Origin: Hydrogenophilaceae bacterium
Lineage (GTDB): Bacteria; Pseudomonadota; Gammaproteobacteria; Burkholderiales; Thiobacillaceae
Direction: 5' to 3'
NCBI GenBank assembly: GCA_013389055.1
Contig: JACAEC010000009.1
Span: 1-54,700, forward strand
Length of the DNA: 54,700 nt
The notes below the pieces were generated by a model. The model did not search any database. It was not told the origin of the DNA and was given only the letters and a program-made list of their open reading frames with translations. Positions within the stretch are counted from its first letter, which is position 1, and every line of letters begins with the position of its first letter. This document shows positions 1 to 54,700 of this stretch, piece by piece. A program made the position numbers and the translations under genes.

Positions 1-87
1 AACGCCAGCGGCCTGGCGCTGCTGCACAAGCCGGTGGCACCGAGCCGGCTGCAGGCGCTGCTCGCGGCCCTGCTGCTGCGCGCCTGA
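1..87 (+). CDS. C-terminal end of a response-regulator / hybrid kinase protein (partial)
   Basis: Only the last 28 codons are in the window, ending in TGA. The reading frame gives a tail with LLHKPVAPSRLQALL, which matches the end of a receiver (REC) domain: the conserved Lys followed by Pro, then the alpha-5 helix. Such tails typically close hybrid sensor histidine kinases that finish with a receiver, often ones having a repressed or fused kinase core. What lies upstream cannot be seen, so the full domain order is unknown. It is not obviously linked to nifJ, which begins 77 bases downstream. Confidence 0.6.
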   Translation, partial: NASGLALLHKPVAPSRLQALLAALLLRA

Positions 88-164
88 CCGGACGCCCGGG
101 CGGCAAAGCCTCCGGCGTGGTCTAATATGAAGACCGCGACGTCTTAAATACCGGGGTGCTCCAT
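88..164 (+). promoter_or_regulatory. nifJ upstream region with a -10-like hexamer and short inverted repeat
   Basis: This 77-base gap carries TAATAT (123-128), a plausible -10 element, and an inverted repeat AAGAC-N6-GTCTT (130-145) between it and the nifJ start. No good -35 hexamer is visible at the right spacing. The inverted repeat sits where a repressor operator would overlap the transcription start, but no regulator can be named. Confidence 0.25.
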
Positions 165-3735
<3,571 letters not shown>

Positions 3736-3743
<8 letters not shown>

Positions 3744-4749
3744 CCTGTCCACCGAATATCTCGGGCTCCGGCTTAAGAACCCCTTGGTGCCCTCGGCCTC
3801 GCCATTGTCGAAGAGCCTGGGCAAGGCGCGCCAGCTGGAGGATGCCGGCGCCGCGGCCATCGTCATGTACTCGCTGTTCGAGGAAGAGCTGCGGGTGGAG
3901 GAGGCGATGGCCGAGCGCTTCCTGCTGCATCCGGAACTCGGCCACGGCGAGGCGTCCGGATTTTTGCCGAGCATGGGGCATTTCTGGAACGTCCTGGACC
4001 GCTACCTGGAGCAAATCCAGCGACTCAAGGAGAGTCTGGATATCCCGGTCATCGCCAGCCTCAACGGCATCTCGCTCGGCGGCTGGGTCGATCTCGGGAT
4101 CGAGTTGCAGCGGGCCGGCGCCGATGCCCTGGAACTCAATGTCTACCATATCGCGGCCAATGCCGAAGATTCCAGCGAGGCGGTCGAACAGCGTTATATC
4201 GAACTGCTCAAGGAATTACGCCATGCGGTGTCGCTGCCCATCGTCATGAAGTTGTCGCCGTTCTTTTCCTCTCTGCCGAATTTCATCCGGCGCCTGGAAG
4301 CGGCCGGCGCCAACGGCGTCGCCCTGTTCAACCGCTTCTACCAGGCCGACATCGACCTCGACAGCTTGGCGATGGCGGACAAGCTGCATCTGTCCACGCC
4401 CGACGACGCCTTGTTGCGCCTGCGCTGGATCGGCATCCTGCATGGTCGCACCCGCCTGAATCTGGCGGCCACCGGCGGCGTGCACGGGTCTGAGGAGGCC
4501 TTGAAGATGCTGTTGGCCGGGGCCGACGTGGTGCATCTGGCCAGTTGCCTGCTGCAGCATGGCCCGGAACGGTTGAGCGAAATCTTGCGCGGGATCGAGG
4601 CCTGGATGGTCGAGCGCGAATATGCATCGGTCAGTCAGTTGAGGGGCAGCATGAGCCAGCGGAACCTGCCCGATCCGGCCGCTTATGCCCGGGCCAGCTA
4701 TGTGCGCGTGCTCGACAGCTATTCGCCGCCGCCGGGTGTCTGGCGTTGA
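3736..4749 (+). CDS. dihydroorotate dehydrogenase-like FMN protein
   Basis: A 337-residue TIM-barrel flavoprotein of the dihydroorotate dehydrogenase/PreA superfamily. The N-terminus (YLGLRLKNPLVPSASPLSK) and the C-terminal phosphate-binding part (LAATGGVHGSEEALKMLLAGADVVHLAS) are typical of the DHOD-like proteins encoded beside nifJ in many bacteria. It is not the ordinary pyrD of pyrimidine synthesis, and its substrate is not known. ATG 3736 lies inside the end of nifJ (8-base overlap) and is preceded by AAGGAGG (ctaAGGAGGctgacc), a strong ribosome binding site. The gene ends 15 bases from the convergent HD-GYP gene. Confidence 0.88.
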
Positions 4750-4764
4750 ATCAGGAGACCGCTG

Positions 4765-5865
4765 CTAGTCCTTGAAGCGCTGGGCGATGCCATTGAACTG
4801 GTCGGCGATGGCGATGAAGGCATCGGCCAGGTCCGGATCGAAATGCGAGCCTTTGCTCTCGGAGATGATTTCGACCGCCTTCTCGTGTGGGAAGGCCGGC
4901 TTGTAGACCCGCTTGCTGATCAGGGCATCGTAGACGTCGGCCACGGCCATGAGCCGGGCCGAGAGCGGAATGGCGTCGCCGGAGAGTCCCAGCGGGTAGC
5001 CGCTGCCGTCCCACTTTTCATGGTGGGCATAGGCGATCTCGCGGGCCACGCGCAGGAAGGAGGTCGATGAATCGAGCTTGGCCTCGGCCGCCAGGATGGC
5101 GTCGCGGCCCAGTGTGGTATGGGTTTTCATCGTCTCGAACTCGTCGGGATCGAGCTTGCCCGGCTTGAGCAGGATATGGTCGGGGATGCCGACCTTGCCG
5201 ACATCGTGGAGCGGGGCGGACTTGTACAACAGGTTGATCTGTTCCCAAGGCAGCTGCGTCCTGAAGCGCGGCTGATCCTTGACGTGGCTGGCCAGGGCCT
5301 TGACGTAGTTCTGGGTGCGCAGGATGTGGTTGCCGGTCTCGTTGTCGCGGGTCTCGGCCAGGCTGGCCAGGTCCAGGATGGTGGTGTCTTGCGCCAGGAT
5401 GACGTCTTCCGCGAGTTTCAGCAGTTCTGCCGTGCGTTCGGCCACGCGCTGTTCGAGCAGGGTGTTCTGATTGCGTAATTGGTCGCTGGCATCCTTCAGC
5501 GACAGGTGGGTATTGAGGCGGGCTTCCAGGATCGGCGGGCTGATCGGCTTGGTGATGTAGTCCACCGCGCCCAGCTTCAGGCCATAAGTCTCGTCCTCGA
5601 TGCTGGAGCGGCCGGTCAGGAAGATGACGGGGATATGGCTGGTGCCCGGCATCGACTTCAGCCGCTGGCAGGCCTCGTAGCCGTCCATGCCGGGCATTTC
5701 CACATCGAGCAGGACCAGGTCGGGCAGATTGCCCCGCGTGATCAGTTCGAGGGCGGCCTCGGCCGACTGGGCGGACAGGACGCGGTACTGCTCGCCGAGC
5801 AGGGCGCTGATGATCTCGATGTTCTCGGCCTGATCGTCGACGATCAGGATGCTGTTCTTTGCCAT
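4765..5865 (-). CDS. response regulator with HD-GYP c-di-GMP phosphodiesterase domain
   Basis: 366 residues, RpfG-like. An N-terminal receiver (about 1-120) has the acidic pair VDDQ and the phospho-acceptor Asp54 in LVLLDVEMPGMDG. A short coiled linker (LLEQRVAERTAELLKLAED) leads to an HD-GYP domain with LHDVGKVGIPDHIL and HHEKWDGSGYP, the HD and GYP motifs needed for c-di-GMP hydrolysis, and VADVYDALISKRVYK. Phosphorylation by one of the kinases in the same operon would be expected to control c-di-GMP breakdown; this is inference. It is the last gene of the minus-strand signalling operon, 48 bases after the preceding gene. Catalytic motifs appear intact. Confidence 0.93.
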   Translation of the reverse strand: MAKNSILIVDDQAENIEIISALLGEQYRVLSAQSAEAALELITRGNLPDLVLLDVEMPGMDGYEACQRLKSMPGTSHIPVIFLTGRSSIEDETYGLKLGAVDYITKPISPPILEARLNTHLSLKDASDQLRNQNTLLEQRVAERTAELLKLAEDVILAQDTTILDLASLAETRDNETGNHILRTQNYVKALASHVKDQPRFRTQLPWEQINLLYKSAPLHDVGKVGIPDHILLKPGKLDPDEFETMKTHTTLGRDAILAAEAKLDSSTSFLRVAREIAYAHHEKWDGSGYPLGLSGDAIPLSARLMAVADVYDALISKRVYKPAFPHEKAVEIISESKGSHFDPDLADAFIAIADQFNGIAQRFKD

Positions 5866-5913
5866 GGCAGTCTTGGCTCTGATGTGGGTATCGTTGGCAA
5901 GTGGCGATCGTTT

Positions 5914-7062
5914 CTAGGAGACCTTCTTCAGCCCCTCGAGTACGGACGAGAATTGCCCCTCGAAATCCAGTCCGCGCTCGAACAGCTGGAGGGCCTCTTC
6001 GACCGAGGCGTGTACGGTGTCGGCCACCGCCTTTTCCTGGCCTTCGGTCAGGCCCAGATAGACATACAGCTTATTCATGTTCTCGGTCAGGTTGTGCAGG
6101 ATGTAGCGGGTATCCGACTGTTGTTTGCGGTATTGCTCGCGCAGGTTCTCGATCGCCGACACCGTCTGTTGAGCGGCACGCTTCTGCTGGTCGACGTGAT
6201 GCATGACAGCCTCGCGCAGCATGATCGCGTTGGCGCTGGCCTCGACCCCTTCGGCGATGTAGGCGGCGTTGTCGCGGATTCGGCCGCAAAGGTCCGGGTT
6301 GTCGAGCGGCATGTTGTTCACCAGCAGCGAGGCATGCGGGTAATTGATGATCATGCGGCTCTTGAACTGGAAGATTCGGTCGAGCGAGTGGGTCTTGGCG
6401 AAGACCGAGGTCTCCAGTTCGGAGGCATGGCCCCTGGGCGCGAAGGTGTGGCAGGCGCCGGCGGTGCGGACCTGCACCAGGGCCTCCAGGCCGTATTCGT
6501 CCATGGCTTCGATGGCCATCTTGGCCAGGGACTCATAGTCGTTGCAGGTGAAGCAATTGCGCAGGAACTTGAGGACCACGCCGCTCTCGCCCAGGTTGGT
6601 GAGAAAGCTCATGGCCATCTGCTGGATGGAGTTCTTCTCCTGGGTCAACTGCTCGCGCTCGGCCTTGAGGTCGATGGCGATCTGGGCCTTGCGCAGCAGC
6701 TCTTCCGGCTCGAACGGCTTGATGATGAAGTCGACCCCGCCGACCTCATAGGCACGCATCCGCTCCTCGAGGCTGTCGTGGGAGGAGACGAAGATGACCG
6801 GCACGAAATGGACGTCCGACTGCTCTTGCAGGGCCTGGCAGGTGTCATAGCCGTCCATGCCCGACATCTCGATGTCGAGCAGGACCAGGTCGGGTTTGTA
6901 GTCGGGCACGATCTGCAGGCAGGCCTCGCCGGAGTCGGCGATCCTGACCTCGAAGTCGTCGGACAAGGCCGCCTCCAGCATGCTGGCGACGATCGGGTCG
7001 TCGTCGGTGATCAGGATCTTCTTCTTGTCGCTCGCGGCATCAAGATCGAATGTGCTGTTCAT
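5914..7062 (-). CDS. response regulator with unrecognised C-terminal output domain
   Basis: 382 residues. The receiver at about residues 14-135 is complete (TDDDP acidic cluster, Asp63 in LVLLDIEMSGMDG, Lys in FIIKPFEPEELL). After it come a coiled-coil stretch (LKAEREQLTQEKNSIQQMA) and about 220 residues that I do not recognise: no DNA-binding, GGDEF, EAL, HD or kinase motif. The tail is helical, with LREAVMHHVDQQKRAAQQTV and LHNLTENMNKLYVYLGL. FLRNCFTCNDYESLAKMA with later RTAGACHTFAP hints at a GAF-like or other sensory fold, but this is weak. A ribosome binding site AGGGAG precedes ATG 7062. It sits between the large hybrid kinase and the HD-GYP regulator, so it is probably a partner of the same phosphorelay. 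Confidence 0.85.
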   Translation of the reverse strand: MNSTFDLDAASDKKKILITDDDPIVASMLEAALSDDFEVRIADSGEACLQIVPDYKPDLVLLDIEMSGMDGYDTCQALQEQSDVHFVPVIFVSSHDSLEERMRAYEVGGVDFIIKPFEPEELLRKAQIAIDLKAEREQLTQEKNSIQQMAMSFLTNLGESGVVLKFLRNCFTCNDYESLAKMAIEAMDEYGLEALVQVRTAGACHTFAPRGHASELETSVFAKTHSLDRIFQFKSRMIINYPHASLLVNNMPLDNPDLCGRIRDNAAYIAEGVEASANAIMLREAVMHHVDQQKRAAQQTVSAIENLREQYRKQQSDTRYILHNLTENMNKLYVYLGLTEGQEKAVADTVHASVEEALQLFERGLDFEGQFSSVLEGLKKVS

Positions 7063-7113
7063 GTTGTAGAGCTCCCTGTTGATATATAGCGTATTTGCTT
7101 ATGAGTTCCTATG

Positions 7114-10100
7114 CTACCAGCGGCCGGCAAGCCGGTCGCGCAACATGGCGGTGATTGCGTCCAGCGCTTGTTGCAGTATGGCAAATTTGCTCTGGTAGTC
7201 ACTGGCGCCCTGCTTCAACGCGGCCTCCAGAGCGCTGGCAGCCTGATACACCTCGCTGATGCCAAGGTTGCCCGCGGCACCCTTCAGCTTGTGGGCGGCT
7301 TGCCTGGCGGCCTCGTGCTCGCCCCGCTTGAGGGCAGCGCCAATGACGCTGGCGTCCTCGCCATGGCTGTCGACGAAGGTCTTGAGCATGCGCAGATAGA
7401 AATCCGCCTTGCCGCGGACCCGCGCCAATGCGCCAGCGACGTCGATGCCCGGCAGGGCAGGCAACTCGACGCTGCTGGGCAAGGTTGCTGCGGGGTCGCT
7501 GGGCTCGCTGGCTGGGGTCTGCTTGCGCTGGCACCAGTCGACCAGGGCGGCATAAAGCTTGTCGGGCTCGACCGGCTTGGTCAGGTGGTCGTTCATGCCG
7601 GCCTGCAGGCTGCGCCGGCGCTCCTCATCCAGGGCATGGGCGGTCATCGCCAGAATCGGCAGCTTGGCATAGGCGGCCTCCTCGCGGATCCGGCTGGTCG
7701 CCTCCAGGCCGTCCATCTCGGGCATCTGGATGTCCATCAGCACGATGTCGTAATAATCGGGCGCCTGGCCGGTCACCATGGCCAAGGCCTGGACGCCGTC
7801 ATCGGCCAACTCCAAGGTGGCCCCGGTCGGCTCGATCAGGCCGCGCATGATCTCCTGGTTCAGGGCATTGTCTTCCGCCAGTAGGATGCGGCAGCCAGCC
7901 AAGCTGGGCAGGCGGCTGACCTTGCTGGTGCGGCCGATCGCCTCGTGATTGAGCGAATAGAGGTTTTCCAGGCATTCCTGCAGGTCGCTCAAGAGCAGGG
8001 GGGTCTGCAGGCAGGTGTGCCGCAGCTTGGGGCAGGCCACACACTGGGCATCCTGGGGCGAGCGATGCAGCAGGGAAACGACATGGGGTCGCATCGCGGC
8101 GACCGAGGACCTCAGCTGGTTGTCCGGCTCGGGCTGGCAACTGGGCTTGGCGATGCCGTTGTCGAGCAAGACCAGCGAATAAGGCGCCTGCCCGGCGGCC
8201 TGCAAGCTGCGCGCCGCCGCCTCGGCGCTGTCGGCACGCTCGGTGGCGAAGCCGAACTTGTTCAGGATGCGGTCGATGAAGTCGGCGGTCGTCGCATGGC
8301 TCTCCACGATCAAGGCCCGCAACCCGGCCAGATTGGCCGGCACCGAGAAGGGCTGCACTGCCCGGTTGATCTTGAGCACGGCATTGAACATGAAGGTGGT
8401 GCCTTGGCCCGGCTGGCTGTAGACGACGATGCCGCCGCCCATCATTTCCACCAGGCGCTTGCTGATGACCAAGCCGAGCCCGGTGCCGCCGTAGCGCCGG
8501 GTGGTGGAGACATCCGCCTGGGTGAAGGGCTGGAACAGATGGTTCATTTGCGCTTCGGTCATGCCGATGCCGGTGTCCCGCACGGAAAAGCGCAACTCGA
8601 TGTCATCGTTGTCCCGTAGCGCCTCGATATCGATATCCAGCTGGACCTCGCCGGTCGAGGTGAATTTGATGGCATTGCTGATCAGATTGATCAGGATCTG
8701 ATTCAGCCGCAAGGGGTCGCCGACCAGGTGCATCGGCAGATATTCGTTGTGGGTGAATACCAGTTCGAGGCCCTTTTCGCCGGCCCGGTGGCGCATCAGG
8801 GTCGACAGGTCCTCCAGCAGGTCGGAGAGGCTGAACGGGATGCTTTCCAGGGACAGCTTGCCCGCCTCGATCTTGGAAAAATCCAGGATGTCGTTGACGA
8901 TGCCGAGCAGGGAGGCGCCGGAACGGTAGATCTTCTCGACATAGTCGCGCTGCTTGGGCTCCATGGAGGATTGCAGGCAGAGGTGGGCCATGTTGAGCAC
9001 GGCGTTGAGCGGGGTGCGGATTTCATGACTCATGTTGGCCAGGAACAGGCTCTTGGCTCGGCTGGCGGTCTCGGCCGCTTCCTTGGCCAAGCGCAGATTG
9101 TCGGCGATGCGCTTCTGTTCGCGGTTGTCGGTCACGGCATGGGCGAAATAGATCGGCTGCCCTTTCTTATCCAGCATCAGCAGGACGTCGTGCCAAGTGG
9201 AGATGGTTTCGCCGTCGATATTGACCAAAGTGAGTTCACCCTGCCAACTGCCGTTCTGCAGGACCTGGGGCAGGGCGAGGGTTTCAAGCGTCTGCACCGA
9301 TTCCGGCGTCATGTGGTCGGAGAATCGGGTATTCAGGGCCTGGTCGATCCGGTGCACGCCCAGCATTTTCCGGAGCGAATCGTTAAGGTAGGCGAGTTTG
9401 AGGTCTTCGATGCGGGCCCAGCCGAAGCCGGTCAAGGAGGAGTCGGCATACCAGCGGAATATCGTCAGTTCCTTGAGGGCCTGGCCCAGGTCGTGGGTGC
9501 GCTCGTCGATCAGGGCCTGCAGGTGCTTGCGGTGCCGCTCGAGTTCCTTTTCCGCCGCAATGCGCTCGGTGATGTCGATGATGAGCGCGACGTAGGCCTG
9601 GCGGTTCTGGTAGTGCGATTTGTGCAGATGGACCTCGACATCATACAGGCTGCCGTCCTTGCGCCGATGCCGGGCCTGAAACTTGATCTTGGCACCTGCG
9701 TCGGCCTGCAGTGGTTCCAGCAGATGCTCGAAGGTCGCCTGGTCCATGCCGGGTTTGATGGCGATCGGGGTGAGCTGTTGAAACTCGGCGAGCGAATAGC
9801 CGATGTTGTCGAGGGCGCCGCGGTTGGCATAGATGAACCGGTAGGACTTGGCATCGAAGATGTAGATTTCGTTCAAGGATGATTCGATGATGCGGCTGAG
9901 GTCGACGATCTTTTCCTCGGCGGTCTTTTGCGCGGTGATGTCGACATGGGTACCGACAACACGGTAGGGCTTGCCGTCGGCATCCCTGAGCGCAAGGCCG
10001 CGGCCCAGGATCCAGAGATAGTGGCCCTGTTTGTGGCGGAATCGGTATGTCGCCTCGTAGGACGGGGTCCGGCCCTGCAGATGGGCGTCGAGGGCGGCCT

Positions 10101-11181
10101 TGGCGCTGTCGAGATCGGCCGGATGGATGCGTGCGCTCCACTCTTCCGGGGCATCGCTGATCTCGTCGGCCAGATAACCGATCATTTCCTTCCAGCGCGG
10201 CGAGTAGTAGGTCCGGCCGGCGAGAATGTCCCAGTCCCAGAGCCCGTCGGTCGAGCCGCGCATGGCCAGGTCGAAGCGCTCCTGGCTGGTGCGCAGCGCA
10301 TGTTCAGTCTGCTTGCGATCGCTGACATCGATGGCGGTGAGGATGATCCGCTGGACGACATCGTTGTCGATGACCGGCGAGAAGGAGGCGCTGTAGCTGC
10401 GCAAATGGCCTTGCGGGTCTGGGATGCTGTATTCGGTTGCCTGTGCCTGGCGGGTTGCCACAACCGCGTCGAGCAGCGACTGGATGGCGGGCTGCTGTTC
10501 CTTGGGAAACCAGTCGAGTAGACGGGTGCCGATCACCTGGCTAAAGAGCAAGCCCGGGTAGGTCCGATTGGCATATTCGATGATGCCGCCGGGCGAGATT
10601 TCATAGAGATAGACCGTAGTGTTCTCGGTGATGGCGCGTAGGCGGGCCTCGCTGCTGCGCAGTTGGTCTTGTTCCAGGCGCAGGGCATCGTTGGCGGCAT
10701 TGAGTTCCGCGATCTTGTGTTCCAGCTTGCGGGCCAGCACCTGCTGGTGCTTGCGCAGGAACTCGGTCTCGCCCTCGAGCGCCCCCGCGGCATTGGGCTC
10801 GGCCCGAGCCGGGCTTGCTTCGAGGAGCCCTTCGATGGTCCGCAGCAGGTCTTCCGGTTGTTGCGGCTTTTTCAGGTACAGCCGGGCGCCGAGGCTGAGC
10901 CCGAATTCGATGTCCTTTGCTTCGGTGTAGGTGGCGGTGTAGATGACGATCGGAATCGAGCGCAGCCTCGGGTCCCGTTGCCACTGCCGGCACAATTCGA
11001 AACCGTCCATCACCGGCATGAGCAGGTCGGTGATCAGCAGGTCGGGCGGGTGCAACCGGGCCTTCTCGATCGCCACGGCACCGTTGTCGGCGGTCTCGGT
11101 TTCATAACCGTGGCCGCTGAACAGCACCTGCAGCATGTAGCGGTTCTGGGCGACGTCGTCGACGATGAGGATGCGCGGCAT
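7114..11181 (-). CDS. very large hybrid sensor kinase: REC-PASx4-HisKA-HATPase-degenerate REC-REC-Hpt
   Basis: 1355 residues. Order: receiver with Asp52 in LLITDLLMPVMDG; four PAS/PAC units (among them YLYEISPGGIIEYANRTYPG, DLAMRGSTDGLWDWD, NEIYIFDAKSYRFIYANRGA, and a last one near LTGFGWARIEDLKLAYL); HisKA with LANMSHEIRTPLNA; HATPase with GTGLGLVISKRLVEMMGGG; a degenerate receiver; an intact receiver (LLAEDNALNQ, IVLMDIQMPEMDG); and a C-terminal Hpt domain with AAHKLKGAAGNLG carrying the transferable His. No membrane segment is seen, so it is probably cytoplasmic. The track starts at TTG 11184; ATG 11181 fits better and overlaps the stop of the upstream receiver gene as TGATG, implying translational coupling. 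The Hpt could pass phosphate to the two downstream response regulators. Confidence 0.92.
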   Translation of the reverse strand: MPRILIVDDVAQNRYMLQVLFSGHGYETETADNGAVAIEKARLHPPDLLITDLLMPVMDGFELCRQWQRDPRLRSIPIVIYTATYTEAKDIEFGLSLGARLYLKKPQQPEDLLRTIEGLLEASPARAEPNAAGALEGETEFLRKHQQVLARKLEHKIAELNAANDALRLEQDQLRSSEARLRAITENTTVYLYEISPGGIIEYANRTYPGLLFSQVIGTRLLDWFPKEQQPAIQSLLDAVVATRQAQATEYSIPDPQGHLRSYSASFSPVIDNDVVQRIILTAIDVSDRKQTEHALRTSQERFDLAMRGSTDGLWDWDILAGRTYYSPRWKEMIGYLADEISDAPEEWSARIHPADLDSAKAALDAHLQGRTPSYEATYRFRHKQGHYLWILGRGLALRDADGKPYRVVGTHVDITAQKTAEEKIVDLSRIIESSLNEIYIFDAKSYRFIYANRGALDNIGYSLAEFQQLTPIAIKPGMDQATFEHLLEPLQADAGAKIKFQARHRRKDGSLYDVEVHLHKSHYQNRQAYVALIIDITERIAAEKELERHRKHLQALIDERTHDLGQALKELTIFRWYADSSLTGFGWARIEDLKLAYLNDSLRKMLGVHRIDQALNTRFSDHMTPESVQTLETLALPQVLQNGSWQGELTLVNIDGETISTWHDVLLMLDKKGQPIYFAHAVTDNREQKRIADNLRLAKEAAETASRAKSLFLANMSHEIRTPLNAVLNMAHLCLQSSMEPKQRDYVEKIYRSGASLLGIVNDILDFSKIEAGKLSLESIPFSLSDLLEDLSTLMRHRAGEKGLELVFTHNEYLPMHLVGDPLRLNQILINLISNAIKFTSTGEVQLDIDIEALRDNDDIELRFSVRDTGIGMTEAQMNHLFQPFTQADVSTTRRYGGTGLGLVISKRLVEMMGGGIVVYSQPGQGTTFMFNAVLKINRAVQPFSVPANLAGLRALIVESHATTADFIDRILNKFGFATERADSAEAAARSLQAAGQAPYSLVLLDNGIAKPSCQPEPDNQLRSSVAAMRPHVVSLLHRSPQDAQCVACPKLRHTCLQTPLLLSDLQECLENLYSLNHEAIGRTSKVSRLPSLAGCRILLAEDNALNQEIMRGLIEPTGATLELADDGVQALAMVTGQAPDYYDIVLMDIQMPEMDGLEATSRIREEAAYAKLPILAMTAHALDEERRRSLQAGMNDHLTKPVEPDKLYAALVDWCQRKQTPASEPSDPAATLPSSVELPALPGIDVAGALARVRGKADFYLRMLKTFVDSHGEDASVIGAALKRGEHEAARQAAHKLKGAAGNLGISEVYQAASALEAALKQGASDYQSKFAILQQALDAITAMLRDRLAGRW

Positions 11182-11567
11182 CAATCGGTCTTTCGCAAAT
11201 GCACTGGCAAATACCGCTCGATCTGGGCGACGAAGTTATCCGGGTCGACGGGCTTTTCGATGTAACCGTCACAGCCGCTGGCGAGGGCGCGCTCGCGATC
11301 GCCGACCATGGCATACGAGGTCACGGCGACGATCGGGATGGTCGCCAGGCTCGGGATTTTTTTCAGGATGCGGGCAACCTGGTAGCCGTCCATGCCGGGC
11401 AGTTGAATATCGAGCAGGATGAGGTCCGGCGGCGCCTCGGTCGCCAGCTTGATGCCTTCGCTGCCGTCCGCGGCCAGGGTCACGGCATAGCCCTCGGCCT
11501 CCAGGAGATAGCGGACGAGGTATTGGTTCTGCTCGTTGTCCTCAATGTAGAGAATCTGGGTCTTCAT
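11181..11567 (-). CDS. stand-alone receiver protein (DivK/CheY-like)
   Basis: 128 residues consisting of a receiver domain only. IEDNEQN supplies the acidic pair, LILLDIQLPGMDG the phospho-acceptor Asp (about residue 53), VAVTSYAM the conserved Thr, and YIEKPVDP the Lys. There is no output domain, so it probably works as a phosphate shuttle or by protein contact. Its start lies 26 bases inside the upstream MASE3 kinase gene and its stop overlaps the start of the large hybrid kinase, so the three genes are almost certainly translated from one mRNA and act together. Confidence 0.92.
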   Translation of the reverse strand: MKTQILYIEDNEQNQYLVRYLLEAEGYAVTLAADGSEGIKLATEAPPDLILLDIQLPGMDGYQVARILKKIPSLATIPIVAVTSYAMVGDRERALASGCDGYIEKPVDPDNFVAQIERYLPVHLRKTD

Positions 11568-14340
11568 GGGCTTCCAGATGCCTTGGCAAGGTGAAACTGA
11601 AGGTGGATCCCTTGCCCCATTCGCTTTCGACGCTGATTTGTCCCCCCAGCAGTTCGACCAGGCGCTTGCATATCGACAGGCCGAGGCCGGTGCCTTCGTG
11701 TTTGCGGCCCAGGCCGTTGTCGATCTGCTGGAAGGGCTGAAACAGGATGCCGAGATTTTCCGGCTTGATGCCGGGGCCGGTGTCGGTCACGCTGATCCGT
11801 ATCATTTCGCCATCGACCCGGCAATGCAAGCCGACCTTGCCCTGCTCGGTGAATTTGATGGCATTGCTCAGCAGGTTGAGGGTGATCTGGTCGACCCGGC
11901 GACGATCGCTGTTGATGGTGCCGACGGCCTGATCGATCTCGACCTGGACGGCCAGGTCTTTCGCCTGGGCCAGGGCCAGGCTGATCTCCACCACATGCTC
12001 CAGGCTCGCACGCAGGTCGAAGGGCTTGCATTCGACCTTGAGCTGGCCGGCCTCGATTTTCGACAGGTCGAGGATGTCGTTGATCAGGGCGAGCAGGTGC
12101 TGGCCGCTGTCGCGGACATAACCGAGCTGCTTGGCCTGTTCCTCGTTGACCGGCCCGGCCAGGCCCATCTGCAGGGCCCCGGTGAAGCCGATGATGGAAT
12201 TGAGCGGGGTGCGCAGTTCATGCGACATGGTGGCGAGGAAGGCCGATTTCAGCTGGTCGGCCTCTTCGGCCCGTTGTCTTGCCACATGCAACTGCAGCTC
12301 CACCTGCTTGCGCAGGGTGATGTCGCGGGTGCTGCTGCGGTAACCGTGGTAGCTGCCGTCCCGGGCGTAGACGGGCTGGCCCACGTGTTCGACCCAGATG
12401 GTCCGCCCGTCCGGGCGGATGAGCCTGAATTCCAGACGGTTCACCTGGCGCTCGACGTAACAGCGCTCGAACAGGCGGCTGACGGTGGCGTGGTCGTCGG
12501 GATGCGCAATGCGTGCCAGCAGGCCGGTGTCGGCGATCAGTTCGCTGGCCTCATGGCCGGTCAGTTGCAGACAGGCGGGGGAGACGTAGCGATACTGACC
12601 ATCCTCGCCGAGCCAGGTCTCCAGGTCGTAGGTGTAGTCGGCGACCAGTCGGTATTGCTCTTCCCGGGCGGCCAGTTCGGCGGTGCGCAGGGAGACCATT
12701 TCCTCGAGATGCCGCCGGTGCCGGTCCAGCTCGATCTCGGCCGTCTTGCGGGCAGTGATGTCCTGCAACGTGCCCTGGGATAGCAGCGGCGTGCCGTCGC
12801 CGCCATAGTGGTGGGCGGCATGACAGTGGACGTGCCGGACCTTGCCGTTGGTCAGCAGCAGGCGGAAATCCATGTTGAACGGCTGGTGGTCCTTGACCGA
12901 TGACCAGAAGGCGTCGTTCAGCCGCTGGCCGTCCTCGGGGTGGATATGGCGCATGGCGCTCTCATACGTGTTGAGCGAGGCCTGGTAGGGGTCGACATCG
13001 AATAGCCGGTAGAACTCATCCGAGCAGCTGAGTTCCCTGGATGCCAGATCGAGATGCCAGTCGCCGATGGCGGCACTGCGCTGGGCCTCTTTCAGACGCG
13101 CTTCGCTTTGGCGCAAGGCCTCTTCGAAACGCTTGCGCTCGCTGATGTCGGTATGGGTGCCGCTGATGCGGATCGGCACCCCCCTCTGATCGAACAGAGC
13201 CACGCCGCGGGCCAGCACCCACAGATATTGGCCGTCTTTCCTGCGGAGGCGGAGTTCGCACTGGTAATGATCGGTCTCGCCCTTGAGGTGGGCATCCAAT
13301 GCCGTCATCGCCCTGGCCAGGTCGCTTGGATGGATGCGACTGGTGAATTCTTCGGGCGAATCGCCGACCTCATCGTCGGGATAGCCGAGCATGGATTTCC
13401 AGCGGGGCGAGTAATAGACCGTGTTCGCGGTCAGGTCGCGGTCCCAGATGCCATCGTTGCTGCCGCGCACGGCCAGATCGAAGCGCCGCTCGGCTGCCTC
13501 CAGCAGTTGTTGCGGTCGCTCGATGCGGCTGTATACCAGGGCGCGATAGATGATGCCGTAGGCGGTGACCTTGTACAGGTGGCCGAGCAGATTGTAGGTG
13601 GCGGTGACACTGGCATAGAGCGTGAAGAACAGTTCCGACATGGCCATGATCCAGACGGCCGCTGCCAGCCAGGCCGTGGTTTCGGCCCCGACTCGCCTGC
13701 GACTGGGCATGAGGAAAAACGCGAAGGTGGCCAGATGGAGGCCGGCAAGGGCATACTCGGCGCCGATCTTGAAGGTTGTCAGCCCTTGACCCGGGATGAA
13801 GGTGCGCGGCAATACGGCCTGGTGCCAGAGCACGGCCCAATAGGTCAAGCCGCCGAAGGCCAAGGCGATGATGGTAAAGATATAGCGGCTGGCTGCGTGG
13901 CGGCTTTGCTTGGTCCAGTAGATTGCCGCCAGCAGCAGGGTCACGGCGGCGACCAGACGGGCGGCCAGCCAGAAATCGATGGCCTTTTCCGGACCGCTGG
14001 GGCTGATGAAGGCCGGCATGCCCTGATAGGACAAGGCATGGGCGAGATCGATCATGCCCACCACCAACAGTCCGGGCCCGATCAGCCCTTCGCCCAGGTT
14101 CTGCGAGGCACCCGGCCGCAGGCTGATGATGAAGACCTGCAGACAGACCGCCATGGAGAAGAACTCGAGGATGGTGTGCAGAACGGCATAGCCTTCCTGG
14201 CCCATCTGGAATTGCTTGCCCGCTATGAACTGGGCGAGCAGAAAGCCCAGCGTGAAAACGGCCGCCCAGTAAAACTGCGGTGTGCGGGGCAAGCTGCTGA
14301 GTGCCAGCGTGGCGGGTGCCGGGAGTGCGAGCAGGCGCAT
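11542..14340 (-). CDS. MASE3-type membrane sensor histidine kinase with three PAS domains
   Basis: 932 residues. The first 270 or so form several membrane helices matching the MASE3 sensor (FYWAAVFTLGFLLAQFIAG, MIDLAHALSYQGMPAFI, FWLAARLVAAVTLLLAAIYW). Three PAS/PAC units follow, the first starting RFDLAVRGSNDGIWDRDL. HisKA has LATMSHELRTPLNSIIGFTG with the phospho-His; the ATPase domain has DTGPGIKPENLGILFQPF and GTGLGLSICKRLVELLGG. There is no receiver, so its partner is probably the small receiver encoded next, whose start overlaps this gene. The signal sensed by MASE3 domains is not known. It is the first gene of the operon. Confidence 0.92.
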   Translation of the reverse strand: MRLLALPAPATLALSSLPRTPQFYWAAVFTLGFLLAQFIAGKQFQMGQEGYAVLHTILEFFSMAVCLQVFIISLRPGASQNLGEGLIGPGLLVVGMIDLAHALSYQGMPAFISPSGPEKAIDFWLAARLVAAVTLLLAAIYWTKQSRHAASRYIFTIIALAFGGLTYWAVLWHQAVLPRTFIPGQGLTTFKIGAEYALAGLHLATFAFFLMPSRRRVGAETTAWLAAAVWIMAMSELFFTLYASVTATYNLLGHLYKVTAYGIIYRALVYSRIERPQQLLEAAERRFDLAVRGSNDGIWDRDLTANTVYYSPRWKSMLGYPDDEVGDSPEEFTSRIHPSDLARAMTALDAHLKGETDHYQCELRLRRKDGQYLWVLARGVALFDQRGVPIRISGTHTDISERKRFEEALRQSEARLKEAQRSAAIGDWHLDLASRELSCSDEFYRLFDVDPYQASLNTYESAMRHIHPEDGQRLNDAFWSSVKDHQPFNMDFRLLLTNGKVRHVHCHAAHHYGGDGTPLLSQGTLQDITARKTAEIELDRHRRHLEEMVSLRTAELAAREEQYRLVADYTYDLETWLGEDGQYRYVSPACLQLTGHEASELIADTGLLARIAHPDDHATVSRLFERCYVERQVNRLEFRLIRPDGRTIWVEHVGQPVYARDGSYHGYRSSTRDITLRKQVELQLHVARQRAEEADQLKSAFLATMSHELRTPLNSIIGFTGALQMGLAGPVNEEQAKQLGYVRDSGQHLLALINDILDLSKIEAGQLKVECKPFDLRASLEHVVEISLALAQAKDLAVQVEIDQAVGTINSDRRRVDQITLNLLSNAIKFTEQGKVGLHCRVDGEMIRISVTDTGPGIKPENLGILFQPFQQIDNGLGRKHEGTGLGLSICKRLVELLGGQISVESEWGKGSTFSFTLPRHLEAHEDPDSLH

Positions 14341-14683
14341 CGAAGTGTGATCAGGCCATGGCCGGGATATCGGCCGACGGCCCTTTGCCTAAGCGGGTGC
14401 TGTCGCCTGTTGCCGGGCCTTGCCCGGCGGTGTTGCCATGCATTTGGGCCTCCAGGGTTGTCTAAGGCTTTGTTCTAAGCCCCTGTTTTTCTTTCTGTAT
14501 ACCTGCTTTATACTTAATCTGTGGCGCTTATACCTAGGGCCTCTAGGCCGAATCCGGTATTGGTCGCAGGGGGCGTTGTAAAAAATTGAAAACAAGGGCG
14601 ACTCAAGCCACCGCATTCTGCCGCGCGCTCGGCTCGGATGGCGCGGCGCTCTTGTCATCATACTGACAACTGGCCTGATTAAA
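14341..14683. promoter_or_regulatory. 343-base divergent intergenic region between MASE3 kinase and EAL-CBS-GGDEF genes
   Basis: No gene is supported here. A perfect hairpin GCCGGGC-ctt-GCCCGGC lies at 14412-14428, a near direct repeat of TTGT(T)CTAAG at about 14458-14480, and an AT-richer stretch at about 14490-14540 has several TATAC-type hexamers on both strands (for example TATACT in tttaTACTTaatctg) that could serve promoters in either direction. The short ORF 14389-14661 on the minus strand has no protein-like features. No named operator was recognised. Confidence 0.4.
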
Positions 14684-16555
14684 GTGCCCAGGTTTTGGTT
14701 TGACCATGGCCCGACAATCGTGAATTTATCTTACCTGCGGGTCGCCTTGTCCGGGGTACTGGAACACAAGCGCATCACCACGCTGTTCCAGCCGATCGTG
14801 GATATGAGGAATGCCAGCGTCTATGGTTACGAGGCCCTGTCGCGCGGCCCCTCCGACAGCCCCCTGCATTCACCGATGGCCCTGTTGCGCTCGGCGGACC
14901 ATATCGGCTTGGCCGCAGAGGTGGAACAGCTTTGCTTCGAGATGGCCCTGCATCAGTTCGCGGAGCGCAAGCTATCCGGCAAACTGTTTGCCAACCTGCG
15001 GCCGGCCCGCTTGGTGGAACCCTATTTCCAGCCGGCCAATCTGGCCAAGGTGCTGAAGTCCTTCGGCATCGCCCCGCAAAACCTCATCCTGGAATTGACC
15101 GAGAGCGACCCGGTCGAGGATTACGCCCAGCTGGCCGCGGCGAGTGAGGCCTTGCGCCGCATCGGCCTGAGCGTGGCCATGGACGACCTGGGCGAGGGCT
15201 TTTCCAGCCTGCGCCTGTGGTCGGAAATGAAGCCGGGTTACGTGAAGCTCGACAAGCACTTCATCTCCGGCCTGAATCAGGATCCGGTCAAGCTGCAGTT
15301 TGTCCGCTCCATGCAGCAGATCGCCGACAACGCCAATGCCCTGATCATCGCCGAGGGCGTGGAGACCGCGTCGGAACTGGCCATCGTCAGGGATCTCGGC
15401 ATCGCCTTCGTGCAGGGCTATCTGATCGGCCGGCCGGCCGCGACGCCCTCGGCCGTGCCCTCGCCGGATGTCGTGCAGAGCATCGGGCGCGTCGAGATCA
15501 GCGTGTTTCCCAGCGTGACCAACGGCGGTTCCGGCCAGCGCTGTGCCCGCCAGCTATTGATCGAGGCGCCGGTCGTCACGCCAGCCACGCCGAGCGAGCA
15601 GGTGTTGGAATTGCTGCTGAAGCATCAGGGGCTGCATGCCGTGGCGGTCGTCAAGAATGGCCTGCCGGTGGGCATGTTGACCCGGCCCTTGCTGCTCGAC
15701 CGCTTCACCCGGATCTATACCCGGGAGCTCTATGGCAAGAAGCCCTGTTCGGTGTTCATGGAAAAAGACCCCTTGGTGGTCGATATCGGCACCCAGATCG
15801 CCGACCTGTCGGAACTGGTGGTGATGAAGGGCAAGCAGGCCTTCACCGATGGTTTCATCATCACCGAGAACGGTCAGTATCGCGGCATGGGTTCCGGCTA
15901 CGACCTGATGCGAACCATCACCGAGATGCAGGTGGTGGCGGCCCGCTACGCCAACCCGCTGACCCTGCTGCCGGGCAATGTGCCCCTCCATGAGCACACT
16001 GACCGGCTGCTGGCGGCGGGGGTCGAATTCGTTGCGGCCCATTGCGATCTGGATTACTTCAAGCCCTTCAACGACGTTTACGGCTATCGCAAGGGCGATG
16101 CCATGATCCAGTTGCTCGTCCGCATCCTGTCGCAGGAATGCGACCCGAGCCTGGACTTTCTCGGTCATGTCGGCGGTGACGACTTCATCGTGCTGTTCCA
16201 AAGCCGCGATTGGCAGGTGCGCTGCCAGCGCGCCTTGGCCCGGTTCGATGCCGAGCGCATGGCCCTGTTCCAATTCGAACACGTCGCCGAGGGCGGCTAT
16301 TTCAGCGAGAACCGCCTGGGCAAGATGGTCTTTCACCCCCTGGTCAGCCTGTCGATCGGTGCCGTGCCGGTCGGACAGGAAGGCTTCTGCCAGCGCCAGG
16401 AGGTCGAGCGCGCCGCCGCCGAGGCGAAAAAGCAGGCCAAGAAGCAGGACGGCAGCAGCCTGTTCGTCGAGCGGCGCCAGTGCGGCAAAGCGGTCGATAC
16501 GCCAGTCGAAGACCAGCCCGCAGTCTCCCCCTTAGACAATGTCGCGGCGGCCTAG
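14684..16555 (+). CDS. EAL-CBS-GGDEF c-di-GMP phosphodiesterase
   Basis: About 623 residues. EAL domain at about 20-265 keeps the catalytic set: YGYEALSRGP, Asn in FANLRPARL, ELTES, MDDLGEGFSSL, VKLDKHF, AEGVETASE and VQGYLIG. A CBS pair follows (VTPATPSEQVLELLLKHQG to DLSELVVMKGKQAFTDGF), then a GGDEF domain whose signature is GGDDF rather than GGDEF/GGEEF and which lacks the RxxD inhibitory site. It probably hydrolyses c-di-GMP, with the CBS and degenerate GGDEF parts regulating it. The start is uncertain: GTG 14684 and GTG 14720 (giving VNLSYLRVALSG) are both possible and neither has a clear ribosome binding site. It is divergent from the kinase operon. Confidence 0.88.
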   Translation: MPRFWFDHGPTIVNLSYLRVALSGVLEHKRITTLFQPIVDMRNASVYGYEALSRGPSDSPLHSPMALLRSADHIGLAAEVEQLCFEMALHQFAERKLSGKLFANLRPARLVEPYFQPANLAKVLKSFGIAPQNLILELTESDPVEDYAQLAAASEALRRIGLSVAMDDLGEGFSSLRLWSEMKPGYVKLDKHFISGLNQDPVKLQFVRSMQQIADNANALIIAEGVETASELAIVRDLGIAFVQGYLIGRPAATPSAVPSPDVVQSIGRVEISVFPSVTNGGSGQRCARQLLIEAPVVTPATPSEQVLELLLKHQGLHAVAVVKNGLPVGMLTRPLLLDRFTRIYTRELYGKKPCSVFMEKDPLVVDIGTQIADLSELVVMKGKQAFTDGFIITENGQYRGMGSGYDLMRTITEMQVVAARYANPLTLLPGNVPLHEHTDRLLAAGVEFVAAHCDLDYFKPFNDVYGYRKGDAMIQLLVRILSQECDPSLDFLGHVGGDDFIVLFQSRDWQVRCQRALARFDAERMALFQFEHVAEGGYFSENRLGKMVFHPLVSLSIGAVPVGQEGFCQRQEVERAAAEAKKQAKKQDGSSLFVERRQCGKAVDTPVEDQPAVSPLDNVAAA

Positions 16556-16607
16556 CCTTGTAACCCCCGGTTCGGCCGCTTGTATTACCATCACGCACTG
16601 CCTGGCA

Positions 16608-16791
16608 TAAGAGCCTATTTCAGTAGGGCTCATGTCCCGCGTTGCAGGCGGCTCGTGGAGAGTGACTCCACTCCGCAAGGGATACCGCCCCCGGCGCTTT
16701 TGGCGCCGGGGACATATTCGCCCCCTGCGCCTTGCCCTGCATCCCGCAGGCGGGCGGCGCGGGGTATGTTCCCTACTGAAATAGGCTCTAA
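16608..16791. mobile_element. MITE-like inverted-repeat element, copy A (178 bp plus TAA duplication)
   Basis: The element runs 16611-16788. Its ends are perfect 18-base inverted repeats, GAGCCTATTTCAGTAGGG, extending imperfectly to about 31 bases (CTCATGTCCCGCG on the left, AACATACCCCGCG on the right end read inward). TAA flanks both sides (16608-16610 and 16789-16791), consistent with a 3-base target duplication. Inside are two further perfect stems, GTGGAG-N5-CTCCAC and CCCCGGCGC-N5-GCGCCGGGG. There is no transposase gene, so it would need one supplied elsewhere. It matches copy B at 30187-30301 in inverted orientation. ORF 16580-16804 merely reads through it. Confidence 0.8.
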
Positions 16792-16828
16792 GGCCATGGC
16801 GTAGTCAAAAAAGATAGCGAGGTGAGGT

Positions 16829-17434
16829 GTGCGTGAATTCTGGGATACCTTGTACGGCGACGAGGCCTATGTCTATGGCACCGAGCCGAATGCCTTTCTG
16901 GCGTCGCAAAAAAATTGGCTGAAGCCGGGCCAGGAGGTGCTGGCCATGGCCGACGGCGAAGGCCGCAACGGGGTATGGCTGGCCGAGCAGGGACTCAAGG
17001 TCCATGCGGTGGATTTTTCGCCCATCGCCCAAGCCAAGGCCGAGCACCTGGCCAAGGCCCGCGGGGTCGAGATCGCCTTCGAACAGGCCGATTTGTTGAA
17101 TTGGGATTGGGGGGCGGACCGCTACGACGTCATCGTGGCGATCTTCGTCCAGTTCGCCGACTCACGCGCACGGCCGGCCCTGTTCGCCAAGATGCGGCGG
17201 GCCTTGAGGCGCGGTGGCCTGTTGATCCTGCAGGGTTATCGGCCCGAGCAATTGAAATACGGCACCGGCGGGCCGTCAAGTGCCGACAATATGTATACCG
17301 AAGCGATCCTGCGCGAAGCTTTTGCCGAGTTCGAGATCGTGCATCTCTCCGAACACGACGATTTCATCAGCGAGGGCTACAAGCACCACGGCATGTCGGC
17401 GCTGATCGACATGGTGGCGCGCAAGCCGGCCTGA
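16829..17434 (+). CDS. class I SAM-dependent methyltransferase
   Basis: 201 residues of a Rossmann-fold methyltransferase. Motif I is LAMADGEGRNGVWLAEQG, the acidic end of beta-2 is VHAVDFSP, and YDVIVAIFVQF followed by LRRGGLLILQGY are the later motifs. The substrate cannot be read from sequence; relatives are often labelled TehB-like or simply methyltransferase. The start is GTG 16829, preceded by GAGGTGAGG, and it gives a compact N-terminus MREFWDTLYG. Mobile element copy A ends 37 bases upstream. The gene converges on the rhodanese gene with a 19-base gap. Confidence 0.88.
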   Translation: MREFWDTLYGDEAYVYGTEPNAFLASQKNWLKPGQEVLAMADGEGRNGVWLAEQGLKVHAVDFSPIAQAKAEHLAKARGVEIAFEQADLLNWDWGADRYDVIVAIFVQFADSRARPALFAKMRRALRRGGLLILQGYRPEQLKYGTGGPSSADNMYTEAILREAFAEFEIVHLSEHDDFISEGYKHHGMSALIDMVARKPA

Positions 17435-17453
17435 GCGGCCGGCTTGGTGAAGC

Positions 17454-18068
17454 TTAGTTGCGTGCCGGTTCCGACTTCAGCGTGCTCAGGTGGAACAGCG
17501 GCTTGCCCGGCTTGTAGGACCAGGGCAGGCCGGCATTCTTCCAGCCGTTGACGCTGCGCTTGCCCTTGTTGGCGCCGGCATTGGCCATGTCGCCCTCAAA
17601 GCCGTCGACCACGCTCCAGACGTTCTTGTAGCCGGCCTCGCTCAGCAGGGTGACGGCCTTGGTGCTGCGGTCGCCCGAGCGGCACATGACCACGATGGCG
17701 GCGTTGCTGTCGAGGTTGCGCTCGAAAGCCAGGTTTTCCACCTGGTTGACGAAGTCGGGGTTCAACTCATTGTCGAAATCGCCGAGTTTCTCGTTCCAGC
17801 GGTCATAGCGGAAATGGACGATCGGGATGTTGGCGTCGATGCCCTGGGCGAAGCCGATCAATTGCAGCTCCTGCGGGGTGCGGACATCGATGAACAGCAC
17901 GTTCTTGTTCTGTTGGGCGATGAAGCCGGGCACGTCGGCGGCGTTGAGATACTTGGCCAACACGGTGCGCTTCTTCTCCGGCACGCTGGCGGGGTCGACA
18001 TCGCCGGCGTGGGCGGTAAGGCTGGCGGCCAGCAGGCCGGCGGCAAGGAGCTTGAGTAATGTCTTCAT
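17454..18068 (-). CDS. secreted rhodanese-domain protein
   Basis: 204 residues from ATG 18068, chosen because GAAAGGAA lies just upstream and it begins with a clean signal peptide (MKTLLKLLAAGLLAASLTAHA, then GDVDP). The track start at 18143 adds an unlikely N-terminus. The rhodanese domain has the entry motif NVLFIDVRTPQE and the active-site loop VVMCRSGDRS with the sulfur-carrying Cys, then AGYKNVWSVVDGFEGD. Secreted single-domain rhodaneses probably handle sulfane sulfur in the periplasm, which fits a sulfur-oxidising host with fccAB in the same window. The sulfur donor and acceptor are not known. Confidence 0.9.
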   Translation of the reverse strand: MKTLLKLLAAGLLAASLTAHAGDVDPASVPEKKRTVLAKYLNAADVPGFIAQQNKNVLFIDVRTPQELQLIGFAQGIDANIPIVHFRYDRWNEKLGDFDNELNPDFVNQVENLAFERNLDSNAAIVVMCRSGDRSTKAVTLLSEAGYKNVWSVVDGFEGDMANAGANKGKRSVNGWKNAGLPWSYKPGKPLFHLSTLKSEPARN

Positions 18069-18201
18069 AAAATTCCTTTCGAATCGTTGATACGAATGGC
18101 GCTGCAAATCGAGGCGCAGCCCGCTATGTAGAAAAGAATACAAGAATATAAGAAATTACTAATATGGTTAGTTCGTATTAGGGTGCGTCAGTAGGGATTT
18201 A
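18069..18201 (-). promoter_or_regulatory. AT-rich upstream region of the rhodanese gene
   Basis: The stretch is clearly AT-richer than its surroundings (gaatacaagaatataagaa). It has an inverted repeat CTAATA-N11-TATTAG (18159-18181) about 90-110 bases upstream of the rhodanese start, a position suitable for an operator or activator site. AATATTAG/TATAAG-type hexamers could provide a -10. No regulator is assigned. Confidence 0.35.
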
Positions 18202-18218
18202 GAGCCTATTTCAGTAGG
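18199..18218. repeat. solo end of the MITE-like element family, copy C
   Basis: TTA followed by GAGCCTATTTCAGTAGG (18202-18218), which is 17 bases of the 18-base terminal repeat of copies A and B, plus TTA as the complement of the TAA target. No matching opposite end is found nearby and the adjoining sequence does not match the interior of A or B. A further CAGTAGGG lies at 18189-18196, just outside. Probably a decayed or internally deleted copy. Confidence 0.65.
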
Positions 18219-18233
18219 CAATGTAAAGCGGGG

Positions 18234-19175
18234 CTAGGGCCGGCGGCGCCAGAGCTTCCAGGCGTCCCGGGGGCGAACTGTGCGTGTGGTCGGCAAGCTG
18301 CCGGTGGTATAGAGCCTGAGGCAGGCCAGTCGGCCCTGCTTCAGGGCCGCCAGTGCCGGCGCGAACCACCGGGTTTCGTAGCGAGCCAACGCGGCGGCGC
18401 GAGCTGAACCGTTCAAGCCTTGCAGTCCTTTAAGGATCACCACTGTCTCCGCTACGCCCGGGCCGAGTTCGGCGAGTGAGGCCGGCTCGCTTCGGGTCGC
18501 CACCGCATCGGCAGCCTCAGCCAGGGCCGCGCCGTAGATCCGTGCGGAGCGAAGCTTGCCCAAAGCGGACAAGCTGCCGCCGCCCCAGAGCCAGATGCTG
18601 TTGATCGGCGCCAGGCCACGGCCTTCGCGGGCCTGGTTGATCGGATGATCGTGCAGCAGCATCTGGGCCTCGTTGATGACGCTGCGCCAGCGCCGCGCAT
18701 CGGCGCCTTGCGGCAGATGCGGGTGGATGCCCTGGCCAATGACTTCAGACAAGGGGGTGGTCTGCATGGCGGGGGCTTGGCCGAGTTTGAGATACCAGCG
18801 GTCCGGGGCCAGCGGCAGGAACTCGAGGCCGTCCGGCAGGAAGTGCCCGTTCAAGGTGGTGGTCAGGGTTTCGGCCTCCGCTTGGCTCAGCCCCAGGCCG
18901 CGGGGATCGGTCAGGACCAGTTGGTCGATGTTGAGATGCAGATAGACCGGGTCGGCACGCAGCCAATAGGCGTTGCCGGCATCGCCGCCATCGTCGAGCA
19001 GGGAGAGCGCGGCGATCGGGCAAGCATCGACGCCAATGGCCCGGCACAGCGCTTGCGGCAGGCAGGCGGCCGGTGATGGATCGGCCTGGCCGCGTGCCAG
19101 CAAGGCCCGCAGGGCCGGTGTCAGGCTCAGGTCCGATTCGGCGCTGAGCAGTTCCGGGATGATCAAATGCAGCAT
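18234..19175 (-). CDS. conserved COG4255-like protein (RpfE / phosphoglycerate-mutase-like), function unknown
   Basis: 313 residues. Recognisable family features are LLHDHPINQAREGRGLAPINSIWLWGGG and the start MLHLIIPELL, which I associate with the COG4255 group, sometimes annotated as RpfE-type regulatory protein or cofactor-independent phosphoglycerate mutase. The metal-ligand set of a real phosphoglycerate mutase was not identified, so I do not assign that activity. It lies 33 bases after transaldolase on the same strand and is probably co-transcribed with it. Confidence 0.7.
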   Translation of the reverse strand: MLHLIIPELLSAESDLSLTPALRALLARGQADPSPAACLPQALCRAIGVDACPIAALSLLDDGGDAGNAYWLRADPVYLHLNIDQLVLTDPRGLGLSQAEAETLTTTLNGHFLPDGLEFLPLAPDRWYLKLGQAPAMQTTPLSEVIGQGIHPHLPQGADARRWRSVINEAQMLLHDHPINQAREGRGLAPINSIWLWGGGSLSALGKLRSARIYGAALAEAADAVATRSEPASLAELGPGVAETVVILKGLQGLNGSARAAALARYETRWFAPALAALKQGRLACLRLYTTGSLPTTRTVRPRDAWKLWRRRP

Positions 19176-19208
19176 GGGCCAAGTGTAACTTGGTCCACGT
19201 GATGCATC

Positions 19209-20285
<1,077 letters not shown>

Positions 20286-20497
20286 CGTGTTTCCCTCTCT
20301 GCTTGTTGTGGTCTCGGGCGTGGGGCATCCCAAGGGTCTCCGGTCGCTTTGTCTTTATAGACGAGCACCCCGAGTTTGGTATGGATATACCGAGCGCAGG
20401 GGTGTTGCCTTCGGCCTGGGCTGCCCCTTATGCTGGCCGGACAATAGCTGGCATAAACGGGTGAACCCCATCGCCCCCATCGTCGAGGAGGAGTGTC
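20286..20497. promoter_or_regulatory. divergent promoter region between tal and DUF2189 gene
   Basis: 212 bases with no supported gene. Near the middle is a partial palindrome GGTATggATATACC (about 20379-20392) and a near-palindrome GTCTTTATAGAC (about 20353-20364) whose minus-strand reading TATAAA could be the tal -10. GAGGAGGAG just before 20498 is the ribosome binding site of the plus-strand gene. ORF 20287-20526 shows no protein-like character. Confidence 0.35.
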
Positions 20498-21283
20498 ATG
20501 AATCGTACCGCCGTCTGTCCCAATAGTCCGCACATCGCCCTGCCCTGCGTCTACCGCGTGTCCTGGCATCAGCCGTTCGCCTGGTTGCGCAGCGGCTTTA
20601 TGGATTTTGCGCGCAACTGGATGTTATCGATCTCATTAGGCATGGTGTTCTCGCTGTTCGGCTATGCCGTGGTCAGCCATTTTCTCTACAAGAGCCATCT
20701 GGCCATGGCCCTGACCGCGGGCTTCCTGTTGATCGCGCCGTTCCTGGCCATCGGTTTTTATGGAATTTCCTGCAAGCTGGAGGACAAGCAGGCCAACCAG
20801 GAGGAAGACAAGGCCTTCTCCTGCATCCGCAACAACGCGGCCTCCATCGGCCTGTTCGGCTTGCTGCTCGCCTTCATCCTGAGCGGCTGGGAGCGCATCT
20901 CCGCCATCCTGGTGGCCTTGATGCTGCAAGGCGACGTGGTCAGCCTCGGGCCATTCAGCTTCAACGTGCTCTGGGTGTCCGAGCACTGGCGGTTCATGGT
21001 CAGCTATGTCGGCTTCGGCGCCGCCCTGGCTGCCCTGGTGTTCGCCATGAGCGTGATCTCGCTGCCGATGATGATGGATCGCAAGGTCGATGTGGTCACC
21101 GCGGTCATGACCAGTCTGGTCGTGGTGCGCCAGAACCTGCCGGCCATGCTGGTCTGGGCCGCGCTCATCGTCGCCTTGAGTGCCGTGGGCATCGCCACCT
21201 TGTTCATCGGCATGATCGTCATCTTCCCCTTGCTCGGCCATGCCAGCTGGCATGCCTACCGCGATCTGGTCGAGGCCGAATAA
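20498..21283 (+). CDS. DUF2189 integral membrane protein
   Basis: 261 residues with about six hydrophobic helices (for example NWMLSISLGMVFSLFGYAVV, LTAGFLLIAPFLAIGFYGIS, LIVALSAVGIATLFIGMIVIFPLLGH). Family features are the N-terminal W..PFAWLRSGFMDFARN and the Tyr-Gly rich first half followed by KLEDKQANQEEDK. DUF2189 proteins are inner-membrane proteins of unknown function. ATG 20498 has a strong GGAGGAG site. A perfect intrinsic terminator follows the gene. Confidence 0.85.
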   Translation: MNRTAVCPNSPHIALPCVYRVSWHQPFAWLRSGFMDFARNWMLSISLGMVFSLFGYAVVSHFLYKSHLAMALTAGFLLIAPFLAIGFYGISCKLEDKQANQEEDKAFSCIRNNAASIGLFGLLLAFILSGWERISAILVALMLQGDVVSLGPFSFNVLWVSEHWRFMVSYVGFGAALAALVFAMSVISLPMMMDRKVDVVTAVMTSLVVVRQNLPAMLVWAALIVALSAVGIATLFIGMIVIFPLLGHASWHAYRDLVEAE

Positions 21284-21303
21284 GCGCCTCCGCCCCTGCA
21301 CGA

Positions 21304-21327
21304 AGCCGGCCTCGGGCCGGCTTTTTT
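21304..21327 (+). terminator. intrinsic terminator after DUF2189 gene
   Basis: AGCCGGCC-tcg-GGCCGGCT, an 8-base-pair perfect stem with a 3-base loop, running into six T residues. It lies 21 bases after the DUF2189 stop and 27 bases before the yjbQ start. Confidence 0.9.
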
Positions 21328-21353
21328 GTGCGTGCGCAGTTACAATAACGCCC

Positions 21354-21773
21354 ATGCATCAGCACTCCAGCCAGTTCCAGATCAGCACCCGCGGCAAGGG
21401 GTTGTACGCCTTCACCGACCAGGTGGCCGCCTGGTTGGCCGACACCGGCCTGAACCAAGGCCTGCTCACCCTGTTCGTGCAGCACACCTCGGCCAGCCTG
21501 CTGGTCCAGGAAAACGCCGACCCGGATGTGCAGGGCGACCTTGAGCGTTTCCTCTCGCGCCTGGTGCCGGAGAACGACCCGATCTACCGCCACACCCTGG
21601 AAGGCGCCGACGACATGCCGGCCCATGTCCGCGCCGCCTTGACCCAGACCCATCTGTCCATCCCGGTCGCCGGCGGGCGCATGGCGCTCGGCACCTGGCA
21701 GGGCCTCTACCTGTTCGAGCACCGGCGCGAACCGCAGCACCGCCGGGTGGCGGCCCACTTGATAGGCGCATGA
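21354..21773 (+). CDS. yjbQ: YjbQ/UPF0047 family protein (secondary thiamine-phosphate synthase type)
   Basis: 139 residues from ATG 21354; the track start at 21240 would run back through the preceding gene and its terminator. FVQHTSASLLVQENADPDVQGDLERFL and GRMALGTWQGLYLFEHR are the YjbQ signature with its conserved His residues. Members have weak thiamine-phosphate synthase activity in vitro; the real role is unclear. The last base triplet overlaps the lolC start (ATGA), so it is probably translated together with lolC-lolD. Confidence 0.9.
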   Translation: MHQHSSQFQISTRGKGLYAFTDQVAAWLADTGLNQGLLTLFVQHTSASLLVQENADPDVQGDLERFLSRLVPENDPIYRHTLEGADDMPAHVRAALTQTHLSIPVAGGRMALGTWQGLYLFEHRREPQHRRVAAHLIGA

Positions 21774-23020
21774 TGATCCGTCCCTACGAACTTTGGATCG
21801 GCCTGCGTTACACCCGGGCGAAGCGGCACAACCATTTCATCTCCTTCATCTCCATGATCTCGATGATCGGCATCGCCCTGGGCGTGGCCGCCTTGATCGT
21901 GGTGCTGTCGGTGATGAACGGCTTCCAGGAAGAGTTGCGCAACCGCATCCTGGGCGTGGCCGCGCATATGGAGATCACCGGCCCGGATGGCCGGCTGACG
22001 GATTGGCCGGCCCTGGCCGGGCAGGTGCAGGCTCACCCCGAGGTGCGCGGCTATGCGCCTTATGTCTTGAATCAGGCTCTGCTCGCCTTCGGTTCGGAGA
22101 CCAAGGGCGGTATGGTGCGCGGGGTGCTGCCTGAGCAGGAACGCCACGTGGCCGAATTCGAGGCGCACATGAAGGCGGGCCGCTTGGCGGACTTGCGGCC
22201 GGGCGCGTTCGATATCGTGCTGGGCGCCGAACTGGCGAACAGCCTGGGCGTGGGCGTGGGCGACCAGGTCACTTTGATCGCCCCGCAGGGGGTGATCACC
22301 CCGGCCGGCATGCTGCCGCGGATGAAGCAGTTCACCGTGGTCGGCCTGTTCCAGATGGGCATGTTCGAATACGACGCCGGCCTCGCCCTGATCCACATTC
22401 AGGATGCGCAGAAGCTCTACCGCCTGGGCGATGCCGTTTCCGGCCTGCGGATCAAGCTGGCCGACATGGACCGCGCACCCTGGGTGACGCGCGAACTCGC
22501 CCGGACCTTGCAGGGCGATTACTACATCAGCGACTGGACCATGAGTCACGCCAACTTCTTCCGCGCCGTGCAGATCGAGAAGCGGATGATGTTCATCATC
22601 CTCACCCTGATCGTCGCGGTGGCCGCCTTCAACATCGTCTCCACCCTGGTCATGGCGGTGACCGACAAGCAGGCCGACATCGCCATCCTGCGCACGCTCG
22701 GCGCCAGCCCCAACAGCATCATGCAGATCTTCATGGTCCAGGGCAGCCTGATCGGCGTGATCGGCACCCTGCTCGGCGTAGGCGGCGGCGTGCTCTTGGC
22801 GCTCAATGTCGAGACCGTGGTGCCGATCATCGAACGGCTGTTGCATATGGACCTGTTCCCGGCCGACGTCTATTACATCTCGGAACTGCCGTCCAAGCTG
22901 GTCTGGTCCGATGTCGCCTGGATCGGCGGCGTCGCCTTGATCCTGTCTTTCCTGGCGACGCTCTATCCCAGCCGGCGTGCGGCCAGCGTGCAGCCTGCGG
23001 AGGCGCTGCGTTATGAGTGA
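21770..23020 (+). CDS. lolC: lipoprotein-releasing ABC transporter permease (LolC/LolE type)
   Basis: 416 residues. One N-terminal helix ([26 protein letters not shown]) is followed by a large periplasmic domain (about 50-270) and three C-terminal helices ([65 protein letters not shown]) ending in the family motif [15 protein letters not shown]. It extracts lipoproteins from the inner membrane with LolD for delivery to LolA. Only one permease gene is present here, so it may act as a LolF-type homodimer unless another is encoded elsewhere. ATGA overlap with yjbQ and an 8-base overlap with lolD. Confidence 0.94.
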
Positions 23021-23714
23021 GCGGTCAGCTTCGGCACCGGTGCTGGCCTGCACCGGCCTGAACAAGAGCTACTGGCAGGGCCGGCTGGAAGTGCCGGTGC
23101 TGTCGCAGGTCGAACTGGCCATCCAGGCCGGCGAGCGGGTGGCGGTGATGGGCGCTTCCGGTGCCGGCAAGAGCACGCTGCTGCATGTGCTGGGCGGGTT
23201 GGACCGGCCCGATGCCGTCCAGGTCACCGTGCAGGGCCAGGACATCTGGGCCATGAGCGAACTGGCGCGCGGCAACCTGCGCAATCGCGCGCTCGGTTTC
23301 GTCTATCAGTTCCATCATCTGCTGCCGGAATTCACCGCCCTGGAGAATGCCGCCATGCCGCTGATCATCCGACGCGTGGAGCGAGCCGCGGCCTATGCCG
23401 AGGCCGAGCGGGTCTTGACCGAGGTCGGCCTGGGCCATCGCCTGGGTCACCGGCCGGGTGAACTGTCCGGCGGCGAGCGCCAACGGGCGGCCATTGCCCG
23501 GGCCCTGGTCACGCAACCGGCCTGCGTCTTGATGGATGAACCGACCGGCAATCTCGACCGGCATACCGCCGAGCATATCCAGGAACTGCTGCTCGGCTTG
23601 AGCGAGCGGCATGCGGTGAGCTTTCTGGTGGTGACCCACGACCCGAATTTGGCCGGGCGCATGCAACGGGTGTTGCGCCTGACCGATGGCGGGCTGGAAC
23701 CGATGACAGTTTGA
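23013..23714 (+). CDS. lolD: lipoprotein-releasing ABC transporter ATPase LolD
   Basis: 233 residues from ATG 23013. Walker [11 protein letters not shown]-loop region [25 protein letters not shown] signature [15 protein letters not shown], Walker [13 protein letters not shown] and switch His VVTHD are all intact. [17 protein letters not shown] is the LolD-type sequence. It powers lipoprotein release with the permease encoded just upstream, whose stop it overlaps. Confidence 0.95.
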
Positions 23715-23767
23715 ACGCCATAGTGATAAGGTGAGCCTGTGCAGGCTGACTAATAAGGGAGAGCAGC

Positions 23768-24277
23768 GTGAGCGTGGCTGAGGAAAACCAGGAGCCGATC
23801 ATCGAGGAGCAGGAACCGCCTCAGGAGGAGGCCGTGGCTGCTCCCGTCGAGGCGCCGCCTGAGCCCAAGACCGTGGTCAGGGAAGAGGCGGCCTTTCATG
23901 GACAGGCGCCCAGGATCCAGGAGCGCCGGGCCAATCCGCGCTATCTGGCGCATTGGCGGGCGGCCTTGGTGGACCCGGCGGACGGCAATGTCCGCTACCT
24001 GGGCAAGACCGACAATATCTCGATCTGCGGCGCGGCCATCATCAGCGACACCAACGTGCCGCCGAGGCAGGAATACCACGTCTATCTGGAAATTCCGCAG
24101 GTATCAGGCAAGGCCCCGCTCATTCTGGAACTGATCGGCAAGGTGGTTTATTGCAATCTGGCCAATAACGCCTTTCGGGTGGGCGTGACCTTCAAGCAAT
24201 ACCACGGCGATGCGGAAAAGGTGCTGCGCTCGATCGTGAGCAGCGGCAAGCTGAAGCAGCTATCCGACCCCGGCTGA
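23768..24277 (+). CDS. PilZ-domain protein
   Basis: 169 residues with an acidic, Pro/Glu-rich N-terminal tail (about 1-45) followed by a PilZ domain. The c-di-GMP-binding parts are present: an arginine-rich segment IQERRANPRYLAHWRA and the second motif DNISICGAAI (D/N-x-S-x-x-G). Probably a c-di-GMP effector, consistent with the many c-di-GMP enzymes in the window. Start is GTG 23768 with AAGGGAGAG upstream. It converges on the DUF2062 gene with a 3-base gap. Confidence 0.87.
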   Translation: MSVAEENQEPIIEEQEPPQEEAVAAPVEAPPEPKTVVREEAAFHGQAPRIQERRANPRYLAHWRAALVDPADGNVRYLGKTDNISICGAAIISDTNVPPRQEYHVYLEIPQVSGKAPLILELIGKVVYCNLANNAFRVGVTFKQYHGDAEKVLRSIVSSGKLKQLSDPG

Positions 24278-24280
24278 GGC

Positions 24281-24844
24281 TTAGCTCGGAGCGGGCGGCT
24301 TGCCGATGCGCCGCTTGCGCCGCCTGATATAGGCCAGCAGATACAGCCGCCAGGCCAGTTGCACCGCGCCGTAGCCCAAGACGGACAGAATAACCCCGAG
24401 GATCAGGCTGCCGATCAGATAGGTCTCGCCCAGGCCGAGGAACCAGTGGTAGAGGCTGGGCAGAAACTGGCTCCAGTCACCGCCGGTCCAGTCGAATTCG
24501 AAGTCGGTCACGCGGCCCATGGGTTCTCCGGTCACCAGCGAGCCGATGGCATAGGCGCTCACGATCAGCGGGCCCCAGGTGATGGGATTGGTATACCAGG
24601 TGGTGACCATGGCCACCGGCAGGTTGACCCGGAAGATGATGGCCAGGATGGCGCCCATGAGCATCTGCACCGGGCCGGGGATGAGGCCGGCGAACATGCC
24701 GGCGGCGACACCGCCGGCCACCGAATTGCGGTTCAGGTGCCAGAGGTTGTGGTGCTTGAGCAGCGGCCCGAAGTGGCGCAGGTGCTTGTGTTCGCGGACG
24801 GCCTGGTGAGTCGGCAGGAATTTTCTGAAGTGTTTGCGCGGCAT
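24281..24844 (-). CDS. DUF2062 membrane protein
   Basis: 187 residues from ATG 24844 (MPRKHFRKFLPTHQ). NRNSVAGGVAAGMFAGLIPGPVQMLMGAILAIIFRVNLPVAM and YTNPITWGPLIVSAYAIG are the DUF2062 signature, and another helix GSLILGVILSVLGYGAV precedes a basic C-terminus (YIRRRKRRIGK). Function unknown. The gene is divergent from comEC across 65 bases. Confidence 0.88.
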   Translation of the reverse strand: MPRKHFRKFLPTHQAVREHKHLRHFGPLLKHHNLWHLNRNSVAGGVAAGMFAGLIPGPVQMLMGAILAIIFRVNLPVAMVTTWYTNPITWGPLIVSAYAIGSLVTGEPMGRVTDFEFDWTGGDWSQFLPSLYHWFLGLGETYLIGSLILGVILSVLGYGAVQLAWRLYLLAYIRRRKRRIGKPPAPS

Positions 24845-24909
24845 CGATAAATTCACAAAGGCCCCGCACAACAAAATAGGGGCGGGTAGGGGAGGTTAGC
24901 AAAAACAGC

Positions 24910-27267
24910 GTGGTGCGTGTCATCGCCTTGGGTTTCGCCTTGGGGGCGGCATGGTTGCAGACCCTTGCCGAGCTGCCGGAGTTCCGCTGGCTTTGGGGCT
25001 TGCCCTTGCTGACCCTGCTGGTCGCCTGGCTGCCCGAGCCGGGTCGCTGGCGCTGGCTGCGCCCGCTGGCCTGGTTGTTCCTGGCGGCCTATCTCGGATT
25101 CTTCTATGCGGCCTGGCGGGCCGATCTGCGCCTTGCCGATGCCTTGGCAGCGAACTGGCAGGGCCGGGACGTCCAACTGCAAGGCCGGCTGATCGGCTTG
25201 CCCGAGGCGACGCCGCGCGGCCAGCGCTTCGTCTTTCAGGTTCAGCAGGTGCTGACACCGGCTGCCCAAGTGCCAGGCCGGGTCGTGCTCAATCAGTATG
25301 CGATTGACGCCGCCACGCCGCCTGCGCCGCTGCATGGCGGCGATTGTCTGCGCTTGACGGCGCGCTTGGCGCAGCCGCACGGCAGCATCAACCCCTCCGG
25401 TTTCGATTACGAGGCATGGTTGCTGGAGCGCGGCATCCGGGCCACCGGCCATCTGATCGGCGAGGCGGCACCGGCCGCCGGCTGCAGCGGCTTCCCGCGG
25501 GCGGCCCTGGACCGGACGCGGGAAGCTTTACGTGCGCATTTGCAGACCGCCTTGGCCGAACAAGCCTATGCCGGGGTCGCCGTGGCCCTAGCGGTGGGCG
25601 ACCAGAATGCCATCCCCGATGCCCAATGGACCTTGTTTCGCCACACCGGGGTCACCCACCTGATGTCGATCTCCGGCCTGCACGTCACCCTGTTTTCGGC
25701 CCTGGCCTACTGGCTGGTGCAGTTCGGCTGGCGCCGAGCGCCGCCTTTGGCCGTGCGCTTGCCGGCGCAGAAGGCCGGGGCCTTGTTCGGCCTGACGGCC
25801 GCCGCCGGCTATGTCGCCTTGGCCGGCTTCGGCATCCCCGCCCAACGCACCCTGTTCATGTTGGCCGCCGCCGCGCTGATGCTCTGGCTCGACCGCGCCG
25901 GCTCGGCCTCGCGCGTGCTGGCTGGCGCGCTGCTCGCCGTCGTGGTCCTCGATCCCTGGGCGGCCTTGTCGCCCGGCTTCTGGTTGTCCTTCGCCGCGGT
26001 GGCGGCGCTGTTGTTCGCGGGCCAGGGCCGCATGGGCCAGCCGGCCTCCTGGCGCAGCTGGCTGTCGGCGCAGTGGGCGGTCAGCCTCGCCCTGCTGCCG
26101 GCCTTGCTGCTGATCTTCCACGAGGTTTCGCTGGTATCGCCGATCGCCAATGCCTTCGCCATCCCCCTGATCAGTTGGCTGGCCGTGCCCTTGGTGTTGC
26201 TGGCGGCAGTGTTGCCCTGGGCATGGTTGGCGAGCTTGGCGCATGGGGTGATCGCCGTGGTCATGCAGGGCCTCACTTGGCTCGATGCCTTGCCGCAGCC
26301 GATCTGGCACGGCGCGGAGCCCAATGCCTGGGCCGTGCTGCTCGCCCTCTTGGGGGCGGCCATGCTGACCCTGCCGCGCGGTCTGCCGGCCCGCTGGTTG
26401 GGGCTGTTGCTGCTGCTGCCTTTGCTGTTCCCGCGGTTGGATCGGCCCGGCCCGGGCGAGCTCCGGCTCGATGTGCTCGACGTCGGCCAGGGTCTGGCCA
26501 TCGTCGTGCGCACCACGGGCCATGTCCTGGTCTTCGACGCCGGGCCGCGCTATGCCTCGGGCGTGGATGCCGGCGCCCGCGTCGTCGCGCCTTATCTTTA
26601 TGCCCAGGGCATCCATCGCGTGGATGGCCTGATCGTCAGCCATGACGACACCGACCACAGCGGCGGTGCCCTCAGCCTTTCCGCCAGCCACCGGCCGGAC
26701 TGGATGCTGGCCTCGTTCGCGGCCCTGCCCACCGACTGGGTCAGCCCGCAGGGTCAGGCGGTGCTGCGCCATGTGCCGAAGACTCGGCCGTGCTTGGTGG
26801 GTCAGCGCTGGATGTGGGATGGCGTGCAGTTCGAGTTGCTGCACCCGACCACGGGCCACTATCGCAATCGCCATTACCGCGACAATGACCGCGGCTGCGT
26901 GCTCAGGATCGAAAGCGCCTATGGCTCGGTCTTGATCCCGGCCGATATCGAGCGGCTGGGCGAACTGAGCCTGCTGGAACGGCTGCCGGCGCGCTTGCAT
27001 GCCGACGTGTTGCTCGCGCCGCATCACGGCAGCGGCACCTCGTCGATGCCGGCTTTTCTCGCCGCGGTGCAGCCGCGCTGGGTGGTGATCCCGGTCGGCC
27101 ACCGCAACCGCTTCGGCCATCCCAAGCCGGAGGTGCTGCGGCGTTATCTCGCTTCGGGGGCGACGGTGCTGCGCACCGATCGCGACGGTGCCGTGTCGGT
27201 GCGACTGGGAGTCGCCGGGGCTCATCTCATAGCGGCGCGGGAAACCCAGCGACGCTATTGGCATTGA
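24910..27267 (+). CDS. comEC: DNA internalisation / competence protein ComEC (Rec2)
   Basis: 785 residues, normal length. N-terminal helices and a DUF4131 OB-like region (about 30-170), then the competence membrane domain (GVTHLMSISGLHVTLFSALAYW; AGFGIPAQRTLFMLAAAALML), then a C-terminal metallo-beta-lactamase domain (LDVLDVGQGLAIVV, FDAGPRYASG, VSHDDTDHSGGAL, LAPHHGSGTSS). ComEC forms the inner-membrane channel for single-stranded DNA uptake. Its presence suggests natural competence if the pilus and ComEA genes exist elsewhere. GTG 24910 or 24913 is the start; GGGGAGG sits about 14 bases upstream. Confidence 0.94.
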   Translation: MVRVIALGFALGAAWLQTLAELPEFRWLWGLPLLTLLVAWLPEPGRWRWLRPLAWLFLAAYLGFFYAAWRADLRLADALAANWQGRDVQLQGRLIGLPEATPRGQRFVFQVQQVLTPAAQVPGRVVLNQYAIDAATPPAPLHGGDCLRLTARLAQPHGSINPSGFDYEAWLLERGIRATGHLIGEAAPAAGCSGFPRAALDRTREALRAHLQTALAEQAYAGVAVALAVGDQNAIPDAQWTLFRHTGVTHLMSISGLHVTLFSALAYWLVQFGWRRAPPLAVRLPAQKAGALFGLTAAAGYVALAGFGIPAQRTLFMLAAAALMLWLDRAGSASRVLAGALLAVVVLDPWAALSPGFWLSFAAVAALLFAGQGRMGQPASWRSWLSAQWAVSLALLPALLLIFHEVSLVSPIANAFAIPLISWLAVPLVLLAAVLPWAWLASLAHGVIAVVMQGLTWLDALPQPIWHGAEPNAWAVLLALLGAAMLTLPRGLPARWLGLLLLLPLLFPRLDRPGPGELRLDVLDVGQGLAIVVRTTGHVLVFDAGPRYASGVDAGARVVAPYLYAQGIHRVDGLIVSHDDTDHSGGALSLSASHRPDWMLASFAALPTDWVSPQGQAVLRHVPKTRPCLVGQRWMWDGVQFELLHPTTGHYRNRHYRDNDRGCVLRIESAYGSVLIPADIERLGELSLLERLPARLHADVLLAPHHGSGTSSMPAFLAAVQPRWVVIPVGHRNRFGHPKPEVLRRYLASGATVLRTDRDGAVSVRLGVAGAHLIAARETQRRYWH

Positions 27268-27275
27268 CCGTTAGT

Positions 27276-27656
27276 CTAGGTACCGGGAATGACCTGCCTG
27301 GTCACCGCCACCGCCACGATGTAGGCAAACACCGCCAGTGCCGCGATCAGGGCCTTGATGCGGACCGCGCGGGTCTTGCCGCGTTTCAGGGCCACGGTGC
27401 CGAGACCGATGTAGGCCAAGAGGCCGACGATCTTGGCGAGCAGCCAGGGCTGGTTGAGGGGATTCACCTCGGCCACGACCAGCATGCCGATGGCGGCGGC
27501 GAGCAGGACGGTATCGTTGGCGTGCGGCACGATCTTCACCCATTTGTCCTGAAGCCGGGGCGACTCGCGCAGCATCCAATAGCCGCGCAGCAGGAACAGG
27601 CCGAGGCTGACGGCGATGGTCAAGAGGTGCAGGTTGCGCAGGGCTAAAAAATCCAT
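27276..27656 (-). CDS. SirB2-family membrane protein
   Basis: 126 residues with four hydrophobic helices. RNLHLLTIAVSLGLFLLRGYWML, a conserved KIVPHANDTVLLAAAIGML and QPWLLAKIVGLLAYIGLGTVALKRG are characteristic of the SirB2 family. Its biochemical role is not known. It lies 23 bases after the HDOD gene on the same strand and meets comEC head-on with an 8-base gap. Confidence 0.9.
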   Translation of the reverse strand: MDFLALRNLHLLTIAVSLGLFLLRGYWMLRESPRLQDKWVKIVPHANDTVLLAAAIGMLVVAEVNPLNQPWLLAKIVGLLAYIGLGTVALKRGKTRAVRIKALIAALAVFAYIVAVAVTRQVIPGT

Positions 27657-27679
27657 GGTCGGGCGGCTCGCTTGTTAGC

Positions 27680-28507
27680 TTAGATTTGGTGCACCTGGTC
27701 GTAGACATCTTCCTCGAATGCCTGCAGCTCATTCGGCAGGATGCCGAGTTCGTCGAGCACCCGTTCGCGCTCGCCGTCCCAATCGGCATCCTCATGGCCG
27801 TTGCGGACGTTGTAGATGTGCATGGCCATTTGCAGGATGGCGACCAAGGTGGCGGCCTTGTGCTCGGCATGGACGATCTCGTGGTGATAACGCACGGCCT
27901 GGCAGACGTAGTCCGGTAGTTTCCAGTGCTTGGCCACCAGATAGCCGACCACGGCGTGATCGGTCTGGAATTTGCCGTCTTCCTTGCGGATGTCGGGCCA
28001 CTGGTAGACCCCCGCCTTCCTGAAGCACTCGTTGTATTTCTTGTTGTGCAGGGCCAGCACGGGAATGCCGCAGTCGTGGAACAGGCCGACCAGGTGGGCA
28101 TGTTCCGGCAGGACGTTGACCACGGTGCGCTGGGCCCAGGCGATGGCGGCGGCCAGCTTGGAGATCTCGGCCGAGCGTTCCCAGAACCACTCGAAAAAGG
28201 GTGAGTCGCCTGACAACACCTGACGCAGGCAGATGCTCTTCACCAGGTCGTGCAGGCTCTTCAGGCCGATCAGGGAGACGGCCTTGCCCAGGCTCTCCGG
28301 CGGCTTGCTCAGACCGTAGATCGGCGAGGCGATCTGGCGGAAGATCTGCGCCGCGACGCCGGGGTCCTGCGAGATCAACTCGGCGACGGCCGCGATGTTG
28401 ATGTCTTCTTCATCCATCAGCCGCTCCAGTTCGATGAGCAGCGTGGGCGGCGAGGGGATCAGCACGCTATCGGGGGTGATGGTAGAGCTTGGATTGGGCG
28501 TGGTCAT
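27680..28507 (-). CDS. HDOD-domain signalling protein
   Basis: 275 residues with one HDOD domain. [48 protein letters not shown] is the opening of the family, [15 protein letters not shown] the HD-like helix, and [26 protein letters not shown] the later motif. HDOD proteins act in signalling without established catalysis. Its ATG overlaps the pgi stop (ATGA), so it is coupled to pgi. Confidence 0.9.
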
Positions 28508-30132
28508 TTCTGCAATCCCTTGTAATGGTTGATCAGGCCGTTGGTGGAGCTGTCGTGGCTGCCGACGCGGGCATTATCGGCCAACTCCGGCAGGATCGCC
28601 TTGGCCAGCTGCTTGCCCAGTTCCACGCCCCATTGGTCGAAGGAATTGATGTCCCAGATGGCACCCTGGACGAAGACCTTGTGCTCGTAGAGCGCGATCA
28701 GCCGGCCCAGGGTGTGCGGGGTGAGCTTGCGATAGAGCAGGGAGTTGGTCGGCCGGTTGCCGCTGAAGACTTTGTGCGGCACCAGTTTCCTGATCTGCGT
28801 TTTGCCCATGGCCTCGGCCGCCAGTTCGGCCTCGACCTCGGCTCGGGTCTTGCCGCGCATCAGGGCCTCGGTCTGGGCGAAGAAATTGGACAGCAGAATG
28901 GCGTGCTGGCCGTCGAGGTCGTTGTGGCTCTCGGCCGCGGCCAGGAAGTCGCAGGGGATCAGCTTGCTGCCTTGGTGGATCAGTTGGTAGAAGGCGTGCT
29001 GGCCGTTGGTGCCGGGTTCGCCGAACAGCACCGGGCCGGTGGAGACCCGGCTGGGCCGGCCGCTGCGGGTGATGGTCTTGCCGTTCGATTCCATGTCCAG
29101 TTGCTGGCAATAGGCCGGCAGGCGCGCCAGGTGCTGGTCGTAGGGCAGCATGGCCCAGCTTTGGGCGTCCCAGAAGTTGTTGTACCAGACGCCGAGCAGG
29201 CCGAGCAGCACAGGCATGTTGCGCTCCAATGGCGCGCTGCGGAAATGCTCGTCCATCTCGAAGCCGCCGGCGAGCAATTCCTCGAAGCGGTCCATGCCGA
29301 TGTAGACGGCGATGGGCAGGCCGATGGCCGACCACAGCGAATAGCGGCCGCCGACCCAGTCCCAGAACTCGAACATATTGGCCGGGTCGATGCCGAAGCG
29401 GCGCACCTCGGCCTCGTTGGTCGAGACCGCGACGAAATGCTTGGCCACGACCGATTCGTCTTGTGCCTTGTTGAGGAACCATTTGCGTGCGGCCCGCGCG
29501 TTGGAGAGCGTCTCCTGGGTGGTGAAGGTCTTGGAGGCGACGATGAACAGCGTGGTCTCGGGATCGAGCCCCTGCAGGGTGTCGTGCAGGTGGCTGGGGT
29601 CGACGTTGGAGACGAAGTGGGCGCGCAGGTCGGGCCGGCCATAGGGGGCCAGGGCCTGGCAGACCATGACCGGACCGAGGTCGGAGCCGCCGATGCCGAT
29701 GTTGACCACGTCGCTGATCGGTTTGCCGCTGTAGCCATGCCAGCGGCCCGAGCGCACGGCCTCGGAGAAACTGCGCATCTGGGCCAGCACCCGGCGCACC
29801 GCCGACATCACGTCCTGGCCGTCGACCATGATGGGCCGACCGCTGCGGTTGCGCAGTGCGGTGTGCAACACCGCGCGTTGTTCGGTGAGGTTGATCTTGT
29901 CGCCATTGAACATGGCGTCGCGCTTGGCCTCGACGCCGGCCTCGCGGGCCAGGCCCATCAGGCCGCGCAGGGTCTCTTCGGTGATCAGGTTCTTGGAGTA
30001 GTCGAGCAGCAGGTCGTCGAGCGTGAGAGAGAAGCGCTCGAAGCGCTCGGCGTCCTGCGCGAACAGTGTTCGCAGATGCAGCGTTTTCCACGCCTTGTGG
30101 TGTTGTTGCAAGGTGCGCCAGCTCGCGTGCAT
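28504..30132 (-). CDS. pgi: glucose-6-phosphate isomerase
   Basis: 542 residues from ATG 30132; the track start at 30183 is less likely because GAGAGAAAA precedes 30132. It interconverts glucose 6-phosphate and fructose 6-phosphate. Signatures seen: [86 protein letters not shown] and [15 protein letters not shown] with the catalytic Lys. It is separated from glgB by mobile element copy B and is followed directly by the HDOD gene. Confidence 0.97.
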
Positions 30133-30183
30133 GGTTTTCTCTCTTGGATGGCCTGGTTGCGCGCCAGTATAACGGTTACTCAA

Positions 30184-30304
30184 TAAGAGCCTATTTCAGT
30201 AGGGAACATACCCCGCGCCGTTGGCCTGCGGGATGCAGGGCAACGCCGCAGACGCCGATCCTGGCTGCAACGCGGGGCATGAGCCCTACTGAAATAGGCT
30301 CTAA
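30184..30304. mobile_element. MITE-like inverted-repeat element, copy B (115 bp plus TAA duplication)
   Basis: Runs 30187-30301 with the same perfect 18-base ends GAGCCTATTTCAGTAGGG, and TAA on both flanks (30184-30186, 30302-30304). It is inverted relative to copy A: its left arm (AACATACCCCGCGCCG) equals copy A's right arm. About 57 bases at one end and 40 at the other align with copy A; copy A has about 63 extra internal bases. It sits between glgB and pgi on the upstream side of pgi, and its near-complete palindrome could form a strong RNA hairpin in a glgB-pgi transcript. Confidence 0.82.
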
Positions 30305-30337
30305 GCCTTTGCCAGGCCGCCATGCCGGGGATCGGGT

Positions 30338-32512
30338 TCAGTCGACGGAGAGGACGACCGCGCCCAGCGGCGGCAGGGTCAGCACCAGGGAATGGGGATA
30401 GCCCATCCAGGGCGTGTCCTCGCTGACTACGCCGGCGCCGTTGCCGATGTTGCCGCCGCCGTAAAACTCCGAATCGCTGTTGAAGATCTCGCGCCAGAAG
30501 CCGGCGGCCGGGGCACCGATGCGGTAGCCCTCGCGCGGCACCGGGGTGTAGTTGAGGGCGACGATGACGCTGCGGCCGGCACGGTCGCGGCGGATGAAGG
30601 CGAGCACCGATTGGTTGGCGTCGTGGCAGTCGATCCAGCCGAAGCCGGCGGCATCGAAGTCCAGTTCATGCAGGGCGGGCAGGTTGAGGTAGAGCCGGCC
30701 GAGGTCGCGCACCAGGGTCTGCACTCCTGCGTGCCAATGGGTCTGCAGCAGGCCCCAGTCGAGTTCGCCGCTGGTGGCCCATTCCCGGCCTTGGCCGAAT
30801 TCGTTGCCCATGAAGTTGAGCTTCTTGCCCGGCGTGGTGAACTGGTAGGTCAGCAGCAGGCGCAGGTTGGCGAACTGCTGCCAGGCGTCGCCCGGCATCT
30901 TGCCAAGCAGCGAGCGTTTGCCGTGCACCACCTCGTCGTGGGAGAAGGGCAGCACGAAGTTTTCGCTGTAGGCGTAGAGCTGGCCGAAGGTGAGGTAGTT
31001 GTGGTGGTAGCGACGATAGATCGAGTCGAGCTGGAAATAGCTCAGGGTGTCGTTCATCCAGCCCATGTTCCATTTCATGGAAAAGCCCAGGCCACCCAGG
31101 TAGACCGGGCGCGAAACCATGGGCCAGGCGGTGGATTCCTCGGCGAAGGTGAGAGCACCGGGGAAGCGCTCGTGCACCATCACGTTCATCTCGCGCAGGA
31201 AGTCGATGGCCTCCAGATTCTCGCGGCCGCCGAATTTGTTGGGCAGCCATTCGCCCGCCTTGCGCGAATAGTCCAGGTAGAGCATGGAGGCCACCGCGTC
31301 GACCCTGAGGCCGTCGATGTGGAATTCCTTCAGCCAGTAATAGGCACTGGACAGCAGAAAGCCGGCGACCTCGCGCCGGCCGTAGTTGAAGATGTGGGTG
31401 CCCCAGTCCTGGTGCATGCCGAGCCGCGGGTCTTCGTGCTCATACAGGGCGGTGCCGTCGAAGCGGGCCAGGGCCCAGTCGTCCATGGGAAAGTGGCCGG
31501 GTACCCAGTCGAGGATGACGCCGATGCCGGCCTGGTGGCACTGGTCGATCAGGTAGCGGAGGTCGTCGGCGCTGCCGAAGCGGGAACTGGCGGCGAAATA
31601 GCCGGTGGTCTGGTAGCCCCAGGACTCGTCCAGGGGATGCTCGGTCAGCGGCATGAATTCGATGTGGGTGAAGCCCAGATCGCGCGCGTAGGGGATCAGG
31701 GCATCGGCCAACTCCCGGTAGTTGTAGAAGCGGCCGTCGTAATGCCGGCGCCAGGAGCCGGCATGCACTTCATAGATGCTCATCGGGGCGTGCAGCCAAT
31801 CCCGTTTGGCCCGCTCCTGCATCCAGTCGCTGTCGCGCCACTGGTAGCTGCCGATCGGTGGCACCCTGGCCGCGGTGCCTGGCCGCAACTCATAGGCCTG
31901 GCAATAGGGGTCGCTCTTGACCCGGATCTCGCCGGTCTGGCGATTGCGGATCTCGTATTTGTAATAGTCGCCGGGCTTGAGGCCGGGAATGAACAGCTCC
32001 CAGACACCCGAACTGCCGCGCGCCCGCATGGGGTGGACCCGGCCATCCCAGCGATTGAAGCTGCCGACCACCGAAGCCCGCTCGGCATTGGGCGCCCAGA
32101 CGGCGAAATGCACCCCCTCGACGCCTTGCAGGGTGCAGGGATGTGCCCCGAGTGTGCGATAGGCCTCGAACAGACGGCCTTCGCCGAACAGGTGGAGGTC
32201 GTGTTCGCTGAGGATCGGCTCGAAGCAATAGGGATCGTATTGCTCGAAGGTCTGCCCGCCTTCGCTGAACTTCAGCCGATAGGGCTTGCCGGGCAGGGCG
32301 GTCGAGGCCTCGCCATGCCATTCGAACAGGCCGCGTGCATCGATGCGCTTGAGGGGAATCTCGCTCTGCTGGAGCATCAGGCTGACCGCATCGGCATTCG
32401 GGCGGAAGACGCGGATGAGTTGTCCGCTGCCCGATCGGTGTAAGCCGAGGACGCTGAACGGGTCATGGCAGCGGGCCGAGAATAGCCGGTCCAAGCTGGT
32501 TTGCGGGGTCAT
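30338..32512 (-). CDS. glgB: 1,4-alpha-glucan branching enzyme
   Basis: 724 residues, GH13 branching enzyme making alpha-1,6 branches in glycogen. The N-terminal CBM48 part begins [23 protein letters not shown]. The catalytic barrel has [39 protein letters not shown] (nucleophile Asp), [11 protein letters not shown] (acid/base Glu) and [16 protein letters not shown] (third carboxylate). The C-terminal domain ends [16 protein letters not shown]. It is divergent from glgC. Confidence 0.97.
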
Positions 32513-32598
32513 GGTCTATCACGAATGCTTACTGTTTTCGAGCTATCATGATAAGTGAAGTCGATTGTTTATGTTGATATTTGCAGGGGGAGCCGGCT
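32513..32598. promoter_or_regulatory. glgB/glgC divergent promoter region
   Basis: 86 bases with a perfect 10-base palindrome TATCATGATA at 32544-32553, roughly midway, and an AT-rich run (gattgtttatgttgatatttg) before glgC. AGGGGGAG at 32585-32592 is the glgC ribosome binding site and supports GTG 32599 as its start. The palindrome could be an operator or overlapping -10 elements for both directions. Confidence 0.4.
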
Positions 32599-33879
32599 GT
32601 GCAAAGGGAATATCCGCGATTTATCAGTGTCTTGACCAAGAGCACCGTGGCCCTGATCCTGGCCGGGGGACGCGGCAGCCGACTGAAGGACCTGACCAGT
32701 TGGCGGGCCAAGCCGGCGGTGCCCTTCGGCGGCAAGTTCCGCATCATCGATTTCCCGCTGTCCAATTGCATCAATTCCGGCATCCGGCGCATCGGCGTGC
32801 TCACCCAGTACAAGGCGCATTCCCTGATCAAGCACATCCAGCGCGGCTGGGGTTTCCTGCGCGGCGAGTTCAATGAATTCATCGAGTTGCTGCCAGCCCA
32901 GCAAAGGGTGGACGAGCAGTCCTGGTACAAGGGCACGGCCGATGCCGTGTTCCAGAACCTGGACATCCTGCGCATCTACCGGCCGGAATATGTCCTGATC
33001 CTGGCCGGCGACCACATCTACAAAATGGACTACGGCGAGATGCTGGCCGATCACGTGCGCAACGAGGCGGACATGACCGTGGCCTGCATGGAACTGCCGA
33101 TCAGCGAGGCGTCAGCCTTCGGGGTCATGGATGTCGATGCCGACGGGCGGGTGGTCTCCTTCATCGAGAAACCGGCCAACCCGCCGGCCATGCCGGACAA
33201 GCCGGATATGGCCCTGTGTTCCATGGGGGTCTACGTGTTCAATGCGGCCTTTCTCTACGAGCAGTTGATCCGCGATGCCGACGACTCGCATTCCGAGCAC
33301 GATTTCGGCAACGATGTGATCCCGCATTTGCTGCGCTCGGGTTATCGGGTCTATGCCCACAGCTTCTCCGATAGCTGTGTCTACGCCGAGGGCGAGAAAC
33401 CCTATTGGCGCGACGTCGGCACGGTTGATGCCTATTGGGAGGCCAACCTCGATCTGGCGCGGGTGATTCCGGAACTCAATATCTACGACAAGGATTGGCC
33501 GATCTGGACCGATCAGCAGCAACTGCCGCCGGCGAAGTTCGTGTTCGACAACGATGACCGTCGTGGCATGGCGGTCGACTCCACCGTCTCCGGAGGCTGC
33601 ATCATCAGCGGCGCCACGGTGCGCCGCTCGGTCTTGTTCTCCAACGTGCACGTCGCCGAAGGCGCCTATCTGGAGGATGCAGTGGTGTTGCCCAGTGCGC
33701 GGATCGGCGAGGGGGCGCTGCTGAAAAGGGTGGTGATCGACCGGGGTTGCCAGATTCCCGCAGGCATGACCATCGGCGTCGATCCTGCCGAAGATGCAAG
33801 GCGCTTTTTTGTCAGCCCGCAAGGGGTGACCCTGGTGACGCCGGAGATGCTGGGCATGGATATTCATCACGTGCGTTGA
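32599..33879 (+). CDS. glgC: glucose-1-phosphate adenylyltransferase
   Basis: 426 residues from GTG 32599, picked because AGGGGGAG lies 7 bases upstream; TTG 32581 in the track would put the binding site inside the gene. It makes ADP-glucose, the committed step of glycogen synthesis. [16 protein letters not shown] is the nucleotide-binding signature, followed by [44 protein letters not shown] and VSFIEKP. The C-terminus is a left-handed beta-helix with the allosteric region. It heads a plus-strand pair with the GH57 gene. Confidence 0.97.
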
Positions 33880-33921
33880 TGCTCGCAGCGCCGCCGTTTT
33901 TCAGGGTCGACCTGAGCTGAC

Positions 33922-35595
33922 ATGCTGCATCTGATCCTCTGCTGGCATTTCCATCAACCGGATTACCGAACCGAGAGCGGCGACTACCGCCTGCCTTGGA
34001 CCTATCTGCATGCCCTGAAGGACTATTCCGACATGGCGGCCCACCTCGAGGCGGCGCCCAATGTGCGGGCGGTGGTCAATTTCGTGCCCAGCCTGGTGGA
34101 GCAACTGGATGACTACGCCAGTCAGTTCGCCAGCGGCCATCCGCGCGACCCCCTGCTGGCCTGGTTGATCGAGCCGGACCTGGGACGGCTGGATGAGGCG
34201 GCCAAGGCCGAATTGATCAAGGCCTGCTTCCGCTTGAACCTCCCCACCATGGTGGAACCGTTTCCCGCCTATCGCCTGCTGCATGAATTCCAAGAGCGGC
34301 TGAAGGATGAAGCTGCCGGTTTCAGCTATCTCTCCGGCCAATATCTGGCGGACCTGGTGACTTGGTATCACCTGGCCTGGACCGGCGAGACCGTGCGCCG
34401 GGACCAGCCCCTGGTGTTGGCTTTGATGCAGAAGGGCAAGGGCTTCAGCCTGGATGATCGACAATCACTCTTTAAAATCATCGGCGAGGTGATCGGCGGC
34501 CTGATCCCGCGTTATCGCACCCTGCTGGAGCGCGGCCAGGTCGAGCTCTCCAGCACGCCCCACAGCCATCCCATGGCCCCCTTGCTGATCGACTTTCAGG
34601 CCGCCCGCGAGGCGCAGCCGAAGTCCCCCTTGCCGGCCAGCCCCGGCTATCCCGGTGGCGAAACTCGGGTGCGGGCCCACATCCAGGCGGCGTTCGATAG
34701 CCATCGCAGCCACTTCGGCCATCGTCCGGTCGGCTTCTGGCCGGCCGAGGGAGGGTTGTCCGAACCGGTGCTGCATTTGATGGCGGAGGAGGGGGTGCGC
34801 TGGGTGGCCAGTGGCGAGGGGGTGTTGCGCAACAGTCTGCAGGCCTCCGGCATCGACCTCAGCCGCAGGTCGACTTGGGCCTATCGGCCGTATCAATTGC
34901 AGGGCGTCGATACGCTGTGTTTTTTCCGGGATGATCATCTGTCGGACCTGATCGGCTTCGAGTACAAGAGCTGGTGGGCAACCGATGCGGTGCGCCATTT
35001 CCTGCATAGCCTGGAAACGATTCACCAGGAAGCAGCCGGTTCGGAGGCCGTGGTGACGGTGATCCTGGACGGCGAGAATGCCTGGGAGTACTACCCTTAC
35101 AACGGTTTCTATTTCCTGGCCGAGCTCTACAAGATCTTGGCCGATCATCCCGATATTCGCACCACCACCTTTGCGGAATATCTGGAGTTGAAGGCGAATG
35201 GCGTCGGCAAATTGCCGCAGCTGACCGCCGGCAGTTGGGTCTATGGCGACTTCACCGCCTGGATGGGCGATGCGGCCAAGAACCGGGCCTGGGACCTGCT
35301 CTGCACGGCCAAAGAGGCCTACGACCAAGCGGTCTGCGATGGTTGCCTGTCGCCGCGCGCCCGCACGGCCGCCGAGACCGTGCTGAAATCCTGCGAGAGC
35401 TCGGACTGGTTCTGGTGGTTCGGCGATTACAACCCGGCCGAGAGCGTCCAGGCCTTCGACCAGCTCTATCGCAGCAAGCTCAAGCAGCTCTATCGCCTGC
35501 TCGATCTGCCGAGCCCGGCTGCCCTGGAGGTGCCGATCAGCGGTGGCGGCGGGGCGGCCGAGGCGGGTGGGGTGATGCGCCGCGGCCAGGGCTGA
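33922..35595 (+). CDS. glycoside hydrolase family 57 protein
   Basis: 557 residues. LCWHFHQPDYR is the GH57 opening motif (HQP), GFWPAEGGLSEPVLHLM carries the nucleophile Glu, and VVTVILDGENAWEYYPYNGFYF carries the catalytic Asp. Members act on alpha-glucans as amylases, branching enzymes, pullulanases or glucanotransferases; the specificity of this subgroup is not clear. Position 42 bases after glgC suggests a role in glycogen turnover. The C-terminal tail (SGGGGAAEAGG) is low complexity. Confidence 0.9.
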   Translation: MLHLILCWHFHQPDYRTESGDYRLPWTYLHALKDYSDMAAHLEAAPNVRAVVNFVPSLVEQLDDYASQFASGHPRDPLLAWLIEPDLGRLDEAAKAELIKACFRLNLPTMVEPFPAYRLLHEFQERLKDEAAGFSYLSGQYLADLVTWYHLAWTGETVRRDQPLVLALMQKGKGFSLDDRQSLFKIIGEVIGGLIPRYRTLLERGQVELSSTPHSHPMAPLLIDFQAAREAQPKSPLPASPGYPGGETRVRAHIQAAFDSHRSHFGHRPVGFWPAEGGLSEPVLHLMAEEGVRWVASGEGVLRNSLQASGIDLSRRSTWAYRPYQLQGVDTLCFFRDDHLSDLIGFEYKSWWATDAVRHFLHSLETIHQEAAGSEAVVTVILDGENAWEYYPYNGFYFLAELYKILADHPDIRTTTFAEYLELKANGVGKLPQLTAGSWVYGDFTAWMGDAAKNRAWDLLCTAKEAYDQAVCDGCLSPRARTAAETVLKSCESSDWFWWFGDYNPAESVQAFDQLYRSKLKQLYRLLDLPSPAALEVPISGGGGAAEAGGVMRRGQG

Positions 35596-35598
35596 GCC

Positions 35599-35626
35599 GG
35601 CCGGTTTTGCTAAAATGGCCTTTTTT
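35599..35626 (+). terminator. probable intrinsic terminator after the glgC-GH57 pair
   Basis: GGCC, a bulged G, then GTTTT-gct-AAAAT-GGCC followed by six T residues. The stem has one G-T pair and one bulge, so it is weaker than the other terminators here. TAAAAT inside it could also be the slyD -10. Confidence 0.55.
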
Positions 35627-35640
35627 CAGCGGAGCGCGTC

Positions 35641-36132
35641 ATGAGTGACGAGGTAGTAGGCAGGAACAAGGTCGTATTCATGACTTATTCGGTGCTGAGC
35701 CAGGATGGCCAGGTGATGGGCCAGAACGACGTGCCGACCGGCTATGTCCATGGCGCCGGCAGCGGCCTGTTCGAGAAGATCGAGCGCAGTCTCGAAGGCC
35801 ACAGGGTGGGTGATCGCATCGAGGTCAGCCTTTCGCCCGAGGAGGGCTTCGGCCCTTCCGATCCCGACCTGATCATCGTCGAGAACTTCGCCGACGTGCC
35901 GCCCTCCTTGCGCCGCCTGGGTGGCGAGGCCGAGGCCCAGAACGACAAGGGCGAGGTCATGACCTTTCGGGTGGTCAAGATCGCCGACGGCAAGGTCACA
36001 TTGGACGGCAATCATCCCCTGGCCGGCCAGAATGCGACCTGCGTGGTCGAGATTTTGTCGGTGCGGCAGGCGACGCCGGAGGAGATCAAGACCGGCTTCC
36101 CTGCCGAACAGGGGCCGCCGCAGTTGCACTGA
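35641..36132 (+). CDS. slyD: FKBP-type peptidyl-prolyl isomerase, SlyD-like
   Basis: 163 residues. The split FKBP domain has VVFMTYSVLSQDGQVM at the start and GLFEKIERSLEGHRVGDRIEVSLSPEEGFG at the flap entry, with the inserted IF chaperone region (DLIIVENFADVPPSLRRLGGEAE) and the return LDGNHPLAGQNATCVVEI. It catalyses proline isomerisation and chaperones folding. The His-rich nickel-binding tail of enterobacterial SlyD is missing; the protein ends GPPQLH. A bidirectional terminator follows. Confidence 0.92.
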   Translation: MSDEVVGRNKVVFMTYSVLSQDGQVMGQNDVPTGYVHGAGSGLFEKIERSLEGHRVGDRIEVSLSPEEGFGPSDPDLIIVENFADVPPSLRRLGGEAEAQNDKGEVMTFRVVKIADGKVTLDGNHPLAGQNATCVVEILSVRQATPEEIKTGFPAEQGPPQLH

Positions 36133-36148
36133 TCAGTTCGGCACAAAC

Positions 36149-36175
36149 AAAAAGCCCGCAGATGCGGGCTTTTTT
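36149..36175. terminator. bidirectional intrinsic terminator between slyD and the SCP2-like gene
   Basis: AAAAAGCCCGC-AGAT-GCGGGCTTTTT, an 11-base-pair symmetric stem with A residues before and T residues after, so it works in both directions between two convergent genes. Confidence 0.92.
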
Positions 36176-36190
36176 GTGGCTTGCGCAGGC

Positions 36191-36703
36191 TTATTTCGCC
36201 GGGCAGGCATCGTCGCCGGGCACCTTGCCGGGCAGCAGCAGGAAGGCCTCGAACGGGCCCATCACGCTCATGGCTTCCATCTTGGGGCCGGAGAACTGTA
36301 GCCGGCCGAACATCATGGCGCGCATCGGGCCGTATTCGCCGGCACCCATTTCCCGCCAGCGCTTGGTCTCGGCATGCATGACGTAGTCGACGGCGAGGTC
36401 CAGGTTGGCGGTTTGCACCTTGCCGCCGTAGGTGCAGATGGCCTTGCCGCCCTGCGGCTGGACCTTCATCTCCACCTTGGTCGCCTCGCCGCAGTCGGTG
36501 CGGTACATCTGCATGATCTTGTAGCCACGGCCCTTGTCGTTCTTGATCCACTTGTCGGCGAGTTCGTCGGTCAGGGTGGCGGTCTTGTTCCACTGCTGGC
36601 AGGCCTGGGCGGCCCACTCGGCGGACATCAGCGGGGCGGCGAGGGCGGCCGGGGCGGCCAGGATAAGACCGCTGGCGCACAGGGCGGTGAAAAGCTTTTG
36701 CAT
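36191..36703 (-). CDS. secreted SCP2-like (sterol-carrier-type) protein
   Basis: 170 residues from ATG 36703, which has GGAGGAG upstream and starts a signal peptide (MQKLFTALCASGLILAAPAALA). The mature part has two probable disulfide Cys pairs and ends MFGRLQFSGPKMEAMSVMGPFEAFLLLPGKV, which resembles the lipid-binding C-terminal part of SCP2 domains. Probably a periplasmic lipid- or quinone-binding protein. Its place beside an MCE lipid-transport operon on the same strand may be meaningful. Confidence 0.72.
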   Translation of the reverse strand: MQKLFTALCASGLILAAPAALAAPLMSAEWAAQACQQWNKTATLTDELADKWIKNDKGRGYKIMQMYRTDCGEATKVEMKVQPQGGKAICTYGGKVQTANLDLAVDYVMHAETKRWREMGAGEYGPMRAMMFGRLQFSGPKMEAMSVMGPFEAFLLLPGKVPGDDACPAK

Positions 36704-36801
36704 TGTGTACTCCTCCATCGAATAGGGTTGGGCATCGACTGCCCGCGGCTAGGGTAGTGTGAACGTACCACCCTGTAAAGCCCCTTTGCTTTGCAGGGTT
36801 C

Positions 36802-37596
36802 TCAGGGCCGTTGCGACTGGACGGGCAGAGCGGGTTTTCCGGAGAGCACAAGCTCGATCTGCCGCTTGAGTTTCGCCAGGGCGGCACCGTCGCCGGCGGC
36901 CTCGGCCCGCTGCGCCAGGACTTGTAGCCAGGCGAGCAGGGGCCGGCGCCAGCCTTGCTCGGAAGCAGTCTGGCTGGCCAGGGCCATGGTCTCCGGCATG
37001 ATCTCGCCCCGCTTCAACAGCAGGGCGCCGGCAATGAGTCGGGCCACCGGATCGGCTATGGCCTGGGCGGTGCGGTTGCGCTGGCCGGCATCCGTGGCCT
37101 TGGCCAGTTCGGCATAGTGGCCCGGCAGCAGGTCCGCATTCAGCCCTTGCCAATCGCCGGCCAGGAAGCGGGCATAGGCCACCTCTTCGGCCGAGGCGTC
37201 GGCCGCCAGCTTTTCATATTCGACGCAGGGCGCAAAATCGAGACTGGCGATGCGGGTCCCGCAGCGAATCAGTTCGGCGCGCGCCACCAAGTCGAGCCGG
37301 CCGGTGCGGGCCAGTTCGCCGCGAGCCTTGGCGAAGTTCAGTTCCGCCGTGCGGGAATCGCCCTCGAGCCAGCGTTGCTGATAGTTCTCCAACTGACCGA
37401 CGGCATTCATCTTCCAATCAGGCGGCGGCGAACCGGCGCAGGCGACAAGCAAGAAAAGAGTGCCGAGTAGCGAGTACCGAGTGGCTCGGATCAAGTACCG
37501 AGTGACGAGTGCCGAGTACCGAGAGGCCCACCAAACAGGCATAGTGGGTATCTCATTTCTCGCTACTCGGTACTCGTGACTCGTCACAGATTTCAT
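36802..37596 (-). CDS. lipoprotein of the MCE operon with repeat-expanded signal region
   Basis: 264 residues from ATG 37596, which overlaps the stop of the MCE gene as ATGA. The lipobox LLVACAGS is clear, preceded by the hydrophobic run LLGTLFLLVA. The mature domain is helical (TAELNFAKARGELARTGRLDLVARAELIRCG; AAGDGAALAKLKRQIELVLSG) and matches no family I know; it is not the usual ABC auxiliary lipoprotein. Residues between the start and the lipobox (SHEYRVARNE, SRYSALVTRYLIRATRYS) are encoded by a GAGT/CGAG repeat array, so the signal peptide has an abnormally long N-region. ATG 37542 is an alternative start that still lies in the array. Confidence 0.72.
   Translation of the reverse strand: MKSVTSHEYRVARNEIPTMPVWWASRYSALVTRYLIRATRYSLLGTLFLLVACAGSPPPDWKMNAVGQLENYQQRWLEGDSRTAELNFAKARGELARTGRLDLVARAELIRCGTRIASLDFAPCVEYEKLAADASAEEVAYARFLAGDWQGLNADLLPGHYAELAKATDAGQRNRTAQAIADPVARLIAGALLLKRGEIMPETMALASQTASEQGWRRPLLAWLQVLAQRAEAAGDGAALAKLKRQIELVLSGKPALPVQSQRP
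37459..37590. repeat. GAGTACC/CGAGT-type short-repeat array forming an imperfect inverted repeat
   Basis: The first block (37459-37523) repeats units such as TGCCGAGTAGCGAGTACCGAGT and AAGTACCGAGTGACGAGT; the second (37559-37588) is the inverted form CGCTACTCGGTACTCGTGACTCG. The two blocks are separated by about 35 bases without repeats. The array lies inside the coding region of the lipoprotein gene and stays in frame. Similar ACTCG/CGAGT clusters are known as dispersed intergenic repeats in proteobacteria, but they are usually outside genes. Confidence 0.8.
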
Positions 37597-38528
37597 GGCA
37601 GCTTCACCTCCACCTCGCGGGCGAAGGGCCATTTGCGGTTGATCTCGTTGATCAGGTGATTGACCTTGCGCACGCTGTCGTCGATCTCGGCCCGCAAGAG
37701 GGTCAGGTCGGCGCTGGCCTCCTGGGCGTTGGCCAGGATGGCGTCGGCCTTCTTCAGGCTGTCCCGGGTCTGCAGCAGGATGGCGTTGACGTTGGCCAGG
37801 GCCTGGTCGGTCTGATCCATGACCCCGTTCTGGCCGAAGACCCGCTGATCCATCTTCAGCGAGAGGCCGTTGAGCGAGGTGAGCAGCTTGTCGGCCTGAT
37901 CGACCGCATCGACCACCTTCTTCGCCTTGTCGGCGCTGCCGAGCACGCCCTCGAGCATGCCATATTGCCCGGCCATGCGGCCGGTCACGGTGTTCACGTG
38001 GGTGAGGCTCTGGTCCAGGTCGGAGCCTTCATGGGTCATGCGCTCCAGATTGTCGAGCAGGTTCTTGGCGCGGGTGATCAAGAGCGGCAGTTCTTCGGTC
38101 ACGTCGCCGGTATACAGCGGCGGCACCGCATCGGCGGGCAGGGGTGGGGCACCGAGGTCGGTGCTGAAGACCCGGATATTGGCGCTGCCGACCAGGGATT
38201 TTTGCAGGGTGAACACGCTGGTCGTGCGCAGCCAGCGCAAATGCTTGGTCGGCACTTCCACTTCGATCCGGCCCTGGCCCTGCTCGGTCAGGGTGATGCG
38301 CTTGACTTGGCCGATCGGGAAGCCGGAGAAGTTGAGCGGCATGCCGATACTGACGTTGCTGACGTCCTCGGCCACCAGGGTGAGGGTGCGGGTCGATTCG
38401 AACAGGCCGCGGGCGAACAGGGTATAGACGAAGAAGCCGACGGCGAGGAACACGGTGATGCCGACCAGCAGGCTGACCTTGAGGCCCAGGTGCTTGATCA
38501 AATGGGTGGGTAGAGAGGGGCGTTCCAT
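37593..38528 (-). CDS. MCE/MlaD-family substrate-binding protein
   Basis: 311 residues. One N-terminal membrane helix (VSLLVGITVFLAVGFFVYTLFARG) is followed by an MCE domain (about 45-125: VSNVSIGMPLNFSGFPIGQVKRITL, SANIRVF) and a long helical tail with heptad character. It would be an inner-membrane-anchored ring that moves lipids across the periplasm with the permease encoded upstream. Single-MCE architecture resembles MlaD. Its start overlaps the degenerate ATPase gene by 31 bases and its stop overlaps the lipoprotein gene. Confidence 0.9.
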   Translation of the reverse strand: MERPSLPTHLIKHLGLKVSLLVGITVFLAVGFFVYTLFARGLFESTRTLTLVAEDVSNVSIGMPLNFSGFPIGQVKRITLTEQGQGRIEVEVPTKHLRWLRTTSVFTLQKSLVGSANIRVFSTDLGAPPLPADAVPPLYTGDVTEELPLLITRAKNLLDNLERMTHEGSDLDQSLTHVNTVTGRMAGQYGMLEGVLGSADKAKKVVDAVDQADKLLTSLNGLSLKMDQRVFGQNGVMDQTDQALANVNAILLQTRDSLKKADAILANAQEASADLTLLRAEIDDSVRKVNHLINEINRKWPFAREVEVKLP

Positions 38529-38956
38529 CGATAGTCCACGATCCAGAGCGTATTGATCTCGTCTTCCAGTTTAGTCAGGCAATCGGCCAGAAAGGTCGGA
38601 TAGGGCAGGTCCGGCAACAGCAGGCCGGGGCGCTCGATCACGATTATAGAGGGCCGGCCGATCAATGCCCGCAGCAGCTTGGCGACGAAGCGCTGCTCAT
38701 AGTTCAGATCGGGGTCTCGATGGTGGGCGCAGCCGGTTTGGGCCAGCCGTTCCAGCAGGCCCCACGCCTGCTCGCTAGCCTGTTGGGGCGTTGCGTTGTC
38801 ACGATATTGCGGCACCAGGGCGATGTTTTCCAAGACCGAAAGGTTGGCGCGCAGGGGCAGTTCCGCCGAGATCTGCACGGCGTCGGGATGGGCCTCCAGC
38901 CAGGCGCGCCGTTCGGCGTCGCTGTCGACCCAGGCTACAGATAAGTGATCGCTAAT
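38498..38956 (-). CDS. degenerate ABC ATPase-like protein of the MCE operon (no Walker A)
   Basis: About 152 residues. The middle resembles the part of MlaF-type ATPases after the Q-loop (LPLRANLSVLENIALVPQ), the signature region is altered to LNYEQRFVAKLLRALIG instead of LSGG.., and Walker B reads SIIVIERPG, losing the Asp-Glu pair. No P-loop exists anywhere in the frame. There is no ATG, GTG or TTG near the expected start: upstream codons only repeat the permease gene in another frame. ATT 38956 has GAGGT 7 bases upstream and gives MSDHLSVAWVDS; GTG further in (DAVQIS) would cut the protein shorter. It overlaps both neighbours. Confidence 0.65.
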   Translation of the reverse strand: MSDHLSVAWVDSDAERRAWLEAHPDAVQISAELPLRANLSVLENIALVPQYRDNATPQQASEQAWGLLERLAQTGCAHHRDPDLNYEQRFVAKLLRALIGRPSIIVIERPGLLLPDLPYPTFLADCLTKLEDEINTLWIVDYRWNAPLYPPI

Positions 38957-39747
38957 GATCCGACCTCGATCAGCATCAGGGCGAAGAACAGCCGTACCAT
39001 GCCTGTGTGCACGGCGATCGGCGCGAAGAACAGTTTGTGCGGGGCCTCGAGGCCGGCGGCGATGGGGATCACCGTGACCGCCAGGCCGAACATCAGGCAC
39101 TTGAGCCAGAGGCCGAGCACCTGGAGTGGCGAGAAAACCTGGCCCAGGATTTGGCTGAAGGCGGCCAAGCCGCTGGTTTCCAGGCCATACAGGCTAACAT
39201 AGGCGATCAGCATGGCGATCAGGCTGACCACTGCGGTCAGGGCCAGCACCGAGAGCACGCCGCCGATCACCCGGGGCAGAAATTCCAGGCGCAGGGCGTC
39301 GACGCCGACATCGGCCAGGGCCTGGATCTCGTTGTTGATGTTCATCAGCGCGATCTCGGCATTGATCGCCGCACCCGAGCGCAAGGCGACGAATAGGGCA
39401 GTCACCAGGGGCAGCAACTCGATCACCAGGAAGCGCAACACGACCTCGAGCGCCAAATCGCCCAGGCCGTAATTCCGTGCCGCCGTCACGGCGATCTGGA
39501 TCAGGATCAGGCTGAGCAGGGCGGCGAACAGGCTGAAGCTGCCGAGGATTTGCCAGGCGGTGAAATAGATCTGTTTTTCCACCACGGTGCGGGTGGCACT
39601 GTTGTAGAGGCGAGGCGAAAAGATGCCGGCCAGCGCGATGCCGCCGAAGCTCAGCATACGTGCCATGGGGCTGAAGCGGGCGATCAGGATGTCGCCACTT
39701 CGGGTGAGCAGTTTGATGAGCCAGCGCATGCTGCGATCATAATGCAT
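38935..39747 (-). CDS. MlaE-family ABC transporter permease
   Basis: About 270 residues. The MlaE signature is present: IYFTAWQILGSFSLFAALLSLILIQIAV, LPLVTALFVALRSGAAINAEIALM, NNEIQALADVGVDAL, LPRVIGGVLSVLALTAVVSLIAM, and a Gly-rich last helix. It forms the inner-membrane channel of a lipid transporter with the MCE protein. ATG 39747 (MHYDRSMRW) and ATG 39729 (MRWLIKLL) are both possible; neither has a good ribosome binding site. The track extension to 40569 runs through the divergent SH3 gene and is spurious. Confidence 0.9.
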   Translation of the reverse strand: MHYDRSMRWLIKLLTRSGDILIARFSPMARMLSFGGIALAGIFSPRLYNSATRTVVEKQIYFTAWQILGSFSLFAALLSLILIQIAVTAARNYGLGDLALEVVLRFLVIELLPLVTALFVALRSGAAINAEIALMNINNEIQALADVGVDALRLEFLPRVIGGVLSVLALTAVVSLIAMLIAYVSLYGLETSGLAAFSQILGQVFSPLQVLGLWLKCLMFGLAVTVIPIAAGLEAPHKLFFAPIAVHTGMVRLFFALMLIEVGSLAITYL

Positions 39748-39800
39748 CGGTATGGTGCGATGGGTATCATTGTCCAGTGAGCCAAAAGAGAGAATTCGCC

Positions 39801-40340
39801 ATGAAGATATTCCGCAGTGGGCTTGCGCTGCTTTTGCTGGTCGCGCTGCCGGCTTGGGCGGCACCCGGGGTGATGCTGCGCGACGATACCTTGCGCAACG
39901 CGCCCTCGGCGACGGCGGCGGCGGTCGGTAGCGTGACCAAGGGCCAAGCGGTCGAGGTGCTCGGCCGCCAAAGCGGCTGGAGCCGGGTACAGGCCCAGGG
40001 CAAGACCGGCTGGGTACGCCTGCTTTCGGTGCGCGGCGGCGCGGTGGCGCAGACCGATGTCGGCGGCGAACTGGCCGGTGTGCTCGCCTTGGGCGGGACC
40101 CGGCGCGACCCGGGCAAGGTGGTGGCGGTGGCCGGGGTACGCGGCCTGAGCGAGGAGGAGTTGAAGCAGGCGCGTTACGACGCCCGGCAACTGGAGCGCC
40201 TGGAAGGTTATGCCGTGACGCTGCCCGAGGCGAACCGTTTCGCCGCCGAGGCCGGCCTGGCCCGGCGTGAAGTCGCCTACCTGCCGGCGCCGCAAAGCGC
40301 ATCGGGCAGCGGCGAGACCTGGGGAGGGAACCAGCCATGA
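39801..40340 (+). CDS. secreted SH3-domain protein
   Basis: 179 residues from ATG 39801, which begins a signal peptide (MKIFRSGLALLLLVALPAWAAP). A bacterial SH3 domain follows (about 22-80: LRNAPSATAAAVGSVTKGQAVEVL, GWSRVQAQGKTGWVRLLSV). The rest is a helical tail (LSEEELKQARYDARQLERLEGYAV) without a recognised fold. Probably periplasmic, perhaps contacting peptidoglycan. Its stop overlaps the start of the M48 protease gene as ATGA, implying a shared mRNA and linked function. Confidence 0.87.
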   Translation: MKIFRSGLALLLLVALPAWAAPGVMLRDDTLRNAPSATAAAVGSVTKGQAVEVLGRQSGWSRVQAQGKTGWVRLLSVRGGAVAQTDVGGELAGVLALGGTRRDPGKVVAVAGVRGLSEEELKQARYDARQLERLEGYAVTLPEANRFAAEAGLARREVAYLPAPQSASGSGETWGGNQP

Positions 40341-41218
40341 AGATGCGTCTGATTCTCCTTGCCTGCCTGCTGTCCGGCAGCCTCGCCCAGGCGGCCGATT
40401 TCGGCGGCCTGCTGCGCGGCGTGCTCAATGGCGGCGTACAGATCGGCCCGCAGCAGGAGACGCCGCAGGACAACAACGGCGACGCCGTAGGCAACCTGGT
40501 CGGCGCCCTGCTCAGTGGCAACACCTCGCCCGAGCAAGAACGCCTGATCGGCCAGCAAATCTCCGGCAACCTCTTGGGCGCGGCGCCGCTGGTGGGCGAC
40601 GCGGCGCTGCAGCGCTACGTCAACCGGGTCGGCCGCTGGGTGGCGAGCACCAGTGAACGGCCGGACCTGGCCTGGCGCTTCGGCGTGGTCGAGAGCGAGG
40701 ACATCAACGCCTTCGCCGCACCCGGCGGTTATGTCTTCGTCACCAAGGGTCTGTACAAGAAATTGCAGAACGAGGCGGAATTGGCTGCCGTGCTCGGCCA
40801 CGAGATCGGCCATGTCGTGCGCCAGCATCACCTCAAGCTCTTGCAGCAGTCGCAGATGGTGGCGGCCGTCGGTGGCCTGCTCGGCCAGCGGCTGGGCAAC
40901 AAGAACCAGCTTATCCAGAACCTGATCGGCAACGGCGCCGAGATCGTCGCCCGCTCGCTCGACAAGGATGCCGAGTACGAGGCCGATCGCATCGGCATGG
41001 TGCTGAGCGCGCGCGCCGGCTACGACCCCTATGCCTTGCCTGCGGTGCTGCAGGAGATCGGCCATGTGCCGGCCCAGGACAGCCGCATGGCCCTGCTCTA
41101 CAAGACCCATCCGCATCCCGAGGACCGGCTGGCCCGCTTGGGCGAGGCGGTGGAGTCGGCCGAGGCCGGCCTGCCGGAGGGGAACTTGGTGAGTAACCGC
41201 TTCTACCGCCTCAAATGA
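40337..41218 (+). CDS. periplasmic M48-family metalloprotease
   Basis: 293 residues. Signal peptide MKMRLILLACLLSGSLAQAA. The peptidase domain has AFAAPGGYVFVTKGL, the zinc motif LGHEIGHVVRQHH and the third ligand in EYEADRIGMVL, ending with THPHPEDRLARLGEA. It resembles BepA/LoiP-type envelope quality-control proteases but lacks TPR repeats. ATGA overlaps on both sides tie it to the SH3 gene and the CHASE2 cyclase gene. Confidence 0.92.
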   Translation: MKMRLILLACLLSGSLAQAADFGGLLRGVLNGGVQIGPQQETPQDNNGDAVGNLVGALLSGNTSPEQERLIGQQISGNLLGAAPLVGDAALQRYVNRVGRWVASTSERPDLAWRFGVVESEDINAFAAPGGYVFVTKGLYKKLQNEAELAAVLGHEIGHVVRQHHLKLLQQSQMVAAVGGLLGQRLGNKNQLIQNLIGNGAEIVARSLDKDAEYEADRIGMVLSARAGYDPYALPAVLQEIGHVPAQDSRMALLYKTHPHPEDRLARLGEAVESAEAGLPEGNLVSNRFYRLK

Positions 41219-43431
41219 CCCAGCGCAGCCGCCGATTTCTCGGGCAATTGGCGGTCAGCCTGGTTTTTCTGTTGATCCTGCTGGGCCATACCGGCGGCCT
41301 CTACAGCCTGTATTTCATCGAGAAATTCGATGCCGCCCTCTACGACCTGAAGCTGCGGCTGTTCCGCGAGCAGGGCGTCGACGACCGGGTGGTCATCGTC
41401 GACATCGACGAGAAATCGCTGCGCGAGATCGGCCGCTGGCCTTGGCCGCGGCTGCAAACGGCCAAGCTGACCGAGAACCTGTTCGATCAATACGGCGCGG
41501 CGGCGGTCGGTTTCGACATCGTCTTCGCCGAGCCCGACCAGAGCTCGGGCCTGCCTGTCCTCCAAGGCCTAGCGCGCGGGCCTCTGGCCGGAGAGGCCGG
41601 TTTTGCCCGAATGCTCGAGCGGGTCGCCCCCGGCCTCGATTACGACGCCCGCCTGGCCCATGCCCTGGCCAAGGGCCCGGTGGTGCTGGGTTATTACTTC
41701 GGCTTCGGTTCTGCGGCCGGCCGGGTCGGCGACTTGCCGCAGCCGATCCTGCCCTGTGGCCGACTCGATGGGCATGGGGTGCGGCTGCTTGTCGCGAGCG
41801 GCTACGGCGCCAACCTGCCGGCCTTGCAGGCCAAGGCGTTCGACGCCGGTTTCTTCAATGTCCAGCCCGATTTCGATGGGGTGATCCGCCGGCAGCCACT
41901 GCTGATCGAGCATCAGGGCCAGTGTTATGGCGCCTTGGCCCTGGCACTGGTGCGGGCCGGCTTGGGCCTGGGCCCGGCCGATGTCCTGGCGGCGGGCCAG
42001 GCCGGCGGGTTGGCGACCAGCCCGGCCGCCCTGTCATTCGATGGTGTCATGGCGCCGATGGATGAAAACGGCATGGTGCTGGTGCCCTACCGTACAGATC
42101 GGGCCTATCGTTACATTTCAGCCACCGATGTCATCCACGGTCGGGTGCCGGCGGCCGAACTGGAGGGCCGGCTGGTGCTGATCGGGGCGACCGCGCCCGG
42201 CATCATGGACCTGCGGGTCACCCCGACCGACAAGGCTTTCCCCGGCGTGGAGATCCACGCCAATGTGATCTCCGGCCTGCTCGACGGCAGCATCAAGTGG
42301 GAGCCGGCTCAGGCCCGGCGCTGGAACCTCGGCGCGGTGGTGCTGTTCGGCTTGCTGCTGGCGTTGTGGCTACCCTTCGCGGCCCCACTGTGGGCGGCGG
42401 CCGCAGTCGCCGGCTTGGTGATGCTGGCGATCGGTGCCGATCTCTACGCCTGGTCGGCCCTGCATCTTAGCCTGGCACCGGCCAGCCTGCTGCTCGCCCT
42501 GGCCGGTCTTTTCATCCTCAACATGAGCTACGGCTTCTTCGTCGAGGCCCGGGCCAAGCTGCAGATCACCCGGCTGTTCGGCCAGTATGTGCCACCGGAA
42601 CTGGTCGAGGAGATGGCCAGGGACCCGGCCCGCTACAGCCTGCGTGGCCAGTCGCGGGAGATGACCGTGCTGTTCTCCGACATCCGCGATTTCACCAGCA
42701 TCTCCGAAGGCCTGGAGGCGGCCGAATTGGCCGACATGCTCAACGCCTATCTATCGACCATGACCCGTGTGGTCCAAGAGCATCGCGGCACCATCGACAA
42801 ATACATCGGCGATGCGATCATGGCCTTCTGGGGTGCGCCCTTGAGCAATGACCGGCATGCCCGCGATGGCGTGCTCACGGCCCTGGCCATGCAGCAGGTG
42901 CTGGCGGAATTGAACCCGCAGTTGCAGGCGAAGGGTTGGCCGGCGGTGAAGATCGGCGTCGGCGTCAATACCGGGCGCATGAGCGTCGGCAATATGGGCT
43001 CGAGCTTCCGCATGGCCTATACGGTCATGGCCGATGCGGTGAATCTGGCCTCGCGCCTGGAAGGGCTGACCAAACAGTATGGGGTGGGGGTGCTCTGTGG
43101 CGAGGCGACCCGGGCGGCCTGCCCGGACATGGCCTTCCGCCTGATCGACCGGGTGCGGGTGAAAGGCAAGGCGCAGCCGGTGGCGATCTATGAGCCGCTC
43201 GGTCTCAAGGCCGAACTGTCCGAGGCGGCCCAGCGTGCGGCCGAGCGTTTCGAGGCGGCCCTGGCGGATTATCAGGCCCAACGCTGGGATGCTGCTGCAT
43301 CGGCGTTGCAGGCGTTGAATGCGGAAACACCGGGCAAGCTTTACACGGTATATTTAGAACGGATTGAACACTTCCGCCAACAGCCGCCGGCAGCAGATTG
43401 GGATGGCGTGTTTACCTACACAACCAAATAG
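41215..43431 (+). CDS. CHASE2-domain adenylate cyclase (class III)
   Basis: 738 residues. An N-terminal helix leads to a periplasmic CHASE2 sensor (about 35-340; VVIVDIDEKSLREIGRWPWPR, GFDIVFAEPD, LIGATAPGIMDL, GVEIHANVI), three helices (about 360-435), then a class III cyclase domain. The metal Asp residues are in LFSDIRDFTSISE and KYIGDAIMAFWGAP; the Lys of IDKYIGD and the Asp of MADAVNLASRLEG are the adenine-specifying pair, and N-x3-R is present. A helical tail follows. It likely makes cAMP in response to an envelope signal; the ligand is unknown. ATG overlaps the protease stop. Confidence 0.93.
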   Translation: MTQRSRRFLGQLAVSLVFLLILLGHTGGLYSLYFIEKFDAALYDLKLRLFREQGVDDRVVIVDIDEKSLREIGRWPWPRLQTAKLTENLFDQYGAAAVGFDIVFAEPDQSSGLPVLQGLARGPLAGEAGFARMLERVAPGLDYDARLAHALAKGPVVLGYYFGFGSAAGRVGDLPQPILPCGRLDGHGVRLLVASGYGANLPALQAKAFDAGFFNVQPDFDGVIRRQPLLIEHQGQCYGALALALVRAGLGLGPADVLAAGQAGGLATSPAALSFDGVMAPMDENGMVLVPYRTDRAYRYISATDVIHGRVPAAELEGRLVLIGATAPGIMDLRVTPTDKAFPGVEIHANVISGLLDGSIKWEPAQARRWNLGAVVLFGLLLALWLPFAAPLWAAAAVAGLVMLAIGADLYAWSALHLSLAPASLLLALAGLFILNMSYGFFVEARAKLQITRLFGQYVPPELVEEMARDPARYSLRGQSREMTVLFSDIRDFTSISEGLEAAELADMLNAYLSTMTRVVQEHRGTIDKYIGDAIMAFWGAPLSNDRHARDGVLTALAMQQVLAELNPQLQAKGWPAVKIGVGVNTGRMSVGNMGSSFRMAYTVMADAVNLASRLEGLTKQYGVGVLCGEATRAACPDMAFRLIDRVRVKGKAQPVAIYEPLGLKAELSEAAQRAAERFEAALADYQAQRWDAAASALQALNAETPGKLYTVYLERIEHFRQQPPAADWDGVFTYTTK

Positions 43432-43463
43432 GCTCCAAGGGGCGGGAGCAAGGAGACAGACGA

Positions 43464-44228
43464 ATGCGGATACGGGTCTTGGGTTGCAACGGGGGTATCG
43501 GCGATGGCCGCCACACCACCTCGTTCCTCATCGACGAGGACATCCTGCTCGATGCCGGCAGCGGCGTGACCCGGCTGGCTCTGGAGGCCCTGGAGAAGAT
43601 CGATCACATCTTTCTCACCCATGCCCATCTCGACCATATCCTGGCCATGCCGCCCATGCTCGACAGCGTCATCGGCCGGCGCGAGCGGCCGGTTACCCTG
43701 CATGCCATTCCCGAGGTGCTGGAGGTATTGAAAGAGCACTTGTTCAACTGGCAGATCTGGCCCGACTTCAATCGGATTCCCAGCAAAGAGGCGCCGATCC
43801 TGATCTATTCGCCGATCGCAGTAGGCCAGACAGTGCGCATGGGGGCGCGGGAGATCACGCCCATCCCGGCCAATCACGTGGTCCCGGCCGTGGGCTATCA
43901 CCTGCGCGGCGGCAAGGGCAGCCTGATCTTTTCGGGCGATACCTGCGGCCACGACGCCCTCTGGAACATCGCCGCAGAGGTCGGCGATCTCAAGCACCTG
44001 ATCGTGGAGTGTTCCTTCCCGAATTCCATGCGCGAGATCGCCGATGCCTCCAAGCATTATTGTCCGGCCACGCTGAGTGCCGATCTCGCCCGCCTGAAGT
44101 TGGGCGTGCCGATTTGGATAACGCACATGAAGCCGGGCAGCGAGGTGGACATCATCGTCGAGCTCGACGAGTTGGTGAACAGCCGGCTGGTGCAGACCCT
44201 GCGCGAAGGGCACCTGTTCGAAATCTAG
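43464..44228 (+). CDS. class II cyclic-nucleotide phosphodiesterase (metallo-beta-lactamase fold)
   Basis: 254 residues from ATG 43464, preceded by AAGGAGAC; the track start at 43398 overlaps the cyclase. THAHLDHILAMPPML matches the HxHLDH motif of class II 3',5'-cyclic-nucleotide phosphodiesterases (yeast PDE1, Vibrio CpdP), with PANHVVPAVGYHL, IFSGDTCGHDALW, VECSFPN and WITHMKPG completing the metal site. Placement 32 bases after an adenylate cyclase strongly supports hydrolysis of cAMP. A different MBL hydrolase activity cannot be excluded. No signal peptide, so cytoplasmic. Confidence 0.88.
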   Translation: MRIRVLGCNGGIGDGRHTTSFLIDEDILLDAGSGVTRLALEALEKIDHIFLTHAHLDHILAMPPMLDSVIGRRERPVTLHAIPEVLEVLKEHLFNWQIWPDFNRIPSKEAPILIYSPIAVGQTVRMGAREITPIPANHVVPAVGYHLRGGKGSLIFSGDTCGHDALWNIAAEVGDLKHLIVECSFPNSMREIADASKHYCPATLSADLARLKLGVPIWITHMKPGSEVDIIVELDELVNSRLVQTLREGHLFEI

Positions 44229-44248
44229 CCTGTCCGGTCGACAGGCAT

Positions 44249-44280
44249 AAAAAAGGAGAGGCGATGCCTCTCCTTTTTTT
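44249..44280. terminator. bidirectional intrinsic terminator between the phosphodiesterase and fccB
   Basis: GGAGAGGC-gat-GCCTCTCC with a run of A residues before and seven T residues after. It closes both the plus-strand cyclase operon and the minus-strand fccA-fccB operon. Confidence 0.93.
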
Positions 44281-44297
44281 GTTGCTGAAGCTTGAGC

Positions 44298-45563
44298 TTA
44301 GAGCGCCAGGGTATCCGCCCAGATGTTCTTCGCCCAGGACTCCATATAGTGCCACTCGAGTTCGCTCTCCTCCTTGGAGACGCCGGTCGCGCCTTTGGGG
44401 GTTTCCCACTTGCCTTCCGGATTAAGCCGCCAGACCGCTGCCACGTGAATGGCGCTGTTGGACGAAGTGGCGGAGAAGCAGGTGTTGGTGATCACCGGTG
44501 TGGACTCGGCTTGATTGCCGTTGAGCAGCTCGACGATGGCAGCGGCGCAGACCTTGCCATAGTTGTTGGCCATCGAGCCGGATTTCGGCGTGGGGGCCGA
44601 AATCGAATCGCCGATGATGTGTACGTTGGGGGCGACGTTGGACTCCAGGGTGCGGAAATCGACTTTGCACCAGTTGTCGTTGTCGTTGCGTACACCCGCC
44701 ATGGCGGTGATGCCGTGGGCGCGCATCGGTGGCACCACGTTGAGCACGTCGGCCTTGACGTCCTCGACATCGAGCGACAGGGTGCGTTTGCCGGCATCGA
44801 GGCGCACCGGCTTGCTGTTCGGCCGATACTCGATCATGCCCTCGTAGTGCTTCTTCCAGGCCGCCAGGAACAGTCCCTTCTTCGATACGATGTCGGCATT
44901 GCTGTCGAGCACCAGAATCTTGGACTTCGGCTTCTTGGCCTTGAAGTAGTTGGCTACCATGCTGACCCGCTCATAGGGTCCAGGCGGGCAGCGGTAGGGC
45001 ATGCCCGGGATGGACAGGGCATAAACGCCGCCGTCGGGCATGGCTTGCAGCTGCTTGCGCAGGGTCGCGGTCTGCGGGCCGGCCTTCCAGGCGTGCATGA
45101 TGGTCTTTTGGGCCTTGGCGTCGTAGCCCTCGATCAGGTCGAAGCGCAGATCGATGCCGCCGGACAGCACCAGACGGTCGTAGGCGAAGGTCTTGCCGCT
45201 CTTGCACTTGACCATGCGCTTGGCGGTATCGAAGCCGACTACCTCGTCTTTCACCAGCTTGACGCCAGCCTTCTTCAGGCCGTTGTAGCTGAAGGTGAGG
45301 TCATCCAGCTTGTTGATGCCGCCGAGCACGGTGTTGGAGAAGGGGCAGGAAACGAACTTGTCGTTCATCTCGATCAGGGTGACATCGATCTTCGGATCCC
45401 ACAGCTTGAGGTAACGGGCGCAGGTGGCGCCGCCGAAACCACCACCGACCACCACGACCTTGGGCTTGGCACCGGCGATGGCAAAACTGCTCAACGAACC
45501 GAGGCTGGCAGCACCGACTGCGCCGGCGGAAACCTTCAGAAAATCACGGCGATTGATTGCCAT
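44298..45563 (-). CDS. fccB: flavocytochrome c sulfide dehydrogenase, flavoprotein subunit
   Basis: 421 residues. A Tat signal (INRRDFLKVSAGAVGAASLG) exports it to the periplasm. The FAD site is VVVVGGGFGGATCARYLK, the redox-active cysteines are in SCPFSNTVLGG and PYRCPPGPYERVSMV, and the second FAD motif is VHIIGDSISA. FccB oxidises sulfide to sulfane sulfur or polysulfide and passes electrons to the cytochrome subunit encoded just upstream (18-base gap). The C-terminal LEWHYMESWAKNIWADT is typical. All family features are intact. Confidence 0.96.
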   Translation of the reverse strand: MAINRRDFLKVSAGAVGAASLGSLSSFAIAGAKPKVVVVGGGFGGATCARYLKLWDPKIDVTLIEMNDKFVSCPFSNTVLGGINKLDDLTFSYNGLKKAGVKLVKDEVVGFDTAKRMVKCKSGKTFAYDRLVLSGGIDLRFDLIEGYDAKAQKTIMHAWKAGPQTATLRKQLQAMPDGGVYALSIPGMPYRCPPGPYERVSMVANYFKAKKPKSKILVLDSNADIVSKKGLFLAAWKKHYEGMIEYRPNSKPVRLDAGKRTLSLDVEDVKADVLNVVPPMRAHGITAMAGVRNDNDNWCKVDFRTLESNVAPNVHIIGDSISAPTPKSGSMANNYGKVCAAAIVELLNGNQAESTPVITNTCFSATSSNSAIHVAAVWRLNPEGKWETPKGATGVSKEESELEWHYMESWAKNIWADTLAL

Positions 45564-45581
45564 AGTGTTGTCTCCTTTTGC

Positions 45582-45881
45582 TTATTTGACGGCGGCGAAC
45601 CAGGCTGCCAGTTTTTCGATTTCCTCATCGGTATAGCCGAGGGCGTGCTTTTGCATCACCACAGAGGGGCGGGTACCCGACTGGAAGTCCTTCATCTGCT
45701 GGACGAAGTAGCCTTTTTCCAGCCCCGCGAGCGAGGGGATGGCGCCGCGGCTCTTCCCTTCCGGGCCGTGGCAATAGGCGCAGTTCGCGGCCATGGTACG
45801 CGTGCGGCTATCAGCCTGTGCTGCGCTGACTACGCCGAGCGCACCGACAAAGAGCAAGGTATAGGCAAGTGTGTGTTTCAT
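45582..45881 (-). CDS. fccA: monoheme cytochrome c subunit of sulfide dehydrogenase
   Basis: 99 residues with signal peptide (MKHTLAYTLLFVGALGVVSAAQA) and one heme site CAYCH; the distal Met is probably in RPSVVMQKHALGYTDEEI. A monoheme small subunit as in Chlorobium-type flavocytochrome c, rather than the diheme form of Allochromatium. It accepts electrons from FccB and hands them to the respiratory chain. GGAGGAG lies just before ATG 45881. A terminator-like hairpin in the leader is described separately. Confidence 0.92.
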   Translation of the reverse strand: MKHTLAYTLLFVGALGVVSAAQADSRTRTMAANCAYCHGPEGKSRGAIPSLAGLEKGYFVQQMKDFQSGTRPSVVMQKHALGYTDEEIEKLAAWFAAVK

Positions 45882-45903
45882 GTACTCCTCCAGTACGGGT
45901 GGG

Positions 45904-45925
45904 AAAAAAGGGCAGCGAACTGCCC
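45904..45925 (-). terminator. intrinsic terminator in the fccA leader (possible attenuator)
   Basis: Read on the minus strand: GGGCAG-TTCG-CTGCCC followed by six T residues. The stem is short but has the very stable UUCG loop. It ends only 22 bases before the fccA start, leaving no room for a promoter after it, so any fccA transcript must pass through it. It could end hemH readthrough, attenuate fccAB, or both. Confidence 0.75.
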
Positions 45926-45987
45926 AAGCTGGTTGTTGTTATTTGTAGCCTACGCTAAGTAGCTAACCTAGGCCTAAATTTACCGTG

Positions 45988-46030
45988 AAGTATGAAATTG
46001 TTCCCGTCTATCCGGATTGACGGAGATCAA
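45988..46030 (-). promoter_or_regulatory. candidate FNR-type class II promoter for fccA-fccB
   Basis: TTGATCTCCGTCAA on the minus strand (46030-46017) matches the FNR/ANR consensus TTGAT-N4-ATCAA in nine of ten positions. A -10-like CATACT lies at 45993-45988; the distance between its centre and the FNR site centre is 33 bases, close to the spacing of class II FNR promoters (site at about -41.5). Predicted start near 45981 gives a leader of about 100 bases that includes the terminator hairpin. Confidence 0.5.
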
Positions 46031-46098
46031 AGTCCATAAAGCCAGCATTGATATATTTATACCAGCCCCCGTCGGCCGTTACAAGCGGGGCAGCAGAA

Positions 46099-47199
46099 TC
46101 AGGCGCTGGCACCCAATTCGCGGGCGCGCTGCAGGCGGCGCGCGAGCAAACCGGCCTCATGCTCGGCGTTCCAATCCTGCGGCAACCAGCCACTGAGGTG
46201 ATCCAGAGCTAGGTCGCGCAGGGTCTCAATGAAGGCGGCCTGATCGTTGAGTGCCGGAATGTAGTGATATTCCCCGCCACCGGCATTGAGGAAGACGGCC
46301 TTGTTTTCCATGGCGATCTCTTCCAGCGTCTCCAGGCAGTCGGCCACGAAACCGGGGCAGACCACATCGACTCGGCGGGTCTTGCGCGCACCCAGATCGG
46401 CCAGAGTCTCCGAGGTGTAGGGTTTCAGCCATTCGGCCCGGCCGAAGCGTGACTGGAAGGTCACGCGGTATTGTTCGGCTGCCAGACCGAGGCGTTCTGC
46501 CAGAAGGCGGCCGGTCTTCTGGCATTCGCAGTGATAGGGGTCGCCCAGATCCAGGCTGCGCCGGGGCACGCCGTGGAAGCTCATGACCAACTGCTCAGGC
46601 CGGCCGTGGCTCGCCCAATGCTGTTCGATCCGCTCGGCCAGGGCGGCGATATAGCCGGGATGGTCGTGGAAATTCCGCACCACCCGCAGTTCCGGCTGGT
46701 TGCGGCTGTGCAAGAGTGTCTTATAGACGGCATCCAAGGCCGAGCCGGTGCTGCTGGCGGCATATTGCGGATAGAGCGGCAGCACCAAGAGGCGGTTGCA
46801 GCCGGCCGCCCTGAGCTTGGCGATGACCGAGGCGACCGAGGGCTGGCCGTAACGCATGGCATATTCGACCTGGATCGGGCCAGCCGCGGCCAAGGCCTCG
46901 CGCAGCAAGGCGGTCTGGCGTTCGGTGAAGACCTTCAGCGGCGAACCTTGCGGGGTCCAGATGCTGGCGTATTTTTCCGCCGACTTTCTCGGCCGGGTCT
47001 GCAGGATGATGCCGTTGAGGATCGGCCACCAGATCAGGCGGGGAATCTCGATCACCCGCGGGTCGGACAGGAACTCGCGCAGATAGGGCTTCAGTGCCTG
47101 TGCCGTGGGCGCGGCAGGGGTACCGAGGTTGATCAAGAGCACGCCGATGCTGGCCGGCTGGTCGTGGCGGAAGGCCGGTTCGGCCAGGAAACGAGGCAT
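46099..47199 (-). CDS. hemH: ferrochelatase
   Basis: 366 residues. Inserts Fe2+ into protoporphyrin IX, the last step of heme synthesis. [14 protein letters not shown] opens the enzyme, [21 protein letters not shown] lies mid-protein, [23 protein letters not shown] carries the catalytic His, [17 protein letters not shown] is the signature, and [15 protein letters not shown] has the conserved Glu. It follows hrcA by 9 bases and is probably in one operon with it. Confidence 0.96.
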
Positions 47200-47208
47200 G
47201 GTATTCGC

Positions 47209-48228
47209 TCAGTGGTGGGAGAGGGCGTTGGACAGGAGTCGGGCGGTGATATCGACGATGGGGATGATCCGCTCGTAGGCCATCCGGGTCGGACCGATCA
47301 CACCGAGGGTGCCGACCACTTCGCCGTTGACCTCATAGGGCGCGGTGATCACGCTGCACTCATCGAGCGGCGCCATGCCGGATTCGGCCCCGATATAGAG
47401 TTGGACGCCCTCCGCATTCTGGCCGACGCTCAGCAGTTGCAGCAGATCGGTCTTGCTTTCGAACAGATGAAAGAGCTCGCGCAGCCGGCCCATGTCTGAC
47501 GACAGCTCCGGCGTCTTCAACAGATTGGCTTCGCCGGCGATGACATATTGCTGGCTGCCGCCCTCGAAGGCGCGGCTGCTGGTATCGATTGCCGCTTGCA
47601 TGAGCTGGCTGATGTCCGATTGGATGGCATTGAGTTCGCCCATCAGGCGCGGGCGCACCTCTTCGAAGCTCATCCCGCTGTAATGGTGGTTGAAGAAGTT
47701 GGCCGCCTGGGTCAGCTGGCTCTGGCTGTAGGCGCGGTCGGTCAGGATGATGCGGTTTTGCACCTCGCCATCGCCGCTGACCACGATGAGCAGGATGCGC
47801 TTGTCCGACAGGCTGAGGAACTCGATCTGGCGGAAGCGCTGGCTGCGCCGGTTGGGGGTGGCCACGACACCGGTGAAATGGGTCAGTTCGGCCAGGAGTT
47901 GCGAGGCGGCCGAGACCAGCCGCTGCGGATCGTCCGGCAACAGGGTGGCTTCGATCTGGATCAGTTCCGGCCGGGCCAGTGGTTGCACCGTGATCAGGCT
48001 GTCGACGAACAGCCGGTAGCCGCGTGCGGTCGGGATGCGGCCGGCCGAGGTATGCGGGCTGGCAATGAAGCCGCCTTCTTCCAGGTCGGCCATGACATTG
48101 CGGATGGTGGCCGGCGACAGGCTCAGGCCGGCATGTTTGGACAGCGTGCGCGAGCCGACGGGCTGGCCATCTTCGATATAGCGCTCAACCAGGGTCTTGA
48201 GCAGGAATCGGGCACGGTCGTTCAACAT
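47209..48228 (-). CDS. hrcA: heat-inducible transcription repressor HrcA
   Basis: 339 residues from ATG 48228 ([29 protein letters not shown]). A winged-helix N-terminus ([33 protein letters not shown]) and the C-terminal domain ([25 protein letters not shown]) are typical. HrcA represses groE/dnaK-type operons through CIRCE sites with GroEL help. No CIRCE sequence is seen in this window. It is divergent from nadK across 62 bases. Confidence 0.96.
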
Positions 48229-48276
48229 GTTGTCACGCAGTATGCAATAGATCACTCGGCCAAAGCGGCCAATGGC

Positions 48277-48282
48277 TATAAT
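48277..48282 (+). promoter_or_regulatory. perfect -10 hexamer immediately upstream of nadK
   Basis: TATAAT ends 8 bases before the nadK ATG, so transcription would start 0-3 bases before the start codon. No Shine-Dalgarno sequence is present in atttcacgtc, which fits a leaderless mRNA. The -35 region is poor. Confidence 0.5.
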
Positions 48283-48290
48283 TTCACGTC

Positions 48291-49163
48291 ATGGAAACCA
48301 ATTTCAAGAGCATTGCCCTGGTCGGCAAGTACAGCAGTTCCAGCGTCAGCAGTTCCATACTGCGTCTGGCCGAGTTTCTGGAGCAGCGCGGTCACGATGT
48401 CTGGACTACGGTGCATACGGCCGATAACTGCCAGATCCGAAGCATCAAGACGGCACCCCTGGTGGAATTGGCCGATCGCATGGACCTGGTCATCGTTATC
48501 GGCGGCGACGGCACCCTGCTCAACGTGGCGCGCGTGCTGGCCGATCATCCGGTTCCCATGATCGGCGTCAACCAGGGCCGCTTGGGCTTCCTGGCCGATG
48601 TCTCCGTCGACACCATGTTGACGACCTTGGACGAGATGCTGGCCGGCCAATACGTCGCCGAAGATCGCATTATGCTGGAATGTCATCTGGAGCGGCACGG
48701 CGACCTGTTCGATGCGGGCTATGCCTTCAATGATGTGGTGGTCAGCAAAGGCAGCACCGGGCGCCTGATCGAGTTCGAGGTCTATATCGACGACAAATTC
48801 GTCTACAGCCAGCGTGCGGACGGCCTGGTGCTGGCGACCCCGACCGGCTCCACCGCCTATGCCCTCTCGGCGGGCGGGCCTATTTTGCATCCCACGCTCG
48901 AGGCCTTCGTCCTCACCCCCGTGAGCGCCCATACCTTGTCGGCGCGCCCCATTGCCGTCAATAGCCGCTCGGAGATCGAGATCAACCTGATCCATGCCGT
49001 CGATGCCCGGGTCCATTTCGACGGCCAGCGGCATCAGGATTTGGTCATCGGCGACCGCGTCGTCGTACGCCGGGCCAAAAACACCATTCGCTTGCTGCAC
49101 CATTCCGAACATAACTATTACGACACCCTCAGGGAAAAGCTCCATTGGGGTGAAAAGCTGTAA
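48291..49163 (+). CDS. nadK: NAD kinase
   Basis: 290 residues. Phosphorylates NAD+ to NADP+. VIVIGGDGTLLNVARVL is the GGDGT motif, GVNQGRLGFLADV follows, then AFNDVVVSKGSTGRLIEFEVYID and ATPTGSTAYALSAGGPI. Normal length. In related bacteria recN usually follows closely; here 621 non-coding bases intervene. Confidence 0.97.
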   Translation: METNFKSIALVGKYSSSSVSSSILRLAEFLEQRGHDVWTTVHTADNCQIRSIKTAPLVELADRMDLVIVIGGDGTLLNVARVLADHPVPMIGVNQGRLGFLADVSVDTMLTTLDEMLAGQYVAEDRIMLECHLERHGDLFDAGYAFNDVVVSKGSTGRLIEFEVYIDDKFVYSQRADGLVLATPTGSTAYALSAGGPILHPTLEAFVLTPVSAHTLSARPIAVNSRSEIEINLIHAVDARVHFDGQRHQDLVIGDRVVVRRAKNTIRLLHHSEHNYYDTLREKLHWGEKL

Positions 49164-49784
49164 AGCGCTGATCGCGCGACTACGTAATTACCCGTAGATT
49201 TCTGGCAATTTCTACGCAATGCCCGCTGCCAACACTCGCAATGCCCCCAATTATTTCCCGCCTGGCCTTGGCTTACAGTGCAGTCAAGCGGTTTGAACGT
49301 GCAATGTGCCGCAGGGTTGCTTGGTCAGACAATCACGACTCACTGGCCAAGGTTGCTGTAAGCCACTGTTCAGGATTGCAGGCAATCGATGAATTCAGGA
49401 CCCAGGCATATGTGTATCGTCAACGGAAGCGAATGGACTCCCACCCTATTTGCACGAAAGCTCGACGGCTGTGCAAATAGTTTTGGCCGGCGGCTGTATG
49501 GCCGTCGGCCCTCTTCTTTTCCCAGTAGGCGGGGAACCACCTGTCGGTTTCCCGCCGAATCCCATCTCAGGACAGCCGGCTACCGATATCCCTCCAGTTG
49601 CAGCCGGTTCAGCCTGGAACCCGGATACGACTGAGCTCCAGTCCCTGCCGATAAGCGGTCGCCGAACCGGTAGCCGTCAGTGGTGCGGCACGGTCTACCC
49701 CACGCACTGTTCCATCTGGCAATTCGCCGTCAGGCGCTTTATTCTCGCAGCCTTGCAATAGTCGGAATAAAGCACACTAGACGC
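49164..49784 (+). promoter_or_regulatory. 621-base non-coding region between nadK and recN, rich in inverted repeats
   Basis: No protein gene is convincing: the ORFs at 49241, 49389 and 49450 lack family features and the codon bias of the neighbours. The 5' part has CTACG-N8-CGTAG (49180-49197) and a GG-N10-GC element (TGGCAATTTCTACGCA, 49203-49218). The 3' part has several stems: CTATTTGCAC-N15-GTGCAAATAG (49446-49480, perfect) followed by TTTT; GGCCGGCGGC with GCCGTCGGCC (about 49485-49510, one G-T pair) followed by a T-rich run; GGCGGGGAACC-N7-GGTTTCCCGCC (49528-49556); and a long-range pair CGGCTACCG/CGGTAGCCG (49577-49585 with 49668-49676). It may encode a structured RNA. Confidence 0.5.
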
Positions 49785-51437
49785 ATGCTGCGTTCACTCA
49801 ACATCTCGGACTTCGTCCTGGTCGACCGGCTCGAGCTTGAATTCGGGCCGGGATTTTCCGTGTTGACGGGTGAGACCGGGGCAGGCAAATCGATCTTGCT
49901 GGATGCCCTGGGTTTGGCGCTGGGCGGCCGGGCCGAGGCCGGCATGGTGCGCGCGGGTGCGGCCAAGGCCGAGGTGATCGCCGAGTTCGCTTGCGACCAG
50001 GCGCCGGACCTGCAAGCCTGGCTGGCCGAACAGGAACTGGAGGGCGACCCCGGCACCTGCCTGTTGCGGCGCACCCTCGAAGCCGGCGGCCGCTCCCGCG
50101 CCTTCATCAACGGCCGGCCGGTCACCCTGCAGCAACTCAAGGAGGCCGGCGAGTTCCTGGTCGACATCCATGGTCAGCATGCCCACTACTCCCTGCTGAA
50201 ATCAGCGCTGCAGCGGCAGATCCTCGACAGCTATGCCGCTGCCGAGAAGCAGGCCCAGGCGGTGGCTGAGGGCTACAAGGCCTGGTTGGAGGCGATGCGG
50301 CGGCGCCAGCAGGCCGAGCAGCAATCCCAGGAACGCCAGGCCGAGCGGGATCGCCTGGTCTGGGTGGTCGAGGAGTTGACCGCCTTGCGCTTCAGCGCCG
50401 AAGAATGGCAGGGCCTGCAGGAGGCCCATCAGCGCCTGGCCCATGCAGCAGACCTGCTCAGCGGTGCTCAGCAGGTCAACCTGGTCTTGGCTGGGGACGA
50501 GGTCGGTGTCCTGGCCCAAGTCAAAGCGGCGCACGGCCGCCTGGCCGGTCTGGCGGAGATCGACCCCCAATTGGCCGAGCCGCTCAAGCTGCTGGATTCG
50601 GGTCTGATCGAGCTGACCGAAGCCGCCCATGAGCTTCTGCGTTATGCAGATCGCCTCGAACTCGACCCGGCCGCCCTGGCTCAGGCCGAAGCCCGCATCG
50701 CCGCGGTGACCTCGGCCGCACACAAATTCCGGGTGAAACCTGGGGAATTGCCGGAGCTGTTGCAACGCTCGCAGGCGCAGTTGGCCGAACTGGAGCAATT
50801 GACCGACCCTGCGGCATTGGCCGAAGCGGAGCGGTCTGCCGAGGCGGCCTACCGCAAGCAGGCGGCCACTTTGACCAGCCAGCGCCAAGCGGGCGCTGAG
50901 AAATTGGCGCGGGCGGTGACCCAGGCCATGCAAGGCCTGGCCATGAAGGGCGGCCGCTTCGCTATTGAGTTGCGGGCCAGCGAGCCCAGCGCCCATGGTC
51001 TCGAGGAGATCGAGTTCCAGGTCAGTCCGCACAGCGGCCAGGGCTTGAACGCCTTGGCCAAGACCGCTTCCGGTGGTGAGCTTTCCCGCATCGGTCTCTC
51101 TCTCCAGACCGTGTTGTCGGGCGTCAGCGGCACGCCTACCTTGATTTTCGACGAAGTCGATGCCGGTATCGGCGGCGGGGTGGCCGAGATCGTCGGCCGC
51201 ATGCTGGCGGAGCTGGGTGGCAAGCGGCAGGTGCTTTGTGTCACCCATCTGCCCCAGGTGGCGGCCTGTGCCGGCAGCCATTATTCGGTGAGCAAGGCCA
51301 AGAAGGCCGGCACCGTCGTCTCCCAGGTACGGCGCTTGAGCCCGGAGGAGCGGGTCGACGAGGTAGCCCGGATGTTGGGCGGTGTGACCATCACCGAGAC
51401 GACCCGGCGGCATGCCGAGGAGATGCTCGGGGGCTAA
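49785..51437 (+). CDS. recN: DNA repair protein RecN
   Basis: 550 residues from ATG 49785 ([20 protein letters not shown]). SMC-like ATPase for double-strand break repair. Walker A is [22 protein letters not shown], a long central coiled coil spans about 150-350 with many Gln/Ala/Glu residues, the signature is [16 protein letters not shown], and Walker B is [14 protein letters not shown]. No LexA box (CTGT-N8-ACAG) was found upstream. The track start 49680 adds non-conserved residues. Confidence 0.96.
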
Positions 51438-51871
51438 GCTTTGCCCGACTTGGAGCGGTAAGGACAGTCCTGCTTCACGCAATCGACGTAGAGATAGAGG
51501 GAGTGCTCGTGCAGGGAAAAGCCGCGGTCGGCGGCGATCTTCTGCTGCCGGCGCTCGATCTCCGGGTCGTAGAACTCTTCGACGCGACCACATTGCAGGC
51601 AGACCAGGTGGTCGTGGTGGCCACCCTGGTTGAGCTCGTAGATGGCCTTTTCATTGTCGAAGTGATGGCGGATGAGCAGGCCGGCCTGTTCGAATTGGGT
51701 CAATACGCGATACACGGTGGCCAGGCCGACGTCGACGCCTTCCTCCTTGAGCAGGTGATAGACGTCGTCGGCCGTGAGATGCCGCTTGTCCGCGGTCTCG
51801 AACAGGTTGAGGATCTTGAGCCGGGGCAGGGTGGCCTTCAGCCCCATGGTTTTGAGTTGCTCGGTGCTCAT
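51434..51871 (-). CDS. fur: ferric uptake regulator Fur
   Basis: 145 residues. Iron-responsive repressor. The winged helix contains [36 protein letters not shown]; metal sites include [24 protein letters not shown] and the C-terminal Cys pair in [12 protein letters not shown]. It overlaps the recN 3' end by 4 bases (convergent) and is divergent from bamE. Confidence 0.96.
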
Positions 51872-51893
51872 GTGTGTGACGACTCGATGTGTT

Positions 51894-51912
51894 GCGCGCT
51901 ATCATAGCGCGC
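51894..51912. promoter_or_regulatory. palindromic element between fur and bamE
   Basis: GCGCGCTAT-C-ATAGCGCGC, a perfect 9-base inverted repeat around one base. It contains TATCAT on the plus strand and TATGAT on the minus strand, both usable as -10 hexamers, each about 25-30 bases from the start codon of its gene. It may be a symmetrical bidirectional promoter core or an operator. Confidence 0.5.
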
Positions 51913-51936
51913 TTAAACCATATCAACTACCCACTC

Positions 51937-54700
<2,764 letters not shown>

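Follow-up and report, generated by a model that had tools for sequence, protein, structure and literature searches.

The input signal of CHASE2 domains is not known (PMC5192318), and these domains occur widely on both cyclases and kinases. In Sinorhizobium meliloti, NsrA works with the CHASE2 adenylate cyclases CyaD1, CyaD2 and CyaK in the Clr pathway (PMC13001267, PMC7529298), in which the cyclases need an envelope protein, the outer-membrane beta-barrel NsrA, for input and deliver cAMP to the Crp-family read-out Clr. In Burkholderia contaminans, the BiofilmReg operon (PMC5192318) encodes LysM-FecR, an exported protein predicted to bind the wall, together with a CHASE2 sensor that is a histidine kinase with a response regulator. 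For magnetotactic bacteria, the mtxA report (PMC4439547) places mtxA, a gene for a signal-peptide protein, before a CHASE2 adenylate cyclase gene.

We analyzed a 54,700-nucleotide stretch of contig JACAEC010000009.1 from a Hydrogenophilaceae bacterium of the family Thiobacillaceae (hereafter the window), in which four co-directional plus-strand genes at 39801-44228 encode an SH3-domain protein, an M48 metalloprotease, a CHASE2 adenylate cyclase and a phosphodiesterase (PDE) (Table 1). This operon resembles the NsrA pathway in coupling a predicted cAMP-producing CHASE2 cyclase to candidate envelope partners, but those partners are an SH3-M48 pair, no outer-membrane beta-barrel partner of the NsrA type is present in the window operon, and no clear equivalent of Clr was found. 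It shares with BiofilmReg a predicted wall-binding exported protein encoded beside a CHASE2 sensor, whereas BiofilmReg is without protease, cyclase or PDE. With the mtxA cluster it shares the order of signal-peptide protein and then CHASE2 cyclase; that source, in the portion used, describes MtxA as having no known homologs and does not name M48 or PDE genes. Our search of the open-access literature returned no description of SH3-M48, or of M48, SH3 or metalloprotease, together with CHASE2. The SH3-M48 pair is a concrete, testable candidate for CHASE2 input, and if that role is real, envelope proteolysis would be connected to a cyclic-nucleotide second messenger.

Table 1. Features of the four-gene operon and its borders, in window coordinates.
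Feature	Coordinates	Strand	Length	Basis
SH3-domain exported protein	39801..40340	+	179 aa	Pfam SH3_3 3e-12
M48 metalloprotease, exported	40337..41218	+	293 aa	Pfam PF01435 Peptidase_M48 2e-34
CHASE2 receptor adenylate cyclase	41215..43431	+	738 aa	Pfam CHASE2 2.5e-61, Guanylate_cyc 8e-21
Metallo-beta-lactamase-fold PDE, atypical class II-like	43464..44228	+	254 aa	Lactamase_B_2 8e-18, PDEase_II 9e-13
Intrinsic terminator	44249..44279	+		Hairpin with T run; RNA fold -20.2 kcal/mol, z -4.69
Divergent intergenic region, operon versus MCE/Mla-like transport operon	39730..39800	.	71 nt	ORFs

The four ORFs are clustered on one strand as the preliminary description had reported, with the first three joined by 4-nt ATGA overlaps (SH3/M48 at 40337-40340, M48/cyclase at 41215-41218) and the PDE beginning 32 nt after the cyclase stop. 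The terminator lies directly beyond the PDE, which is therefore most likely the final gene of the operon; a consensus promoter scan yielded nothing useful, and its pattern also missed this terminator. A plasmid search with the SH3 protein gave no match, and a mobile origin was rejected. Both neighbors lie on the minus strand: an MCE/Mla-like transport operon (36191-39729; permease, ATPase and MlaD-like protein) and, convergently, a pair read from sequence as a flavocytochrome c sulfide dehydrogenase flavoprotein-like protein and a small cytochrome c (44298-45881), a putative assignment in line with a sulfur-oxidizing host. The genome assembly comprises 2.28 Mb in 221 contigs.

In the SH3 protein, a signal peptide is followed by a single SH3 domain of bacterial type (aa 31-72) and a conserved C-terminal tail (aa ~105-165) carrying the motif VVAVAGxRGLxEEeL. 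Invariant residues occur in both the domain and the tail across the family alignment, and the AF2 model has pLDDT >90 for the SH3 part and low confidence for the tail. The protein scores 28.6 bits against the SH3-and-anchor (YgiM-like) model TIGR04211, below the equivalog cut-off of 65. Sec-type signal peptides were read from the SH3 and M48 sequences, and hydrophobic N-termini appear in most alignment rows, agreeing with the earlier proposal that both proteins are secreted. The accompanying label of a wall-binding domain holds as far as an SH3 domain is present, but SH3 domains are no proof of wall binding.

The M48 protein carries HEIGH at aa 155-159 (HExxH) and a downstream Glu213, and in the alignment free-standing M48 relatives retain the protease motif. 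It shares an exported M48 fold and HExxH with BepA and LoiP, but scores far below the curated cut-offs for both (123 bits versus 570 for BepA, NF052400; 53 bits versus 365 for LoiP, NF052399), is too short for the BepA model (293 aa versus 483 positions) and is tied to SH3 and CHASE2 genes.

In the cyclase, a first transmembrane helix precedes a periplasmic CHASE2 domain (aa 21-381), hydrophobic segments (~372-443) and a class III catalytic domain (aa 480-654), with Pfam scores of 208 bits for PF05226 and 75 bits for PF00211. The two metal-binding Asp residues (D489, D533), the adenine-specifying Lys (K529), Thr at the second specificity position (T603) and the transition-state Asn and Arg (N610, R614) are all present and invariant across 21 relatives. 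Pfam and residues therefore agree with the original reading of a periplasmic CHASE2 sensor fused to an adenine-specific cyclase, and cAMP production is predicted.

The PDE was originally described as matching cyclic-nucleotide phosphodiesterases, and the Pfam matches stand, although the atypical class II family (PF12706, 65 bits) scores above the classical one (PF02112, 48 bits over 65 of 340 positions). As described for Rv1339 (PMC9293780), atypical class II PDEs are marked by a PF12706 domain and the motif [T/S]HXHXDH, and the window PDE carries the fitting motif THAHLDH at aa 52-58. Its AF2 model (pLDDT 91) has a metallo-beta-lactamase (MBL) fold with Foldseek neighbors YhfI (TMq 0.77-0.79), RNase Z (0.73-0.78) and yeast PDE1 (0.80), and yeast PDE1 (4ojv) is also its PDB sequence match. 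Like Rv1339, YhfI and Corynebacterium glutamicum CpdA (PMC9293780), the protein thus combines MBL fold, PF12706 and motif, but it is remote from them in sequence and, at 43 bits, far under the cut-off of 400 for the NCBIfam cyclic nucleotide-degrading PDE model (NF041851). By Pfam and motif it fits among the atypical class II PDEs, with a putative cyclic-nucleotide substrate.

Judging by their names, the relatives Thiobacillus thioparus (L085), T. denitrificans (L127) and Parasulfuritortus cantonensis (L079) put the window in GTDB's Thiobacillaceae. Of 117 genomes of this family, 107 have SH3, 105 have the PDE and 111 have a cyclase homolog. Nine of the ten SH3-less genomes were also without PDE, but some of these assemblies are incomplete, and joint absence carries little weight because neighboring genes are lost at once when a single contig is missing. 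In fetched regions, the order SH3-M48-cyclase-PDE is intact in most genera and most loci examined; in genera g4 and g8 the cyclase-PDE pair is separated from SH3-M48, on a different contig or region. Most Thiobacillaceae loci, and those of family f35, have an MCE/Mla operon (MlaE and MlaD homologs) next to SH3. We considered this transport operon as a part of the module and rejected it as lineage synteny, since it is found mainly in Thiobacillaceae and f35 and is missing where CHASE2-SH3-M48 persists.

Genus g7 has an operon expanded between M48 and cyclase (L047 2384-15246, L048 4018-8791, L066 9317-14174, L052 and L051). The insertions comprise a TPR-CHAT protease, an SH3-caspase fusion, a GAF-HD-GYP protein, SH3-M48 fusions with broken HExxH, and two-partner-secretion genes for ShlB and a TPS adhesin with a C-terminal caspase domain. 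A 413-aa beta-barrel-like protein with no Pfam family occurs in the expanded g7 loci only.

Outside the family, SH3 profile searches were positive in 90 of 300 sampled genomes of the order (40 of 134 genera) and in 28 of 274 of the class, from which we fetched 60 order-level loci and 20 loci from outside the order. M48 directly follows SH3 in all 80 (60/60 and 20/20). Defining adjacency as same strand and within about 1.6 kb, a CHASE2 gene adjoins SH3-M48 at 50 of 60 order-level and 9 of 20 class-level loci, as raw counts from sampled genomes with no phylogenetic correction; SH3-M48 pairs without a nearby CHASE2 gene make up the other 10 and 11. At order level the CHASE2 gene lies upstream (CHASE2-SH3-M48) in 47 of 50 loci and downstream, as in the window, in L180, L189 and L191. 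Flanking genes vary by lineage and were read from sequence as, for example, ahcY, mdh, an epimerase or a pepP-like gene. Pfam supported CHASE2 in all eight adjacent proteins tested, and 16 of the 50 order-level partners contain no recognizable cyclase domain, so that the constant partner of SH3-M48 is the CHASE2 sensor and not cAMP.

Adjacent CHASE2 proteins at L161-L169, L182, L184-L187, L206 and L212 end in a C-terminal region of ~150 aa that had no Pfam match in the three tested; this region is possibly a degenerate or novel output domain. Where a cyclase adjoins SH3-M48 outside the family, it usually belongs to a different subfamily from the window's. A FastTree phylogeny of 95 cyclases, a fast method of which only the coarse split is trustworthy, separates shorter (about 610 aa) from longer (about 740 aa) CHASE2-cyclases by long branches. 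SH3-M48 neighbors occur in both subfamilies. Within the longer one, to which the window's cyclase belongs, they turn up at no fewer than two additional, separate points.

The cyclase-PDE pair has a distribution of its own. Among 40 PDE loci from other families, a CHASE2 cyclase lies beside the PDE in 28 and SH3-M48 in one. The earlier proposal that production and destruction of cAMP are encoded together thus gains independent adjacency in other families, as a prediction for both enzymes. Co-occurrence of all four genes is kept through Thiobacillaceae but splits outside it into SH3-M48 and cyclase-PDE pairs. Finding cyclase and PDE generally without SH3 and M48 had been named as grounds against the module, and this is partly what we observed: at 1 in 40 PDE loci outside the family, the four-gene set is not universal, and we rejected it as such. 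The single exception (L268) contains a shorter-subfamily CHASE2-cyclase, SH3, M48 and PDE in a different order, and the same four functions were apparently brought together there independently. At two loci from other Burkholderiales (L278 2-3726, L280 2-3483), genes named by sequence reading as a CHASE2-Ser/Thr kinase, a PP2C-like phosphatase and an FHA protein precede cyclase-PDE, which suggests a kinase/cAMP operon.

Because the SH3 and M48 genes travel with CHASE2 sensors in many bacteria and in several orders, they are good candidates for CHASE2 input. The preliminary description had suggested that one of them gates the sensor, and a functional tie is supported by recurrent adjacency, in several orders and to different CHASE2 proteins, and by SH3-M48 fusions. 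Envelope stress as the stimulus and cleavage as the gating step are hypotheses. Its term cAMP module suits the cyclase-PDE pair of this operon but is too narrow for SH3-M48, about a third of whose CHASE2 partners outside the family are without a cyclase domain. In our best-supported reading, to which we give about even chances, SH3-M48 is an accessory unit in the periplasm that is dedicated to CHASE2 receptors, and in this operon it is combined with a pair that would make and break cAMP. The genes, their catalytic residues, the layout of the operon and the recurring genomic linkage are shown, with the CHASE2 receptors that have envelope partners as precedents; physical contact, which side controls the other, the stimulus and the activities of the enzymes are inferred. 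Weighing against this reading are the SH3-M48 pairs that have no CHASE2 gene close by, the cyclase-less CHASE2 partners, the separated loci of g4 and g8, the fused M48 copies that have lost the zinc motif, and the low-confidence model of the SH3 tail. The SH3 protein would dock on an envelope component, such as the wall, a misfolded protein or a partner protein, and its conserved tail would contact M48, CHASE2 or both. M48 would then alter the state of CHASE2, either through binding or through cleavage of CHASE2, of the SH3 protein or of an inhibitor; the CHASE2 state would set cytoplasmic cAMP synthesis by the cyclase, and the MBL-fold PDE would remove cAMP and reset the signal.

The main rival to an accessory unit is that SH3 and M48 are output and not input: they would perform BepA- or LoiP-like envelope maintenance, co-tuned with or by the CHASE2 signal and making no contact with the receptor. 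The envelope proteases BepA and LoiP are the relatives to which the M48 scores point, co-transcription would account for the linkage, and SH3-M48 pairs without CHASE2 exist; yet an expression regulator has no need to remain next to its target when the genes are rearranged again and again with varied CHASE2 proteins, some of them cyclase-less, and we consider this explanation unlikely. The fusions also weigh against it. Several g7 genomes encode an extra SH3-M48 fusion protein upstream of the cyclase, which ties the two predicted functions together, and in these fusions REIAH or REIAR stands in place of the zinc motif, with an intact M48 retained further upstream. Loss of the zinc ligand in the fused M48 suggests that binding, not cutting, can be the selected role.

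SH3-M48 stays with CHASE2 receptors despite rearrangement, changes of output and gene fusion. In a wider version of the accessory-unit interpretation, SH3-M48 may serve CHASE2 receptors generally and interchangeably as an input cassette in the periplasm: a complex of protease and SH3 protein would sense the state of the envelope and switch whichever output the CHASE2 protein has, a cyclase or another domain, and M48 proteins that have lost the zinc motif would work purely as adaptors. This extension is tentative, and such a cassette, if real, would give CHASE2 a mechanism.

It is improbable that the main role of the cyclase is to sense inorganic carbon inside the cell, with CHASE2, SH3 and M48 only tuning or localizing it. 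Its invariant K529/T603 pair is that of class IIIb adenylate cyclases, as in the bicarbonate-responsive enzymes, its best PDB relatives include CyaB 3r5g and 6fht as well as other class III cyclases, and members of the family are sulfur-oxidizing chemolithotrophs, for which CO2 matters; retention of SH3-M48 by non-cyclase CHASE2 proteins is nevertheless left unexplained. Least probable of all is that the genes are neighbors only by common descent and for convenience of operon layout, and are not tied functionally, since the divergent MCE/Mla operon, kept beside SH3 within Thiobacillaceae, does indicate that some synteny is lineage-wide, but outside the family MCE and the other flanks change while CHASE2-SH3-M48 persists, in different orders.

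Turning from input to read-out, an HTH_Crp_2 protein was present in 60 of 61 family genomes and was not found in the window's own assembly (94.9% complete); given its presence in the family, this absence may be an assembly gap. The only HTH_Crp_2 (Crp/Fnr) protein of a complete genome from the same genus (G001, L292) reads GEAVTFLDRPYPLSA, which lacks the Arg found in the cAMP pocket of E. coli CRP, and a classical CRP is unsupported as the read-out in this genus. The window's genome also encodes cyclic-nucleotide-binding domains that stand alone and carry an R-T-A motif (L220 1333-1884, L221 1-204) and a protein joining such a domain to rhodanese (among L219, L220 and L221), all of which might be cAMP effectors. 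A second CHASE2-cyclase in this genome (L065 4057-6291, G000:C92) stands without SH3, M48 or PDE. Downstream of its ortholog in G001 (L064 1968-7895) lie genes for a response regulator, a beta-barrel-like protein and a glycosyltransferase, a possible exopolysaccharide locus.
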